The notes under the pieces: model-generated | The model's database searches: none | What the model was told of the DNA's origin: nothing | The model's input: only the letters and a program-made list of their open reading frames with translations | Shown: positions 1-59,149 of the stretch, piece by piece | Layout of the letters: each line of letters begins with the position of its first letter | Numbering within the stretch: the stretch's first letter is position 1 | Translations under genes and position numbers: made by a program | NCBI GenBank assembly: GCA_027485815.1 | Contig: JAIXQE010000136.1 | Span: 1 to 59,149, forward strand | Length of the DNA: 59,149 nt | Source of the DNA: Opitutaceae bacterium | Lineage (GTDB): Bacteria > Verrucomicrobiota > Verrucomicrobiia > Opitutales > Opitutaceae | Direction of reading: 5' to 3'

Positions 1-555
1 CTGGAAACCGAGGCGCTGGCGGGCTCGATCCGGCGCGGCCGGGGCGCGGCGGAGGACTTGGCGCTGGCGGGTGCGCTCCTGCGGAGCGAGAAGGATCTCC
101 GGGAACACGCCGCGGTGGTTGAGGACCTCCGCGGCCGACTCGGGGCGCTTGGGGTGCAGGTCGGTCCGGCGGAGGGTCCGGGGGTGCGCCGGTTGGCCAA
201 CGTGCAGCACCTGCACACCCGGTTGGCCGGACGCCTGCCCCCGGGCGTGCATCCGCTGGCGGTGGCTGCGGCTTTGCACCCGACCCCGGCGGTCGGCGGT
301 GAGCCGCGGGAGGGGGCGGCCGAGGTGATCCGCCGGCTGGAAGGCTTTCCGCGGGGGCTCTATGCGGGCGCGCTGGGCTGGATGGATGCGCGGGGCGAGG
401 GGGAGTTTTTCGTCGGGATCCGCTCCGCCGTCGTCGAGGGCACGGCGGCGCGGGTCTATGCGGGCGCGGGGTTGGTTGCCGGTTCGGATCCGGAAAAGGA
501 GTTGGCCGAGACCGACCTGAAGTTTAAGGCGATGGTCGAAGCCATCACGGCCTGA
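1..555 (+). CDS. menF: Isochorismate synthase MenF, C-terminal part (cut by window edge)
   Basis: This would convert chorismate to isochorismate, the first committed step of menaquinone synthesis, in the cytoplasm. The reading frame is open from base 1, so the start lies outside the window; 184 codons are visible. What is seen is the C-terminal chorismate-binding domain: an ETEALAGSIRRG stretch at the edge, then SEKDLREHAAVVEDL, then HPTPAVGG, and GWMDARGEGEFFVGIRSA near the end, all in the order typical of MenF/EntC/TrpE-type enzymes. The downstream gene is menD, three bases after the stop, which argues for MenF rather than anthranilate or aminodeoxychorismate synthase. The two are very probably cotranscribed. 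Confidence 0.9.
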   Translation: METEALAGSIRRGRGAAEDLALAGALLRSEKDLREHAAVVEDLRGRLGALGVQVGPAEGPGVRRLANVQHLHTRLAGRLPPGVHPLAVAAALHPTPAVGGEPREGAAEVIRRLEGFPRGLYAGALGWMDARGEGEFFVGIRSAVVEGTAARVYAGAGLVAGSDPEKELAETDLKFKAMVEAITA

Positions 556-558
556 AGG

Positions 559-2304
559 ATGCACCCGTTCCAGCCTGACCCGCGCAACCTGAACACCCTC
601 TGGGCCGGCGTCCTCGTCGAGAGCCTGGTCCGGGCGGGGGCGGTCGCGGCCGTCGTGTCCCCCGGTTCCCGTTCCAGCCCCCTCGCGGTGGCGGCGGCGA
701 CCCATTCCGGCTGGGAGGCGATTCCGGTGCTCGACGAACGTTCCGCGGGTTTCTTCGCGCTCGGGCTGGCGAAGCGCGCGGGCCGGCCCGCGGTGCTGAT
801 CTGCACCAGCGGCACCGCGGCCGCGAATTACCTCCCCGCGGTGATCGAGGCGTCCGAGGCCGGCGTGCCCCTGGTGGTGTTGACCGCGGATCGGCCGCCG
901 GAGTTGCGTGGCTGCGCCTCGGGCCAGACGATCGACCAGCAGAAACTCTACGGCGCCTACGTCCGCTGGTACCACGAGTTGGCGGTGCCGGAGGCGGAGC
1001 CCGCGCGGTTCCGCTACCTGCGGCAGATGATCGTGCACGCGGTGGCCCGCAGCCTCGGGAACGGCGGGGGCCCGGTGCACCTCAACGCCCCATTCCGCGA
1101 TCCCTTGGCGCCGACGCCCGACGGCGGGGCGGCCGGGGCGCTGGCCGCGGCGATCGACTGGGAGCGGTTCTTTCGCGGGTTGCCGGTGCCGGAGCCGGTC
1201 ACCCGGATCATCCGGCCCCCGGAGATCGCGCCCGAGGTGCACGGCGTCATCGTGGTCGGGGCGGTGCAGACCGCGGAGCCCGAGGCGTTTGTGGCGGCCG
1301 TGGGGGAGTTGGCCGGTCGCCTGGGCTGGCCGGTGCTGGCGGACGCGCTTTCCCCGGTGCGGCAGTGGGCGGATCGCGTCCCGCACCTCGTCACCACCTA
1401 TGACACCATCCTGCGGCACCCGGCGGCGGCGGAGCGCCTGCGGCCCGAGGTCGTGCTCGGGATCGGCGGCTGGCCGGTGAGCAAGGTACTGCGGGCGTGG
1501 CTGGAGGAGGCGGACGCGGACACCTGGCTGGTGACGGAGCGCGAGGACAACCGCGATGCGCTGCATGGGCGGACGCGCGTCCTGCCGCTGCCCGCGGCGG
1601 TATTGGCGGGAGCGTTGCCGGAGGCGGCCCCGGACAACGGCTACCAGCGGATGTGGGCGCGCTACGAGGCGCGATTGAGGCCGGCGTTGGATGCGCGCCT
1701 GGAGGCGGAGGCGGGTCTCTTCGAGCCGAAGGCCGTCTGGCTGCTGGGGCGGGCGATGCCGGAAGGGGCGGACCTCTTTTTCGCCAACTCGATGCCGGTG
1801 CGGGACGCGGAGTACGTGTTGCCGGCGGGCAATCGGCGGCTGCGCCTGTGGTGCAACCGCGGGGCGAATGGCATCGACGGCACCCTGTCCACCGCGCTGG
1901 GCCTCGCGCATGGCTCGGACCGGCCGGCGGTGTTGCTCACCGGGGACCTCTCGTTCCTGCACGATGCCAACGGGCTGTTGCTGGCGCCGCGCTTCCGCGG
2001 CTCGCTCACGGTCGTGGTGATCAACAATCGCGGCGGCGGCATCTTCGAGCACCTGCCGATCGCGCAGGTCGCGGGGGTGTTCGAGGATTTCTTCGCGACC
2101 CCGCAGGCCGTGGACCTGGGGCGGTTGGCGGCGGCGCACGGCGTCGCCCACGAGGTGTTGGCCGATTGGCCGGCTCTGGCGGAGCGGGTGGCGGTACCGG
2201 TTCCCGGAATTCGGGTTCTCGAGCTGAGGACCGACCGCAAGCGGGATGCCGCGCAGCGGAAACGCTGGTTCGCGGAACTGGCGGCGGGGCTGGGCCCTCC
2301 TTAA
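559..2304 (+). CDS. menD: 2-succinyl-5-enolpyruvyl-6-hydroxy-3-cyclohexene-1-carboxylate synthase
   Basis: A thiamine-diphosphate enzyme that joins isochorismate and 2-oxoglutarate to give SEPHCHC in menaquinone synthesis. It has 581 residues, the normal family length. Visible motifs are VVSPGSRSSPLAVAA near residue 34 (substrate-binding N-terminal domain), SGTAAANYLPAV near residue 90, ANSMPVRDAEY near residue 412 and the ThDP/metal motif GDLSFLHDANGLL near residue 463, followed by NNRGGGIFEHLP. The ATG lies three bases after the menF stop, with AAGG directly abutting it. The gene ends 25 bp before the convergent menB stop, and that short gap holds a palindrome-like repeat rather than a terminator with a T-run. 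Confidence 0.95.
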   Translation: MHPFQPDPRNLNTLWAGVLVESLVRAGAVAAVVSPGSRSSPLAVAAATHSGWEAIPVLDERSAGFFALGLAKRAGRPAVLICTSGTAAANYLPAVIEASEAGVPLVVLTADRPPELRGCASGQTIDQQKLYGAYVRWYHELAVPEAEPARFRYLRQMIVHAVARSLGNGGGPVHLNAPFRDPLAPTPDGGAAGALAAAIDWERFFRGLPVPEPVTRIIRPPEIAPEVHGVIVVGAVQTAEPEAFVAAVGELAGRLGWPVLADALSPVRQWADRVPHLVTTYDTILRHPAAAERLRPEVVLGIGGWPVSKVLRAWLEEADADTWLVTEREDNRDALHGRTRVLPLPAAVLAGALPEAAPDNGYQRMWARYEARLRPALDARLEAEAGLFEPKAVWLLGRAMPEGADLFFANSMPVRDAEYVLPAGNRRLRLWCNRGANGIDGTLSTALGLAHGSDRPAVLLTGDLSFLHDANGLLLAPRFRGSLTVVVINNRGGGIFEHLPIAQVAGVFEDFFATPQAVDLGRLAAAHGVAHEVLADWPALAERVAVPVPGIRVLELRTDRKRDAAQRKRWFAELAAGLGPP

Positions 2305-2309
2305 GGCCC

Positions 2310-2329
2310 GCCCAGAGCCCGTCGAGGGG
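2310..2329. repeat. Short repeat resembling a common intergenic palindrome
   Basis: Read on the minus strand, these 20 bases are CCCCTCGACGGGCTCTGGGC. From memory they differ at about three positions from a short intergenic motif seen in many high-GC bacteria (CCCTTCGACAGGCTCAGGGC). It fills almost all of the 25-bp gap between the convergent menD and menB stops, a usual place for such elements. There is one copy here, so repetitiveness is not shown within the window. Confidence 0.35.
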
Positions 2330-3163
2330 TCACGGCAGCCAGGGGTACTTCCGGGCGTTGGGCGCCCGTTTTTCCCGCTGGGCGGTCATGAACTCCTTCG
2401 CCTCCTCGCTCATGTAGTAAAGCAGGGTCGCGTTCCCGGCCAGTTCCTGGATCCCGGCCTGTCCGTCCAACTCGGCGTTGAAGCCGCTCTTCAGCAGGCG
2501 GATCGCCAAGGGGCTCTTCTGCAGGATCTCGCGGGCCCATTGCACGCCTTCGGCTTCGAGGCGATCGACCGGCACCACCGCGTTGACCAACCCCATCGCG
2601 AGGGCCTGACGGGCGTCGTACTGGCGGCAGAGGAACCAGATCTCGCGGGCCTTCTTCTGGCCGACCACGCGGGCGAGATAGCTGGAGCCGAAGCCGCCGT
2701 CGAAGCTGCCCATCTTGGGCCCGACCTGCCCGAAGATCGCGTTGTCGGCTGCGAGGCTCAGGTCGCAGACCACGTGCAGGACGTGCCCGCCGCCGATCGC
2801 GTAGCCGGCAACCAGCGCGATGACCACCTTCGGCATCGAGCGGATGAGCTTCTGCAGGTCGAGCACGTTGAGGCGCGGCACGCCGGTCTCGTCGATGTAC
2901 CCGGCGTGGCCGCGCACGCTCTGGTCCCCGCCGGCGCAGAAGGCGTACTTGCCGTCCCGATGGGGGCCGGCGCCCGTCAGGAGGACCACCCCGACGGCCG
3001 GATCCTCCCGGGCATCGGTGAAGGCATCGTACATCTCCTTGACCGTCAACGGCCGGAAGGCATTCCGCTTTTCCGGGCGGTTGATCGTGATGCGGGCGAT
3101 GCCCTCGGCCTTGTGGTAAAGGATGTCGGTGTAGGTCTTGGCGACCTGCCAGTCTGGGCTCAT
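2330..3163 (-). CDS. menB: 1,4-dihydroxy-2-naphthoyl-CoA synthase
   Basis: A crotonase-superfamily enzyme that closes the second ring of menaquinone from o-succinylbenzoyl-CoA. It has 277 residues, starting at [21 protein letters not shown]; the frame continues upstream but without crotonase similarity, and this start gives the usual family length. Motifs are [12 protein letters not shown] near residue 27, [11 protein letters not shown] near residue 85 (oxyanion region), [28 protein letters not shown] near residue 115 and [18 protein letters not shown] just after, which is specific to MenB among crotonases. It is encoded opposite menF-menD and converges on menD, so it has its own promoter in the 140 bp shared with kup. 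No Shine-Dalgarno motif is visible before the ATG. Confidence 0.95.
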
Positions 3164-3302
3164 CGGCGCACGGTGGGGGCTTTCCCGCCGCTTGTCCACG
3201 GCGGCCGCGGGTTTCGGGGGGGGCGGCGAATGCAAGCAGTTTTCCCTCCGGGGGAGAAACGGCTTGGAGGGGCGGGGCGATTGCGGGAGGATGGGGGAGC
3301 GT

Positions 3303-5189
3303 ATGAAACTTTCCGCGGAACCAGGGCAGGGAGCGGGTGCCCAATGGGCGCTCGGGCTGGGGGCGCTGGGGGTGGTGTTCGGGGATATCGGGACAAGCCC
3401 GCTGTACACGATCCGCGAGTGCCTGCACGCGTTGCCGCCGGCGGAGCACGCGACGGCCGTGCTCGGGGTGCTGTCGCTGGTCTTCTGGTCGCTGGTCCTG
3501 GTGGTGAGCGTGAAGTACGCGACCTTCGTGCTGCGCGCGGACAACCGGGGGGAGGGGGGGATCTTCGCTTTGCTGGCGCTGGGGCGTCTGGATCAGGGGG
3601 TGCGGGCGGGTCTGAACGTCGGCACGATTCTGGTCCTGCTCGGGGCGGCGATGTTGTGCGGGGAGGCGATCATCACGCCGGCGATCACCGTGCTCAGCGC
3701 GGTGGAGGGGGTGAAGGAGGTGGCCCCGGGGATGGACTTCCTGGTGGTGCCGGTCGCCTGCCTGATCTTGGGTGGGGTCTTCGCCTTCCAGCATCGGGGC
3801 ACGCGTTTCATCGGCGGGATCTTCGGGCCGGTGATGCTGGTTTGGTTCGCGGTACTGGGCGGCCTCGGCTTGTGGCGGGTCCTGGAGAACCCCGCGGTGC
3901 TGCAGGCGCTGGATCCGTGGCTGGGCATCCACCTGCTGGTCGGGCATCCGGCGCAGGCGGGCGTTTTGCTGGGCGCCGTGGTCCTGGCCTTCACCGGGGT
4001 CGAGGCCCTCTACGCGGACATGGGCCATTTCGGCCGGCGGGCGATCCTCTCCGCCTGGTATGGGGTGGTGCTGCCGGGGTTGGTGTTGAACTACTTCGGG
4101 CAGGGCGCGCATTTCCTTGCGGGCCGGGGCTCCGCGGCGAATCCGTTCCTGTCCATCGCCCCCGAGGGTTGGCCCCGTTACCTGCTGCTGGCGCTCTCGG
4201 TCCTTGCGGCGATCATCGCGAGCCAGGCCCTGATCTCGGGGGCGTTCTCGCTGGTCCGGCAGGCGATCCAGCTCGGTTACTTCCCGCGCCTCACCGTCCG
4301 CCACACGAATCCTGACCAGCAGGGGCAGATTTTTCTCCCGCTGGTGAATGTGGTCCTCGCGCTCGGGTCCATCGCCACCGTCTTCGGCTTCAAGTCGAGT
4401 TCGGCGCTGGCCGCGGCGTACGGCATCGCCGTGACGGGCACGATGATCGTGACCACCCTCGCGCTGTATGCGGTGATGGTGCGGGCGTGGCGCTGGCCGG
4501 TCTGGCGCGCCGCGGGGGTGTGCGTGGGTTTCCTCTTCCTCGATGCGGTCTTCTTCGCCTCGAACCTGCACAAGTTCCACGATGGCGGCTGGCTGCCGGT
4601 GCTGATCGCGCTGGGGGTGGTGGCGATCATGACTACCTGGAAGCTGGGCAAGCGGGAGATCTTCCGGCGGGTCTACGCGAACGAGATCACCGAGGCCGAG
4701 CTGTGCGCCATCGCCTCCAGCCCGCATCTCGTGCGGGTGCGCGGGACCGGGGTGTTCATGGCGGGCAACCCCACGGGCACGCCCCTGGTCCTGCTGCATC
4801 ACGTGAAGGCCAACAAGGTGCTGCATGAGACGGTGGTGCTGCTCAGCATCCTCACCGAGGAGGTACCGTTCGTGCCCGAGGGGGAACGGCTCGAGGTGCG
4901 CGCCCTCGGCGAGGGCATCTGGCGCGCGGTTGCGCGGTACGGGTACATGGAGTCGCCGGACGTGGCGGCGCTCATCGGCGGGATCCGGGACCGCGGCGTG
5001 CCGCTACGGCCCAACGAGGCGACCTACTACTTCAACCGCGAGATGATCATCACCGGGGGCGATTCGCGGATGTGGGAATGGCAGAAGCACTTCTACGGCT
5101 TCCTGAGCCGGAACGCGCGGCAGGCCCGGGATTACTATCAGTTGCCGCCGATGCAGATCATCGAGGTCGGCCTGCCGATCCAGCTCTGA
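3303..5189 (+). CDS. kup: Low-affinity potassium transporter Kup
   Basis: An inner-membrane K+ uptake protein of the KUP/HAK/KT family, probably driven by proton symport. It has 628 residues from MKLSAEPGQ; an in-frame ATG twelve bases earlier (MGER) is the alternative. I prefer 3303 because a GGGGGAG tract sits a few bases upstream, whereas at 3291 the GGGAGG abuts the codon. The family signature [16 protein letters not shown] is near residue 20, followed by about twelve hydrophobic segments, including [23 protein letters not shown] and [15 protein letters not shown]. The hydrophilic C-terminal domain runs from about residue 450 and contains [14 protein letters not shown]. The gene is divergent from menB and appears to be monocistronic. 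Confidence 0.95.
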
Positions 5190-5256
5190 GCCGGTCCCCC
5201 GCGGCCGGGCAACTTTGGTGTTTCCCCCGGGCGCGGGGCCCGCTTCGCTCGCTCCG

Positions 5257-5874
5257 ATGCACCCCACCGCCCTGCGCCTCGGCCTTGCCCTGTTCCTCGC
5301 CGCGTCCGCCGCCTCCGCCGCGGAACCGCGTTTCCAGCCGCTCTTCAACGGCCGCGACCTGACTAACTTCAAGGCGGAGGGCGCCGCGGAGTTCTGGCGC
5401 GTCGAGAACGGCGTGCTGGTCGGCGAGAACAACGCGGCCCAGACCGGCCACTACCTCTGGACGCAGAAGGAGTACCGGGACTTCGTCCTCGAATTCGATG
5501 TCCGCTGGAAGGCGACCACCCCCCGCGGGGTCGACACCGGCATCGAGCTGCGCAAGCCGAAGCTCCAGCTGCAGCTGGGCGTCTCGGGCAGCCTGCGGGT
5601 CGACATGACCGGCTCCTTCTACACGGGCGGCAAGCCGGCTTACCCCGAGGCGGGGCAGGCCAAGGACGCCAAGCGGCTGATGAAGCCCGAGGGCGAGTGG
5701 AACACCATCCGCATCCAGGCCAAGGGCGACACCTTCACGTGCTGGATCAACGGCCAGCAGGCCTCGCAGTACACCGACCCGAAATTCGCCGGCGCCGCGC
5801 CCCTGGGCATCCAGATCCACGGCAAGGTCGAGATGAAGTGCGAGTACCGCAACGTGCGGATCGCGGAGCTCTGA
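5257..5874 (+). CDS. Secreted DUF1080 (3-keto-disaccharide hydrolase-like) protein
   Basis: A periplasmic or exported single-domain protein of 205 residues. A signal peptide is clear (MHPTALRLGLALFLAASAASA, cleaved around residue 21). The remainder is a concanavalin-like jelly roll of the DUF1080 family, with LFNGRDLTNFKAEG and FWRVENGVLVGENN near the start, FVLEFDVRWK in the middle and PLGIQIHGKVEMKCEYRNVRI at the end. DUF1080 proteins are abundant in Verrucomicrobiota and Planctomycetota, and some cleave 3-keto glycosides; the substrate here is unknown. There is no SD motif. The gene lies 67 bp after kup and 64 bp before the helicase. Confidence 0.85.
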   Translation: MHPTALRLGLALFLAASAASAAEPRFQPLFNGRDLTNFKAEGAAEFWRVENGVLVGENNAAQTGHYLWTQKEYRDFVLEFDVRWKATTPRGVDTGIELRKPKLQLQLGVSGSLRVDMTGSFYTGGKPAYPEAGQAKDAKRLMKPEGEWNTIRIQAKGDTFTCWINGQQASQYTDPKFAGAAPLGIQIHGKVEMKCEYRNVRIAEL

Positions 5875-5938
5875 GCGCGCGCCGGGACCGGCGCATCATT
5901 TGGCTATCCTTCCGCCGGCTCCGGCCGCAGGCTGCGGC

Positions 5939-7690
5939 ATGGAACGTCTTCCCTTCGATCAGCTCGGCCTCTCGCCCGAGATCCTCCGCGCGGTCGCCAA
6001 GCTCGGCTTCGAGGAGGCCTCGCCCATCCAGACCGCGGTCATCCCGGTCGCCCTCACGGGCCGCGATCTGGTGGGACAATCGGCGACCGGCTCGGGCAAG
6101 ACCGCGGCCTTCGCCATCCCGGCGATCGAGAGGATCGACGCCCACCTGAAGGCGGTGCAGGCGCTGATCCTGTGTCCCACGCGCGAACTGGCCGTGCAGG
6201 TGGCGGAGGAGACGGGCCGGCTGGCGTTCTTCCGCCGGGGCATCCGCGAGGTCCCGATCTACGGCGGGCAAAGTTACGACCGCCAGTTCCGGGCCCTGGA
6301 GGCCGGGGCGCAGATCGTCATCGGCACCCCCGGCCGTGTCCTTGACCACCTCGCGCGCGGCACCCTGCGGTTCGACGCGCTGCGCATCGTGGTGCTCGAC
6401 GAGGCGGACCGGATGCTCGACATGGGCTTCCGGGAAGACATCGAGCGGATCCTCGCCGCCGCGCCCGCCACGCGCCAGATGCTGTGCTTCTCCGCGACGA
6501 TGCCCCGGCCGATCCAGGAGCTGATCCAGCGCTTCAGCCGGGACCCGGCGTGGGTGCGAATCGATGCCGTGGCCCGCGAGGCGCCCCAGGTGGAGCAGAC
6601 CTACGTCGAGGTCGATCGGCGCTCCAAGCTGGAGGCCCTCACCCGACTCATCGACGTCCATGACTTCCGGTTCGGGATCATCTTTTGCGGCACCAAGGTG
6701 ATGGTCGACGACCTCGATGAGCACCTGCACGCGCGGGGCTACGCGGTGGACCGGCTGCACGGGGACCTGAGCCAGGCGCAACGCGATCGCGTGATGGGAC
6801 GTTTCCGCGAGCGGAAGTTCGAGTTCCTGATCGCGACGGACGTGGCGGCGCGCGGGCTCGACGTGGACGAGCTGGAGGTGGTGTTCAATTTTGACCTGCC
6901 GAACGACGCGGAGGACTACACCCATCGGATCGGGCGCACGGGCCGGGCCGGCCGGAAAGGCTGCGCCTTCACGTTCGTCAGCGGCCGGGAAATCTACCGC
7001 CTTCAGGCGATGATGCGCGCGGCGCGACTCGATCTCCACCGGGGCCGCGTGCCCTCGTTGGACGAGGTGGAGGAGGCGCGAACCAATGTGTTCTTCGAGC
7101 GGATTCGCGCCACCCTGGAGGCCCGCGACTTCAAGCCGCACGACCGGATGATCGACCGGCTGCTCGACCAGGGTTATTCCAGCACGGACATCTGTTCCGC
7201 CCTGATTCATCTGTTGCGGGTCGGGGCCGCGCCGGAACCTCCGGCGCCCGGCCGAGGCAGCGGCGCCGCGCCCCAAGGCGGGTCAGCGGAAGCCGGGGCG
7301 GAGCCTCCGGCCGCCAAGTCCAAGCCCGCGCGATCGCCCGCGCCGGTGGTTGCCGGGGAGTCCACGGAGGCCCCGGAGGCCGCCCCTTCCGAGCCGGCCG
7401 AGCGTCCGGCCCGCACCGGCCGCGAGGCGGGGATGACGACCCTGTTCCTCAACGTGGGCCGCAAGCAGTTGGTCCAGGTCGCGGACGTCGTCGGCAAGAT
7501 CGCGGGGGTGACCCGCCTGCCCGCGGGGGTGGTCGGGGCGATCGACCTGCACCAGCGCCACACGCTGGTGGACGTCGCGGAGGAGCACGCCGAGCTGATC
7601 CTGCGCAAGCTGACTGGCGTGCGGATGAAGGGCACGGCCCTTGCCCCGGTGCGCGCCACCCCGGGGAAGGGCGGAGCAGGGGCGAGTTGA
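5939..7690 (+). CDS. DEAD-box ATP-dependent RNA helicase with DbpA-like RNA-binding domain
   Basis: A cytoplasmic RNA-unwinding ATPase acting in ribosome assembly or RNA turnover. It has 583 residues. The Q motif (GFEEASPIQTAVIP), Walker A ATGSGKT near residue 49, PTRELAVQ, GTPGRVLDHL, VLDEADRMLDMG (the DEAD box), SATMPRPIQ, and the second RecA domain with ATDVAARGLDVD and HRIGRTGRAGRKG are all intact. A low-complexity Pro/Ala/Glu linker around residues 430-500 leads to a C-terminal DbpA/CsdA-type RNA-binding domain (TTLFLNVGRKQL to the end), suggesting a DeaD/CsdA-like rather than RhlE-like protein. The start at MERLPFDQL places the Q motif normally. It is convergent with the symporter, with stops only 15 bp apart. 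Confidence 0.93.
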   Translation: MERLPFDQLGLSPEILRAVAKLGFEEASPIQTAVIPVALTGRDLVGQSATGSGKTAAFAIPAIERIDAHLKAVQALILCPTRELAVQVAEETGRLAFFRRGIREVPIYGGQSYDRQFRALEAGAQIVIGTPGRVLDHLARGTLRFDALRIVVLDEADRMLDMGFREDIERILAAAPATRQMLCFSATMPRPIQELIQRFSRDPAWVRIDAVAREAPQVEQTYVEVDRRSKLEALTRLIDVHDFRFGIIFCGTKVMVDDLDEHLHARGYAVDRLHGDLSQAQRDRVMGRFRERKFEFLIATDVAARGLDVDELEVVFNFDLPNDAEDYTHRIGRTGRAGRKGCAFTFVSGREIYRLQAMMRAARLDLHRGRVPSLDEVEEARTNVFFERIRATLEARDFKPHDRMIDRLLDQGYSSTDICSALIHLLRVGAAPEPPAPGRGSGAAPQGGSAEAGAEPPAAKSKPARSPAPVVAGESTEAPEAAPSEPAERPARTGREAGMTTLFLNVGRKQLVQVADVVGKIAGVTRLPAGVVGAIDLHQRHTLVDVAEEHAELILRKLTGVRMKGTALAPVRATPGKGGAGAS

Positions 7691-7705
7691 TCCCCCCGTT
7701 CGGGC

Positions 7706-9826
7706 TCAGCCGCTGCCCAGCACCAGCGCGCCCTTGAAGACCAGCAGCACCACGCCCACGAGCGCGCAGCAGGCGATGAAGCCGAGCGCGTCCGTGCGGT
7801 CCCAGCGGGTGAATTCCCAGTTCGAGCGGGGGAAGAGCTTGAGGTGGTCGAAACGGGTGGGGTTGGCGTAGCTCAGCTCCACCTCCCGCGCGTCGTCGTC
7901 GAGGGTCTTGGCGACCGGGGTCTTCATCCGCGCGTAGAACCGCGCCACGCGCGCGGGATCCGTCGGCCGGGTCAGCAGGCTGACCAGCACCAGCAGGCTG
8001 ATCGGGATGAAGGCGTCGACGAGGTAACGGGTGGTGAGCAACTGGGCCGGGCTGAAGCCGGCGACGTCGGCGCCGAGAAGGTGCAGCAGGAAGACCTCGA
8101 CCCGGAACAGGCCCTTGCCGGTCCGGGGGGACGAGGGGTCGTTGGGGTTCACCCGGACCACGCCCTCCTCGAAGAACACCGCGACCGGCTCGATGCGGCG
8201 GGCGCGCTCGATCTGCTCGCCCGGGGCCCGGGCCCGCCCGGCGGCCACATCCTCCGCGGTCGCCGCGACGCGCGTCACCACGGTCTGCTCCCGGGTCATC
8301 CGCGTCAGCGTCTCCGAACGCGCGAGGGCCGGCAGCGTGGGCACCACCGCCGGGATCACCGCGATGAATACGACCGTGGCGATCACCTGCACCTTGACCG
8401 CGGTCTCGGTGACCCGGCGCCAGAGGAAGAGCATCGTCACCGGCACGCCCCAGACCAGCAGCAGCACGATCGCGAACTTCAGGATCGCCACGATGCTGTT
8501 CATGAAGAGGCCGACGAGGACGCCGACCGCGAGGAGCGCGGGGACCGCCAGCCGCGCGATGAGCACGTAGTGCCGGTCCGAGCGGCCCGGGAACAGCGGC
8601 TCGTAGAGGTTCTTCACCACCAGGCCCGAGAGCACGACCGACTGCGCGCCGAGCACGGCGATCTTCCCGCCGAGGATGCCGGTGATCATGATCCCGATCA
8701 GCCCGATCGGGAGCAGTTCGCGGGTCATCAGGCCCCACGCCTGGTCGGGGTCGGAGAGGCCCGGCCCGAACAGCGCGATCGCGATCAGCCCGCAGTAGGC
8801 CCACGCGATCGTCACGAATCGTTTGCTGAAGCCCCCGGTGACCGCGCCCAGCCGCGCGGCCATCTCGTCCTTGGCGGAGCCGGAGATGGTCATGTTGGCC
8901 TGGGTGCCCGCGATGCCGATCAGCTGGACCAGCAGCAGGGCGGCGATGGAGTACCAGGTGTATTCGGAGGCGACGTCGCCCCCGAAGAGGTTGAACATCA
9001 CCTCCGGCACCTTGTCGTGCAGCGCCTCCACGCCGCCGATCCGGTGCAGGCCGAAGGGGATCAGGATCACCGAAATCAACACCACCAGCAGGGCCTGGAT
9101 CGCGTCCACCACCGCGGACGCCTTCAGTCCGCCGAGCATGATGAACACGGCGACCAGCCCGGTGGAGACGAGATAGAAGGTGACCGGCTGGAGGTAGGTG
9201 ACGTAGGGCTGGAGGGAGCCGCGGGTGTAGTGGTCGCGGAGGGTGTCGTAGCGCAGGGCCTTCTCCGGAGCCAGGGGCGCCACGGCGCGCTCCTTCCGCA
9301 GCGCCATGAATTCGTGGTAATCGGCCACGCTCTGGCGTTCCACCGCGGTGTAGGCGGCGGGTTCCTTGACCATCAGGGGCTGGAGCGTCTTCAGCGCCAT
9401 CACGTTGCCGCCCGCGATGACCCCGATGATCGCGATCATCAGCATCGTCACCGCATAGAGGGAGGCGAGGAACTTGCTGCCGAAGCGGTCGGCGAAGAGG
9501 TCCGCCATCGTGGTGAGCCGCGCGCGGCGGAACCACACGTTCATGAACCAGTAGTACGGCGTGAGGAAGAGGGTGATCAGCGCCAGCCAGGCGCCGCCCG
9601 CGCCCTGGCGGTAGACCGAACTGGCCGTGGTGGTGGCCTGACCGGGGTCCGTCATGTTCCCGAAACTCAGGAAGAACTGGAGCCAACGCCCGAGCGAACG
9701 GCCCCCGAGGAAGAAGTCCTTGTCGTTCTTCACCCCGTGGGAGAAGCGCTGCCCGATCCAGAGGACGACGACGATGTAGGCGAGGAGGATGACGACGTCG
9801 ACGAGGTGGAGCCCGAGCAGCTTCAT
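7706..9826 (-). CDS. Sodium:solute symporter (SSS family)
   Basis: An inner-membrane Na+-coupled transporter of 706 residues, with 13 or more hydrophobic segments starting MKLLGLHLVDVVILLAYIVVVLWIG. SSS features include KNDKDFFLGGRSLG near residue 37, SFGNMTDPGQATTTASSVYRQG (Na+ site region) and GGLKASAVVDAIQALLV. It is longer than typical SSS proteins (about 500 residues). The extra length includes a hydrophilic insertion around residues 500-590 (ARSETLTRMTREQTV to PSSPRTGKGLFR) between transmembrane segments, a layout I associate with verrucomicrobial and planctomycete members. The substrate cannot be read from sequence; sugars or carboxylates are likely. The leader before the ATG is pyrimidine-rich with no SD. 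Confidence 0.88.
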   Translation of the reverse strand: MKLLGLHLVDVVILLAYIVVVLWIGQRFSHGVKNDKDFFLGGRSLGRWLQFFLSFGNMTDPGQATTTASSVYRQGAGGAWLALITLFLTPYYWFMNVWFRRARLTTMADLFADRFGSKFLASLYAVTMLMIAIIGVIAGGNVMALKTLQPLMVKEPAAYTAVERQSVADYHEFMALRKERAVAPLAPEKALRYDTLRDHYTRGSLQPYVTYLQPVTFYLVSTGLVAVFIMLGGLKASAVVDAIQALLVVLISVILIPFGLHRIGGVEALHDKVPEVMFNLFGGDVASEYTWYSIAALLLVQLIGIAGTQANMTISGSAKDEMAARLGAVTGGFSKRFVTIAWAYCGLIAIALFGPGLSDPDQAWGLMTRELLPIGLIGIMITGILGGKIAVLGAQSVVLSGLVVKNLYEPLFPGRSDRHYVLIARLAVPALLAVGVLVGLFMNSIVAILKFAIVLLLVWGVPVTMLFLWRRVTETAVKVQVIATVVFIAVIPAVVPTLPALARSETLTRMTREQTVVTRVAATAEDVAAGRARAPGEQIERARRIEPVAVFFEEGVVRVNPNDPSSPRTGKGLFRVEVFLLHLLGADVAGFSPAQLLTTRYLVDAFIPISLLVLVSLLTRPTDPARVARFYARMKTPVAKTLDDDAREVELSYANPTRFDHLKLFPRSNWEFTRWDRTDALGFIACCALVGVVLLVFKGALVLGSG

Positions 9827-9952
9827 GGGGGTTTGGGTAGGGTGGGGAAGGGCGGGCGACCAGCGCCGCGACCGGGGCAGCGACTCAGGCGCGTGCCTCC
9901 GCCGTGTCAAGCGGATGGCCAGCTCCCTCGCCGCTCGCCGCTGCCGGCGAGG

Positions 9953-10231
9953 TCAGTCGGCGGGTGCGCCGCCCGGGGAGGCGCGGTCGGGCCTCCCGGG
10001 GTGTCCGCGGCGGGAACCGAGGTCCTCGACCAGCCGCTCCCGTAGGGCCTCGGGCGGGGAATGCGGCGGGGCCCAGTGCACGAGTTGCGCCGTCACTTCC
10101 CGCAGGACGCGGCTCATCTCGCGCAGGGCCGGATCCGCGTGGCACTCCTGGCGGAAACGGGCCAGCTCGTCGCCCGCCAGCAGCCCCAAGGCATGCAGGG
10201 CGGAAGAGTCCTCGCGCCACTCCGAGCTCAT
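9953..10231 (-). CDS. Short anti-sigma-factor-like protein without membrane anchor
   Basis: A 92-residue protein whose ATG overlaps the stop of the upstream ECF sigma gene (ATGA), so the two are translationally coupled. Residues 10-70 (ALHALGLLAGDELARF, then RVLREVTAQLVHWAPPHSPPEALRERLVEDL) look like the N-terminal sigma-binding half of RskA-type anti-sigma factors, including the usual run into ALRERL. The membrane segment and periplasmic domain that normally follow are absent: the C-terminus is a Gly/Pro/Arg-rich tail and then a stop. No zinc-binding HxxxCxxC motif is present. It may be a soluble anti-sigma factor or a truncated remnant. Function is inferred from context and weak sequence resemblance. 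Confidence 0.6.
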   Translation of the reverse strand: MSSEWREDSSALHALGLLAGDELARFRQECHADPALREMSRVLREVTAQLVHWAPPHSPPEALRERLVEDLGSRRGHPGRPDRASPGGAPAD

Positions 10232-10830
10232 AGCTGCGGCCCGAGGGCTTCCCGTAACTTGAGCAACCCGCGCCGGATGCGGGCCTTGATGGTGCCCAGC
10301 GGCTCCTGCAGTCGGCGCGCGATCTCCTCCTGGGTGAGGCCGCCGAAGAAGGCCAGCTCCAGCGCCCGGCGTTGCTCGACCGGGAGCTCGGCGATCGCCG
10401 CGCGGACCAGCCGGGCGTTGTCCCCTTGGACCGCCGCATCGTCCGCCGACGGTGCCGCGCCGTCCGTGCCGTACCCCAGGTCCTCCGGCGCCGACTCCGC
10501 CAGCAACTCCGCCCGGCGGCGCCGCATCCGGATGCGATCAATCGCGCGATTGCGGACCAGAGTGACCGCCCAGGAAAAGGCGCTGCCGCGGGACCGTTCG
10601 AAGGAGGAGGCCTTCTCCCAGAGGGTGATGAAGGCGTCGTGCACGATGTCCTGCGCCTCCGCGGCATCCTGCAGGATGTGGAGCGCCGCGCTGTAGAGGG
10701 GACCCGAGAAGCGGTCGTAAAGGCGGCCGAAGGCCTCGCGATCCCCTTCCGCGACCAAGCCCAGCAGCAGCGCGTCCGTCCGATCCCGTTCTCCGGGATC
10801 GTTGGTCAGCAGCAGGGGGGCTTCGGACAT
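10228..10830 (-). CDS. ECF RNA polymerase sigma factor (SigK-like group)
   Basis: A 200-residue sigma-70 family factor with regions 2 and 4 only. Region 2 is visible as FGRLYDRFSGPLYSAALHILQDAAEAQDIVHDAFITLWEKA followed by the promoter-melting segment RGSAFSWAVTLVRNRAIDRIRMRRRR. Region 4 is LPVEQRRALELAFFGGLTQEEIARRL with GTIKARIRRGLLKLREAL as the recognition helix-turn-helix. The start at MSEAPLLLTND is preceded by a pyrimidine tract rather than an SD. It is coupled to the anti-sigma-like gene downstream, the standard arrangement of sigma with its regulator, and probably autoregulates the pair. Target genes are unknown. Confidence 0.9.
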   Translation of the reverse strand: MSEAPLLLTNDPGERDRTDALLLGLVAEGDREAFGRLYDRFSGPLYSAALHILQDAAEAQDIVHDAFITLWEKASSFERSRGSAFSWAVTLVRNRAIDRIRMRRRRAELLAESAPEDLGYGTDGAAPSADDAAVQGDNARLVRAAIAELPVEQRRALELAFFGGLTQEEIARRLQEPLGTIKARIRRGLLKLREALGPQL

Positions 10831-10918
10831 AGGGAGGTAACCCCAGGGGGCTGGGTCAGAGGAGGTCGATGCGCGGCGGGGGTGGCGAGCCAAATTCCGC
10901 GGCCCGCGCCGCGGCGGA

Positions 10919-11011
10919 TCAGAGGAACGCGAGGCCGAGGAGCCCCAAGATCAGGATCAGCCCGAGGCTGGCGAGGATGCGGCGCTCCTGGCGGGTCGTG
11001 GCGAAAGGCAT
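10919..11011 (-). CDS. Possible 30-residue single-pass membrane peptide
   Basis: A tiny frame starting MPFATTRQERR and continuing into ILASLGLILILGLLGLAFL before the stop: a basic N-terminus and one perfect transmembrane helix. It lies 14 bp after the dapF stop on the same strand, so it could be cotranscribed with dapF. There is no SD; the bases before the ATG are pyrimidine-rich (CTCCCTGCCGCCC), as at many better-supported starts in this window. It is short enough to be chance. Conservation in related genomes would decide. Confidence 0.35.
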   Translation of the reverse strand: MPFATTRQERRILASLGLILILGLLGLAFL

Positions 11012-11025
11012 GGGCGGCAGGGAGT

Positions 11026-11886
11026 TCAGACGGTCACCTGAAACAGGTCCGGGTGCATCTGGCCCTCGGCGACCTTGTTGACGGTACCGGTCATCTGGAT
11101 CGCGTAGTCCGGCCCGATGGAGATGCCGATCCGGCCCCCGGGCATGTGGACGGTGAGGTCGCGATCGACGAGGCCGAGGCGGTGGGCGACGGCGGCGGCG
11201 GCGCTGGAGCTGCTGCCGGACGCGAGCGTGTAGCCCGCGCCGCGCTCCCAGATCTCGAGGCGGATGTTGGCGCGGTCGATCACCTGCAGGAACTGCACGT
11301 TCGTCTTCCGGGGGAAGAGCGGGTGGACCTCGAGGTGGGGTCCGTAGCGGTGCGCCAGGTCCGCGGAGATCTCCGGGAGCGGGAGGACGCAGTGCGGGTT
11401 GCCGATGGTGGCGGCGCAGAAGGTGAATTCGCGGTCGAGCACGGTGACCTTCTCGCCGAGCACCTCCCGCGCGGGTCCGGGCAGCAGGACGGGGATGCGG
11501 GTGCTGTCGAAGCTCACCTGTCCCATGGCGACCGTGATGAGCCGGCCGTCCTCGCGGATCTCGGCGCGCACGTCGCCGCCGGGCGTTTCGACGGTGAAGA
11601 CGGGTTGGCGGACGAGCCCCTGGTCCCAGAGGAAGCGGGAGAAGATGCGCAGGCCGTTGCCGGACTTCTCGGCCTCGGAGCCATCGGGGTTGAAGATGCG
11701 CAGGCCGTGTTCGCTCGTGCGGGAGGGCAGGGGGCCCCAGAGGATGCCGTCGGAGCCGACGCCGAAGTTCCGGTGGCACACCACCCGGATCTGTTCGCGG
11801 GAGGGCGCGGTACCCCAGGCCGGGAAGTCGGCCGGGTTCAGGACGAGGTAGTCGTTGCCGAGGGCGTGGTACTTGTGGAAGCGCAT
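11026..11886 (-). CDS. dapF: Diaminopimelate epimerase family protein with Ser/Ser in place of catalytic Cys/Cys
   Basis: By family this would interconvert LL- and meso-diaminopimelate for lysine and peptidoglycan synthesis. It has 286 residues from MRFHKYHALGND, with both halves of the pseudo-symmetric fold. Family motifs are GVGSDGILW near residue 42, RIFNPDGSEAEKSGNGLRIF near 63-82, IGNPHCVL near 161 and ERGAGYTLASGSSSSAAAAVAHRLG near 214-234. In canonical DapF the two-base mechanism uses the Cys of CGNG and the Cys of ACGSG or ACGTG; here both are Ser (residues 75 and 223), confirmed by the codons. It may be a Ser-type variant subfamily or a related isomerase. The gene stands apart from other dap genes; its leader has no SD. 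Confidence 0.8.
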   Translation of the reverse strand: MRFHKYHALGNDYLVLNPADFPAWGTAPSREQIRVVCHRNFGVGSDGILWGPLPSRTSEHGLRIFNPDGSEAEKSGNGLRIFSRFLWDQGLVRQPVFTVETPGGDVRAEIREDGRLITVAMGQVSFDSTRIPVLLPGPAREVLGEKVTVLDREFTFCAATIGNPHCVLPLPEISADLAHRYGPHLEVHPLFPRKTNVQFLQVIDRANIRLEIWERGAGYTLASGSSSSAAAAVAHRLGLVDRDLTVHMPGGRIGISIGPDYAIQMTGTVNKVAEGQMHPDLFQVTV

Positions 11887-11986
11887 CGCGGCTGATGCCA
11901 ACGCCGGCGCGGCGCCGAGGCACGGAAAAAATCGCCGCCGTGCTCCCCGGATTCGCGGGTCAGCGGAGCCTCCCCTCCGCCCCGGC

Positions 11987-12898
11987 TCAGGCGGGCAGGA
12001 GGCGCCGGGCGTTGCGGTGCATCAGCGCGTGGAGCGTCTCCGCGTCCAGCGGCGATTCGAACAGCCGCAGCAGGCCGGTTTCCACGGGGAAGTACGGGGC
12101 GTGCGAGCCGAAGAGCACGCGCGCCGCGGGCACCGGCGGTCGGGCGCCGCCCGGCCCGGGCTGGATGAGTTGTCCGAGCCTTCCGTTCCCCTCCCAGCGG
12201 GAGAACTCGAACCAAGCGTTCGTGCGATCCACGAGGGCGCGGAGGTCCGTGCCGGCCACGTTGCCGGCGAAGTGCAGCAACTGCACGCGGGCGGCCGGCG
12301 TCCGCTCGAGCAGCGGCACGAGGGGACGGGCGTCGATCACCGGGAGGCTGAGGAGCGGATGGTGGACCCGCGGGTCCTCCAGCTGGAACACGATCTGCAC
12401 GATCAGACCCCGCTCGGCGGTGAGCTGGATCAGCCGGCCGAGGTCGGGATGCGTGAGGTCGAAGGTCTGGTAACCGGGGAAGAGGCGCACTCCGGGCATG
12501 CGGTGTTCCTCCTGGCAGCGGCGCAGGTCCTCCTCCCAGTCGGGCCACGCCAGGTTGACGCTGCCGAAGGGCCGCAGGAGCCCGTCGCCGTGGGCGCGGC
12601 ACTCGGCGGCGAGGCGTGCATTCACGCCCGCGAGGTCCTTGTGCAGGAGCGCCTCGTGGGAGCCGGCCCACGCCTCGGTGATGCGGTGCCGGCGGAGCTT
12701 GGCGACCAGCGCGGGCGTGGCGTCGTACTTGAGGCGCCGGAAGGGCCAGCGGAAGAGGGTGACGTGCGTGTCGATGATCCCCGGGGGCGCGGCCGGGGCC
12801 GGGGCGGGGCTGGCGGCGCGGGCGAGCATGGCGGCCGCGCCGGCGGCGGCGCCCTGGCGGAGGAAACGGCGGCGGGGCAGGGGCGGGGCGGGGTTCAC
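11987..12898 (-). CDS. Exported amidohydrolase-2 family protein (Tat signal)
   Basis: A metal-dependent hydrolase or decarboxylase-like TIM barrel (amidohydrolase family 2) of 303 residues. The GTG start is at 12898 and overlaps the stop of the upstream paralogue (GTGA), giving MNPAPPLPRRRFLRQGAAAG, a twin-arginine signal followed by Ala-rich hydrophobic sequence. The barrel begins GIIDTHVTLFRWPFRRLKYD. The usual HxH metal pair of amidohydrolases is not evident there (DTHVTLF), so the metal site may be incomplete. The later segments LLHFAGNV and VLFGSHAPYF resemble the C-terminal strands of the family. The substrate is unknown. It is the last gene of a three-gene minus-strand operon. Confidence 0.75.
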   Translation of the reverse strand: MNPAPPLPRRRFLRQGAAAGAAAMLARAASPAPAPAAPPGIIDTHVTLFRWPFRRLKYDATPALVAKLRRHRITEAWAGSHEALLHKDLAGVNARLAAECRAHGDGLLRPFGSVNLAWPDWEEDLRRCQEEHRMPGVRLFPGYQTFDLTHPDLGRLIQLTAERGLIVQIVFQLEDPRVHHPLLSLPVIDARPLVPLLERTPAARVQLLHFAGNVAGTDLRALVDRTNAWFEFSRWEGNGRLGQLIQPGPGGARPPVPAARVLFGSHAPYFPVETGLLRLFESPLDAETLHALMHRNARRLLPA

Positions 12899-13782
12899 GG
12901 CTCGAAGGGGATGCCTTGGCGGCGGAGGATCGGGGCGGCGAGGCGGCGGAAGTTGCCGCCGAAGACCTTCCGGCGGTCGGCGGGCGAGAGGTCTGACTCC
13001 AGCACCTTGGCCAGTTCGGTGGCGTAGCTCCGGCTCGGACCGTGGCCGCCCCAGACGAGGCGGTCGGCGCCCAGTTCCCGCGCGGCGAAGTCGACCGCGC
13101 CGGAGTGGGGATCGGAGCCGGCGAACTCAAGGAGCACGTTGGGCTGGGCGCGCACGCTGCGGACCCCGAGCTCCCAGTCGCCGCCGCTGTGCCCGCAGAT
13201 GAAGCGCACGTCCGGGAAGCGGCGGGCGAGCGCGACCACGTCCTGCGGCGTGCTCTCCCCGGGCAGGTTCCCGCGGCCGGGGGCGCGGGGCGTGCCTCCG
13301 ACCTTCAGCCAGGTGTGGATGTAGATCGTGGCCCCGAGCTCCGCGGCGAGGCGGATGATGGGGTCGTTGTTCGGGTGGCTGCAGGGGATGCCGCGGCGGT
13401 TGCCCCCGACATACTTGATCCCGATGCACGGCCCATGGCGGATCCATGCCTCCATCTTCGCGCAGCTCTCGTCGGGAAACCCCGGGTCGATCGGCGTGAT
13501 GCCGGAGAGCCAGGATCGCTCCCGCACGAGGAGCGCGCGCATCTCGGCGTCGTGGGGCGCCGGCTCCAGCGGGGCCCGCAGGGTGCCACCGGCCTCGAGG
13601 GTGATGGAGCGCTCGATGCCCATCCGGCGCACGTAGAGGTTGTTGGCGTGGAACTGGCCGAGCGGGTCGGTGGTGGCGTTGAAGCCGTGGAAGTGGGTGT
13701 CCCAGATCCGGTACGCGACCAATTCGTCGCGCGTCGGCAGGCCGTAGTCGGCGGGGTTCAGGGCGAAGGCGAGGGGATCCAT
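12895..13782 (-). CDS. Amidohydrolase-2 family protein
   Basis: A cytoplasmic 295-residue TIM-barrel hydrolase or decarboxylase-like enzyme with no signal peptide. It starts MDPLAFALNPADYGLPTRDELVAYRIWDTHFHGFN, giving the DTHFHG metal motif (HxH) near residue 28. Other barrel features are GITPIDPGFPDESCAKMEAW, IGIKYVGG near residue 120, RFICGHSGGDWELG near residue 193 (metal-ligand His) and DRLVWGGHGPSRSY near residue 240. It is 11 bp downstream of the unknown 492-residue protein and 4-bp overlapped with the exported paralogue. The pair look like an old tandem duplication in which one copy gained export. The substrate is unknown. Confidence 0.8.
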   Translation of the reverse strand: MDPLAFALNPADYGLPTRDELVAYRIWDTHFHGFNATTDPLGQFHANNLYVRRMGIERSITLEAGGTLRAPLEPAPHDAEMRALLVRERSWLSGITPIDPGFPDESCAKMEAWIRHGPCIGIKYVGGNRRGIPCSHPNNDPIIRLAAELGATIYIHTWLKVGGTPRAPGRGNLPGESTPQDVVALARRFPDVRFICGHSGGDWELGVRSVRAQPNVLLEFAGSDPHSGAVDFAARELGADRLVWGGHGPSRSYATELAKVLESDLSPADRRKVFGGNFRRLAAPILRRQGIPFEP

Positions 13783-13793
13783 CGGGGCGGGGG

Positions 13794-15272
13794 TCAGGCG
13801 GGGGGGGGATGGCCGAACAGGCCGCGCCGCCGGATCGCGGCTGCGACCGTCGGCGGCACCTGCCGCGCCCAGGCGGGATCGCCGGCCCGGATGAGCTGCA
13901 GGACGTCGCCGGAGCGGGTGCCGAGGGCGGCGGGATCGAAGCCGGTGAGGGATTCGATGTAGCCGTTCTGGAGCAGGTGGTCGTAGAGGTTCCGCAGGTG
14001 CGTCGCGATGTGCACGTTGCGGGCCGTGATCAGCACGTCGCGGGCGAAGGCGTGGCCCGCGATGGAGCCGTGCGGGAGCGCCGCCGCCGCGGCGGGCTCG
14101 AGGGCCGGCTGGCGCATCGGATAGATGTAGAGCTTCACCGCGTGGCGGAACATCCGGCCGAAGGACTCGAGGATGCCGCCCTCGAGGTGCTCGTAGTATT
14201 TCTCGTTGAACACCTCGAGCAGGTTGTCGATGCCCAGCGCCATTCCGATCATCTCGCGGGTGTAGCGGCGGAAGTACGAGGTCAGCCGGTAGTACTCCGG
14301 GTAGTTGGAGATGAGCGTCGTGAAGCCCAATTCGCCCAGCAGGTCCACGCGCGAGAGGAAGTCGGTGGCGTCCAGCTCGCCCGCCCCGGCGGCGAGCAGG
14401 TTGTTCATTGTGATCTCCATCAGCGTGATCACCTCGCGGCCCTGCACGGCGGGCTCCTGCACGAACTGGGCCGTCGCGCAGGTGAGCATGTCCACGTTCG
14501 CGTGGGTCACGGGGCGGAAGCTGCCGCGCTCGACCAGCACGGCCTTGCGGTGCAGCACCTCGGAGGGCTGGAGGACCTCGCCGCGCGCGCCGAACATCAC
14601 GGCGTTGGTCAGGCCGTGGCGGACGAGATGGAGCGCCATCAGCCGGTTGTCGGCGTGCGCGAGCGCCGGGCCGCGGAAGGTGATCATGTCGACCTCGAGC
14701 CGCGCCGCGCCGACGTGGTCGACCAGGGATTCGATCAGCCGCCGCGGGTCGTCGCGGTAATAGAAGGCCCCGTAGATCAGGTTCGTGCCGGCGATGCCGA
14801 GCGCGGCCTGCTGGGCGACGGCCTCCTTGTCCCACATCCGCACGTGCAGGATGATGTCGCTGGGCTCGCCGCCCGGCGTGGCCTGGAAGCGGATGCCCAT
14901 CCAGCCGTGGGCCTCGTTGGTGCCCTTGAAGCCGCGCGTGGCCACGGTGTCGGCGAAGACGAAGAAGGTCGTGCGGTCGCCCCGCTGGCCGGCGAGGCGC
15001 TCCTGCAGCAGCGCGTACTCGTGGTCGAGCATCAGCGTGAGACGCTCGCGCGACACGTACCGCGGGGCCTTCCCGTAGATCGCGTCGCTGAAGGTCATGT
15101 CGTACGCGGAGATCGTCTTGGCCACGGTCCCCGCGGCGCCGCCCGCCTGGAAGAAGACGCGGGCCACCTCCTGCCCCGCGCCGATTTCCGCGAACGTCCC
15201 GTACTTCTCCTCGTCGAGGTTGATCGTCAGGGCCTTCCGGTTCGCGGTGAGGAGCTCCGTCTGTTCCGTCAT
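13794..15272 (-). CDS. Conserved protein of unknown function, first gene of amidohydrolase operon
   Basis: A 492-residue soluble protein from MTEQTELLTANRKALTINLDEE, with no signal peptide or membrane segment. Strongly patterned segments suggest an enzyme: YGTFAEIGAGQEVARVFFQAGGAAG near residue 24, FFVFADTVATRGFKG near 105, HGWMGIRFQATPGGEPSDIILHVRMWD near 125, GTNLIYGAFYY near 163 and ISNYPEYYRLTSYFRRY near 335. I recall similar proteins in Bacteroidota and myxobacteria-type genomes labelled as nicotinate-nucleotide adenylyltransferase or TonB receptor. Neither label is supported: there is no (H/T)xGH nucleotidyltransferase motif, no Rossmann Gly-rich loop I can identify and no export signal. 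Gene order suggests shared function with the two amidohydrolases. Confidence 0.75.
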   Translation of the reverse strand: MTEQTELLTANRKALTINLDEEKYGTFAEIGAGQEVARVFFQAGGAAGTVAKTISAYDMTFSDAIYGKAPRYVSRERLTLMLDHEYALLQERLAGQRGDRTTFFVFADTVATRGFKGTNEAHGWMGIRFQATPGGEPSDIILHVRMWDKEAVAQQAALGIAGTNLIYGAFYYRDDPRRLIESLVDHVGAARLEVDMITFRGPALAHADNRLMALHLVRHGLTNAVMFGARGEVLQPSEVLHRKAVLVERGSFRPVTHANVDMLTCATAQFVQEPAVQGREVITLMEITMNNLLAAGAGELDATDFLSRVDLLGELGFTTLISNYPEYYRLTSYFRRYTREMIGMALGIDNLLEVFNEKYYEHLEGGILESFGRMFRHAVKLYIYPMRQPALEPAAAAALPHGSIAGHAFARDVLITARNVHIATHLRNLYDHLLQNGYIESLTGFDPAALGTRSGDVLQLIRAGDPAWARQVPPTVAAAIRRRGLFGHPPPA

Positions 15273-15369
15273 GCCGCTGAGGGTGTCCCGCCCGCGGTCC
15301 GGCGCAACCGCGCTTTGCGCCGGGTTTCGACTGGAGGAACGGGCGAAACCGGCTAGGGTCGCGCCTCGC

Positions 15370-17205
<1,836 letters not shown>

Positions 17206-17218
17206 TCCCTCCCCCTTG

Positions 17219-17752
17219 ATGTCCTCCCCCCATACCCTGGTCCAGGAAGTCACCGCCACGGCGATCCCCGCCGGGCACCGCGCGACCCTGCCGGCGGGCA
17301 CGCGCGCGCACGTCGTCCAGAGCCTCGGCGGCAATGTGACGGTGCGGACCGACGCGGGCCTGTTCCGGATCGACCGGGAGCACGTGGCGGCGCTGGCCGG
17401 CTATGAGCCCGCGCCGGAGGCCGCGCCGGTGGCGGGTGAGTTCAGCGAGGAGGCGGTTTGGGCGGCCCTCCGCACGTGCTTTGATCCGGAGATCCCGGTC
17501 AACATCGTCGACCTCGGGCTGATCTACGATCTGGCGATCGAGCCCGACGGGACGGGGCGCCACGGGGTCGAAGTCAAGATGACGCTCACCGCGCCGGGTT
17601 GCGGAATGGGGCCGGTCATCGCCGAGGACGCCCGGGCGAAGATCGCGCAGTTGCCCAGCGTGCATGCGGCCCGGGTCCACATCGTCTGGGATCCGCAGTG
17701 GACCCCGCACATGATTTCGCCCGCCGGCCGCAAGGCCCTCGGGTTGGAGTGA
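17219..17752 (+). CDS. sufT: Fe-S cluster assembly protein SufT (DUF59/MIP18 with N-terminal extension)
   Basis: A cytoplasmic protein implicated in Fe-S cluster maturation. It has 177 residues in two parts: an extension of about 75 residues of SufT type (HTLVQEVTATAIPAGHRATLPAG and NVTVRTDAGLFRID), then the DUF59 domain with EEAVWAALRTCFDPEIPVNIVDLGLIYDL, TLTAPGCGMGPVIAEDA and VHIVWDPQWTPHMISPAGRKALGL. The conserved Cys of the GCGMGP turn is present. This extension plus DUF59 is the SufT architecture rather than PaaD. No suf or isc genes are adjacent; the neighbour is sppA. The ATG at 17219 is preceded by a pyrimidine tract, CCCTCCCCCTTG, with no SD. Confidence 0.88.
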   Translation: MSSPHTLVQEVTATAIPAGHRATLPAGTRAHVVQSLGGNVTVRTDAGLFRIDREHVAALAGYEPAPEAAPVAGEFSEEAVWAALRTCFDPEIPVNIVDLGLIYDLAIEPDGTGRHGVEVKMTLTAPGCGMGPVIAEDARAKIAQLPSVHAARVHIVWDPQWTPHMISPAGRKALGLE

Positions 17753-17759
17753 GTTCCGC

Positions 17760-18257
17760 CTAGCGGGCGGGGGCGGGAGCCGCGGTCTTTCCGGCGCCGT
17801 CCGCCGCGCCCTCGTCGCGCTTCTCCCGCACCTTGCGGACGCGTTCGAGCATCTCCTGGCGCATCTGCTCGAGCTGGGTGCGCTGCGCGGGGGTGAGGAG
17901 GGCGGCCACGTCGGCGTACATCCGTTCCGTGGTGCGCGTGGTGTCGGCGAGGTGTTCCTTCTGCATCCGCTGCAGGTCCTCCGCGGCGCGGCTGACGATC
18001 GGTCGGATCGCCTTCTGCTGCTCCGGAGTGGGGCTTAGCCGCTGGGTGAGCTGCCGCATCACCTGCGGGGCGATGCCCTTCGCGGGAGCCGGCGCGGCGG
18101 CGGGCGTCTTGCCGGCCGGGACCTTGGCGGCAGAGGCCTTGGGGCGGGTCGCCTCGGCGACGCGGGCGGCGGAGCGGAGCGTGAAGAACCCGCCGAAGAC
18201 CGCGCCGGCGATGAACACGCCGACGAAGGCCACAATCACCTTCCAGGGCCGGTCCAT
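17760..18257 (-). CDS. Membrane-anchored periplasmic Spy/CnrX-like protein
   Basis: A 165-residue protein with one N-terminal anchor (VIVAFVGVFIAGAVFGGFF), an Ala/Pro/Lys-rich linker (residues 30-60) and a helical domain. That domain contains LTQRLSPTPEQQKAIRPIVSR and ALLTPAQRTQLEQMRQEMLERVR, two copies of the LTxxQ-type motif of Spy, CpxP, ZraP and CnrX proteins. The tail is again Ala/Pro-rich. It is last in a cassette with an ECF sigma and a small membrane protein, one base after the middle gene, which recalls cnrYXH where CnrX is the periplasmic sensor. A sensor or chaperone role is an inference from fold resemblance and gene order. No metal-binding His/Cys cluster is apparent. Confidence 0.65.
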   Translation of the reverse strand: MDRPWKVIVAFVGVFIAGAVFGGFFTLRSAARVAEATRPKASAAKVPAGKTPAAAPAPAKGIAPQVMRQLTQRLSPTPEQQKAIRPIVSRAAEDLQRMQKEHLADTTRTTERMYADVAALLTPAQRTQLEQMRQEMLERVRKVREKRDEGAADGAGKTAAPAPAR

Positions 18258-18258
18258 C

Positions 18259-18582
18259 CTAGTCGGCCAGCGCGAGGACCACCGCCACGACATCCTCGCC
18301 GATCGGCAGCGGTTCCTCGCCGCCGGCGAGGCCGCCCAGCCGACGTGCGGCCTCCTCGTAATTCAGGGCGACGGCGCTGAGGGCGAGGATGCAGGCGACG
18401 CCCAGGGCACGCCACGCCAGCAGGTCGAGGAGCGAGACCGGCGCGCGGCGGGCGAGTCCCAGCGCGGCCACGCGGGTGCTGAAGCCGGACGGCGCCGCCG
18501 TGGCGCGGGGGTCGGGCACGTGGCGGGCGGCGGTCACCAGGCGGTTCCAGACGGAACCGGGCGGCAAGGGGGAGGGACTCAT
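18259..18582 (-). CDS. Small single-pass membrane protein, candidate anti-sigma factor
   Basis: A 107-residue protein whose ATG overlaps the sigma factor stop (ATGA) and has a good internal ribosome site (AAGGAA, about eight bases upstream). The N-terminal 55 residues are polar and basic, followed by one hydrophobic helix (RALGVACILALSAVALNY), then a short tail ending GEDVVAVVLALAD. The topology (cytoplasmic N-terminus, one helix, short periplasmic tail) and position between the sigma and a periplasmic Spy-like protein fit an anti-sigma factor of CnrY type. I see no sequence motif proving it, so the role rests on context. Confidence 0.55.
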   Translation of the reverse strand: MSPSPLPPGSVWNRLVTAARHVPDPRATAAPSGFSTRVAALGLARRAPVSLLDLLAWRALGVACILALSAVALNYEEAARRLGGLAGGEEPLPIGEDVVAVVLALAD

Positions 18583-19175
18583 GAACGTTCCTTCTTTCGT
18601 AGTTCCAGAAACAACTTTTGCAATTTCCGTCGCGCGCGGAAGGCGCGCACCTTGATCAGGGACTGGTTCCAGCCGGTCAGGGCGGCGATTTCGGCGATCG
18701 TCTTCTGCTCGAGGTCGAGCAGGCGGAGCACGAGTTGATCATCCGGCTTCAGCTGGCCGAGGAGCTTCTGCACCAGTTCGGTCGCCGCGAGGGCGTCGTT
18801 CGCCGGCACCTCGCGCTCGTTGGTCAGCACGGCGTCGAGGACGTCCGCCTCGCTCTCCGAGAGGTCCGCCCACCGGAACTCCGGCCGGCGCTTCTGCGCC
18901 CGCAGGTGATCGATGCACGTGGTCACGGCGATGCGGGACACCCAGTGCGTGAAGGGGACGGCCCCCTGGTATTGTGCGAGCCGGGAGAACATCTTCAGGA
19001 ACACCTCCTGCGCGAGGTCCTCTTCCGCGACCCGGCGGGGCAGGTGGGAGCGGACGATGCGGATGACGAGCGGGTAGAGGTGTTCCACCAGCTCCCGGGC
19101 GGCCCGCTGGTCACCCTCGCGCACGAGCGCAAGGCAGCCCGCCACGTCGAAGGGCGGCTCGGCGGGGTCAGGCAT
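18579..19175 (-). CDS. ECF RNA polymerase sigma factor
   Basis: A 198-residue ECF sigma. Region 2 is VREGDQRAARELVEHLYPLVIRIVRSHL, then AEEDLAQEVFLKMFSRLAQYQ and FTHWVSRIAVTTCIDHLRAQKRRPE. Region 4 is LKPDDQLVLRLLDLEQKTIAEIAALTGWNQSLIKVRAFRARRKLQKLF, with the recognition helix intact. It heads a three-gene minus-strand cassette with coupled downstream genes. The start MPDPAEPPFDV is preceded by CATCTTCCT, a pyrimidine tract with no SD. It shares the 303-bp upstream region with divergent leuA. The signal and regulon are unknown; a cell-envelope or metal stress role would fit the Spy-like partner. Confidence 0.9.
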   Translation of the reverse strand: MPDPAEPPFDVAGCLALVREGDQRAARELVEHLYPLVIRIVRSHLPRRVAEEDLAQEVFLKMFSRLAQYQGAVPFTHWVSRIAVTTCIDHLRAQKRRPEFRWADLSESEADVLDAVLTNEREVPANDALAATELVQKLLGQLKPDDQLVLRLLDLEQKTIAEIAALTGWNQSLIKVRAFRARRKLQKLFLELRKKERS

Positions 19176-19259
19176 AGGAAGATGGAGCCGCGGCCATGCA
19201 CGAACCGCAAGACGCTCCTGCGGTCCGCCGTGTTACAAGGCGCGGCGCCGGTCCGGACC

Positions 19260-19288
19260 TTGACATTTCGGGGCCCGCGGCGGATACC
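19260..19288 (+). promoter_or_regulatory. Predicted sigma-70 promoter for leuA
   Basis: A perfect -35 hexamer TTGACA (19260-19265) is followed after 17 bp by GATACC (19283-19288), which matches TATAAT at three positions. Transcription would begin near 19295, giving a leader of about 185 nt before leuA. Based on hexamer and spacing only. Confidence 0.45.
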
Positions 19289-19346
19289 CGCCCGATGATT
19301 GCTCGCGGCCCGGGTCTCCGACTTACGCGCGCGCACGGCCGTTAAG

Positions 19347-19362
19347 GGCGTCCCCGGACGCC
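19347..19362 (+). other. GC hairpin in leuA leader
   Basis: GGCGTC and GACGCC flank a CCCG loop, a compact perfect stem inside the predicted leuA leader. It is not followed by a T-run, so it is not an intrinsic terminator in itself. It could be structural or chance in such GC-rich DNA. Confidence 0.25.
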
Positions 19363-19478
19363 GGTCGTGCGTCTCCCGTGGTTTCCGCCGGCGCGCCGAG
19401 CGCCCGGCGGGTCGGCCCCCGTCGCGGGGCCCGTCGCCTTTCCCGTTCCCGCTCCTTTCCCTTCCGCTCCTCTTGTCC

Positions 19479-21152
19479 ATGCAGCCCGCGCCCATCACCA
19501 AGTACCGGCCGTTCCCGCCGGTGAACCTGCCTGACCGCCAGTGGCCGGGTCGCACGCTCACCCGGGCGCCGATCTGGTGCAGCGTCGACCTGCGGGACGG
19601 CAACCAGGCGCTGGCGCAGCCGATGAGCGTCGAGGAGAAGCTCGAGTATTTCGCCCTGCTGGTGCGCATCGGCTTCAAGGAGATCGAGATCGGCTTCCCG
19701 AGCGCCTCGCAGATCGAGTTCGATTTCTGCCGGCGGCTGATCGACGGGAACCTGATCCCGGACGACGTGGCGGTGCAGATCCTCTGCCAGGCGCGGGAGG
19801 ACCTGATCGGGCGCAGCTTCGAGGCCCTCCGCGGGGCCCGCCACGCGATCTTCCACCTGTACAACTCGACCTCGCCGGCCCAGCGCCGGCACGTGTTCAA
19901 CGCGTCGCGGCAGGACATCCTCCGGATCGCGACGCAGGGGACGGCGTGGGTGCGGCAGCACGCCGCGGCGCTCACGGCGGCGGGGACGCGGGTGCGGTTC
20001 GAGTACTCGCCGGAGAGCTTCACCAGCACCGAGCTCGAGTACGCCCTCGAGGTCTGCGAGGCGGTAACGGACACGTGGCAGCCGACCGCCGCCGAGCCGA
20101 TCATCCTCAACCTGCCGGCCACGGTCGAGTACGCCTCGCCCAACGTGCACGCCGACCAGATCGAATGGATGTGCCGGCACCTCACCCGCCGGGACCGCAC
20201 GCTGGTCTCGCTCCACACGCACAACGACCGCGGCACGGGCGTCGCCGCCACCGAGCTGGCCCTGCTGGCGGGCGCCGACCGCGTCGAGGGCACGCTCTTC
20301 GGCAACGGCGAGCGCACCGGCAACCTCGACCTCGTCACGACCGCGCTGAACCTTTACACCCACGGGATCCACCCGGGGCTGGACTTCAGCAACATCAATG
20401 AAATCCGGGAGGTCTACGAGCGGACCACCCGCCTCGAGGTCCCGCCGCGGCACCCCTACGCGGGGGAGCTGGTGTTCACCGCCTTCAGCGGCTCGCATCA
20501 GGACGCCATCAAAAAATCCTGGGCCGCGCGCGACCCGGCCCGGCCCGACGATCCCTGGGACGTGCTCTACATCCCGATCGACCCGGCCGACATCGGCCGG
20601 AGCTACCGCGCGATCATCCGCATCAACGCGCAGTCCGGCAAGGGCGGCGTGGCCTACATCCTCGAGCAGGAGTTCGGCTACAGCCTGCCCAAGGCGATGC
20701 ACCGGGAGATCGGCCGCCTGATCAACGAGGTCGCCGACACCCGCGGCACCGAGCTGACGCCGGCGGACGTCCACGAGGTTTTCCGCCAGGAGTACCTGGA
20801 ACGCCGCGCACCGGTGGCCCTGCAGCAGTTCAAGACCGCGGAGCGCGACAGCGAGGTCACCTGCGTCGCGGCGCTGACGATCGACGGGGTGGCACACGAG
20901 CTGACCGGCCAGGGGAACGGGCCCATCGACGCGTTCACGCGGGCCCTGGCCGCGACCGCGCTGCCGCGTTTCGAGGTGCTGAGTTACGCGGAACACTCGC
21001 TCGGCCAGGGTTCCGAGGCGCGGGCGGTCAGTTACATTCAGATCAAGACCGACCGGGGACAGACGCTCTTCGGCGCGGGCATCGACACGAACATCGAGCT
21101 CGCCTCGATCAAGGCGATCGTCAGCGCGCTCAACCGCGCCCTCGCGCGCTGA
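19479..21152 (+). CDS. leuA: 2-isopropylmalate synthase (long LeuA2 type)
   Basis: Condenses 2-oxoisovalerate with acetyl-CoA, the first step of leucine synthesis, in the cytoplasm. It has 557 residues and is of the longer class used by actinobacteria and others (start MQPAPITKYRPFPPVNLPDRQWP). The HMGL-like barrel carries DLRDGNQALAQPM near residue 37 (metal and catalytic site), KEIEIGFPSAS near 64, HTHNDRGTGVAATELALLAGADRVEGTLFGNGERTGN near 245 and SGSHQDAIKKS near 338. The last 130 residues (VTCVAALTIDGVAHEL to LASIKAIVSALNRAL) form the regulatory LeuA dimer domain, so leucine feedback is likely. No other leu genes are adjacent. Confidence 0.95.
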   Translation: MQPAPITKYRPFPPVNLPDRQWPGRTLTRAPIWCSVDLRDGNQALAQPMSVEEKLEYFALLVRIGFKEIEIGFPSASQIEFDFCRRLIDGNLIPDDVAVQILCQAREDLIGRSFEALRGARHAIFHLYNSTSPAQRRHVFNASRQDILRIATQGTAWVRQHAAALTAAGTRVRFEYSPESFTSTELEYALEVCEAVTDTWQPTAAEPIILNLPATVEYASPNVHADQIEWMCRHLTRRDRTLVSLHTHNDRGTGVAATELALLAGADRVEGTLFGNGERTGNLDLVTTALNLYTHGIHPGLDFSNINEIREVYERTTRLEVPPRHPYAGELVFTAFSGSHQDAIKKSWAARDPARPDDPWDVLYIPIDPADIGRSYRAIIRINAQSGKGGVAYILEQEFGYSLPKAMHREIGRLINEVADTRGTELTPADVHEVFRQEYLERRAPVALQQFKTAERDSEVTCVAALTIDGVAHELTGQGNGPIDAFTRALAATALPRFEVLSYAEHSLGQGSEARAVSYIQIKTDRGQTLFGAGIDTNIELASIKAIVSALNRALAR

Positions 21153-21179
21153 GGCCGTCCGCGGCGTCGCGGCGGGGAG

Positions 21180-21620
21180 TCAGGCGCCGCGGAAGTGGCG
21201 CGGGAAGAGGGGCACGTTCTCGAAATGCAGGACGGGCGGTTCCCCGGTCCCGCCCCCGGCCACCGCGCCCAGCGCCACCTCCACGACGTCGAAACGGACC
21301 GTGCGGGGCGGGCGGCGGAGGCCCCGGAGGTAGGCGCGCGCGGCCCGGAGCAGCACCCGCTTCTTCCGGGCGTCCACCGTGAAGTACCCGGGCACGAGGG
21401 CGTCGGCCGCCCGGGCCTTAACCTCGACGAACACGAGGACCTCGCCATCCGCGCAGACGAGGTCGAGCTCCTCCCGGCGGTCCGCGGGGTTGCGCCAGTT
21501 CCGGGCGAGCACGCGCCAGCCCTTGGCCGTGAGGGTCTCGGCCGCGAGGGCTTCCCCCGCGGCGCCGGCGGAGGCCGCGGCAGGGTCGCGGCCCCGCAGC
21601 TTCGCCAGCAGCGCGCGCAT
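21180..21620 (-). CDS. YraN/UPF0102 family protein (nuclease-like fold)
   Basis: A 146-residue cytoplasmic protein of the UPF0102 family, which has a Holliday-junction-resolvase-like nuclease fold but an unsettled function. Visible signatures are GAAGEALAAETLTAKGWRVLARNWRNP near residue 20 and the catalytic-like ELDLVCADGEVLVFVEVKARAADA near residue 50 (E..D..ExK pattern intact), then VDARKKRVLLRAARAYL. It begins 11 bp after the smc stop on the same strand, so it is probably cotranscribed with smc; a DNA-related job would fit. No SD is visible. Confidence 0.85.
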   Translation of the reverse strand: MRALLAKLRGRDPAAASAGAAGEALAAETLTAKGWRVLARNWRNPADRREELDLVCADGEVLVFVEVKARAADALVPGYFTVDARKKRVLLRAARAYLRGLRRPPRTVRFDVVEVALGAVAGGGTGEPPVLHFENVPLFPRHFRGA

Positions 21621-21631
21621 CACGCGGGGAA

Positions 21632-24600
21632 TCAGGCCGGGGTGCCGGCCGGCGCCGCGTTCTCGGACCGCACGCGGGCCCCGCGCACCGATTCGGCGAG
21701 GTTGGGCGCCGGGGCCTCCGCCTCGCCCCGGTCGGCATTGAAGCGCATCGACACCGTCTTGGAGACGCCCCGCTCCTCCATCGTCACCCCGTAGATCGCC
21801 TGCGCGGCCGAGACGGTGCGCTTGTTGTGGGTGATGATGATGAACTGGGAGTCCTTCACGAACTTGCGCAGCAGGTCGGTGAAGCGGCCGATGTTCGATT
21901 CGTCGAGGGGCGCGTCCAGCTCGTCGAGGAGGCAGAACGGCGAGGGCTTCACCATGTAGAGGGCGAAGAGCAGCGCGACGGCGGTGAGGGTCTTCTGGCC
22001 GCCGGAGAGCAGCGTGATGCCCTTGAGCTTGGTGCCGGGCGGCTGGGCGACGATCTCGATGCCGCTCTCGAGGATGTCTTCGGCCTGGATCAGCTCCAGG
22101 TGGGCGCGCCCGCCGCCGAACAGGGTGTGGAAGGTGTATTCGAAGTTCTTCCGGATCTGCTCGAAGGTGATCTGGAACTGCTGGAGCGAGGTCTGGTTGA
22201 TCTCGTCGATGGCCTTGACCAGCTCGGCCTTGGCCGTGTTGAGGTCGTTGACCTGGCCCGCGAGGAAGTCGTGCCGCTGCTTGAGGTCGGCGTACTCCTC
22301 GATGGCCACGAGGTTCACGGCGCCCATCCCGGAGAGGCGTTGGCGCAGGGCGTCCACCTCGACCTTGATCGGGGGCCACTCGGTGGCGTCGAGCGCGGCG
22401 AGATCGGCGTCCGTGGGTTCCCCGCGGGGCTCCTTGCGGCGGCGGCGCCGCCGGGTGCCCGCCGCGGCCTCGCCCTCGGCGGTTGCTTCCGGCGCCGGCG
22501 AGGCGGACGGCTCCTCGTCCTCCTCCTCGAGGTCGAGCGGCTTCATCCCCTCGGGCTCGTCGTCGGCGCGCCAGAGCTGCCGGCGCCAGTCGACCGTCGC
22601 GACGGCCACTTGGAATTCCCGCAGCACCTCCTCGTCGAGGAACCCGAGGCGCTGGCGGGTCTCCGCCAGCCGGACCTCGTGCGTGGCGAGCTCGCTTTGG
22701 GCGGCCTCGGACTGCTCGCGCACCGCGTGCTGGGCGGACTCGAGGCCGGAGATCGCGCGCTCGACGTCGGCGAGTTCCACGCGGACCTGCTCGACCTGTT
22801 CCTGCGCGACGGCGAGGGTCTCCGCGAGCTGCGCGGCGCGGGCCCGCTGGGTGCCGGCCTCGCGTTCCAAGTCGGCGGTCTGCTCGGTCCACGACTCGAT
22901 CTCGTGCTGCCGCTGGGCGAGCAGTTCCCCGAGTTGCTGGCGGCGCCGTTCCATTTCGCCGAGGCCGCGGTCGATGACCTCCACCTTCTGCCGGCGTTCG
23001 GCGAGTTCCAACCGGGCCTGTGCGAGCGACTCGCGCTTCACGTCCCGGTCGGCCCGGAGCTCGGTCAACCGCAACTCCTGCTGGCGGATGGATTCCCGGT
23101 GCGCGGCGACGGCGGTCTCGGCCGCGGCGAGCCCGGCCTGGGCCTTCTCCCAGCGCGCGTGGGCCTCGTCGCGGGCGCGCTCCAGGCCGGCGACCTCGTT
23201 CTCCATCCGGGTGATGCGCTGGCTGACGTCGTCCGCGTTGCGGCGGACGTTCCGCTCCTCGGCCTGCACGGCGGCGAGCTGCTGGGTGGCGCCGAGGACC
23301 TCGGTCCGGCGCTGCTCCAGCGCCTGCTCGGCCTCGGTGAGGCGGGCGGAGAGGGCGTCGATGACCGCCTTCTGGGCGTCGTGCGCCTGCTGGTCCTCGG
23401 CGAGGGCCCGGCTGGTCTCGCGGAGGTCGACCTCGCGCTGGACGATGCTCTGGGCGGCCCGCTTGCCGTTCTGGTGGCCGCCGAAGATCAGTCCGCGACG
23501 GTCGACCAGGTCGCCCTTGCGGGTGGCGACGGCGAGGAAGGGGAAGGCGGGGTTCTCCTTCCAGAAGGCGAGGAAGGCGCCGAGGTCCTCGGCGATGTAG
23601 GACTCCCGGAGGATGCCGAGGGCGGGGTGCCCGGACTCCACGCCGTCGAGCCCGCCGGTCGCGGGCATCAGTCCCGGGGGGAGTTCGTGGTAGCCCTCGG
23701 TGCGCAGACCGATCTCGGTGACGCGCAGCACGGCCGAGCCGATCTGCTCGGACTCCAACTGGGCCAGGATGCGCTGGGCGGTGGCGAGTTCGGCGACGCT
23801 GATCGCCTCGGCGGCGGATCCGAGGATCGCCTCGATCGCGCGGGCGCAGCCGGGTTGCACCGCGAGGCCGTGGGAAATGGGCACGGCCTTGCTGCCGGCC
23901 AGCGCGGTGTCGAGGCGGCCCTGGAGGACGGCCTTGGCGCCCTCGCCGAAGCCTTCCCAGCGCTCCTGCAGCTGCTGGAGGAGGCGGAGGCGGGCGGTCC
24001 GCTGGGCAAGTTGCCGGTCGATGTCCTGCAGGCGGCGCTGCGCCTCGCGGAATTCGCGGGTGAGGTCGGTGATCGCCTGCTGCGCGGTGGCGGCCTCGGC
24101 CGAGGCGCGCGATTTCGCGGCCAAGGCCTCCTCCGCGCGGGCGCCGGCCTCGGCGACCTGCTGCTCCGCTGAGGCGCGGAGCTGGCGGACGCCCTCGAGT
24201 TCCTGCGCCAGGGAGTCGTGCTTGTGGAGGCTCGTCTTCTGGTCGACCTCGTAGCCGGAGCAGTCAGTGCGCAGGCGGGCCACGGAGCTCTCGAGCTGCA
24301 GCAGTTCAAAGCGGGCCTGGCCGAGCGCGGCCTCCAGGCGGCCGAGTTCGCCCTCGACGATGCCGAGCTCGCGGTTGCGCTGCTGGTACACGGCGTCGCT
24401 GCCGCCGAGCAGCTCCAGTTGGACCTGCTTGTCCTGGGCGCCGGTGTCGACCTGGGCGGAGACCTCGCGCAGTTGCATCTCCACCTCGGCGAGGTTGTCG
24501 CGGGAGGAGGCGAGCCGGTCCTCGAGGCCGCCGCGGCGGATCTGCGCGAGGTTGGCGGCGTTCTCCGCGGCCTCGCGCTGCGAACGCACGTCGAACACGG

Positions 24601-25465
24601 ACTGCTGGGCATCCTGGACCCGCTGGCCGAGGCGGCTGCGGGCGGCGCGGCGCGCGGCGAGGGCGGCCTCCTGCTCTTCAAAGTGGGCGCGGCGTTCCTC
24701 CGCCGCCCCGCGCAGGGAGCCCACGCGGGCCTCCAGTTCGGCGAGGCCGGCGGCGAGGGTCGCGTGCTGGCGGCCGCTCCACGCGAGGGAGAGGTGCCGT
24801 AGCCGGTGGTGGAGCCGCTTGTAGCGCAGCGCCTTCGCGGCCTGACGGCGCAGGCTCCCGATCTGGCGGGAGACCTCGCCGATCACGTCCGCCACGCGGG
24901 CCAGGTTCTGATCGGTGAGCGCCAGCTTCTGCAGCGCCTCGCGCCGCTGGGACTTGTACTTGGTGATCCCCGCGGCCTCCTCGAAGACCGCGCGCCGCTC
25001 CTCGGGCTTCGAGGACAGGATCTGGTCGATCTGGCCCTGCGCCATGATCGAGTAGCTGGTCCGGCCGACGCCGGTGTCCATGAAGAGCTTCTGGATGTCC
25101 TTCAGGCGGCAGGGCTGCCCGTTGAACGCGTACTCGCTCTGGCCGTCGCGGTGCACGCGCCGCGTGATCTCGATCTCGTGGTACTCGCTGCCGAGCTGCT
25201 GCTCGCATTCGGTGAGCAGCAGGGACACCTCGCAGAGCTGGGCCGGCTTGCGGGTGTCGGCACCCTCGAAGATCACGTCCTGCATCTTGCCGCCGCGGAG
25301 GGCCTTGGCGCTCTGCTCACCGAGCACCCAGCGGATCGAGTCCGCGATGTTGGACTTGCCGCAGCCGTTGGGGCCCACGACCGCGGTCACCCCGGGTTCG
25401 AAGCGGAGGGTGGTGGGGTCGGCAAAGCTTTTGAAGCCGTGCAGCTTGAGCGCCTTGAGATGCAT
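21632..25465 (-). CDS. smc: Chromosome segregation protein SMC
   Basis: The ATPase core of bacterial condensin, acting in chromosome compaction and segregation with ScpA and ScpB. It has 1277 residues, about 90-120 longer than usual. The N-terminal head starts MHLKALKLHGFKSFADPT with Walker A GPNGCGKSN at residues 31-39 and QGQIDQILSSKPEERRAVFEEAAGI near 150. Long coiled coils flank a hinge around residues 510-650 (GCARAIEAILGSAAEAI to LIFGGHQNGKRAA). The C-terminal head has the signature LLSGGQKTL near 1155 and Walker B CLLDELDAPLD. The extra length is largely a charged low-complexity insert at about residues 975-1025. No SD; the leader is CTTTCCTCGCTGC. Confidence 0.95.
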   Translation of the reverse strand: MHLKALKLHGFKSFADPTTLRFEPGVTAVVGPNGCGKSNIADSIRWVLGEQSAKALRGGKMQDVIFEGADTRKPAQLCEVSLLLTECEQQLGSEYHEIEITRRVHRDGQSEYAFNGQPCRLKDIQKLFMDTGVGRTSYSIMAQGQIDQILSSKPEERRAVFEEAAGITKYKSQRREALQKLALTDQNLARVADVIGEVSRQIGSLRRQAAKALRYKRLHHRLRHLSLAWSGRQHATLAAGLAELEARVGSLRGAAEERRAHFEEQEAALAARRAARSRLGQRVQDAQQSVFDVRSQREAAENAANLAQIRRGGLEDRLASSRDNLAEVEMQLREVSAQVDTGAQDKQVQLELLGGSDAVYQQRNRELGIVEGELGRLEAALGQARFELLQLESSVARLRTDCSGYEVDQKTSLHKHDSLAQELEGVRQLRASAEQQVAEAGARAEEALAAKSRASAEAATAQQAITDLTREFREAQRRLQDIDRQLAQRTARLRLLQQLQERWEGFGEGAKAVLQGRLDTALAGSKAVPISHGLAVQPGCARAIEAILGSAAEAISVAELATAQRILAQLESEQIGSAVLRVTEIGLRTEGYHELPPGLMPATGGLDGVESGHPALGILRESYIAEDLGAFLAFWKENPAFPFLAVATRKGDLVDRRGLIFGGHQNGKRAAQSIVQREVDLRETSRALAEDQQAHDAQKAVIDALSARLTEAEQALEQRRTEVLGATQQLAAVQAEERNVRRNADDVSQRITRMENEVAGLERARDEAHARWEKAQAGLAAAETAVAAHRESIRQQELRLTELRADRDVKRESLAQARLELAERRQKVEVIDRGLGEMERRRQQLGELLAQRQHEIESWTEQTADLEREAGTQRARAAQLAETLAVAQEQVEQVRVELADVERAISGLESAQHAVREQSEAAQSELATHEVRLAETRQRLGFLDEEVLREFQVAVATVDWRRQLWRADDEPEGMKPLDLEEEDEEPSASPAPEATAEGEAAAGTRRRRRRKEPRGEPTDADLAALDATEWPPIKVEVDALRQRLSGMGAVNLVAIEEYADLKQRHDFLAGQVNDLNTAKAELVKAIDEINQTSLQQFQITFEQIRKNFEYTFHTLFGGGRAHLELIQAEDILESGIEIVAQPPGTKLKGITLLSGGQKTLTAVALLFALYMVKPSPFCLLDELDAPLDESNIGRFTDLLRKFVKDSQFIIITHNKRTVSAAQAIYGVTMEERGVSKTVSMRFNADRGEAEAPAPNLAESVRGARVRSENAAPAGTPA

Positions 25466-25603
25466 GCAGCGAGGAAAGCAGGCGAGTCAACGGGAGGGGT
25501 TCCGGCCCGCAATGGAAAACCGAGCGCCGGCTCACCCGGAAACGCGGGCCTGCCGGCGGCGCTTGGGCGTTGCCGTCGCGCGGGCCACGTCCACGCTGCG
25601 GGG

Positions 25604-28291
25604 ATGCGTTTCCCCTTGCGCGTGGCGGTGGCGGTGCTGGCCGGCGGGTTCGTGGCGGCGTGGGCGGCGGACCCCGTCCCGGGGCCCCTGCTGGCCGAGG
25701 CCGATCTGCCCGCCTACGAGCGGGACCTCGACCACGCGGGCCTGATCCGCGCCTGGAACCCGGCCGCCCGCGCCCGCGGGGAGCGGGTCTACCAAATGGT
25801 GTGCCACGCCTGCCACGGCGACCTTAACCTGCCCGGATCGCTCCCCGACGCGCCCGGGTTCGCGGCCCACGCCTTTCCCCGCGGCGCTGATCCGCTCACG
25901 TTATACCAGACGCTCACCCGCGGCTGGGGCCGGATGCCCCCGCAGACCGGCCTCACCCCCCGTGAGAAGTACGACGTCATCCACTACCTGCGGGAAACCT
26001 TTCTCGCGGGACGCGGACCGGCGGTGCGCCCCGCGGTCGACGCGGCCTACCTGGTGGCGCTGCCGCGCGGCCGGGAACGCGGGCCGGAGCCGGTCCGGCG
26101 CGAACCGTGGCGGGAGATGGACTACGGCGCCTACCTGATCGGCACCTACGAACTGGCCGACGAGGCCCGGCGGGCGGCGGCGGCGGCGCTGAAGGGGGCG
26201 CAACTCGACCAGGTCACCCCGCGCGCGAACCTCGCGCAGAAGGGCATCGCGATCCGCCTCGACCGCGGTCCGGGCGGGGTCGCCGCGGGCCGCGCGTGGG
26301 TCGTCTTCGAGCACGATACCCTGCGCCTCGCCGGTGGCTGGACCGGCGAGGGCTTCATCGATTGGGAAGGCATCAACTTCAACGGCCGCCACGTGGTGCG
26401 GCCGCGCACCGTCGGCACGCTCCACTTCGAGACCGCGGACGCCCCCGGCTGGGCGGATCCGGCGACGGGCGGCTTCGCCGACCGGCGGGTCGTCGGGGCG
26501 GACGGCCGCCGATTCGGGCCGCTGCCCCGTGACTGGATGCGGTACCGCGGCCTGCACCGTCACGGCGAACGCGTGGTGCTGGAGTACGAGGTCGGCGGGA
26601 CGCCGGTGCTCGAGACGCATGACCTCGAGGGGGAGCCGGAGCGGCCCGTCTTTGTGCGCACCCTCAACGTGGCCGGTTCCCCGCGCGACCTGCTCCTGCG
26701 CGTGGCCGACGAGGGCGCGGTCGTCGGCCTGCGGGGCCCGGCGGGCCTGGAGCTGGGCCGCGGCGAGGGGTTCGTCACCCTGCGGATCCCGGCGCGGGAG
26801 ACTCCGGCGCGGCTGGCGCTGCGGGTGGCGCGCGCGGGGGCCGGGTTGCCGCCGGCGGCCGGCGAGCCCGCGGATCTCGCCCGTTTCCTCGGGGGCGGCC
26901 CGGCCCGGTGGCCCGAGGAGGTGGCTGCGCCGGTGGTGGCCAGCCCCGCGGGCGGTGCCTTCGCGTGGGAGCGCCTTTCGCTGCCGGCCGACAATCCGTG
27001 GCGGGCGCGGGTCCGGCCGGGCGGCTTCGACTTCGCCCCGGGCGGGACGGAGGCCTTCGTGTGCACCTGGGACGGCGACGTGTGGCGGGTGGCGGGCCTG
27101 GGCGACGCGACCGGCGGCGTGCGCTGGCGGCGGATCGCGACCGGCCTGTTCCAGCCGCTCGGCGTGCGCGTGCGCGCCGGGGAGGTGTTCGTCACCTGCC
27201 GGGACCAGTTGGTCCGGCTGCACGACCGCAACGGCGACGGGGAGGCGGACTTCCTCGAGAACTTCAACAGCGACCACCAGGTGACGGAGCATTTCCACGA
27301 GTTCGCGATGGGCCTTCAGACCGACGCGGCGGGTAACTTCTACTACGCGAAGAGCGCCCGCCACGCGCGGACCGCCCTCGTGCCGCACCACGGCACGCTC
27401 CTCAAGGTGAGCGCGGATGGCCGCGCCACGGAGATCCTCGCGAACGGGTTCCGCGCGGCCAACGGCGTGTGCCTCAATCCGGACGGCAGCTTTTACGTGA
27501 CCGACCAGGAAGGGCATTGGATGCCGATGAACCGGATCAACCGGGTGGTGCCGGGCCGCTTTTACGGGAACCAGTGGAGCCACGGTGCGCCCGCGGACGC
27601 GTCCGACGCCGCAATGGCGCCGCCGGTGTGCTGGATCGACAAGGCGTTCGACCGCTCGCCGGCGGAACTGGTGGCGGTGACCGGTCGCGGCTGGGAACGC
27701 TGGGCCGGCACGCACCTGAACCTCTCCTACGGCGTGGGCCGCCTCGAGGTTTTCTTCAGTGAGTCGGGCGGCGGTGAGCCGCAGGGGGCGGTGTGCGCGC
27801 TGCCGCTGCCGGACTTCCCGACCGGGATCATGCGGGCGCGCTTCCACCCCGGTTCGGGCGACCTCTACCTCGCGGGCCTCGCGGCTTGGGCAACCTCGCA
27901 GACCCTGCAGGAAGGCGGCTTCTACCGGCTGCGGCCGACCGGCCGGCCCGCGCTGCTGCCGGTGGGCTGGCGCGTCGAGGCGGACGGTCTGGAACTGACC
28001 TTCAGCGACCCGCCCGGTGCGGTCGCGCCCGGGGATTTCACGGTGCGGGCGTGGGACCTGCGGCGGAGCGCGAGCTACGGGAGCCCCCGCCTGAACGAGC
28101 GCGCGTGGCCCGTCGCCGCCGCCGTGGCCGGCGCCGATCCGCGGGTCGTGCGCCTGGTGATTCCAGGGCTGGTGCCCGCGCAGGTGATCGAGTTGACCTG
28201 CCGGCTGCGCGATCCCGACGGACGCGAGGTGGTCCGCGTGATCGCCGGCACCGTGCATCGGGTTCCCGGCCGGGTGGCCGCGGCGCCGTGA
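25604..28291 (+). CDS. Periplasmic cytochrome c / DUF6797 / beta-propeller protein
   Basis: An exported 895-residue protein with three parts. A signal peptide (MRFPLRVAVAVLAGGFVAAWA) precedes a c-type cytochrome domain with one haem site, CHACH, near residue 67, and a distal-side MPPQTGLTP. Next is a segment of the DUF6797 type common in Verrucomicrobiota and Planctomycetota (WREMDYGAYLIGTYEL, NLAQKGIAIRLDRGPGGVAAG, FIDWEGINFNGRHVV). The C-terminal half is a sorbosone-dehydrogenase-like propeller (FEAFVCTWDGDVWRV-type strands, DRNGDGEADFLENFN, NPDGSFYVTDQEGHW). An oxidoreductase or sugar-processing role in the periplasm is likely, but the substrate is unknown. Its stop overlaps the next start (GTGA). 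Confidence 0.82.
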   Translation: MRFPLRVAVAVLAGGFVAAWAADPVPGPLLAEADLPAYERDLDHAGLIRAWNPAARARGERVYQMVCHACHGDLNLPGSLPDAPGFAAHAFPRGADPLTLYQTLTRGWGRMPPQTGLTPREKYDVIHYLRETFLAGRGPAVRPAVDAAYLVALPRGRERGPEPVRREPWREMDYGAYLIGTYELADEARRAAAAALKGAQLDQVTPRANLAQKGIAIRLDRGPGGVAAGRAWVVFEHDTLRLAGGWTGEGFIDWEGINFNGRHVVRPRTVGTLHFETADAPGWADPATGGFADRRVVGADGRRFGPLPRDWMRYRGLHRHGERVVLEYEVGGTPVLETHDLEGEPERPVFVRTLNVAGSPRDLLLRVADEGAVVGLRGPAGLELGRGEGFVTLRIPARETPARLALRVARAGAGLPPAAGEPADLARFLGGGPARWPEEVAAPVVASPAGGAFAWERLSLPADNPWRARVRPGGFDFAPGGTEAFVCTWDGDVWRVAGLGDATGGVRWRRIATGLFQPLGVRVRAGEVFVTCRDQLVRLHDRNGDGEADFLENFNSDHQVTEHFHEFAMGLQTDAAGNFYYAKSARHARTALVPHHGTLLKVSADGRATEILANGFRAANGVCLNPDGSFYVTDQEGHWMPMNRINRVVPGRFYGNQWSHGAPADASDAAMAPPVCWIDKAFDRSPAELVAVTGRGWERWAGTHLNLSYGVGRLEVFFSESGGGEPQGAVCALPLPDFPTGIMRARFHPGSGDLYLAGLAAWATSQTLQEGGFYRLRPTGRPALLPVGWRVEADGLELTFSDPPGAVAPGDFTVRAWDLRRSASYGSPRLNERAWPVAAAVAGADPRVVRLVIPGLVPAQVIELTCRLRDPDGREVVRVIAGTVHRVPGRVAAAP

Positions 28292-28917
28292 GCCCGGTCC
28301 AGGCCAGTCTGCCCGGAGAGCCGGCGTGGGGTCCCCGCCTGCGCGCCGCCGGGGTGCGGCAGGCGTTGGTCGCGGAGCCGGGGGCCGGATTGCCGGCGGC
28401 GCACGCCAGCCTCTGGGAGAACGGCACTGGCGGCTGGGTGCGGGCCTGGGAATGTGCCGCGGCGGTCGCGGGGCGGGCCGGCTTCGCGGCGCCGGGCGCA
28501 AAGCGCGAGGGCGACGGCTGCTCGCCCTCGGGAATCTTCGGCCTCAGCCTCGCCTTCGGCTACGCGCCGCAGGCGGACACGATGCTGCCCTACCGCCGCT
28601 GCACCGCGGCGGACCGCTGGGTCGACGACCCGGAATCGCCTGATTACAACCGCTGGGTGACCGCGCCGCATCCCGCGCGCAGCGCCGAGCGGATGCGCCG
28701 GGACGACGCCCTTTACGAGTTCGGCCTCGTGGTGGACTACAACCGCGATCCGGTGGTCCCGGGGGCCGGCAGCGCGATCTTCGTGCACGTGCGTGACGAG
28801 CGGGGCGGCGGCACGGCGGGGTGCCTCGCGCTCCCGCGGGTGGAAATGGTCGCGTTGCTGCGCCGGCTGCGGCCCGGGGCGGTCGTCGTGTTCAACCCGG
28901 CGGCGCTGACCGGGTGA
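28288..28917 (+). CDS. YkuD-type L,D-transpeptidase domain protein
   Basis: A 209-residue protein starting at GTG 28288, which overlaps the previous stop. The fold family is L,D-transpeptidase/YkuD: the C-terminal part has SAIFVHVRDERGGGTAGCLALPRVEM, with His167 and the presumed nucleophile Cys179 spaced as in the family, and earlier KREGDGCSPSGIFGLSLAFGY and DALYEFGLVVDYNRDPV. Such enzymes crosslink peptidoglycan or attach lipoproteins in the periplasm. No signal peptide is visible from this start and no better start lies just upstream, so its export is unexplained. It is translationally coupled to the DUF6797 cytochrome gene. Confidence 0.75.
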   Translation: MSPVQASLPGEPAWGPRLRAAGVRQALVAEPGAGLPAAHASLWENGTGGWVRAWECAAAVAGRAGFAAPGAKREGDGCSPSGIFGLSLAFGYAPQADTMLPYRRCTAADRWVDDPESPDYNRWVTAPHPARSAERMRRDDALYEFGLVVDYNRDPVVPGAGSAIFVHVRDERGGGTAGCLALPRVEMVALLRRLRPGAVVVFNPAALTG

Positions 28918-28935
28918 GCGGTCCCGCGGCGCGGT

Positions 28936-30210
28936 TCAAGGGAACAGTCCGCGGCTCTGTTTCGCGTCGGCGACCCGCTGGATGCCGAGCGTGAGCGCGG
29001 CGAGGCGGCGGCTGAACTTGAACTTGCGGCGCTGCGCCTCGACCGCGTCCTTCGCGCGGTCGAGCATCGCGAAGAGCTTGGTCAGCACCTCGTCGCGGTC
29101 CCAGTAGAAGTTGGAGAGGTTCTGCAACCACTCGAAGTACGACACGATCACGCCGCCGGAATTGCAGAGCACGTCGGGGATCAGCTCGATGTCACCGCGC
29201 TCCTCGAGGATGCGATCCGCCTCGTTGGTGGTGGGCCCGTTGGCGCCCTCGGCGATCAGGCGGCAGCGGAGGCGGGGGGCGTTCGCGGCGGTGATCACGC
29301 GCTCGAGGGCGCAGGGGGCGAGGACGGTGCAGGGCAGCTCGAGGAGTTCCTCGTTCGTCACCGGTTCGCCTCCGGCGAAATCCCGCAGCGTACGCTGGGT
29401 GCGCACGTACTCGAGGGCCTTGGCGACGTCGATGCCCCGGGGGTTATGGATGCCCCCGGTGTAGTCGGAGATGGCGATGATCCGGGCGCCGGCGCGCGAC
29501 AGGGCCAGCGCGGTCTCGCTGCCCACATTGCCGAAACCCTGGATCGCGACCGTGGCCTGCCCCACCGTCAGCCCAAGATCCTCGAGGTAGCGCCGCGTGA
29601 GGTAGGCGACGCCGGCGCCGGTGGCCTCGCGCCGCCCCTGCGAGCCGCCGAGGGAGAGGGGTTTCCCGGTAACGACCGCGCTGGCCACGTGGCCCACGTG
29701 GTTCGAATAGGTGTCCATCATCCACGCCATCACCTTCTCGTTGGTGCCGACGTCGGGCGCGGGCACGTCGACCTGCGGGCCGACGAAGTTCACCATCTCC
29801 TGCATGTACCTCCGCGACAGGTGCTCCAGTTCCCCCTCGCTGAGTTGGTGCGGGTCCACGATGACGCCGCCCTTGGCCCCGCCGTAGGGCAGGCCGACCA
29901 GGGAGGTCTTCCAACTCATCCACATCGCGAGCGCCGCGACCTCGCCGAGGGTGACGTCCTGGTGGAAACGGATTCCGCCCTTGGACGGTCCGGTCGAGAG
30001 GTTGTGCTGGACCCGGTAGCCTTCGAAGACGGTCACGCTGCCGTCGCGCCGGCGCACGGGCAGCGAGACGGCGAGGCAGCGGCGCGGGTACTTCGTGCGG
30101 TCGCGGATCGCGTCCGGCAGGTTGATGGCGTCTGCAGCTTGGTCGAACTGGCGGCAGGCCATCCGGAAGACATCCGAATCGTAGAGCGAGGAGACGATGG
30201 CCTTCGACAT
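28936..30210 (-). CDS. Glu/Leu/Phe/Val dehydrogenase, probable NAD(P)-glutamate dehydrogenase
   Basis: Catalyses reversible oxidative deamination of glutamate to 2-oxoglutarate and ammonium. It has 424 residues, matching hexameric small GDH. The N-terminal domain has RRRDGSVTVFEGYRVQHN, PSKGGIRFHQDV near residue 76, SLVGLPYGGAKGGVIVDP near 103 (catalytic Lys in GGAKGG) and VPAPDVGTNEKVMAWMMDTY near 150. The nucleotide domain has VAIQGFGNVGSETALALSRAGARIIAISD near 222. It ends NLSNFYWDRDEV and a helical tail. It is convergent with the YkuD gene (18 bp apart) and divergent from the AIM24-like gene. The ATG is preceded by ACACCCTCCC, with no SD. Confidence 0.93.
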   Translation of the reverse strand: MSKAIVSSLYDSDVFRMACRQFDQAADAINLPDAIRDRTKYPRRCLAVSLPVRRRDGSVTVFEGYRVQHNLSTGPSKGGIRFHQDVTLGEVAALAMWMSWKTSLVGLPYGGAKGGVIVDPHQLSEGELEHLSRRYMQEMVNFVGPQVDVPAPDVGTNEKVMAWMMDTYSNHVGHVASAVVTGKPLSLGGSQGRREATGAGVAYLTRRYLEDLGLTVGQATVAIQGFGNVGSETALALSRAGARIIAISDYTGGIHNPRGIDVAKALEYVRTQRTLRDFAGGEPVTNEELLELPCTVLAPCALERVITAANAPRLRCRLIAEGANGPTTNEADRILEERGDIELIPDVLCNSGGVIVSYFEWLQNLSNFYWDRDEVLTKLFAMLDRAKDAVEAQRRKFKFSRRLAALTLGIQRVADAKQSRGLFP

Positions 30211-30323
30211 GGGAGGGTGTAGCTACAGCATGAAGCGGTTGGCTGCGGGTGGCAAACCGCCCCCGGGCCGCGGCGGGCCCCCGGAGGGTTGAAATTCCGC
30301 GGCCACCGCGCCGAGGATGGGGG

Positions 30324-31715
30324 ATGCACGCGCTCCTGCTCCGGTTGGCCGCCGCCCTCGGCCGGCGGCTGGCGCTGGCCCTCGTCATCGTGGCGGCTGC
30401 GGTCGGGGTGAGGCTGCTGTGGACGGCGTTGGCGGAGGAAACGGTCCGCGAGGGCGAGCGGCGGGCGCAGGTGGAGACGGGGCGGCGGGAGGAGACGCGG
30501 TTGCTGGCGTGGCGTGCGGAATTGGCGGAACGTTTGGCCGCGGCCCGGCAGGACCTCGCGGAGCAGCAGGACCGGCTGCGCCGCACCGGGCGGGTGCTCG
30601 CCGCGCTGGAGGAGGCCGCCGGCTGGTGGCAGCGTTGGTTCGGGGATCCGGCCCAGGCTCAATTGAACGCCGAGCGGCGACGGCGGATGGAGGAGATGCA
30701 GGCGGAGACCCGCCGCCGGATCGCGGTCGCGGAGGCGCTGATTGGGAGCCTCGATGGCGAGGACAGCCAGGCCGGGCGGGCGCTCGCGCGGGTGCGGCGG
30801 GAACTCGCGGCGGCAGAGGCGGGGCAATCCCCGTTCTGGCGGCGCCTGGAGGCGGCGTGGACGGCGGTCCGCGTCCCGGTGGTGGTGACGCTCGGGCTGG
30901 TCTTCGCGGGGCCGACGCTGTGGGCTACGTTCGCGTATTTCGTCCTCGGCCCGTGGGTCGCGCGGGGACGTCCGTGGCGGCTGGGACCCGCGGCCCCGGA
31001 TGCGCTCCGGCTGCGGGCCGCCGGGGTCGCCCTCCGGCTGCCGGTGGGTGCCGCCGAGCGCCTGTGGCTGAAGCCGGAATACCTTCACTCGTCGGAGGAC
31101 GTTTTCCGCCGCCGCACCCGTTGGCTGCTCGACCCCTCCGCGCCGCTCACCAGCCTCGCCGCCGGCTGGCACGAAGTGCACGAGCTCCGTCCGGACGCGG
31201 GGGCCGGGGCGGAGGTCACCCTTGCGAGCCGCGAGGATTCGCAGCAGGAACTGGCTGCGGTGGAGGTGCTCGCGGGGGAGGTGATGGTCCTGAGTCCGCG
31301 GCACGTCGTGGCCGTGCTCGCGGCGGCGGCCACCCCCGTGCGCCTGCGCGCCCGCTGGCACGTCACCTCGTGGCAGGCGTGGGTGGGCGGGCGCCTGCGC
31401 CATTTCGTGTGGAGCGGGCCCTGCGTGCTCGTGGTCACCGCGAGGCGCGGCATCCGGACCGAATTCCTCGCGGGTGGCGCGCGGCGGGTGCAGCCCGACC
31501 TGGTGATCGGCCATGCGCCCGGTGTGGCGCGGCGGCCCGTGCGCACGGAGACCTTCTGGAGCTACTACCGCGGCCGGCAGCCCCTGTGGGAGGAGCAGCT
31601 TGCGGGCCACGGCCTCGTCCTGCTGGAGGCGACCGGCGGCCCCGGAGCGGCCGCGACCGCCCGCCGCTGGTGGGAGCGCGCGGCGCAGGCCGTGCTCCGC
31701 CTGCTCGGGCTGTAG
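30324..31715 (+). CDS. Membrane protein with coiled coil and AIM24-like C-terminal domain
   Basis: A 463-residue protein of uncertain function. Layout: a transmembrane helix near residues 13-36 (RRLALALVIVAAAVGVRLLW), a long charged coiled coil at about 40-170 (ETRLLAWRAELAERLAAARQDL and following), a second hydrophobic hairpin near 187-215 (VPVVVTLGLVFAGPTLWATFAYFVLGPWV), and a beta-rich domain to the end. Parts of that last domain (FLAGGARRVQPDLVIGHAPG, RTETFWSYYRGRQPLWEEQLAGHGLVLLEATG) resemble AIM24/TIGR00266-type repeats. GAGGATGGGGG lies just before the ATG and may serve as a ribosome site. It stands alone between divergent GDH and the sulfotransferase. Confidence 0.65.
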   Translation: MHALLLRLAAALGRRLALALVIVAAAVGVRLLWTALAEETVREGERRAQVETGRREETRLLAWRAELAERLAAARQDLAEQQDRLRRTGRVLAALEEAAGWWQRWFGDPAQAQLNAERRRRMEEMQAETRRRIAVAEALIGSLDGEDSQAGRALARVRRELAAAEAGQSPFWRRLEAAWTAVRVPVVVTLGLVFAGPTLWATFAYFVLGPWVARGRPWRLGPAAPDALRLRAAGVALRLPVGAAERLWLKPEYLHSSEDVFRRRTRWLLDPSAPLTSLAAGWHEVHELRPDAGAGAEVTLASREDSQQELAAVEVLAGEVMVLSPRHVVAVLAAAATPVRLRARWHVTSWQAWVGGRLRHFVWSGPCVLVVTARRGIRTEFLAGGARRVQPDLVIGHAPGVARRPVRTETFWSYYRGRQPLWEEQLAGHGLVLLEATGGPGAAATARRWWERAAQAVLRLLGL

Positions 31716-31731
31716 GCCTGACGGTTGCCTT

Positions 31732-31774
31732 CCCCGGCGGCGGTTTTCGTTGCCGGACTGCAGCCGCCGTGGGG
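31732..31774 (+). other. Imperfect GC stem downstream of the AIM24-like gene
   Basis: CCCCGGCGGC (31732-31741) can pair with GCCGCCGTGGGG (31763-31774) apart from a two-base bulge, enclosing GGTTTTCGTT. It sits 17 bases after the stop, so it may help end or protect the transcript, but no T-run follows. Weak evidence. Confidence 0.25.
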
Positions 31775-31782
31775 AATCAACA

Positions 31783-31801
31783 CCTGACACGCCTTGTCAG
31801 G
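31783..31801. promoter_or_regulatory. Inverted repeat upstream of sulfotransferase
   Basis: CCTGACA, five bases, then TGTCAGG forms a perfect 7-bp inverted repeat 35 bp before the sulfotransferase ATG. Further half-sites lie nearby: CCTGAC at 31718-31723 and GTCAGG at 31809-31814. This arrangement looks more like an operator than a terminator, since no T-run follows on either strand. The cognate regulator is unknown. Confidence 0.4.
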
Positions 31802-31835
31802 CGGATGCGTCAGGTCGGGAAGTCCCTGCATCCAC

Positions 31836-32513
31836 ATGATTTCCCATGCTCACCGGTGTCTTTCCGTGCACATCCCGAAGACCGGAGGCAACAGCATCAA
31901 CCGGGTCTTTGGCATCGGCTGGCAGGACCACAAGGATCTGGCGCGTTACCGGGAGGAGCTCGGCGCGGAGCTTTTCGGCGCGTACTTCAAGTTCGCGGTC
32001 GTGCGCAACCCGTGGGACCGGCTGCTCTCGGATTACAATTACCAGGTGCGTAAGAGCCGGCCGGGATCGGCACGGCTGCTGGTGCACGATGCGGCGGGGC
32101 GGCGCCGGGGATTTGCGGAGTGGGCACGCGAGGCGCTCGGTTGCGGGACGGTCTGTCGCCCGCGCGACTGGGGGGCGGAGGTTTCCCCGGGCATCCATCG
32201 TTTCAGTCCCCAGGTGGATTGGCTGACGGTCGACGGCCGGCTGGGGATCGACCACGTCGCGCGGCTGGAAACGATCGATGCCGACCTGGCGCTGGTCTTC
32301 CGCCGCGTGGGTCTGTCCGGCGGGCGGCTGCCGCGGCGAAACCGCCGGTTTCACCTCCACTATGCGTGGTACTATGATGCGCCGACGCGGGACTTGGTGG
32401 CGCGGTACTATGCGGACGACGTGGCCGCGTTTGGTTACCGCTTTGAGCCCGGTCCGCTGCGCGCCTGGTGGCTGCGGTGGCGGTCGCGGCACGCTTCCGC
32501 CGCGGCCGCCTGA
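31836..32513 (+). CDS. Sulfotransferase family protein (Sulfotransfer_2-like)
   Basis: Transfers sulfate from PAPS to an acceptor, usually a carbohydrate or surface glycan. It has 225 residues. The 5'-phosphosulfate-binding motif is CLSVHIPKTGGNSINRVFG near residue 8, with catalytic-region Lys in HIPKTGG. The 3'-phosphate motif is FKFAVVRNPWDRLLSDYNYQVR near residue 50, with Arg and Asp in place, and the C-terminus has RRFHLHYAWYYDAPTRDLVARYYADDVAAFGYRFE, typical of this family. There is no signal peptide, so it acts in the cytoplasm. It is not next to glycan or capsule genes. An upstream inverted repeat (31783-31801) may regulate it. The acceptor is unknown. Confidence 0.85.
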   Translation: MISHAHRCLSVHIPKTGGNSINRVFGIGWQDHKDLARYREELGAELFGAYFKFAVVRNPWDRLLSDYNYQVRKSRPGSARLLVHDAAGRRRGFAEWAREALGCGTVCRPRDWGAEVSPGIHRFSPQVDWLTVDGRLGIDHVARLETIDADLALVFRRVGLSGGRLPRRNRRFHLHYAWYYDAPTRDLVARYYADDVAAFGYRFEPGPLRAWWLRWRSRHASAAAA

Positions 32514-32527
32514 GCCATGCCGCGCGC

Positions 32528-34105
32528 CTACCAGGTGGGCTGGCGGTTGACGGGTTGCAGCTCGCCCCGCGGCAAGGGGAGTTCGAGGCGCACGATGACG
32601 TGGTCGAAGAGGAGCCGGCGTTGCTCGGGGGACAATCCCGGGGCGAAGAGGGCGGTGCGGTAGTCGCGGTACACCTCCTGGGTCTCGCGGGCGTTCGCCA
32701 CGCGCATCGCGGTCTGCAGGGCTTGGTCGAGCCGGTCGGCGCGTCCGAGTTGGAGCAGCGCGCCGGCCTCGGTGCGGATCGCGTCGCGTTCGTTGATGAA
32801 GCCAGCGAGGCGGCGTCCGTAGTCCTCCGCCGCGGCGCTGATCCCCTCGCGCAGGGCGGCGATGCGGGCGGGGGCATCCGCGGCGGCGGGCTTGGCCCCG
32901 CGCTCCTGGCGGAGAGGGACGACCACGAAGCGGATGCCCTCGGCGTCGAAGCGGTAGTTGGTCTGCACCGGCAGGTCGCGGGCGCCGGCGAGGAGGGCCT
33001 CGATGCGGGCCACGGCGGCCTGCTGCGCGGCGGCCACCTCGCGCAGGAGGGCGGCCACGCGCTCCTGCAGCACCGGCGGCAGCGGGGTCCGCTCGGCGAG
33101 GGGGGCCGGCTCGGGGTTGCCGGCGAGGCCCTGGCGAATCTCCTCGGCGAGCTGCTCGAGTTCCACGAGGGCAACCTCCTGCCGGCGGGCGAGGGCGGAC
33201 ATCGTGTTCCCCCGGAGCCACGGGAACGCCTGCCCGTCGTGCGCGTGCACGGCGTCGAACAGCTCCTTCTTCAGCGCGGCCTTGCGGGCCTGGTACGTCG
33301 CGAGGCGCGTGGCGACGGCCGGCGGCAGGTCTTCGGGCGGGAGGACGCGGGCGGGTTCCGGGGGGAAGAAGAGGTGCGGCTGGTTGACCGCGGCGGCTTC
33401 GGCGGTTTCCCCCGCGGCCTGCAGCTCGAGGGCGATCTCCCGGAGTAGCCGGCGTTGCGCGGGCAGGAGGCCGTGCTGGTAGTAGGCGTAAGCCCGCATC
33501 ACCTGCGCGATTTCGAGCGGGGAGAAGCCGCGGCGCTCGTCGCTGCTCAGGTTCCACTGGCGCAGCGCGCCCCAGGTCTGGTCGCCCACCTGGAGGTCGC
33601 GGCGCAGTTCCTCGGCCTCCGCCTCGAGGGCGCGCAGCGGCTCGCGTTGCCGGACGGCGAGACCACCGAGCGCGGCGGCGCGTTCCGCGGCGGGAAGCGG
33701 CTGCGTCCGCGCGAGCTCCGCGCGCAATTCCTCGGCCAGCGTGGCCTTGCGGGTCCGGTAGGCCTCGACGCGCGCGCGCAGGCGGTCGGGGAGGTTACGC
33801 GTCGCCAGACGGGTGGCGAGTTGCGGGTAGAACGGCTCGGCGACGTGGGCGGACAGTTCGGCCGGGGCGGCGAGCCGGCCCTCGGTGGGAGGCGTCGGCG
33901 GCAGCGCGCGACCGAGCGGAGGCGGGGTGGGGGGGAAGAAGATCGGCGCCCGCTGGACGTAGCCCCTCTCGGCCCGGCCGAAGTCTCGCGCGGGGTCGTC
34001 CTGCGCGGCCAGCGGGGCCCAGACGGCGGCAGCCAGCAGCGAGAACCGGAGCGCGCGACGCGCGGCGGCGGGTCGGGGCGACTGGGGGCGAGGGTCCGGG
34101 ATCAC
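32528..34105 (-). CDS. Exported helical protein of unknown function with duplicated halves
   Basis: About 525 residues if the GTG at 34105 is the start, giving MIPDPRPQSPRPAAARRALRFSLLAAAVWAPLAAQ, a signal peptide; a TTG at 34147 is the alternative. The mature protein is Arg/Glu/Ala-rich and mostly helical. Two regions repeat each other: RVEAYRTRKATLAEELRAEL with RQREPLRALEAEAEELRRDL, and ATYQARKAALKKELFDAV with RRQEVALVELEQLAEEIRQGL. Each is followed about 70-200 residues later by LLPAQRRLLREIALELQ or LSPEQRRLLFDHVIVRLELP. I do not recognise a family with confidence. It lies 61 bp downstream of the Pit gene and converges on the sulfotransferase. Confidence 0.6.
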   Translation of the reverse strand: MIPDPRPQSPRPAAARRALRFSLLAAAVWAPLAAQDDPARDFGRAERGYVQRAPIFFPPTPPPLGRALPPTPPTEGRLAAPAELSAHVAEPFYPQLATRLATRNLPDRLRARVEAYRTRKATLAEELRAELARTQPLPAAERAAALGGLAVRQREPLRALEAEAEELRRDLQVGDQTWGALRQWNLSSDERRGFSPLEIAQVMRAYAYYQHGLLPAQRRLLREIALELQAAGETAEAAAVNQPHLFFPPEPARVLPPEDLPPAVATRLATYQARKAALKKELFDAVHAHDGQAFPWLRGNTMSALARRQEVALVELEQLAEEIRQGLAGNPEPAPLAERTPLPPVLQERVAALLREVAAAQQAAVARIEALLAGARDLPVQTNYRFDAEGIRFVVVPLRQERGAKPAAADAPARIAALREGISAAAEDYGRRLAGFINERDAIRTEAGALLQLGRADRLDQALQTAMRVANARETQEVYRDYRTALFAPGLSPEQRRLLFDHVIVRLELPLPRGELQPVNRQPTW

Positions 34106-34166
34106 CGCCCCCGACGCTCGCGGGCGGGGCCGCGGATACAACCGCAAACCTTCCCCGTCGCCCCGC

Positions 34167-35228
34167 TCAGAAGCGGAGGAAGAGGCGCTCGAGCAGGTAG
34201 CCCAGCCCCGCGGTGACGGGGATCGTCAGCACCCAGGCCCAGAGGATGCGCTGGACCACGCCCCACTTGACCGCGCTGAGGCGCTTCGTTGCGCCGACGC
34301 CCATGATCGAGGTCGAGATCACGTGGGTGGTGGAGACCGGGACGCCGAGGGTGGCGGTACCGTAGAGGATGGCGGCGGCGGTCGTCTCGGCGGCGAAGCC
34401 GTGGACGGGCTGCATCTTCACCATCTTGTGCCCCATCGTGCGGATGATGCGCCAGCCGCCCGCGGCGGTGCCGGCGGCCATCGTGATCGCGCAGAGGATC
34501 ACGACCCACATCGGGATGTCCTTGAATTCCGTCACCCGCAGGAAGCCCGCCCATTCCGGCAAGTCGTTGAACACCCCGGTCGAGGTGCCGGTGAAGAGCG
34601 CGAGGGTGATGATGCCCATCGCCTTCTGCGCGTCGTTGGAGCCGTGGCTGAAGCCCATGAATCCGGCGCTCACCAACTGGGCCTTCCCGAAGATCATCCC
34701 CACGAACCGCGGCGTCATCCCCCGGAGCACGATCAGGAGCAGCCCCATCAGCAGGGCGCCCGCGACCAGGCCGATGAGGGGCGAGGTGAACATCGGCAGC
34801 ACGACCTTTGGCCACAGGCCCATCGACTTGCCCTTGGCGTCCTGCGCGTGCCAGATGAGCACGTCCCATTTGCCGGCCGCGGTCGCGAGGGCGGCGCCGC
34901 ACAGGCCGCCGATCAGCGCGTGGCTGGAGCTGGAGGGCAACCCGAGCCACCAGGTGAACAGGTTCCAGATGATCGCGGCCAGCAGCGCCGCCAGCACCGT
35001 CGTCATCGTCACCGCCGAGGCGTCGACGAGGCCTCCGCTGATGGTCTTGGCGACCGCCGTGCCCACGAGGGCGCCGATCAGGTTCCAGAAGGCGGCCCAG
35101 AGCACCGCGGCCCGCGGGGTCAGCACCTTGGTCGAGACGACGGTCGCGATCGCGTTGGCGGTGTCGTGGAAGCCGTTGATGTACTCGAACGCCAGCGCGG
35201 CGAGCAGGACCAGCAGGAAGAGCGTCAT
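34167..35228 (-). CDS. PiT-family inorganic phosphate permease
   Basis: A low-affinity metal-phosphate or proton-phosphate symporter of the inner membrane. It has 353 residues and about ten hydrophobic segments. The two PiT signatures are visible: FEYINGFHDTANAIATVVSTKVL near residue 14 and the mirrored GFSHGSNDAQKAMGIITLAL near residue 196. PSSSSHALIGGLCGAALA and VPVSTTHVISTSIMGVGATKRL are the paired half-helices. The upstream gene (28 bp) encodes a DUF47 PhoU-like partner, the usual two-gene arrangement, so the pair are very likely one operon. The pyrimidine-rich leader CCCCCGCCCGCGCC precedes the ATG. Confidence 0.93.
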   Translation of the reverse strand: MTLFLLVLLAALAFEYINGFHDTANAIATVVSTKVLTPRAAVLWAAFWNLIGALVGTAVAKTISGGLVDASAVTMTTVLAALLAAIIWNLFTWWLGLPSSSSHALIGGLCGAALATAAGKWDVLIWHAQDAKGKSMGLWPKVVLPMFTSPLIGLVAGALLMGLLLIVLRGMTPRFVGMIFGKAQLVSAGFMGFSHGSNDAQKAMGIITLALFTGTSTGVFNDLPEWAGFLRVTEFKDIPMWVVILCAITMAAGTAAGGWRIIRTMGHKMVKMQPVHGFAAETTAAAILYGTATLGVPVSTTHVISTSIMGVGATKRLSAVKWGVVQRILWAWVLTIPVTAGLGYLLERLFLRF

Positions 35229-35256
35229 GGCGCGGGCGGGGGCCGTCCGGACCGGC

Positions 35257-35901
35257 TCAGGAGTGCTTCATCACGATTTGCACGACGATGTTGCCGGCGT
35301 TGCGGCAGCGGTCGATCGCCTGCTCCGCCATCTCGAAGAGGTTCTGCAGGATCACGAGCTCTTTGGCGTCGTAAGGCCCCTGGTAGAGGTCGCGCAGCAG
35401 CTGCAGCATCACCTTGTCGGCCTCGCCCTCCGCGTGATGCAGCCGGTGGTTGGCGTCGCGGATGCGCTCCACGTTGGTGCCGCCGCGCAGCTGCTTCACC
35501 ATGAACACCAGCGCGTCCGCCGCCTGCGTCATCAGCTGGGCTTGGCGCTCGAACGCCGCGTACGGGACCCGCCCGGGGTAGATCGAGAGCCGCTCGGCGA
35601 TCTTCTCCACCTGCTTCGGCACCCGGTAGAGCGCGAACGACAGCTCCTCGATGTCCTCGCGCTCCAGCGGGGTCACGAACGTCCGGCTCAACTCCTCCGT
35701 CATCTGCTCCCGGATCCGCTTCTCCTTGCGCCGCGCCTGAATGAACTCGTCCAGCGGCAGATCGGCGGGGTTGCTGCCCGCGGACAGCTTGCGGAGCGCG
35801 GCGCCGAACAGCGTCACGCTCACCTTGGCCTCCTCCGCGCCCGCCTCGAGCAGGTCGAAGAACTTCTCGTCCTTACCCAGGAGTTTCTTCAGGGACAGCA
35901 T
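35257..35901 (-). CDS. DUF47 / PhoU-like protein, Pit accessory
   Basis: A 214-residue all-helical cytoplasmic protein starting MLSLKKLLGKDEKFFDLLEAGAEEAK, the typical opening of DUF47 (PhoU-divergent) proteins. Later segments are TFVTPLEREDIEELSFALYRVPKQVEKIAERLSIYP (DUF47 signature ExxD near residue 85) and LFEMAEQAIDRCRNAGNIVVQIV at the end. These proteins accompany Pit permeases and probably modulate transport or bind metal-phosphate. The start given matches the family start, although the frame is open farther upstream. The gene is directly upstream of the Pit permease gene. Confidence 0.9.
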   Translation of the reverse strand: MLSLKKLLGKDEKFFDLLEAGAEEAKVSVTLFGAALRKLSAGSNPADLPLDEFIQARRKEKRIREQMTEELSRTFVTPLEREDIEELSFALYRVPKQVEKIAERLSIYPGRVPYAAFERQAQLMTQAADALVFMVKQLRGGTNVERIRDANHRLHHAEGEADKVMLQLLRDLYQGPYDAKELVILQNLFEMAEQAIDRCRNAGNIVVQIVMKHS

Positions 35902-36077
35902 CGCTCGAGTGAATGACGGGGTGCGTTGCCGGGGGCCAAGCTTTTTCTCGCCCGCGTCCCGAATTCGCGGGGGCGCGCCTTGACGACGACCGGGCCCGCG
36001 GCCCAACCTGCTGCCCCTCCGGCCGCCCCCGCGGGCGAGCCGGTCCACCCCATCCCCGCCCCGTTCCCCAACGCCGC

Positions 36078-37052
36078 ATGAAACTGTCCTGGTTCACCGC
36101 CCTGGCCGCGCTCGTGGCCGCCCCGCTGGCCGCCGCCGAGGCCTACAAGATCGCCGTCATCCCCAAGGGTACGACGCACGAGTTCTGGAACGCCATCCAC
36201 GCCGGCGCGCGCAAGGCGGAGCGCGAGCTCAAGGCGGAGGGCGTGAACCTCCAGGTGATCTGGAAGGGACCGCTGCGCGAGGACGACCGCGAGCAGCAGA
36301 TCCAAGTGGTGGAGAACTTCGTCGGCCAGCGCCTCAGCGGCCTCGTGCTCGCCCCGCTCGACCGCCGTGGTCTGGTCGCCCCGGTCGAAACCGCCGTCCG
36401 CGCCAAGATCCCGGTCGTGCTGATCGATTCGGACCTCGACTCGAAGGCGCCGGCCAGCTTCGTCGCGACCGACAACCGGGAGGGGGGCCGGATCGCCGCC
36501 CGCGAGCTCGGCCGAATGCTCGGGGGGAAGGGCAACGTCATCATGCTCCGCCTCCAGGTCGGCTCCGCCAGCACCGAGGCGCGCGAGGAGGGCTTCCTCG
36601 AGGTGATGCGGAAGGATTTCCCCGGCATCAAGCTGCTCTCCACCGACCAGCATGGCGGCGTCACGCGCGACACCGCCAAGCGCGCCAGCGAGAACCTGCT
36701 CAACCGCTTCGGGCGGCAGGTGAACGGCATCTTCTGCTGCAACGAGTCCACCGGCGTCGGCATGCTGCTCGCGCTGCGCGACGCCGGCCTCGCCGGCAAG
36801 GTGCGGTTCGTGGCGTTCGACACCGGCGAGTCGCTCATCGCGGGCCTCCGCTCCGGTCACGTCGACGGCCTCGTGGCCCAAAACCCGATGCGGATGGGCT
36901 ATCTCGGCGTGAAGCACATGGTCGACGTCCTCCGCGGCCGCCCCGTGCCCGCCCGGGTCGACACCGGGGTGGGCTTCGTGACGCGCGCCAACCTCGACGC
37001 CCCGGAGCTGGCGGAGTTCGTCCGCCCGCCGCTCGACCAGTACCTGAAGTGA
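36078..37052 (+). CDS. Sugar ABC transporter periplasmic binding protein (RbsB-like)
   Basis: A 324-residue periplasmic-binding protein of the pentose/hexose group (type I fold). Signal peptide MKLSWFTALAALVAAPLAAA is cleaved near residue 20. Features of the family are YKIAVIPKGTTHEFWNAIHAGARKAERELK, GLVLAPLDRRGLVAPVETA near residue 97, PVVLIDSDLDSKAPASFVATDNREGGRIAARELG, and FCCNESTGVGMLLALRDAGLAGKVRFVAFDTGESLIAGLRSGHVDGLVAQNP. It is the first of three overlapping genes; its TGA overlaps the ATPase start by one base. The sugar is not identifiable from sequence. No SD; the leader is CCCGTTCCCCAACGCCGC. Confidence 0.92.
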   Translation: MKLSWFTALAALVAAPLAAAEAYKIAVIPKGTTHEFWNAIHAGARKAERELKAEGVNLQVIWKGPLREDDREQQIQVVENFVGQRLSGLVLAPLDRRGLVAPVETAVRAKIPVVLIDSDLDSKAPASFVATDNREGGRIAARELGRMLGGKGNVIMLRLQVGSASTEAREEGFLEVMRKDFPGIKLLSTDQHGGVTRDTAKRASENLLNRFGRQVNGIFCCNESTGVGMLLALRDAGLAGKVRFVAFDTGESLIAGLRSGHVDGLVAQNPMRMGYLGVKHMVDVLRGRPVPARVDTGVGFVTRANLDAPELAEFVRPPLDQYLK

Positions 37053-38554
37053 TGAGCGTCCCGCCCGCGCTCGAGCTCCGCGGGATCCGCAAGCGCTTCG
37101 GGGCCACGGAGGCGCTGCGCGGGGTCTCCCTCTCCCTCGCGCCCGGGGAGGTGCACGCCCTGATCGGCGAGAACGGCGCGGGCAAGAGCACGCTGATGAA
37201 GGTGCTCAGCGGCGCGCACCGGCCGGACGCCGGGGAGATGGCGCTGGCGGGCCGGCCCTACCGCCCCGCCGGTCCGCCTGACGCGCGCCGCCGCGGGGTG
37301 GCGATGATCTACCAGGAACTGACCCTCGCGCCGCACCTGTCCGCCCGGGAAAACATCCTGCTCGGCCTCGAGCCGGCGCGCGCCGGCTGGATCGATGTCG
37401 CCGCCGCCCGCACCGCGGCCCGGGAGGCGCTCGCCCAGCTGGGCCACGGCAACCTCGAGCTGGAACGGCCCGCCGGCGCCTTCGGCATCGCCGAGCGTCA
37501 GATCATCGAGATCGCCCGCGCCCTCGTCAGCCGCCCGCGGGTGCTGATCCTCGACGAACCCACCAGCAGCCTGACCGGGGCGGACACCGAACGGCTGTTC
37601 GCGGTCCTCGCCCGCCTGCGGGAGCAGGGCGTGAGCATCATCTACATCAGTCACTTCCTCGAGGAGTGCCGGCGCCTCTGCGACCGCTACACGGTGCTCA
37701 AGGACGGCGCCTCGGTCGGGTCGGGCCCCATGGCGGAGACCACGCCGGACGCGCTCGTGACCCTGATGACCGGTCGCGAGGTGCGGGACCTTTACCCGCG
37801 GACGCCGCGCGCGCCGGGGGAGCCGCTGCTCGAGGTGCGGGCGCTGGCGGGCAGTCCGCGCCTGCGGAACGCGGACTGCGTGGTGCGGGCGGGCGAGATC
37901 TTCGGCCTGGCGGGCCTGGTCGGCGCCGGGCGCACCGAGCTGCTGCGCGCGATCTTCGGCCTGGATCCGCGGCGCGCGGGCGGCGTGCGGTTCGGGGGCG
38001 AGGCCGCCGCGGCCCGGCCGCGCGGCTGCTGGGCGCAGGGCGTGGGTTTCCTGAGCGAGGACCGCAAGGAGGAGGGCCTGCTGCTCTCCCAGCCGCTCGG
38101 GGACAACCTCACGCTCGCCAAGCTGGGCACCTTCAGCCGCGCCGGCTGGATCGACGCGGGTTGCCAGACGGCGGCGGCCGCGCGCTGGATCGAGGCCCTG
38201 CGGATCCGCTGCCTCGGCCCCGACCAGCCCGTGGGTCAACTGTCCGGCGGCAACCAGCAGAAGGTGGCCCTCGCGCGGTTGCTCGAGCATCCCGCGCGGA
38301 TCCTGCTGCTCGATGAACCCACCCGCGGCATCGACGTCGGCAGCAAGGCCGAGATCTACGCGCTAATCGGCGAACTCGCCGCCGCCGGCAAGGCCGTGGT
38401 CGTCGCCAGCAGCCACTTGCCCGAGTTGCTCGGCCTGTGCGACACCATCGGCGTCATGTGCCGCGGCGCCCTGGTCGCCGTGCGCCCCCGCGCCGCGTGG
38501 TCCGAAGCCGAGCTCCTCCGCGTGGCCACCGGCACCGTCGACCCCTCCTCCTGA
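37052..38554 (+). CDS. Sugar ABC transporter ATPase, duplicated NBD (RbsA/MglA-like)
   Basis: A 500-residue cytoplasmic ATPase with two fused nucleotide-binding domains. The first has Walker A GENGAGKST near residue 42, Q-loop YQELTLAPHLSARENILLG, signature FGIAERQIIEIARALVS and Walker B VLILDEPTSSLT. The second has LVGAGRTELLRAIFGLDPRRAG in the Walker A position (degenerate, normal for this family), a canonical signature QLSGGNQQKVALARLLE and Walker B LLLDEPTRGIDVGSKAEIY. The start is TGATG-overlapped with the binding-protein gene, and its own stop overlaps the permease start in the same way, so the three are translated as a unit. Confidence 0.93.
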   Translation: MSVPPALELRGIRKRFGATEALRGVSLSLAPGEVHALIGENGAGKSTLMKVLSGAHRPDAGEMALAGRPYRPAGPPDARRRGVAMIYQELTLAPHLSARENILLGLEPARAGWIDVAAARTAAREALAQLGHGNLELERPAGAFGIAERQIIEIARALVSRPRVLILDEPTSSLTGADTERLFAVLARLREQGVSIIYISHFLEECRRLCDRYTVLKDGASVGSGPMAETTPDALVTLMTGREVRDLYPRTPRAPGEPLLEVRALAGSPRLRNADCVVRAGEIFGLAGLVGAGRTELLRAIFGLDPRRAGGVRFGGEAAAARPRGCWAQGVGFLSEDRKEEGLLLSQPLGDNLTLAKLGTFSRAGWIDAGCQTAAAARWIEALRIRCLGPDQPVGQLSGGNQQKVALARLLEHPARILLLDEPTRGIDVGSKAEIYALIGELAAAGKAVVVASSHLPELLGLCDTIGVMCRGALVAVRPRAAWSEAELLRVATGTVDPSS

Positions 38555-39516
38555 TGAACCCCCGCCTGCCCGCCCTGCTGGCCCGCCTCGGCCCCTTCCT
38601 CGGCCTGCTGCTGGTGACCGCCCTCTTCGCGCTCCCCGCGGAGACGCGCGAACATTTCCTCTCCTACGCGAACCTCAAGATCGTCCTCACCCAGACGGTC
38701 ATCGTCGCCATCGGGGCGCTGGGGATGACGCTGATCATCGTCAGCGGCGGCATTGACCTCTCCGTCGGCTCCAGCATCGCGTGCACCAGCGTCGTCGGCG
38801 CCCTCCTGCTGCAGCGCGGGTGGGGGCCCCTCCCGGTCGTCCTCGCCATCGTCGGTACCGGCGCCTGCCTCGGCCTGCTCAACGGCCTCTCGATCGCCCT
38901 GCTGCGGGTCGTCCCCTTCATCATCACGCTGGGCACGCTCGGGGTGGCACGCGGCGGCGCCAAGTGGCTCGCGGACAACCAGACGGTCAACTACGACGCT
39001 TCCCCGATCAACGGCTGGATGACCACCGCCGACCCGTTCGGCTACGCGCTGCCCGCCGGGGTCTGGGTGGCGGCCGGGCTGGCGGTGGCGATGGCGGCCG
39101 TGCTGCGCCGCACCGTCTTCGGGCGGCACGTCTTCGCGCTCGGTTCGAACGAGGCCGCGGCGCGCCTCTGTGGCGTGGAGACCGCCCGGCTCAAGGTGGC
39201 GATCTACGCGCTCGCCGGCGCCACCTTCGGCGCGGCCGGGGTCTTCCAGCTCGCCCGGCTGCGGCAGGGCGACCCGACCGTGGCCGTCGGGCTCGAGCTG
39301 GACATCATCGCGGCGGTGATCATCGGCGGCGCCAGCCTCAGCGGCGGCGTGGGCACGGTGCTCGGGTCGATGATCGGGGCGCTCATCATGGCGGTCCTCC
39401 GCAACGGATCCCAGCAGATGGGTTGGCCGACCTACTTCCAGGAGATCATCATCGGGCTCGTCATCATCGTCGCGGTCTTCGTCGACCGACTCCGGCAGGG
39501 CCGCGCCGCCGCCTGA
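38554..39516 (+). CDS. Sugar ABC transporter permease (RbsC-like)
   Basis: A 320-residue inner-membrane permease with about nine to ten hydrophobic segments. Family hallmarks are [29 protein letters not shown] near residue 62, [24 protein letters not shown] near 116, [38 protein letters not shown] near 185 (cytoplasmic coupling loop region) and the closing [32 protein letters not shown]. Starting at a TGATG overlap, it completes a binding protein-ATPase-permease operon for one sugar. The kinase gene begins 55 bp later on the same strand. Confidence 0.93.
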
Positions 39517-39571
39517 ACCCCGCCGCGGTCCCGGCATTGCCAACCGGACCGGCTTCGCCTACGGGAACGGG

Positions 39572-41644
39572 ATGCCGTCGCGCCCGCCCTTCCGCCATCC
39601 GACCAAGGTCCTGCTGGTCGATGACGAGGCGCTGGTGGCCACCGCCGTCCGCGCCGCGCTCGCCGACCTGCCCGACCTCGAGTTCCACTTCTGCCAGGAC
39701 TCGCGGCAGGCGCTGGCGGAGGCCCGGCGGCTCGGTCCCACCGTCATCCTGCAGGACCTCCTGATGCCCGAGGTCGACGGCCTCGAGCTCCTCCGGCGCT
39801 ACCGGGAGGATGAGGTCCTGCGCGGGGTCCCGGTGATCGTGGTCTCCGCCAAGGAGGACGCGCGCAGCAAGGCCCTCGCGTTCGAGCTCGGGGCGAGCGA
39901 CTACCTCGTCAAGCTGCCCAACAAGGTCGAGCTGGTCGCGCGCGTGAAGCACCACTCCGGCGCCTGCATCAGCCGGCGCCAGCGCGACGAGGCGTTCGAG
40001 GCCCTCCGCGAGAGCGAGCAGGAGCTGGCCGCCCGCAATGCGGAGCTGATCGCCCTCAACGCCCGCCTCGAGGAGGCCACCCGCGCGAAGTCCGAGTTCC
40101 TCGCCAACATGAGCCACGAGATCCGCACGCCGATGAACGGCGTGATCGGAATGACCGCGCTCCTGCTGGAAACGCCCCTCACCAGCGACCAGCGCACCTG
40201 CGTCGACACCATCCGCAGCTGCGGCGAGAGCCTGCTCACGATCATCAACGACATCCTCGACTTCTCCAAGATCGAGGCCGGCCGGGTCGAGGTCGAGGAG
40301 CACCCCTACGACCTGCGGCAGTGCGTCGAGGACGCCTGCGAGCTGGTGGCCCCGCGCGCCGCGGAAAAGGGGCTCGACCTGGTCGTCCTGATCGCCCCGG
40401 GCACGCCGGAGACGGTCATCGGCGACGGCGTCCGGCTGCGCCAGATCCTGGTCAACCTCGTGGTCAACGCGGTGAAGTTCACCCCGCGCGGCCAGGTGGT
40501 GGTCGAGGCGCGGTCGGAACGCGGGCCCGCGCCCGGCGGGGCCACGCTCCACTTCGCGGTCCACGACACGGGCATCGGGGTGCCGGCCGACAAAGGGGAC
40601 CGCCTCTTCCGCTCGTTTTCGCAGGTGGACAGCTCGACGACGCGCCAGTACGGCGGCACGGGCCTGGGGCTCGCGATCTGCAAGCGCCTCGCCGAGCTCC
40701 TCGGCGGCGGCATCGGCTTCACGAGCGAGGAGGGCAAGGGCTCCACGTTCTCCTTCCACGTGCAGGTGCGCCTCGGCGAGCCGCAGCGGCCCGTCTGGCA
40801 GACGGCAACCGACCTCCTGCGGGGCCGGCGGATCTTGGTGGTCGACGACAATGCGGCCCAGCGCCGCCTGGTCCGGGAATGCGCCGGGATCTGGCAGGCG
40901 GAGGTGGTGGAAGCGGCCGGCGTGGAGGAAGCCGCCCGCCTGTTCGCCCCGGCCGGCGGCCCCGCTCCGGACGCGGTGGTGATCGACGGGGAACTGCTGG
41001 GCGCGGACCCCGCCGCCGGGCTGGCCCGACTGCGGGCCGGGGCGGCCGCGGTCCCGCCGATCCTCCTGTCCCTTGCCCGCCACCCCCGCGCGGGGGAACC
41101 GGGGTCCGGCGGCAGCGAGGTCTTCCTCGTCCGGCCGGTGCGCCCCGCGGTCCTTTACGAGTGCCTGCTCCAGCTGCTCGCCGAGCGGGCCGTCCCCGCG
41201 GGCGGCACCGGTCCCGCCGGCCGTCCCGCCCGGCCGTTGGCGGCGCAATTGCCGCTGCGGGTGCTCGTGGCGGACGACAACACGGTCAACCAGATGGTCG
41301 TGGTGATGATGCTGAACCGGATGGGTTACGCGGCCGACGTGGTCGCCAACGGCCTCGAGGTGCTCCGCGCGCTCGAGGTGAAGGTCTACGACCTCATCTT
41401 CCTCGACATCCGGATGCCCGAGCTGGACGGCTACGACGTCGCCCGCCGCGTGCGGGAGCGCTGGGCCACCCAGCCCGCGGGCCGGCCACGCCTGGTCGCG
41501 ATCACCGGCAATGCGATGCAGGGCGAGCGGGAGCGCTGCCTCGAGGCGGGGATGGACGACTACGTCGCCAAGCCCTTCCGCCTCGATGACCTCCGCGTGA
41601 TGCTCCAGCGCTGGGGGCGCCGGCCCGCGCCGGGCAAACCTTAG
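39572..41644 (+). CDS. Hybrid histidine kinase: REC-HisKA-HATPase-REC-REC
   Basis: A 690-residue cytoplasmic signalling protein with no membrane segment or sensor domain of its own. It begins with a receiver domain (VLLVDDEA; phosphoacceptor Asp62; Lys114), then a coiled coil and HisKA with His182 in [12 protein letters not shown]. The HATPase has [21 protein letters not shown] and [21 protein letters not shown] second receiver ([10 protein letters not shown], Asp472) is degenerate, with Arg521 where the conserved Lys should be. A third receiver is complete (VLVADDN, Asp612, Lys667 in DYVAKPF). An N-terminal receiver suggests it is itself controlled by another kinase. It may be cotranscribed with the sugar ABC genes. 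GGGAACGGG precedes the ATG. Confidence 0.93.
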
Positions 41645-41652
41645 CCGAGGGC

Positions 41653-42729
41653 TCAGCGGGCCGGGGCGGCGGACGGGAACCGGAGTTGACTGAGCCGCAC
41701 GGAGGTGCGGGCGCGGACGCGGCCCGTGCCGTCGCGCACCTGCAGCGCCACGCGCGGGTCCGCCTGCTGCCAGTCGATCTCGATCCAGCCGAAGTGGTGG
41801 TCCATGCAGGCCTGCCCGAGGCGGTTGCGGTTGGGCTCCACGTTGTCCCACTCCGCGTTGATGCCGCTCGCGGTGAGGTCGTGCAGCGGGTAGCACGCGG
41901 GCGCCTTGAGGACCGAGATCTCGCCCCAGTGCACGTCGCCGGAGAGGAACACCACCCCCTGGGCGCGCGTGCTGACGATGAGGTTCACCATCCGGTCCAC
42001 CTCGGTGGGAAAGTTCGTCCACGACTCGTAGCCGTTGTACTCGTGGCCGAACTGGATGCTGGTGCCGATGAGCCGCAGGTCGGCGGGTTCCTGCAGCCGC
42101 TCGCGCAGCCACGCCCATTGCTCCGCGCCGAGGAAGGTGTTCTCCGGGTTCGAGTCGGGCCGGTAGTCGTTCTTGTAGGAGGAGGTCGTGTTGCGGGTGA
42201 GCGGGCTGCGGAAGGTGCGCGTGTCGAGCAGGATGACCTGGAGGGTGCGCTTCCCGGCGGGATCCGCGAAGCGGTAGCTCGTGTGGATGCCGGGGCGGCC
42301 GCGGCGGGGGCTGTCGGCGGGCTCCTGCCAGAAGCGCAGGAACACCTCCTTCGAGGCCTCCTTCATCGGGTACTCGCGCCCGCCGTCGTTCACGCCGTAA
42401 TCGTGGTCGTCCCAGGTCGCGATCATCGGCACCTCGGCGCGGAGCGCCGCAAACGCGGGCCGGGCCGCGACCTGCCGGTATTTGGCCTCAAGCACGGCCA
42501 TGTCCTGGGTGTCCCCATACACGTTGTCCCCGAGCCAGATGAAGAGCTCCGGCTGCAGCTCGCGCACCAGCTGCAGGATGGGCGCGGGCCGGTCCTGCTT
42601 CATGCACGACCCGAGGGCGATTCGCGAGACGAGGGGATTGACCGCGGGGGCGGGCGCGGGCGGCGGCTTGGCGCCGAGGGCGGCGAGCGGCGGGAGGAGC
42701 AGGAGGGCAAGGCGGAGGCGGGCGCTCAT
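41653..42729 (-). CDS. Exported PhoD-like phosphatase / metallophosphoesterase
   Basis: A 358-residue exported hydrolase of the PhoD-like group. The signal peptide is MSARLRLALLLLPPLAALGA. Metal-site motifs are IALGSCMKQDRPAPILQLVRELQPELFIWLGDNVYGD near residue 35, MIATWDDHDYGVNDGG near residue 100, IQFGHEYNGYESW and VVFLSGDVHWGEIS near residue 250, all intact. This likely acts on phosphomonoesters or diesters in the periplasm, or as a phospholipase-like esterase. The leader before the ATG is CTCCCCCTCCCCCG, with no SD. It is convergent with the hybrid kinase (8 bp apart) and divergent from lnt. Confidence 0.9.
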   Translation of the reverse strand: MSARLRLALLLLPPLAALGAKPPPAPAPAVNPLVSRIALGSCMKQDRPAPILQLVRELQPELFIWLGDNVYGDTQDMAVLEAKYRQVAARPAFAALRAEVPMIATWDDHDYGVNDGGREYPMKEASKEVFLRFWQEPADSPRRGRPGIHTSYRFADPAGKRTLQVILLDTRTFRSPLTRNTTSSYKNDYRPDSNPENTFLGAEQWAWLRERLQEPADLRLIGTSIQFGHEYNGYESWTNFPTEVDRMVNLIVSTRAQGVVFLSGDVHWGEISVLKAPACYPLHDLTASGINAEWDNVEPNRNRLGQACMDHHFGWIEIDWQQADPRVALQVRDGTGRVRARTSVRLSQLRFPSAAPAR

Positions 42730-42840
42730 CGGGGGAGGGGGAGGACGCGCCGGAGCCTTCGGGTGCGCCGCCCGCGGTGCAACCCGAACCGGGCCGCGGC
42801 CCCGGCCAGCGGCGGCTTGCCGGCGTCGGGGCGATCGCGC

Positions 42841-44499
42841 TTGCTCGGCGCCACCTTGCATTCGCCCGCGTTCTCCCTTTCGCCGGACGCCGCGCCCGGC
42901 ACCCGCCGCCGCCGCGCCGGCTGGGCTGCCGCCAGCGCGTTCCTCGCGACGGTCCTGCTCACGGTGATCGCCTTTCCCCCCTTCCGGGTGCCCGAGGCGG
43001 CCTACGCGATGCTGTTTCCCGCGGTCTTCTGGGCCTACCATCGGCCGGCGTGGCGGCTTTACCTCGGCACGATGTTCGCCGCCCAGGCGGTCGCGTGGAC
43101 GGTCCTGCTCGGCTGGCTGCACCACGTCACGTGGCTCGGCCTACTGCTGCTGGGACCGTTCATCGGCGCGTGGGTCGGGGTCTGGTTCGGGGCGGTCCGC
43201 TGGGTGATGCCGCGCCTGCCGGGCCAGACCGCCCCGGTGCGCCTCCTCGCGGTGCTCGGCCTTGCCGGGACCTGGGTGGTGGTCGAATGGACCCGCTCGT
43301 GGCTGCTCGGCGGGTTTCCGTGGCTGCCGCTCTCCGCGAGCCAGTGGGAGCGGGTGAGCATCCTGCAGGTGGCCCCCTACACGGGGGCCTACGGGATTTC
43401 CTTCGTGCTGGTGATGATGAACCTCGGCTTCGCCGCCTACGCGCACCGGCTCTTCCGGGAGCGCGCGACCGGCATCAACAAGCGGAGCCAGGAGTTCTTC
43501 CTCGCCCTGTTCCTCCTCCTCACCTGCGTCTCGCTCCACGTCACCGAGGCCTTCAACCGCCGGGGCCAGACCTTGCCTGTCGGCCGGATTGCGATCGTGC
43601 AGCCGAAGATCGCGCAGGAGATCAAGTGGGACCCGCAGCGCGCGCCCGCCATCCTTGAGGTGCTGCGCCGCGTGACGCTCGAGGCCGCCGCCAGCCGGCC
43701 GGACCTCATCCTGTGGCCGGAGGCGGTGACGCCGCTCGCCGTCCGCGGCGACGAGACGGTCCGGGCCTGGGTCGAGGGGTTGGTCCGCGAGGCCCGGGCG
43801 CCGCTCGTGCTCGGCTCGATCGCGGTCGAACAACTCGGCCAGCCCGGCGAAGCCTGGCGCAACGGGGCGTTCCTGGTGACCCCCGGCGAGGGCGTGGCGC
43901 CGAGTTATTACGCGAAGCGGCGGCTGGTGCCCTTTGGCGAATACGTCCCGCTGCGGCCGCTGATCGGCTGGATCGGGAAGTTCGTCCCCATCGGCGGCGA
44001 TTTCGAGCCGGGCGAGGACTCGTCGCCGCTGCTGACGCCCGTCGCCGGCACGGCCGTCGCCGCGGGCCCGCTCATCTGTTATGAGGACATCTTTCCGGGG
44101 CTGGCGCGGGGCAGCGTCCTCGGCGGCTCGGACCTGCTCGTGGTGCTCACCAACAACGGCTGGTTCGGCGAGGGCGGCGCGGCCGAGCAGCACGCGGCGC
44201 ACGCGGTGTTGCGGGCGGTCGAGACGCGTCGTCCCGTGCTGCGGTGCGGCAACGCGGGCTGGAGCGGCTGGATCGACGAGTTCGGGGTGATCCGCTCCCG
44301 GCTCACGGACGAGGCCGGCAGCCTTTACTTCCGCGGTTTCCGGACGCTGGAGGTCACGCGGGACCCGCGGTGGATCGGGCGCGCCACGCCCTACGTCGCC
44401 TGGGGCGACTGGTTCGTCCTGTTCAGCGCCGTGCTGGCGGCGGGGGCGGTGGTGCTGCTGCGGACGGCGCCGCCGCCGTCCGCCGGCGGAGACGCCTGA
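42841..44499 (+). CDS. lnt: Apolipoprotein N-acyltransferase
   Basis: Adds the third acyl chain to lipoproteins in the inner membrane. The start is uncertain: there is no ATG near the beginning, and TTG 42841, TTG 42856 or GTG 42763 are possible; from 42841 the protein has 552 residues. About six N-terminal membrane segments (AASAFLATVLLTVIAF onward, including LGWLHHVTWLGLLLLGPFIGAWVGVW and GFPWLPLSASQW) are followed by the nitrilase-like domain. The catalytic triad is recognisable: Glu in LILWPEAVTPL, Lys in YYAKRRLVPFGEYVPLR and Cys in GPLICYEDIFPG. A last membrane helix closes the protein. Its stop codon forms the edge of the palindrome at 44499-44664. Confidence 0.9.
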   Translation: MLGATLHSPAFSLSPDAAPGTRRRRAGWAAASAFLATVLLTVIAFPPFRVPEAAYAMLFPAVFWAYHRPAWRLYLGTMFAAQAVAWTVLLGWLHHVTWLGLLLLGPFIGAWVGVWFGAVRWVMPRLPGQTAPVRLLAVLGLAGTWVVVEWTRSWLLGGFPWLPLSASQWERVSILQVAPYTGAYGISFVLVMMNLGFAAYAHRLFRERATGINKRSQEFFLALFLLLTCVSLHVTEAFNRRGQTLPVGRIAIVQPKIAQEIKWDPQRAPAILEVLRRVTLEAAASRPDLILWPEAVTPLAVRGDETVRAWVEGLVREARAPLVLGSIAVEQLGQPGEAWRNGAFLVTPGEGVAPSYYAKRRLVPFGEYVPLRPLIGWIGKFVPIGGDFEPGEDSSPLLTPVAGTAVAAGPLICYEDIFPGLARGSVLGGSDLLVVLTNNGWFGEGGAAEQHAAHAVLRAVETRRPVLRCGNAGWSGWIDEFGVIRSRLTDEAGSLYFRGFRTLEVTRDPRWIGRATPYVAWGDWFVLFSAVLAAGAVVLLRTAPPPSAGGDA

Positions 44500-44664
44500 G
44501 CCGGACTCATGCAGTTGATCGGGTCGCCCCGAGGCGATCTGACGGCACCTTTCAGTCTGCGTCAGCCGCTCCACATACCCTCCGGGTATGCGTCGGGCTT
44601 CCTCGACCGAAATCTGCTCGCCATCTCGCCTCGCTGCTCAACCGCCAACTGCATGAGTCCGGCT
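44499..44664. repeat. 166-bp imperfect palindromic element between lnt and M20 peptidase
   Basis: The outer 19 bases on each side (44499-44517 and 44646-44664) are perfect inverted repeats. Twelve bases further in on each side, CGAGGCGA (44530-44537) faces its complement TCGCCTCG (44626-44633). At the centre is a perfect hairpin, CATACCC-TCC-GGGTATG (44574-44590), centred within a base of the midpoint of the whole element. The intervening arms match only partly. The element fills the gap between two convergent genes. It has no coding capacity beyond short chance frames. It could be a mobile palindromic repeat, a MITE-like remnant or a bidirectional transcription barrier. Confidence 0.8.
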
Positions 44665-44678
44665 GAGGCCCAGGGGAC

Positions 44679-45869
44679 TCACCCGAGGGTGATTTCGCCC
44701 CGGGAGAGCTGCAGCAGGAAGAGCGCCGCGACCTGGGCTCGGGGCGCGATCGTGTCGGTGCGGATGAACTCGCGGCTGCTGTGCAGGTGGTCGCCGATGG
44801 GCCCGAGGCCGTCCAGGTTGGGCAGGCCGTCGGCGGAGAGGAAGTTGCCGTCGGAGGCGCCGCCGGTGTGCACCCAGTCGAACGGCGGGAGCCCGACCGT
44901 GGCGGCGGCGGCGCGCCAGGCGGCGAAGGCGCGCTCCTCGCGCGGACCGCACTCCTTGGGCGGGCGGTTGAAGCCGCCGGTCAGCTCCAGCCGGAGGCCC
45001 TCCCGCCGGTTGATCTCGCCCGCCAGGTCCCCGAGGCGCCGCAGCAGGGCGTCGCGGTCGGCGGCGGTGGTGACGCGCAGGTCGATTTCGGCCGCCGCCA
45101 GATCGGGCACGACATTGGTCGCGGGGCCGCCGCCCCGGATGTTGCCGACGTTGACCAGCACCCCGGGCAGCTCGGCCGGGAGACGGCTGGCGGCGAGGAG
45201 GAACTCGGCGAGGGCGAGGATCGCGTTGCGGCCGTCGTTGGGCACCTTGGCCGCGTGCGCGGCCCGCCCGTGCACGGTGGCGGTCATCCCGCCGGTGCCC
45301 TTGCGGGAGCGCACCAGGTCCCCGTTCACGCGGGCGGGCTCGAAGACGAGGCCGAGGTGGTGCCGGGCGGCGGCCGCGGCGAACAGCGCCCGGCTGCCGT
45401 GGGAGCCGGTCTCCTCGTCCGGCGTGAGCAGCACCTCCCAGCCGAGGCGGTCGCCGGGACCGGACGCCTCGAGGGCGGTCAGCGCGGCGAGCATCACCAA
45501 AATCCCGCCCTTCATGTCGATCACGCCAGGGCCGCGCAGGCTCGTAGCGTCGGGGCGGGTGCAGGCTTGGAACGGGTCGTCCGCCTCGTACACCGTGTCG
45601 AAGTGGCCGCTCAGCAGCACCTGTACGGGCGCCGCGGGGCGGAGGCGCAGGCGGAGGGCCGCCGCGGTTCCCGGGCAGGGCGGCTCCTCGATCACCGCAT
45701 CGGGAAAGGCGGCGGCGAAGTCCGCCCGGAGCACGGCGCGCATCCGGTCGAGGCCGGCGCGGTGGCCGGAGCCCGAGTTCACGTTGGCCCAGCGTTCGAG
45801 CTGGTCGACGAGGGCGGGAGTGCGGGCGGGGAGGGCGGCGAGCGGGGCGGGCAGGGCGGAGGAGGGCAC
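44679..45869 (-). CDS. M20 family metallopeptidase (carboxypeptidase G2-like)
   Basis: A two-zinc hydrolase of the M20/M28 clan, 396 residues, starting at GTG (MPSSALPAPLAALPARTPALVDQ). Zinc and catalytic motifs are LLSGHFDTVYEADDPF near residue 86 (His and catalytic Asp), GPGVIDMKGGILVMLAAL near 114 (bridging Asp), LLTPDEETGSHGSRALF near 147 (Glu-Glu), RKGTGGMTATVHGRAAHA near 190 in the dimerisation domain, and the C-terminal metal His in DHLHSSREFI. The HFDTV/DMKGG/DEETGS pattern is closest to glutamate carboxypeptidase G2-type enzymes. No signal peptide is obvious. It converges on lnt across the palindromic element. Confidence 0.88.
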   Translation of the reverse strand: MPSSALPAPLAALPARTPALVDQLERWANVNSGSGHRAGLDRMRAVLRADFAAAFPDAVIEEPPCPGTAAALRLRLRPAAPVQVLLSGHFDTVYEADDPFQACTRPDATSLRGPGVIDMKGGILVMLAALTALEASGPGDRLGWEVLLTPDEETGSHGSRALFAAAAARHHLGLVFEPARVNGDLVRSRKGTGGMTATVHGRAAHAAKVPNDGRNAILALAEFLLAASRLPAELPGVLVNVGNIRGGGPATNVVPDLAAAEIDLRVTTAADRDALLRRLGDLAGEINRREGLRLELTGGFNRPPKECGPREERAFAAWRAAAATVGLPPFDWVHTGGASDGNFLSADGLPNLDGLGPIGDHLHSSREFIRTDTIAPRAQVAALFLLQLSRGEITLG

Positions 45870-45925
45870 GCGCGTCGTTACGCACCCGGCCGGGGTTGCG
45901 CAAGCCGCCGTGGCGGCCGGCCGGC

Positions 45926-48900
45926 TCAGAACGTGCCCTTGAGGCCGACGGTCCAGAGCGAGGCGTAGTCGATCCGTTGCCGGAACCGCGCGACCGACGG
46001 CGTGCTCGGACCGTAGATCTTCACGTCCTCGGTGGCATTGCCGATGTTCCGGAAGTTGTAGAACAGCGCGATCCGCCCGCGGAGGCTGATCTCGCCCACG
46101 ACATCCACGTAGAGGCGCTTCGAGGTCCAGTTGAAGGTGCCGGGCTCGATGCTCGCGCCGTTCACGCGGTTGTTCCGCGCGAGGCCGCGGTAGTTCCAGT
46201 TCACGCGGACGTTGTAGCGGGGGCGGGTCAGGCTCACGCCCCAGCTGGCGCTGCGGGGCACGAAGCCGGAGAAGGAGATGGTCTCATCCCCCAGGACGCG
46301 CTGGGCGCTGCCGTTGGCGAACACCTGCACCCCGCGCGCCCACGGGGGCAAGAAGGTGAGGGCCTGCTTGTAGTTGAAGTCGAGGCCCTCGGTGCGGACG
46401 ACGCCCGGCACGTTGTACTGGGTGGCGACGTCGTACGGCCCGTACTCCGCGGGATCGAGGCCGTAGAGGGCGAGGAACTCCGGCGTCGGGGCGAAGACCG
46501 TGGCCCCGAAGAAATCGTCGATCGTGCGGCGGAACGCACCGAGGGAGATCTGGCCCACGCCCTCGAAATACCGCTCAAGGCGAACATTCACGGTCCGGGC
46601 GCTCCACGCCTTGATCGCGGCGTTGTTCAGCGTGAGGCGGTTGCCGGCGGACGGCGGGTTGCTGGTGTCGGGCAGCGTGAACCCGCCCGAGTACTGGATG
46701 AAGTTGGGCCGGCCGACCGAATGGTAATAGGAGGCGCGAGCGATCAGGTTCTCCTGCAGGTTGTAGCTGGCGTTGAGGCTCGGGAAGGTGCGCAGGTACT
46801 CCTTTTCGGAGCGGGCCCCGCGGTCGAGGTAGGTCAGCTGGGAGACGCCGAGGGCGTTGGTCGTGGGGACGATGAGCAGGGGCGCGCCGTTGGCCCCGCG
46901 AAGGATCTGGCCCCGGCCATCCCGCTGGTAGTTGAGCGTCGGGTCGCTCAGCGGGCCCTCGCCGGTCACGTTGGTCTGTTCGGCGCGAAGGCCGCCGACG
47001 AGCTTGAGCCGGTTCTGGAACAGGCCGAGGTCGCCGCGGAGGTAGAGGGAGGAGATCAGCTCCTCGGAGCGCCGCGAGGCCGCGACCTGGTTCCGGTAGG
47101 TGGTGTTGGCGTTCTGGGTGAACAGGCCGGGATTCGCCACCCAGTGCTCGTACACCTTGCGGTTGCTCGGGGTGTCGAGACGGGGGAAGCCGAACGGCAA
47201 AATGCGCTGCGAATAGATGGGATCGAAGAACGGGAGCGGGGAGTCGTCGCCCCCGGGGCCCGTGCTGCCGCGGCCGTCGCGGCCCACGTAGTTGAAGGTG
47301 CCCGTGCCGCCCCGGAGGTCCCGCATGCTCTGGCGCAGGTCGAAGCCCGCCTTCAGGGCGAACGGCAGGCGCGTGGCGAAGGAGCGGCGCAGGCTGCCGT
47401 AGGCCGAGCGCTGGCGGTCGATGTTCACGTCATCCTGCGTCGTGGTGGAGACGAGCGCGTAGGTGCCCAGCGCGTACGGGTCCACCGGTTGCCCGGTCGC
47501 ACCGTCGCGCACGGCGATCTCCCCCGGCCGCAGGTAAAAGATGCGGCTGAAATCGATCGTCACGTTCGAGCGCTGGAGGGTGACGTTGCGGAAATAACCC
47601 TGGCGCAGGTCGGGATTGCCGTCGTCCTGCAGCGAGTAGCCGAAGCCGAGGTCGCCGCGCCAGACGGGTCCGTCGTGGCGCCAGACGATCGTCGGCATCC
47701 GGGTCCGGTTGAAGCGGTTTCGCTCCTGGTGCGCCGAAGTCAGCACGCCGGCTCCCGGCGTGCCGCGCACCGCGTCCACGCCGAAGGCGCCCGGGGCGAC
47801 CGCACCGACGTTGAAGGTCACGTTCGAAACGATGTACTGCCCGTCGAAGGAGGAATACTGGAAGCCCAGGGTGAGGCGGTCGCGCGGGGTCAGCTTGTAG
47901 TCCAGGCTGATCCCGACGGAGCGGCGGGTGGTCACCTTGGGCGCGTCTTGAATGAGGTACTGCGAGAGGTAGGGGTTGCCCGGCGTGGTGTGGGGGAAGG
48001 TGGTACCGTTGGTGGCGGACTGGACGCCGCGCCAGGTCATCGTCGAGTTGTCCTGGGGCGAGTAGTTGGTGGAGGTGCCGGCGGACAGGGTGTAGCCGAA
48101 GCGGGCGTTGACCGGCGCGACGTACGAGAAGTCGAACCCGGGATGCACGTTGCGCGTGGCGCTGGGCTTCGGGCCGGGCACCTTGTGAAAGTCGCGCGCG
48201 TTGTCCCGCAGGATGAAATACACGCTCGCGTTCAGCACCGGCCGGGCGCGCTCGAAGGCGCTGCGCGGCACCATGTTCACCGAGCCGGCCAGGGCGGAGC
48301 CCTGCGACTCCGGGGTCGGGGAGTAGGCGACCTCGATGCGGGAGAGGTTGTTGATCGAGATCATGTCCGACTGCACGCTGCGTCCCGTGGCGGCGCCGGG
48401 TGCGGAGGCGATGCTGAAGCCGTCGAGCGTCACCGGCACGTTGTCCGCGGGCACGCCGTTGATCGAGATCTCGCGGGCGTTGCCCCCGGTGTAATCGATG
48501 CTCACGCCGGGCAGGAACTTCAGGAACTCGGCGACATTGCCCTCGGCCACGTTGCCGAACTCCTCCGTCGAGAGCACGTTCTTGATGTTCGAGGCGAAGC
48601 GCTGCTCGTTGATGGCCAGCGCGGAGGCGTCCATCTCCCGGCTGGTCGCCACCCGGAACGCGTCCAACTGCACCGCGCTGGCCCCAAGGGACACGTCGAG
48701 CCGCGCCGGTTGGCCCGCGGTGACCTGCACCTGCAGGGTGATTGCCGGCAGGCCGGTGTAGAAGACGGTAACCTGCTGCGGGCCGGCGGGTGCGGGCGCC
48801 AGTTGATAGAAGCCGCCCGAATCGGAGAACGCCTCCGCGCCGGCGGCGCCGAGCCGGACGCGCGCGCCCTCGAGGAATTCCCCGGTGCGCGCATTCACGA

Positions 48901-49039
48901 TGCGGCCCTCGATCGCCCCGTTTCCGGGCTGCGCCCCGGCGCCCGCGGCCGTCAGCAGGATCAGTAGCAGGCCGAGGAGCGGCGGGAGGAAGCGGGTGCA
49001 GGGTCGACGCGAGGCGGGGGAAGGCGAAGGGCAGGGCAT
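45926..49039 (-). CDS. TonB-dependent outer-membrane receptor
   Basis: A 1037-residue outer-membrane active transporter. The signal peptide (MPCPSPSPASRRPCTRFLPPLLGLLLILLTAAGAGA) is followed by a carboxypeptidase-regulatory-like domain (GAIEGRIVNARTGEFLEGARVRLG to PARLDVSLG). The plug includes VAEFLKFLPGVSIDYTGGNAREISINGVPADNVPVTLDG and LSRIEVAYSPTPESQGSALAGSVNMVPRS. A long beta-barrel ends in Phe, as required for BAM recognition. This architecture is typical of glycan or oligosaccharide receptors. It is divergent from a PL6-like polysaccharide lyase, with a shared 182-bp region containing an operator-like palindrome, so both may respond to one polyuronate substrate. Confidence 0.93.
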   Translation of the reverse strand: MPCPSPSPASRRPCTRFLPPLLGLLLILLTAAGAGAQPGNGAIEGRIVNARTGEFLEGARVRLGAAGAEAFSDSGGFYQLAPAPAGPQQVTVFYTGLPAITLQVQVTAGQPARLDVSLGASAVQLDAFRVATSREMDASALAINEQRFASNIKNVLSTEEFGNVAEGNVAEFLKFLPGVSIDYTGGNAREISINGVPADNVPVTLDGFSIASAPGAATGRSVQSDMISINNLSRIEVAYSPTPESQGSALAGSVNMVPRSAFERARPVLNASVYFILRDNARDFHKVPGPKPSATRNVHPGFDFSYVAPVNARFGYTLSAGTSTNYSPQDNSTMTWRGVQSATNGTTFPHTTPGNPYLSQYLIQDAPKVTTRRSVGISLDYKLTPRDRLTLGFQYSSFDGQYIVSNVTFNVGAVAPGAFGVDAVRGTPGAGVLTSAHQERNRFNRTRMPTIVWRHDGPVWRGDLGFGYSLQDDGNPDLRQGYFRNVTLQRSNVTIDFSRIFYLRPGEIAVRDGATGQPVDPYALGTYALVSTTTQDDVNIDRQRSAYGSLRRSFATRLPFALKAGFDLRQSMRDLRGGTGTFNYVGRDGRGSTGPGGDDSPLPFFDPIYSQRILPFGFPRLDTPSNRKVYEHWVANPGLFTQNANTTYRNQVAASRRSEELISSLYLRGDLGLFQNRLKLVGGLRAEQTNVTGEGPLSDPTLNYQRDGRGQILRGANGAPLLIVPTTNALGVSQLTYLDRGARSEKEYLRTFPSLNASYNLQENLIARASYYHSVGRPNFIQYSGGFTLPDTSNPPSAGNRLTLNNAAIKAWSARTVNVRLERYFEGVGQISLGAFRRTIDDFFGATVFAPTPEFLALYGLDPAEYGPYDVATQYNVPGVVRTEGLDFNYKQALTFLPPWARGVQVFANGSAQRVLGDETISFSGFVPRSASWGVSLTRPRYNVRVNWNYRGLARNNRVNGASIEPGTFNWTSKRLYVDVVGEISLRGRIALFYNFRNIGNATEDVKIYGPSTPSVARFRQRIDYASLWTVGLKGTF

Positions 49040-49121
49040 CGGGAAGGGGCGGGGTTGCAGCTGGCGGCGGAGAGCAAGGGCGCAAGGCTCCGGCGGCTCA
49101 AGCCGATTGGCGGTGACGTGA

Positions 49122-49138
49122 CCGCGTTGACAACGCGG
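49122..49138. promoter_or_regulatory. 17-bp perfect palindrome (operator-like) in divergent TBDR/PL6 region
   Basis: CCGCGTTG and CAACGCGG flank a central A. The palindrome contains TTGACA (49127-49132), which could be the -35 hexamer of the plus-strand lyase promoter, with TTGGCT 18 bp downstream as a poor -10. A regulator bound here would block that promoter. The site lies 84 bp from the lyase start and 83 bp from the receptor start, so it is also placed to control the receptor. Confidence 0.5.
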
Positions 49139-49221
49139 GCGGTGGCCGGCTTGGCTCCGGCCTTCGGCAGGGGGCTCCGCGGCGCGCGTCGTGTCCTTCC
49201 CCCTTTCGCCGGCTCCCGCCC

Positions 49222-50637
49222 ATGGCAAAACTCCCGTCGCGTCTCCTCCTCGCCCTCCTCCTGCCCGGCCTCCTCGGCGCCGCCGAGCAGCGCCACCGGG
49301 TGGATTCGCCCGCCGCCCTCCGCGAGGCGCTCCGCCGCGCGGTCCCCGGTGACCGCATCCAGCTCCGCGATGGCGTGCACCAGCTCGACGCCTCGATCGC
49401 GGTGCGCTCCGGCGGCACCGCGGAACGTCCGTTGGTGATCGAGGCCGAGACGGTCGGCGGGGCGGAGCTGGCCGGCAGCCACGGGATCGTCATCGGTGAG
49501 TCCGCCGAGCACGTGGTGATCCGGGGCTTCCGTCTCACCCACGCCGCGGGCCGCTTCAGCGTGGCGGCGGGCGCCCGTCACATCCGGATCACGCGCAACC
49601 AGTTCCGCTGCCCGGGCGACGGCGTGATGCTGTCGATCTCCGGCGACGACGTCGAGGTGGACCACAACGAGTTCGCGGAGAAGACCACGACCGGGGCGCT
49701 GCTCGCGGTGTCGGGCGCAGGGCCGCAGGTGGCCCGGCGCACCTGGATCCACCACAACCTCTTCCGCGACTTCGCCGCCCCGCTGGGCACCCCCTCCGAA
49801 ATGCTGCGGTTGGGCCTGAGCGCGACCGGGCTTTCCGTCGGCCGCGCGCTGGTCGAGCACAACGTGTTTCTCCGGGCCCGCGGCGAGACCAGGCTCGTCT
49901 CCAACCGCTCCTCCGGGAACGTTTACCGGCACAACACCTTCGGCGAGAGCCCCACCGCGCAGGTCGATCTCCGGCACGGCAACGAGGTGGAGTTCTACGG
50001 CAATTTCCTTCGCGGCACGGAGGGGCTGCGGATCTTCGGCGACCGGCACCGCATCCACGGCAATTACTTCGAGTCCAACTACGCCGGAATCTCCCTCGGC
50101 AACGGCACCGTCGCGACCGCCGGCCCGGGCGCGCCCGCCGCCGCGATGGACCGCCCGGATGACTGCGCGATCGTGTTCAACACCTTCGTCGACAACCGCA
50201 CCCACCTGCAGCTGGCCCGGGCGACCGGCGAACGCCTCGGCGCCCGCAACATCACGGTCGCGTACAACGTGTTCCAGGGCGGCACGACCGTGGCCCGGAT
50301 CGACGGCCCCTACGCCGGGGCCGTGTGGAAGGGCAACTTCCTCGCGCCCCGCGTGAGCCCGGGGCAGATGCCCCCCGAAGGCTACACCCGCGGCAACCTC
50401 CAACTCCAACCGGCCGCCGACGGCCTCCAGCGCCCCGCCCCCTCGAGCCCCCTCCTCGACGCCGGCAGCCGCGATTTTCCCTTCGTCCAGGTCGACCTCG
50501 ACGGGCAACCCCGCGGGGACCGTCCGGACGCCGGGGCGGACGAGGTCAGCCCGGCGCCGGCCTCCGCCCGCCCCCTCCGCCCCGAGGACGTCGGACCCGC
50601 GGCGCGCACCGCCGCGGCGACCGGGAGCGCCCCTTGA
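49222..50637 (+). CDS. Exported PL6-like polysaccharide lyase (alginate lyase / chondroitinase B family)
   Basis: A 471-residue secreted right-handed beta-helix protein. The signal peptide is MAKLPSRLLLALLLPGLLGAAEQ. Helix coils with repeated xxIxxNxF rungs run through the protein (HIRITRNQFRCPGDGV, WIHHNLFRD, VEHNVFLRA, HGNYFESNYAGISLGNG, VAYNVFQGG). PL6 landmarks are GETRLVSNRSSGNVYRHNTF near residue 221 and VDLRHGNEVEFYGN near residue 248. The position equivalent to the catalytic Lys of chondroitinase B is Arg229 here, while the catalytic-region Arg is kept (Arg251). It is divergent from a TonB receptor. The substrate may be alginate or another polyuronate. The leader is pyrimidine-rich with no SD. 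Confidence 0.75.
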   Translation: MAKLPSRLLLALLLPGLLGAAEQRHRVDSPAALREALRRAVPGDRIQLRDGVHQLDASIAVRSGGTAERPLVIEAETVGGAELAGSHGIVIGESAEHVVIRGFRLTHAAGRFSVAAGARHIRITRNQFRCPGDGVMLSISGDDVEVDHNEFAEKTTTGALLAVSGAGPQVARRTWIHHNLFRDFAAPLGTPSEMLRLGLSATGLSVGRALVEHNVFLRARGETRLVSNRSSGNVYRHNTFGESPTAQVDLRHGNEVEFYGNFLRGTEGLRIFGDRHRIHGNYFESNYAGISLGNGTVATAGPGAPAAAMDRPDDCAIVFNTFVDNRTHLQLARATGERLGARNITVAYNVFQGGTTVARIDGPYAGAVWKGNFLAPRVSPGQMPPEGYTRGNLQLQPAADGLQRPAPSSPLLDAGSRDFPFVQVDLDGQPRGDRPDAGADEVSPAPASARPLRPEDVGPAARTAAATGSAP

Positions 50638-50674
50638 CACCTCCGTTCGCGAACCGCACGGTCGCCCGCACGCG

Positions 50675-51739
50675 ATGAAGCTCCCGACCCCCGCGCCCTC
50701 GCCCCGCCGGTTCCGCTTCCTGCTGGCGCTGGCGGTGATCGGCCTCGCGCTGCCCGCCGCCGAACCCGCGCCGGCCCGCTCGTCGGGGACGGAGGAGATC
50801 TCCGCGGCGGAACTGCTCAAGTCCCTGTTGCTGACGCGCGAGCAGCTGCACGCCGCGCAATTGGCCGCCGTGAACGCGCGCCTCGAGGCCGAGACCAGGG
50901 CCCGGCAGGAATCCGAGGCCCTCAACGCGAAGCTGGACGGGCTGCGCTCCACGATGGAGACGGAGCGGGCGGCCCAGCGGGCGGAACTCCAGCGCGCGCA
51001 GGCCGAGCGGGAGCGGGAACGCCTGGAAATGGAACGCAATTACCGCGTTCTCCTCTGGGTGGTCGGGGGCCTCGCGGCCGCCGGCCTGCTGGTCGTGCTC
51101 GTCTCCCCGTGGCTGCAGCTGCGGGCGATCAACCGCCTTCACGACTCCGCCCTCGCCCGCGCGCAATTGCCCGCCCCGAAGCCCACCGGCCTGCTCGCGC
51201 CGGGCATGGAGCCAGGTCCGGCCGAGCAGGTCGTGAACGCTTCCAATCAGCGGCTCCTCTCGATGGTCGACCGGATCGAGCGCCGCATCAACGCGCTGGA
51301 GCAGGCGGCCACGCCGACGGTCGCCTCCGGGCCGGTTTCGAGCACCACGAATCTCGTCGCCGAAACCGACGCCGCGCGGCGCGCCTCGGACCAGTCCGCC
51401 TGGGTCGGGGTGCTGCTCGCCAAGGCGCAGGGCTTGCTCAAGGCGAACAAGGCCCAGGAGGCCCTCAATTGCCTCGAGGAGATCCTGAAGCTCGACCCGA
51501 ATCACGCGGAGGCGTGGGTCAAGAAGGGGTCCGCGCTCGAGCGCCTGCGGCAGGATGAGGGCGCCGTCCGGTGTTACGACCGCGCGATCGAGCTCAATCC
51601 CGGGCTCACGCTCGCCTACCTGCTGAAGGGCGGGGTGTGCAACCGGCTGAAGCGCTTCGACGAGGCGGTCACGTGTTACGAGGAAGCGCTGAAGGTCGAG
51701 GAGGCGGGCCGCCGTACGCCCGCGTTGGCCCGGGCCTGA
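50675..51739 (+). CDS. Membrane-anchored coiled-coil/TPR protein
   Basis: A 354-residue protein. A signal or anchor segment (RRFRFLLALAVIGLALPAAEP) is followed by a coiled coil (residues 50-120, AAQLAAVNARLEAETRARQESEALNAKLDG and on), a membrane helix near 124-148 (LLWVVGGLAAAGLLVVLVSPWL), a linker with a second short coil (SMVDRIERRINALEQA), and two to three TPR units near 240-345 (AQEALNCLEEILKLDPNHAEAWVKKGSALERLRQDEGAVRCYDRAIELNPG). A scaffold or assembly role is plausible; the specific partner is unknown. It lies 37 bp after the PL6-like gene and is perhaps cotranscribed with it. No SD. Confidence 0.7.
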   Translation: MKLPTPAPSPRRFRFLLALAVIGLALPAAEPAPARSSGTEEISAAELLKSLLLTREQLHAAQLAAVNARLEAETRARQESEALNAKLDGLRSTMETERAAQRAELQRAQAERERERLEMERNYRVLLWVVGGLAAAGLLVVLVSPWLQLRAINRLHDSALARAQLPAPKPTGLLAPGMEPGPAEQVVNASNQRLLSMVDRIERRINALEQAATPTVASGPVSSTTNLVAETDAARRASDQSAWVGVLLAKAQGLLKANKAQEALNCLEEILKLDPNHAEAWVKKGSALERLRQDEGAVRCYDRAIELNPGLTLAYLLKGGVCNRLKRFDEAVTCYEEALKVEEAGRRTPALARA

Positions 51740-51751
51740 GGCGCGCGGCGC

Positions 51752-53197
51752 TTAATTCGCCCCGAAGCCGCCCCGCTCGCGCTCCATCCGGAGCTGCTGG
51801 CGGGCGACGTCGATGCGGGCGCCGATCAGCTGGCGGTTCTCCTCGCCCTTGTCCGCCAGCTCGCGTTCCAACTCCTCGATCCGCCGCTCGTAGGCGCGGA
51901 TCCGGTCCTGCAGCGGGGCCTGCAATTGCCCGAGGCGCTGCTCGAGCTCCCGCATTTCCTGCTCCGCCTTCTCCTGCGCGGTGAGCAACCGCTCCCGCTG
52001 ACGGAACAGGTTCTGGAAGATCCGCTCCCGCATCCAGCCCATCACCCCCGAGCGGATGGCCTGCTGCGCCCGCTCCGCCTTGCCCTCGGCGATCAGGGCC
52101 CGGTCGCGCCAGACGCCGTCGCCGGCGCCGCCCGCGAGGTTGGCCCCCTCCGCCGTCACCAGGGCGGTCGACGGCCGCCCACGCAGCCGCCAGAGGATGA
52201 GCGCGAGGATCGCGCCGACCCCCAGCAGTCCCCCGGCGATCCAGTAGGTCTGCTGCGTGATCCGGCCGGCCACCGACTGCTCCGCCGCCAGCTTGCTCTG
52301 CAGGGTGCCGATCACGCTCTTCTCCCGCATCGCCGCGAGGGCGGCCAGCGCCGCGCGGTCGATGCGCTGGCCGCGGCGCACCACCAGCTGGCCCGCCTCA
52401 AAGGAATCATTCGCCGTGACGCCCTCCATCCGGCGCGCGCGCAACGCCTCGGTGGCCTCCGGGTCCGGCACCGCGTTGAACCGGACGTGGGAGGCGACGT
52501 AACGGCCGACCTCGATCTGGTCCGCGGGGAAGTGGCTTTCGATGAGGCGCCGGGCGCGGGTGACGCTCAGCAGGGAGGAGGCGGCGACCGGCGGACCCGC
52601 TTGGTCCAGCGCGGCGGGCGTCGGGGCCTGATCGAGGCTGCGGACCGTGACCAGCCGCACCGGTTGGCCAGAGGGCAGGCCGTCGTCCACCCGGGACGCG
52701 AGGATGGGTTGCGCCATCACGTCGCGGAGCGGCCGGAGCCATTCGGCGAGGAGGGTTTCATCGGCTTCCCCGCCGAGCCAGCGGGGGGCGAGGGTGTCGA
52801 GCGGCAGGCCGCGGCCTTCCTCGCGCGCGAGCCGGCTGAGGACGCGGGAGTAGGGCATCGTGCCCGCATCCGCGGCGCGCGGGGTGCGGCCGCCGAGCGC
52901 GGCGGTCAGCAGTTCCCGGAAGCGGGTGCGGGCGGTTTCCACGCGGGTGCGCAGCTCCCGTTCCGCCTCGGCCGCCGCCTCCGGCGTGTGGCGGAGCACG
53001 AACCGGACCTCCTGGGCCACACGCTGGCGCAAGGCCGCCGTAGCTTCGGGATTCACCACCCGGAACGCGACGGGCGCCACGATGTCCTCCCGGGCGACCT
53101 CCCCGAGCTGGTAATCCGCCCCGCGGGACGCCGCGGGAGCAAGGCCCAGGCAGGCGAGGAGCAGCAGGCGGGAGAGCGCGGGGCGCGGGAAAACCAT
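51752..53197 (-). CDS. Exported protein with PgpH-ectodomain-like region, one membrane helix and coiled coil
   Basis: A 481-residue protein with a signal peptide (MVFPRPALSRLLLLACLGLAPAASRG). The segment YQLGEVAREDIVAPVAFRVVNPEATAALRQRVAQEVRFVL resembles the start of the extracellular domain of 7TM-HD (PgpH-like) proteins. It continues to a membrane helix near residues 315-338 (TYWIAGGLLGVGAILALILWRL) and then a cytoplasmic tail ending in a strong coiled coil (RERLLTAQEKAEQEMRELEQRLGQLQ onward). The seven-helix bundle and HD phosphodiesterase of PgpH are missing, so it is not a c-di-AMP hydrolase. Function unknown. It is convergent with the TPR gene (12 bp) and downstream of tspO by 121 bp. 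Confidence 0.6.
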   Translation of the reverse strand: MVFPRPALSRLLLLACLGLAPAASRGADYQLGEVAREDIVAPVAFRVVNPEATAALRQRVAQEVRFVLRHTPEAAAEAERELRTRVETARTRFRELLTAALGGRTPRAADAGTMPYSRVLSRLAREEGRGLPLDTLAPRWLGGEADETLLAEWLRPLRDVMAQPILASRVDDGLPSGQPVRLVTVRSLDQAPTPAALDQAGPPVAASSLLSVTRARRLIESHFPADQIEVGRYVASHVRFNAVPDPEATEALRARRMEGVTANDSFEAGQLVVRRGQRIDRAALAALAAMREKSVIGTLQSKLAAEQSVAGRITQQTYWIAGGLLGVGAILALILWRLRGRPSTALVTAEGANLAGGAGDGVWRDRALIAEGKAERAQQAIRSGVMGWMRERIFQNLFRQRERLLTAQEKAEQEMRELEQRLGQLQAPLQDRIRAYERRIEELERELADKGEENRQLIGARIDVARQQLRMERERGGFGAN

Positions 53198-53318
53198 TGG
53201 GGAGAAGTGGGTCCGGGGCACCGCGCGCCCTCCGGGATCGCGGAGGGGGCGGAGCGGCCCGCCGGAAGCCCCCGAATGGAAACCTTCGGGCGCGCGCCGC
53301 AATCCTTTTTCCGCGGGC

Positions 53319-53798
53319 TCAGCCCCGGTTGAGCCACCAGAGCGTGGCGTTGAGCACGGTGGCGAAGCTGACCCAGAGCAGGTACGGGGCCCAGAGCACC
53401 CCGGCGACGCGGTCCTCCCGCCACAGCCGGCGCTGGAAGGCGGCCAGCACGCCCCACAGCACGAGGATTTCGGCCAGGGCGAGCCCGGGGCTGCGCCGCC
53501 CGAAGAAGAGCACGGACCAGAGGGCGTTCAGTACCAGGTGCCCGCCATAGGCCAGCGCCAGGCGAACGGCGGCCGCGCCCGCGTTCCGGCGCCAGACGCG
53601 CCAGACCGCGATGGACATCAGGACATAGAGGGTCGTCCAGACCGGCCCGAAGACCCACGCCGGGGGATTCCAGGCGGGTTTGACGAGCGTCGGGTACCAC
53701 GCGCGCACGTTCTCGAAGGTGGCCCAGGAACCGATCGCGCCGGCGAGGAACGTCGCCAGCAGGAAGAGCGGGAGCGCGAGGACCGGGCGGAGGTTCAT
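53319..53798 (-). CDS. tspO: TspO/MBR family protein
   Basis: A five-helix inner- or outer-membrane protein that binds tetrapyrroles, 159 residues. The family is clear from VKPAWNPPAWVFGPVWTTLYVLMSIAVWRVWR near residue 40 and the conserved NALWSVLFFGRRSPGLALAEILVLW near residue 92, ending in LNATLWWLNRG. TspO proteins regulate porphyrin-linked stress responses or photosynthesis genes. The ATG is preceded by CACCCCAGCTTCCCCGG, with no SD. Upstream lies a four-copy 11-bp tandem repeat (53858-53901), beyond the terminator of the preceding gene, so tspO has its own promoter, probably with these repeats as operator. Confidence 0.92.
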   Translation of the reverse strand: MNLRPVLALPLFLLATFLAGAIGSWATFENVRAWYPTLVKPAWNPPAWVFGPVWTTLYVLMSIAVWRVWRRNAGAAAVRLALAYGGHLVLNALWSVLFFGRRSPGLALAEILVLWGVLAAFQRRLWREDRVAGVLWAPYLLWVSFATVLNATLWWLNRG

Positions 53799-53857
53799 CC
53801 GGGGAAGCTGGGGTGACCCGCGCCGGAGGTCAAAGCCCGCGCGGCGGCTCTGGCGGG

Positions 53858-53901
53858 ATTGGAGGCACATTGGACGCACCTTGGAGGCACGCTGGAGGCA
53901 C
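53858..53901. repeat. Four tandem 11-bp repeats upstream of tspO
   Basis: Units read on the plus strand: ATTGGAGGCAC, ATTGGACGCAC, CTTGGAGGCAC, GCTGGAGGCAC, with exact 11-bp period and few differences. They lie 60-103 bp upstream of the tspO ATG (minus strand). A period of about one helical turn would place bound proteins on one DNA face. No match to a known operator that I can name. Confidence 0.6.
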
Positions 53902-53920
53902 GCCGCGGGGAGACGGGGGC

Positions 53921-53949
53921 GAAAAAAAGGCGCCCCGGAAGGGGCGCCT
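53921..53949 (-). terminator. Rho-independent terminator of the Dabb gene
   Basis: On the minus strand AGGCGCCCC pairs perfectly with GGGGCGCCT around a TTCC loop (stem bases 53928-53949), followed by a run of seven T (53928-53922) and C. It lies 32 bp after the Dabb gene stop. It is the clearest intrinsic terminator in the window. Confidence 0.9.
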
Positions 53950-53980
53950 GGGTGACTTGGCCGCGCGGAGCGGGCGGCGG

Positions 53981-54391
53981 TCAGTTGGTGATATCGAAGG
54001 TCGTGCTCCGCTCGCGGATGGGCAGGTAGGCCTTGTACCACTCCTTCTGGGCCTCGCTGTTGGCGTAGTCCTTCAGGGCCTGCTCGCTGGCGAATTCCAT
54101 CACGATGGCGTGGGTGCGCTCACCCTGGGCCTTGATGGTCTTCGTCCAAACCCGCGTGATGCCCTTGTAGGCGGCGGGCAGTTGGTGGGCGCCGTCGAGG
54201 GCGGCCTTGATCTGTTCCGGGGTGGTGCCGGCCTTCCACGAGACCGTGACCACGTGGATCACGGAGGTGGGGGCGGTGGCCTTGGCGGCGGCGGGAGCGG
54301 CCTTTTTGGCGGCCTTCTTTTCGGGATCGGCGGCGAAGGCGGCGCCGTTCAGGAGCAGGCCCGCGGTGAGGAGGAGTAGGAGTTTCTTCAT
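53981..54391 (-). CDS. Exported stress-responsive Dabb-domain protein
   Basis: A 136-residue secreted protein. The signal peptide MKKLLLLLTAGLLLNGAAFA is followed by a Lys/Ala linker (DPEKKAAKKAAPAAAKATAPT) and a dimeric alpha-beta barrel (Dabb) domain: SVIHVVTVSWKAGTTPEQIKAALDGA, ITRVWTKTIKAQGERTHAIVMEFASEQALKDYANSEAQKEWYKAYLP. Dabb domains occur in stress proteins and small-molecule enzymes; the role here is unknown. It lies 16 bp after a TonB receptor on the same strand and ends at a strong terminator, so receptor and Dabb probably form a two-gene transcript. The leader is GTCCTCCTCCCTCCC, with no SD. Confidence 0.85.
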   Translation of the reverse strand: MKKLLLLLTAGLLLNGAAFAADPEKKAAKKAAPAAAKATAPTSVIHVVTVSWKAGTTPEQIKAALDGAHQLPAAYKGITRVWTKTIKAQGERTHAIVMEFASEQALKDYANSEAQKEWYKAYLPIRERSTTFDITN

Positions 54392-54407
54392 GGGAGGGAG
54401 GAGGACT

Positions 54408-57400
54408 TCAGAAGCGGCCCTCGATGCCGGCCGTGATCGTGGTGCCCTGCATCAGGAACGTTTCCAGCTGGTCGGGGATGCCGCGGTAATAGATCTGCGG
54501 CTCGTTGAACAGGTTCGCGACGCCAAAGGTCGCGGTGACGTTGGAACGCAGCTGGTAGCGGAGGTTCAGGTTCACCAGCTCGCGCGCCTTCAGGTACTGG
54601 TTGCGCGAGGGCGCGGTCACGTTGTACGCGTTGCGGATGCTCTCGCTCGTGTAGTTGTAGCTCACGGAGACGCCGAACTTCCGGTAGTCCCACGAGACCG
54701 AGACATTGCCGGTGCGCGGGATGAAGCCGTTGATCTGGCCGTTTGACAGGTAGGTGGCGCCACCGAAGTCGCCGTGGGCGTTGATCAGCGTCAGGTTGGC
54801 GTTCAGGCGCAGGGTGCGGAGCAGGCCCGGCAGGAAGCGGAACTGCTGCTGGTACGCGAACTCCCAGCCCTGGGCGATGGCGGTGCCGGCGTTGACGGAC
54901 TGGAGGATCTTGTAGCCCTCGAACTGGCCCTCGAAGCCGTTGTCGTTGCCGACGCCGACGGTGCCGGTCTCCCGGGCGCCGACGATGAAGTCGCTGATGG
55001 TCTTGTGGAACCAGCCCACCGAGAAGCTGCCGGCGGGCTCGAAGTAGTACTCCAGGCTGAAGTCCCAGTTCTTGGCCTGCTGCGGCAGCAGCGCGGGGTT
55101 GCCGATCGAGACGGTCTGGTTCGTTTCGCTGAACGAGAAGTTCGGCAGGGCGTTGGCGAGCGAGGGACGGCCGAAGCCGGTGGTCCAGGCGCCGCGCAGC
55201 TTCAGGTTGGCGGTGAGGTCGCGCCACAGGTGGATGCTGGGGAAGTTCTGGCCGTACTTGCCCTCATTGCGGTAGGCGTCCTCGTAATCCCGCTGGGCGG
55301 AGCCGATCGGGTCGGCCGCCTGCTGGGCGGCGTTGCTGAGGACGCGGGCGCGGATGCGGGAGATGCCCTCCGTCTCGGTCACCTCGCGGCGGACGCCGGC
55401 GAGGAAGCCGGTGCGGCCGACGCGGCCCTGGGTCATCAGGTAGTAGCCCGTGATGACCTCGTTGACCTTGTTCGAGTTCGCGAGGCGGTTCTGCTCGCGG
55501 AAGTATATGTCCTCGCGCCAGAGGGCCGGATTGGTGGGCTGGCCGTTCTGGATGAACGGCGCGGCATCCCAGACCGGGATATTGCGCCCCGTCTTGACCT
55601 TGTCCCAGAGCAGGATGGAGGGGTCGGTGGGGAGCGCGCTGGTGCCGAGGTAATTCCAGCGGCGGCCGCGGCGCTCGAGCTCGACCGTGTGGTCGCGGAC
55701 TTGGCCGCCGGTCTTCAGGAAGGCGGAGAAGGCCTCGAAGGGCAGCTTGTACTTGAAGTGGGCGCGGGCCTCCTTGATCAGGTCGATGTCGAGGTTGCCG
55801 GAGTTCGAGGTGAGGCCGTTGACCGACGGGCGGTAATTGGCGGGATTGGTGAAGTCCAAGCCGCCGTTCTGGATGAACCGCGGGTAGAGGTCGCTCTGGG
55901 TCCGGTCGAGGATCCAGCCCACGCCGGTCTCGCCGTTGGGGCCCCGGACGTTGTTGGCGGCGGTGCCCGGCTGGCCGTCGACGCCGGTGAAGGGCACGTT
56001 GCCGATGCGGTTCACCAGGCCGGCCTCGGCGCCGAGGGTGCGGTAACGGGTGCGGCTCCAGAGGCCGGCCCATTCGATGTCGAGGCGGCCCAGGAGGTGC
56101 TCACCCGCGAGGTCGAGGTGCCGCAGGCGCTGGTCGCGGTTGATGAGCGTGGAGGTCACGTCGATCAGGGCCGGGGCGGTGGTGCCGGAGGTGGCGTTGG
56201 CGGCGGTGGGGACGGCGCGCACGGTGGTGATGCGGTCGGTCCAGCCGGGGACCACGCCGGTCGTGGTGGCGTTGGGCACCGTGGTCTGGCTGCCGGTGAA
56301 GGCGCGCGTCTGGTACTGGCGACGCATCGGCTCGGGGGCGTCGTTGTAGATCAGGTTCAGCTTGATGAGGTTGTTCTGGTCGAAGCGGTAGTCCCACTTC
56401 GTGTTCAAGCTGCGCTGCTTGCGGTTATTGTAGTTGTCCGTGGTGCGATAGTCCCAGACGAAGGCCGGCTGCACGTTCGTCTGCTGGTAATCACGCTGGC
56501 TGCGGAAGAAGCCGAAGGCGTTCTCGGAGTAGAAGGCGTTGACCGACACGGCGAGGTTCTCGGTCTTGCTGCCGAAGACGGCGAACTTCTCGATGTACGA
56601 GGCGTTCATCAGGGCGTGCGTCCGCCGCTGTTCGCGGATCGGCACCTGCTCGGTGAACCACGGGGCCATCCGCGCGGTGAAGTTCAGCGTCACGCGGCGC
56701 TTCTCGCGCATCGAGAGCGGGGAGCGGGTCTTGAAGTTCACGCCGCCGCCGAGCGAGTCCACCGGCTTGTCGGGCGTCTGGCCCTTCACGACCTCAAGGG
56801 ACTCGAACATCGCGCCGGTGAAGGCGGTCATGCGGGTGTTGCGGTTCTGGGCGCTGAAGGAGGACATCCCGCCGCCGTCGATCGTGATGGAGCTCATCCC
56901 GGCGCCCATGCCGCGCACGCTGATGACCTCGACCACCTCGTCGCCCGGGTTGCCGAAGGCGACGCCGGGGAGGCGGATCGCCAGCTCGGTGGCGTTCATG
57001 TTGGGCAGGTCGACGAGGGCGTCCATCGACGCCACGTTCTTCAGGTTGTCCGCGTTGCGCTGCTGGGTGAGCGCCGAGGACAGGCCGGCCTTGTCGGAGG
57101 TGACCTTGAAGGTGTCGAGCATCAGCACGGTGCTGGTCAACTCGAAGTCACGCACGGCGGTCTGGCCCGCGCCCACCGTCAGGGTGACGCGCTGGGTGTC
57201 GAGGCCGGTGTAGGACACGACCAGTTCATGGGTCCCGGCGGGCACCCCGCTGATCAGGTAGCGGCCCGTCTGGTCGACGAGGGCGGAGAGGTTCAGGGCG
57301 GGGATCTCGGCGCGGGCGCCGATCAGGCCGTTGCCGGTGGCCTTGTTGGTGACGATGCCGCTGACGACGCCCGCGGCGGCGGCGCGCTCGGCGGCGACGG

Positions 57401-57509
57401 CGGGGACGGACAGGCTGAGGGCGCCAACGGTGGCGAGGGCGGCCAACAGGCCGGCCAGACGGATGGTGCGGGCCGGTCGGGCCCGGAGGGATAGGGTGGG
57501 AGGGTTCAT
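54408..57509 (-). CDS. TonB-dependent outer-membrane receptor
   Basis: A 1033-residue outer-membrane transporter. The signal peptide ends near residue 40 (LAALATVGALSLSVPAVAAE). A carboxypeptidase-regulatory-like domain follows (GVVSGIVTNKATGNGLIGARAEI to AGQTAVRDFELT). The plug includes LNLPNMNATELAIRLPGV-type sequence near residue 168, EVISVRGMGAGMSSITIDGGG and SLEVVKGQTPDKPVDSLGGGVNFKTRSPL. The barrel ends TAGIEGRF with a terminal Phe. It differs from the receptor at 45926 in sequence throughout, so it is not a recent duplicate. The neighbour is the Dabb gene. The substrate is unknown; a glycan or other large nutrient is likely. Confidence 0.93.
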   Translation of the reverse strand: MNPPTLSLRARPARTIRLAGLLAALATVGALSLSVPAVAAERAAAAGVVSGIVTNKATGNGLIGARAEIPALNLSALVDQTGRYLISGVPAGTHELVVSYTGLDTQRVTLTVGAGQTAVRDFELTSTVLMLDTFKVTSDKAGLSSALTQQRNADNLKNVASMDALVDLPNMNATELAIRLPGVAFGNPGDEVVEVISVRGMGAGMSSITIDGGGMSSFSAQNRNTRMTAFTGAMFESLEVVKGQTPDKPVDSLGGGVNFKTRSPLSMREKRRVTLNFTARMAPWFTEQVPIREQRRTHALMNASYIEKFAVFGSKTENLAVSVNAFYSENAFGFFRSQRDYQQTNVQPAFVWDYRTTDNYNNRKQRSLNTKWDYRFDQNNLIKLNLIYNDAPEPMRRQYQTRAFTGSQTTVPNATTTGVVPGWTDRITTVRAVPTAANATSGTTAPALIDVTSTLINRDQRLRHLDLAGEHLLGRLDIEWAGLWSRTRYRTLGAEAGLVNRIGNVPFTGVDGQPGTAANNVRGPNGETGVGWILDRTQSDLYPRFIQNGGLDFTNPANYRPSVNGLTSNSGNLDIDLIKEARAHFKYKLPFEAFSAFLKTGGQVRDHTVELERRGRRWNYLGTSALPTDPSILLWDKVKTGRNIPVWDAAPFIQNGQPTNPALWREDIYFREQNRLANSNKVNEVITGYYLMTQGRVGRTGFLAGVRREVTETEGISRIRARVLSNAAQQAADPIGSAQRDYEDAYRNEGKYGQNFPSIHLWRDLTANLKLRGAWTTGFGRPSLANALPNFSFSETNQTVSIGNPALLPQQAKNWDFSLEYYFEPAGSFSVGWFHKTISDFIVGARETGTVGVGNDNGFEGQFEGYKILQSVNAGTAIAQGWEFAYQQQFRFLPGLLRTLRLNANLTLINAHGDFGGATYLSNGQINGFIPRTGNVSVSWDYRKFGVSVSYNYTSESIRNAYNVTAPSRNQYLKARELVNLNLRYQLRSNVTATFGVANLFNEPQIYYRGIPDQLETFLMQGTTITAGIEGRF

Positions 57510-57680
57510 CGAGGGCTGACTTGGAGGGAAGCGAAACGCCCACCGCGGGCAGGGTGGCCAGGGTGGGAGGGTCCCCCGAGAGGGCCGGGGGAGGCCGCGC
57601 GAGGCAAGTGCAAATCCGGGGCTCCGGTGGGCCGCTCGATCCGGCGGCAGGGTGGGGCGGAGCGGGTAAGGCCGGGGGAG

Positions 57681-57706
57681 TTTAGGCTCGACTTTTAGGC
57701 TTAAGC
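57681..57706. promoter_or_regulatory. AT-richer patch with direct repeats upstream of phosphorylase gene
   Basis: In the 266-bp divergent region between the second TonB receptor and the phosphorylase gene, TTTAGGCT occurs twice (57681-57688 and 57694-57701), followed by the palindrome GCTTAAGC (57699-57706). This is the least GC-rich part of the region and the likely promoter or operator area. I cannot assign -35 and -10 hexamers. The rest of the gap shows nothing coding. Confidence 0.3.
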
Positions 57707-57775
57707 TGCTTGCCTCTCACGATTTAACGCCGCCGGCGGCCCGCCGGCCCAAAGGTCAGCGTCCCGTTTTCCTTC

Positions 57776-59122
57776 ATGAGCAGCAAACGCAACATTCCCA
57801 CCCGCCGCTTCATCAAGCCGTCGTTCAACTTCCTGATCGAGAAGAAACGCGACGGGGGTGAATTCACGCAGGAGGAGATTCGCTACATCATCGACAGCAC
57901 GCTGGACGGGGAGATGCCCCAGCACCAGTTGGCCGCGCTGGCGATGGCCATCTACTTCTCCGGGATGTCCGCGCAGGAAACCGCCGACCTGACCGAGGAG
58001 ATGATGCTCTCGGGCGAGGTGATCGATCTGTCCAACATCGCGAAGCCCAAGATCGACAAGTACTCGACCGGGGGCGTCGGCGACAAGACCTCCCTGGTGC
58101 TGGTGCCCCTCGCGATGGCTTCCGGCGTCGTGGTGCCGATGATGTGCGGCGTCGAGCACGACTACGTGATCAACACGCTCGACAAGCTGGCTTCCATCCC
58201 CGGGTTCAAGGGCCAGCAGTCCGCCGAGCAATTCGCCGCCCAGCTGGGCCGCATCGGCGGGGCCATCATTGCGCAGACCGAGGACCTTGCGCCCGCCGAC
58301 GCCAAGTTCTACGAGTTGCGCAAGGAGACCGGCACCATTCCCAGCCTGCCCCTCATCACCGGCAGCGTCCTCTCCAAGAAGCTTGCCGAGGGCTCGGAAG
58401 GGCTGGTGATTGATGTGAAGTGGGGCAACGGTTCCTTCATCAAGGATCTGGAGCAGGCCAAGCAGCTGGCCCGCTCGATGACCCGCGTCGGCCGCTCGAT
58501 GAAGCGCCGGTGCGTCGCGCTGGTGACCGACATGAACCAGCCGCTCGGCGACACCGTCGGCACCTCGCTGGAGGTCAAGGAGGCGATCCAGCTCCTCAAG
58601 GGCCAGGGCCCGGAGGACATGAAGGAGCTCGTGCTCAAGCTCGGCATGGAGATCGTGCGGCTCGCCGGCGTCGCCGGTTCCACCCTCTCGGCCAAGCAGA
58701 CGGTGCAGCGCCACCTGACCGACGGCTCCGCCCTCGAGAAGCTCAAGGAGCTGGTCAAGGCGCAGGGGGGCGATACCGCTTACATCGACCACCCGGAGAA
58801 ATTCCCGGCCGCGCGGCACATCCGGAAGCTGCCGGCGCCCAAGCGCGGTTACGTCCACACGATCAACGCGGCGATGATCGCCCGCGGCGTGCATCTGCTG
58901 GGCGCGGGTCGGGACGAGAACCACGGCAAGGTCGACCACTCGGTGGGCGTCTCGGAGGTCAAGAAGGTCGGCACGCAGGTCAAGCAGGGCGAGCCGCTGA
59001 TGATGATCCACTACAACGACGAGGCGAAGCTCGAGCAGGCGTTGGAGTACTTCAAGAACGCGTACCGGCTGGCCCCGAAGCGGCCCACGCCGCCGCCGCT
59101 GATCGTCGAGCGCGTCGCCTGA
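57776..59122 (+). CDS. Thymidine/pyrimidine-nucleoside phosphorylase family protein with altered Gly-rich loop
   Basis: By family it cleaves pyrimidine nucleosides with phosphate. It has 448 residues in the usual three-domain layout: helical domain with NFLIEKKRDGGEFTQEEI, phosphate site KYSTGGVGDKTS (Lys95, Ser97), LAPADAKFYELRKETGTIPSLPLITGSVLSKK with Arg182, Ser197 and Lys201 spaced as the E. coli catalytic Arg171, Ser186 and Lys190, VIDVKWGNGSF, and TDMNQPLGDTVGTSLEVKEAI. The normally invariant RGLGHTGG loop after SG is replaced by VEHDYVIN at residues 125-132, with the following TLDKL retained. It may have changed specificity. The leader is CCCGTTTTCCTTC, with no SD. Confidence 0.85.
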   Translation: MSSKRNIPTRRFIKPSFNFLIEKKRDGGEFTQEEIRYIIDSTLDGEMPQHQLAALAMAIYFSGMSAQETADLTEEMMLSGEVIDLSNIAKPKIDKYSTGGVGDKTSLVLVPLAMASGVVVPMMCGVEHDYVINTLDKLASIPGFKGQQSAEQFAAQLGRIGGAIIAQTEDLAPADAKFYELRKETGTIPSLPLITGSVLSKKLAEGSEGLVIDVKWGNGSFIKDLEQAKQLARSMTRVGRSMKRRCVALVTDMNQPLGDTVGTSLEVKEAIQLLKGQGPEDMKELVLKLGMEIVRLAGVAGSTLSAKQTVQRHLTDGSALEKLKELVKAQGGDTAYIDHPEKFPAARHIRKLPAPKRGYVHTINAAMIARGVHLLGAGRDENHGKVDHSVGVSEVKKVGTQVKQGEPLMMIHYNDEAKLEQALEYFKNAYRLAPKRPTPPPLIVERVA

Positions 59123-59149
59123 GGTTCTTCCGGGACCACGTTTCGCGTC

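Follow-up and report, generated by a model that had tools for sequence, protein, structure and literature searches.

The lnt locus and its palindrome

The window, by which we mean the whole stretch of 59,149 nucleotides of Opitutaceae DNA analysed here, contains a gene for apolipoprotein N-acyltransferase (lnt, 42904-44499 on the plus strand; TIGR00546 at 272.3 bits, with Pfam support, the start being approximate) and, facing it on the minus strand, a gene for an M20-family hydrolase (44679-45869; NF005602 at 415.6 bits, and PF01546). Most of the 179-bp gap between the lnt stop codon (44497-44499) and that of the convergent hydrolase gene (44679-44681) is taken up by a palindromic element. Read directly from the sequence, its 19-bp outer arms, AGCCGGACTCATGCAGTTG (44499-44517) and CAACTGCATGAGTCCGGCT (44646-44664), match perfectly; two partner blocks of 8 bp, CGAGGCGA (44530-44537) and TCGCCTCG (44626-44633), lie 12 bases inward of each arm; and a central hairpin with a 7-bp stem and a 3-base loop (CATACCC-TCC-GGGTATG, 44574-44590) is offset from the exact centre by at most half a base. 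This is the geometry given in a preliminary description of the locus, which had also judged the symmetry to be beyond chance, and both statements were borne out. An inverted-repeat search joined the outer part into 51-nt arms with 75% complementarity, and none of 200 shuffled sequences folded as stably as the element on either strand (z -8.0 for the plus and -12.2 for the minus strand). When the whole window was scanned for perfect inverted pairs of 14 bp with a span of 40-400 bp, six overlapping pairs were found at the palindrome and 2 and 1 at two other places. No Rfam family reached its gathering threshold in the window, and a tRNA search gave no tRNA.

The preliminary description had the first arm begin on the last base of the lnt stop codon. 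The perfect 19-bp match stands, but its 19th base pair, A44499/T44664, is the edge of a duplicated target (TGA...TGA) and falls outside the element; the two bases pair by necessity, because both belong to the duplicated TGA. The duplicated pentamer is CTGAG, found on the left at 44496-44500 with the lnt stop codon inside it, and on the right at 44663-44667, 11 bp from the hydrolase stop codon. The left copy is identified from the sequence, the family statistics and the empty sites described below, and the right copy from the sequence and the family statistics. The element itself carries no gene and measures 162 bp (44501-44662), or 164 bp (44500-44663) if the duplication is of 3 bp. One 18-mer, GCCGGACTCATGCAGTTG, forms both terminal inverted repeats (44500-44517, plus strand; 44646-44663, minus strand), and its first G is common to the duplication in the 5-bp reading.

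A dispersed repeat family with duplicated targets

The genome to which the window belongs is a draft (4.08 Mb, 232 contigs, 97% complete) and contains five near-full copies of the element, at 90-100% identity including the window copy and at 90-99% for the four others, together with isolated ends on three contigs, C163, C63 and C160. Searching for the 18-bp end with at most two mismatches gave 12 sites in this genome and hits in 28 of 56 relatives. The 29 positive genomes among 57, the window's own included, divide into 22 of the same genus, four of the family and three of the order, the last with single sites that are perhaps due to chance. Three relatives (G006, G008, G014) have 52-53 sites each, and the reversed 18-mer, used as a control, gave 0-1 sites per genome. 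The exact 18-mer matched 113 contig stretches, labelled mostly as Opitutaceae, Opitutae or relatives. Among the loci listed, 45 have no mate within five mismatches, and 27 of these have a TNA flank; of the remaining 18, one is cut at its end and 13 come from organisms labelled as other phyla, these 13 looking like chance matches. A plasmid or phage origin was rejected, as neither the plasmid nor the phage collection had a match to the element at 1e-5.

MITEs are short elements, roughly 30-300 bp long, that have terminal inverted repeats but encode no transposase. The window element, at 162 or 164 bp with perfect 18-bp ends, and the 79 distinct paired copies, at 68-229 bp, are of this size and build, and several dispersed copies per genome are present in the window's own genome and in G006, G008 and G014. 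Because the first collection of copies demanded one exact 18-mer end, end variation is underestimated in it. Among 40 further loci, 11 have a window-type pair of ends, and most of the others belong to a sister subfamily, some being cut at contig ends.

Identical triplets flank 55 of the 79 copies and all of them read TNA, while random re-pairing of the flanks gave 19.2 on average and a maximum of 30 in 1000 trials; the other 24 copies have no identical triplet. Identical pentamers flank 51 of the 79, all reading CTNAG, versus 17.4 after re-pairing. The family can thus be read in two ways, as a CTNAG duplication around an element with ends CCGG...CCGG (162 bp) or as a TNA duplication around GCC...GGC (164 bp). 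We prefer the 5-bp duplication with a 162-bp element over the 3-bp TGA with 164 bp, because a 5-bp repeat is known from IS1247, a member of the IS1380 family, and TTGAA flanks an IS1380-family element on contig C154 of the window's own genome. In the accessible text of PMC3281130, IS1247 is given as 1672 bp, with inverted repeats of 16/13 and a direct repeat of 5. Among the 55 copies, the outer base is altered and the inner base intact in two cases on the left and three on the right; these altered bases and a copy on contig C222 mildly favour the 3-bp reading.

Relatives preserve what appears to be the state before insertion. The lnt/M20 junction has no insert in G010, G007, G021 and G009, with flanks 85-91% identical to those of the window, and in G019 the end of lnt is insert-free, its contig beginning close by. 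The C222 copy occupies the stop codon of a different gene, at a site that is empty in G010, G019, G021 and G009. These empty sites indicate that the element was inserted into the lnt/M20 junction. An alternative would be a unique, immobile palindrome that arose in place by local inversion and duplication, which would fit perfect arms filling an intergenic gap; this has next to no probability, given the target duplications, the empty sites and above all the copies at unrelated loci, which refute it. The family of palindromic elements that the preliminary description had supposed is accordingly found in the window's own genome and in half of the relatives searched, with the target-site duplications that it had considered worth looking for.

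IS1380-family elements with the same ends

Complete insertion sequences with ends like those of the MITE were found at seven loci, 1430-1498 bp long (G023, G166, G147, three copies in G058, and G223), both ends being within three mismatches of the MITE end. Five of these seven have identical CTNAG flanks, G023 and G223 having unequal ones; at CTNAG targets a 3-bp TNA duplication fits equally. A further, degenerate locus in G020 was left out of this count (with it, five of eight): each of its ends has 3-4 mismatches, its flanks differ, and its transposase is interrupted by two stops. The transposase frame is open in six of the seven and has one internal stop in G223. The G023 transposase scored 239.8 bits against the IS1380 model NF033539, above its cut-off of 180, and the IS ends in G035 and L026 are identical to the MITE end at 18 of 18 positions.

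On contig C163 of the window's own genome, an 18-mer identical to the MITE end precedes the C-terminal third of a transposase. This fragment scored 54.9 bits against PF13701 and 84.3 bits against NF033539, the latter under the cut-off of 180, the protein being truncated, and it is 78% identical to the transposase of this IS1380 clade over query residues 287-486. No complete transposase of the MITE-end clade was found in the drafts of three MITE carriers, namely the window's own genome, G007 and G010. Since the clade's transposase is a fragment in the window's own genome, the MITE copies carried there may be stranded, unless the draft lacks a complete helper present in the organism. Of 200 family genomes surveyed, this one among them, 13 had a transposase match at 1e-60; helpers thus seem to be less widespread than MITEs, and stranding may have befallen many copies. 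Our first guess for a helper, the IS1031 group of IS5, which makes a TNA duplication, was dropped, as the transposase adjoining an end in the window's own genome is of the IS1380 family.

For the window copy, comparison with the IS gave a best match of 39 bp at 85% identity, most of which is the end, so that no clear descent of the interior from the IS is apparent. At another locus (L119, reverse strand, 6953-7554), a copy of 602 bp has 70% identity to the IS over 596 aligned columns and looks like an internally deleted IS1380-type element, an intermediate between IS and MITE. The IS1380-family element on contig C154 (L192:1003-2529) is a second one in the window's own genome, with a 480-aa transposase frame scoring 194.2 bits against the cut-off of 180; its ends, CCTA(G/A)ATTCCGCAGTTG, lie between 5-bp TTGAA repeats, and they start with CC and close with GCAGTTG as in the MITE clade.

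Taken together, we consider it very probable, judging from sequence comparisons, that the palindrome is a MITE, a DNA transposon lacking its own transposase, from a family centred on Opitutaceae and mobilised in trans by an IS1380-family DDE transposase. The shared ends point to this transposase as the likely helper, and the element would have no selected host function. The transposase, acting in trans, would bind both 18-bp ends and excise or copy the element, which would be joined at a staggered cut in a CTNAG target, giving a 5-bp duplication. In the window the target would have been CTGAG at the end of lnt, and lnt would have stayed intact because the target was duplicated together with its stop codon. 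Mobilisation in trans had been proposed in the preliminary description, and it agrees with the multiple copies, the target duplications, the empty sites and the IS1380-family elements with the same ends; the putative helper is the other transposase gene that had been envisaged there, truncated in the window's own genome and complete in relatives.

The REP-associated transposase that had been suggested there fares otherwise. A REP or REPIN-type element, mobilised by a transposase of the RAYT (Y1) kind, would also be palindromic, intergenic and multicopy; Y1_Tnp matches occurred in seven of the ten genomes searched, and GTAG repeats are, in the accessible part of PMC3733652, highly enriched in O. 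terrae. Those repeats are a different kind of element from the window MITE, both of whose ends read GCCGG and carry neither a GTAG nor a CGTC tag. There were no PF01797 matches, and hence no RAYT, in the window's own genome (a 97% complete draft), and target duplications and 18-bp ends common with a DDE transposon also argue against this origin, which we regard as very improbable.

Among known systems, the MITE family resembles RUP of the pneumococcus (IS630-Spn1), the TIMEs (Tn3) and MITEPye1 (IS1182) in being short, without a transposase gene, with terminal inverted repeats matching those of a transposon, with direct repeats and with a foldback structure; such MITEs linked to an IS or transposon are described in the accessible text of PMC3049150, PMC4133298 and PMC11578231. 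It differs from them in its likely helper of the IS1380 family, in its CTNAG target and in the many unlike interiors that its ends enclose in a single bacterial family. With the IS1380 family, as represented by IS1247, it shares the transposase family of the likely helper and, in the preferred reading, the 5-bp duplication; unlike insertion sequences of that family it has no transposase, and the clade of its likely helper has ends CCGGACTCATGCAGTTG and the target CTNAG. ISEcp1 is a further IS1380-family insertion sequence. In the open-access literature, neither MITEs derived from IS1380 nor MITEs of Opitutaceae came up in our searches, nor did a paper connecting IS1380 with Opitutaceae, and the accessible text of several open-access papers that name both IS1380 and MITEs attributes no MITE to IS1380. 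The novelty of an IS1380-derived MITE family in Opitutaceae is provisional.

Subfamilies and decay

Grouping by shared interior words placed the 79 paired copies into 15 clusters, and some copies have the same end variant in both arms. A sister subfamily in G010, G007 and G019 has a related interior and both ends close to GCCGGGACGATTCAGTTG, at sites that are mostly CTNAG-like (loci L355-L363, L370-L376 and L382), suggesting that the ends of both arms were altered together. On contig C63 of the window's own genome (63784-63809; L227:3785-3810, also L376), a lone 20-bp end with TTA copies on either side lies at a stop codon. At the orthologous site, G007 has a full sister-subfamily MITE, G021 has a clean CTTAG, and short scars are left in G010, G019 and G009; comparison of these six genomes suggests that one stop-codon site was used repeatedly and that copies were lost by internal deletion. 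Three other loci (L031, L133 and L135, the last without a TNA flank) have an 18-bp end followed by other hairpin-like repeats, as if different hairpins had been captured beside it.

Foldback structure and the terminator question

The preliminary description had offered a bidirectional terminator as a second explanation. No intrinsic terminator, that is a G+C-rich stem followed by a T run, was found on either strand in 44300-44900. A broader possibility is that the foldback is a working 3'-end structure, stopping or shielding the message of either convergent gene, with the hairpin under selection. The structure was examined in 41 of 47 copies of similar length, after exclusion of five that barely resemble the window copy and of L369, whose ends were not resolved. 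Across these copies the pairing of the inner 8-bp blocks is largely kept, and in some the stem pairs of the central hairpin are altered on both sides. The 43 consensus pairs are paired in 96.9% of cases versus 88.1% in shuffles, 15 of the 43 are altered on both sides (11.3 in shuffles), and 142 cells have a double-sided change versus 48.7; pairing is destroyed when the partner is slid. These values would favour selection on the structure, but related sequences exceed shuffles even without structure, so kinship inflates the pairing measures, and additional pair types are no more numerous than in shuffles (40 versus 38.2; 106 of 500). An excess of G-U over A-C pairs depends on the choice of pairs and was not used. 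The alignment points to maintenance of the palindrome, which could act at the level of RNA or of DNA or through copying from arm to arm.

In 39 of the 41 aligned copies one strand is more stable than the other, as might be expected of a functional RNA. The difference averages 15.2 kcal/mol in the window's subfamily but does not exceed 6.2 in any other multi-copy subfamily. In 15 of 29 copies, as by chance, the gene whose stop codon is abutted would be transcribed into the more stable strand; with no such orientation bias and no stem with a T run, the bidirectional terminator is not supported. We rejected an RNA function deduced from this asymmetry, the copies also sharing ancestry. With the ends fixed, interiors of 15 subfamily representatives folded with z from -6.8, in the window's subfamily, to -0.1, and in six of the 15 the folding did not surpass that of shuffles (z no stronger than -1.2). 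The neighbours of the copies would again favour a role at 3' ends: of the 52 copies outside genes, 23 lie between convergent genes, 19 between tandem and one between divergent genes, nine being at locus edges without orientation, so that 23 of 43 with both neighbours called are convergent. Avoidance of promoters and gene bodies can account for these positions without function, and a selected 3'-end structure appears unlikely to us.

Insertion at gene ends

A simple home-made gene caller based on codon usage was applied after removal of the element to the 55 copies with identical triplets, the 24 of 79 without them being excluded. The target lay on a stop codon in 29 copies, between genes in 23 and inside genes in three, versus 40, 69 and 132 for the 241 other CTNAG sites at the same loci. 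A cruder test, for an open frame of at least 150 codons ending at the TNA, was positive for 35 of 55 copies versus 75 of 294 sites. The odds ratio for stop codons is 5.6 against all CTNAG sites, and most of this bias can be explained by selection against disruption of genes and promoters; against intergenic CTNAG sites only, it falls to 2.2 (p 0.027 with the home-made caller), a weak preference, and we did not adopt a preference for stop codons beyond selection.

Read from one of the two strands, TNA is TAA or TGA, so that a stop codon is restored when an element inserts at the end of a gene, and CTNAG is scarce in the GC-rich window (48 sites versus 154 expected from base composition). Perhaps this IS1380 lineage evolved its CTNAG target and so inserts for the most part at stop codons, restoring them, which would be a built-in reduction of harm, CTNAG being scarce within genes of GC-rich genomes. 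We hold this idea only tentatively and think it rather doubtful.

The palindrome beside lnt is thus identified, a repeat family of the genus is tied to a likely transposase, and the empty sites document insertion. Pairs of occupied and empty sites such as that at lnt are natural controls for the effect of a 3' hairpin on convergent genes. If the tentative idea of harm reduction were true, it would allow IS and MITEs to build up behind genes, where they would supply 3' hairpins ready for use. The stop-codon target is a simple and testable route by which a transposon could spare its host.
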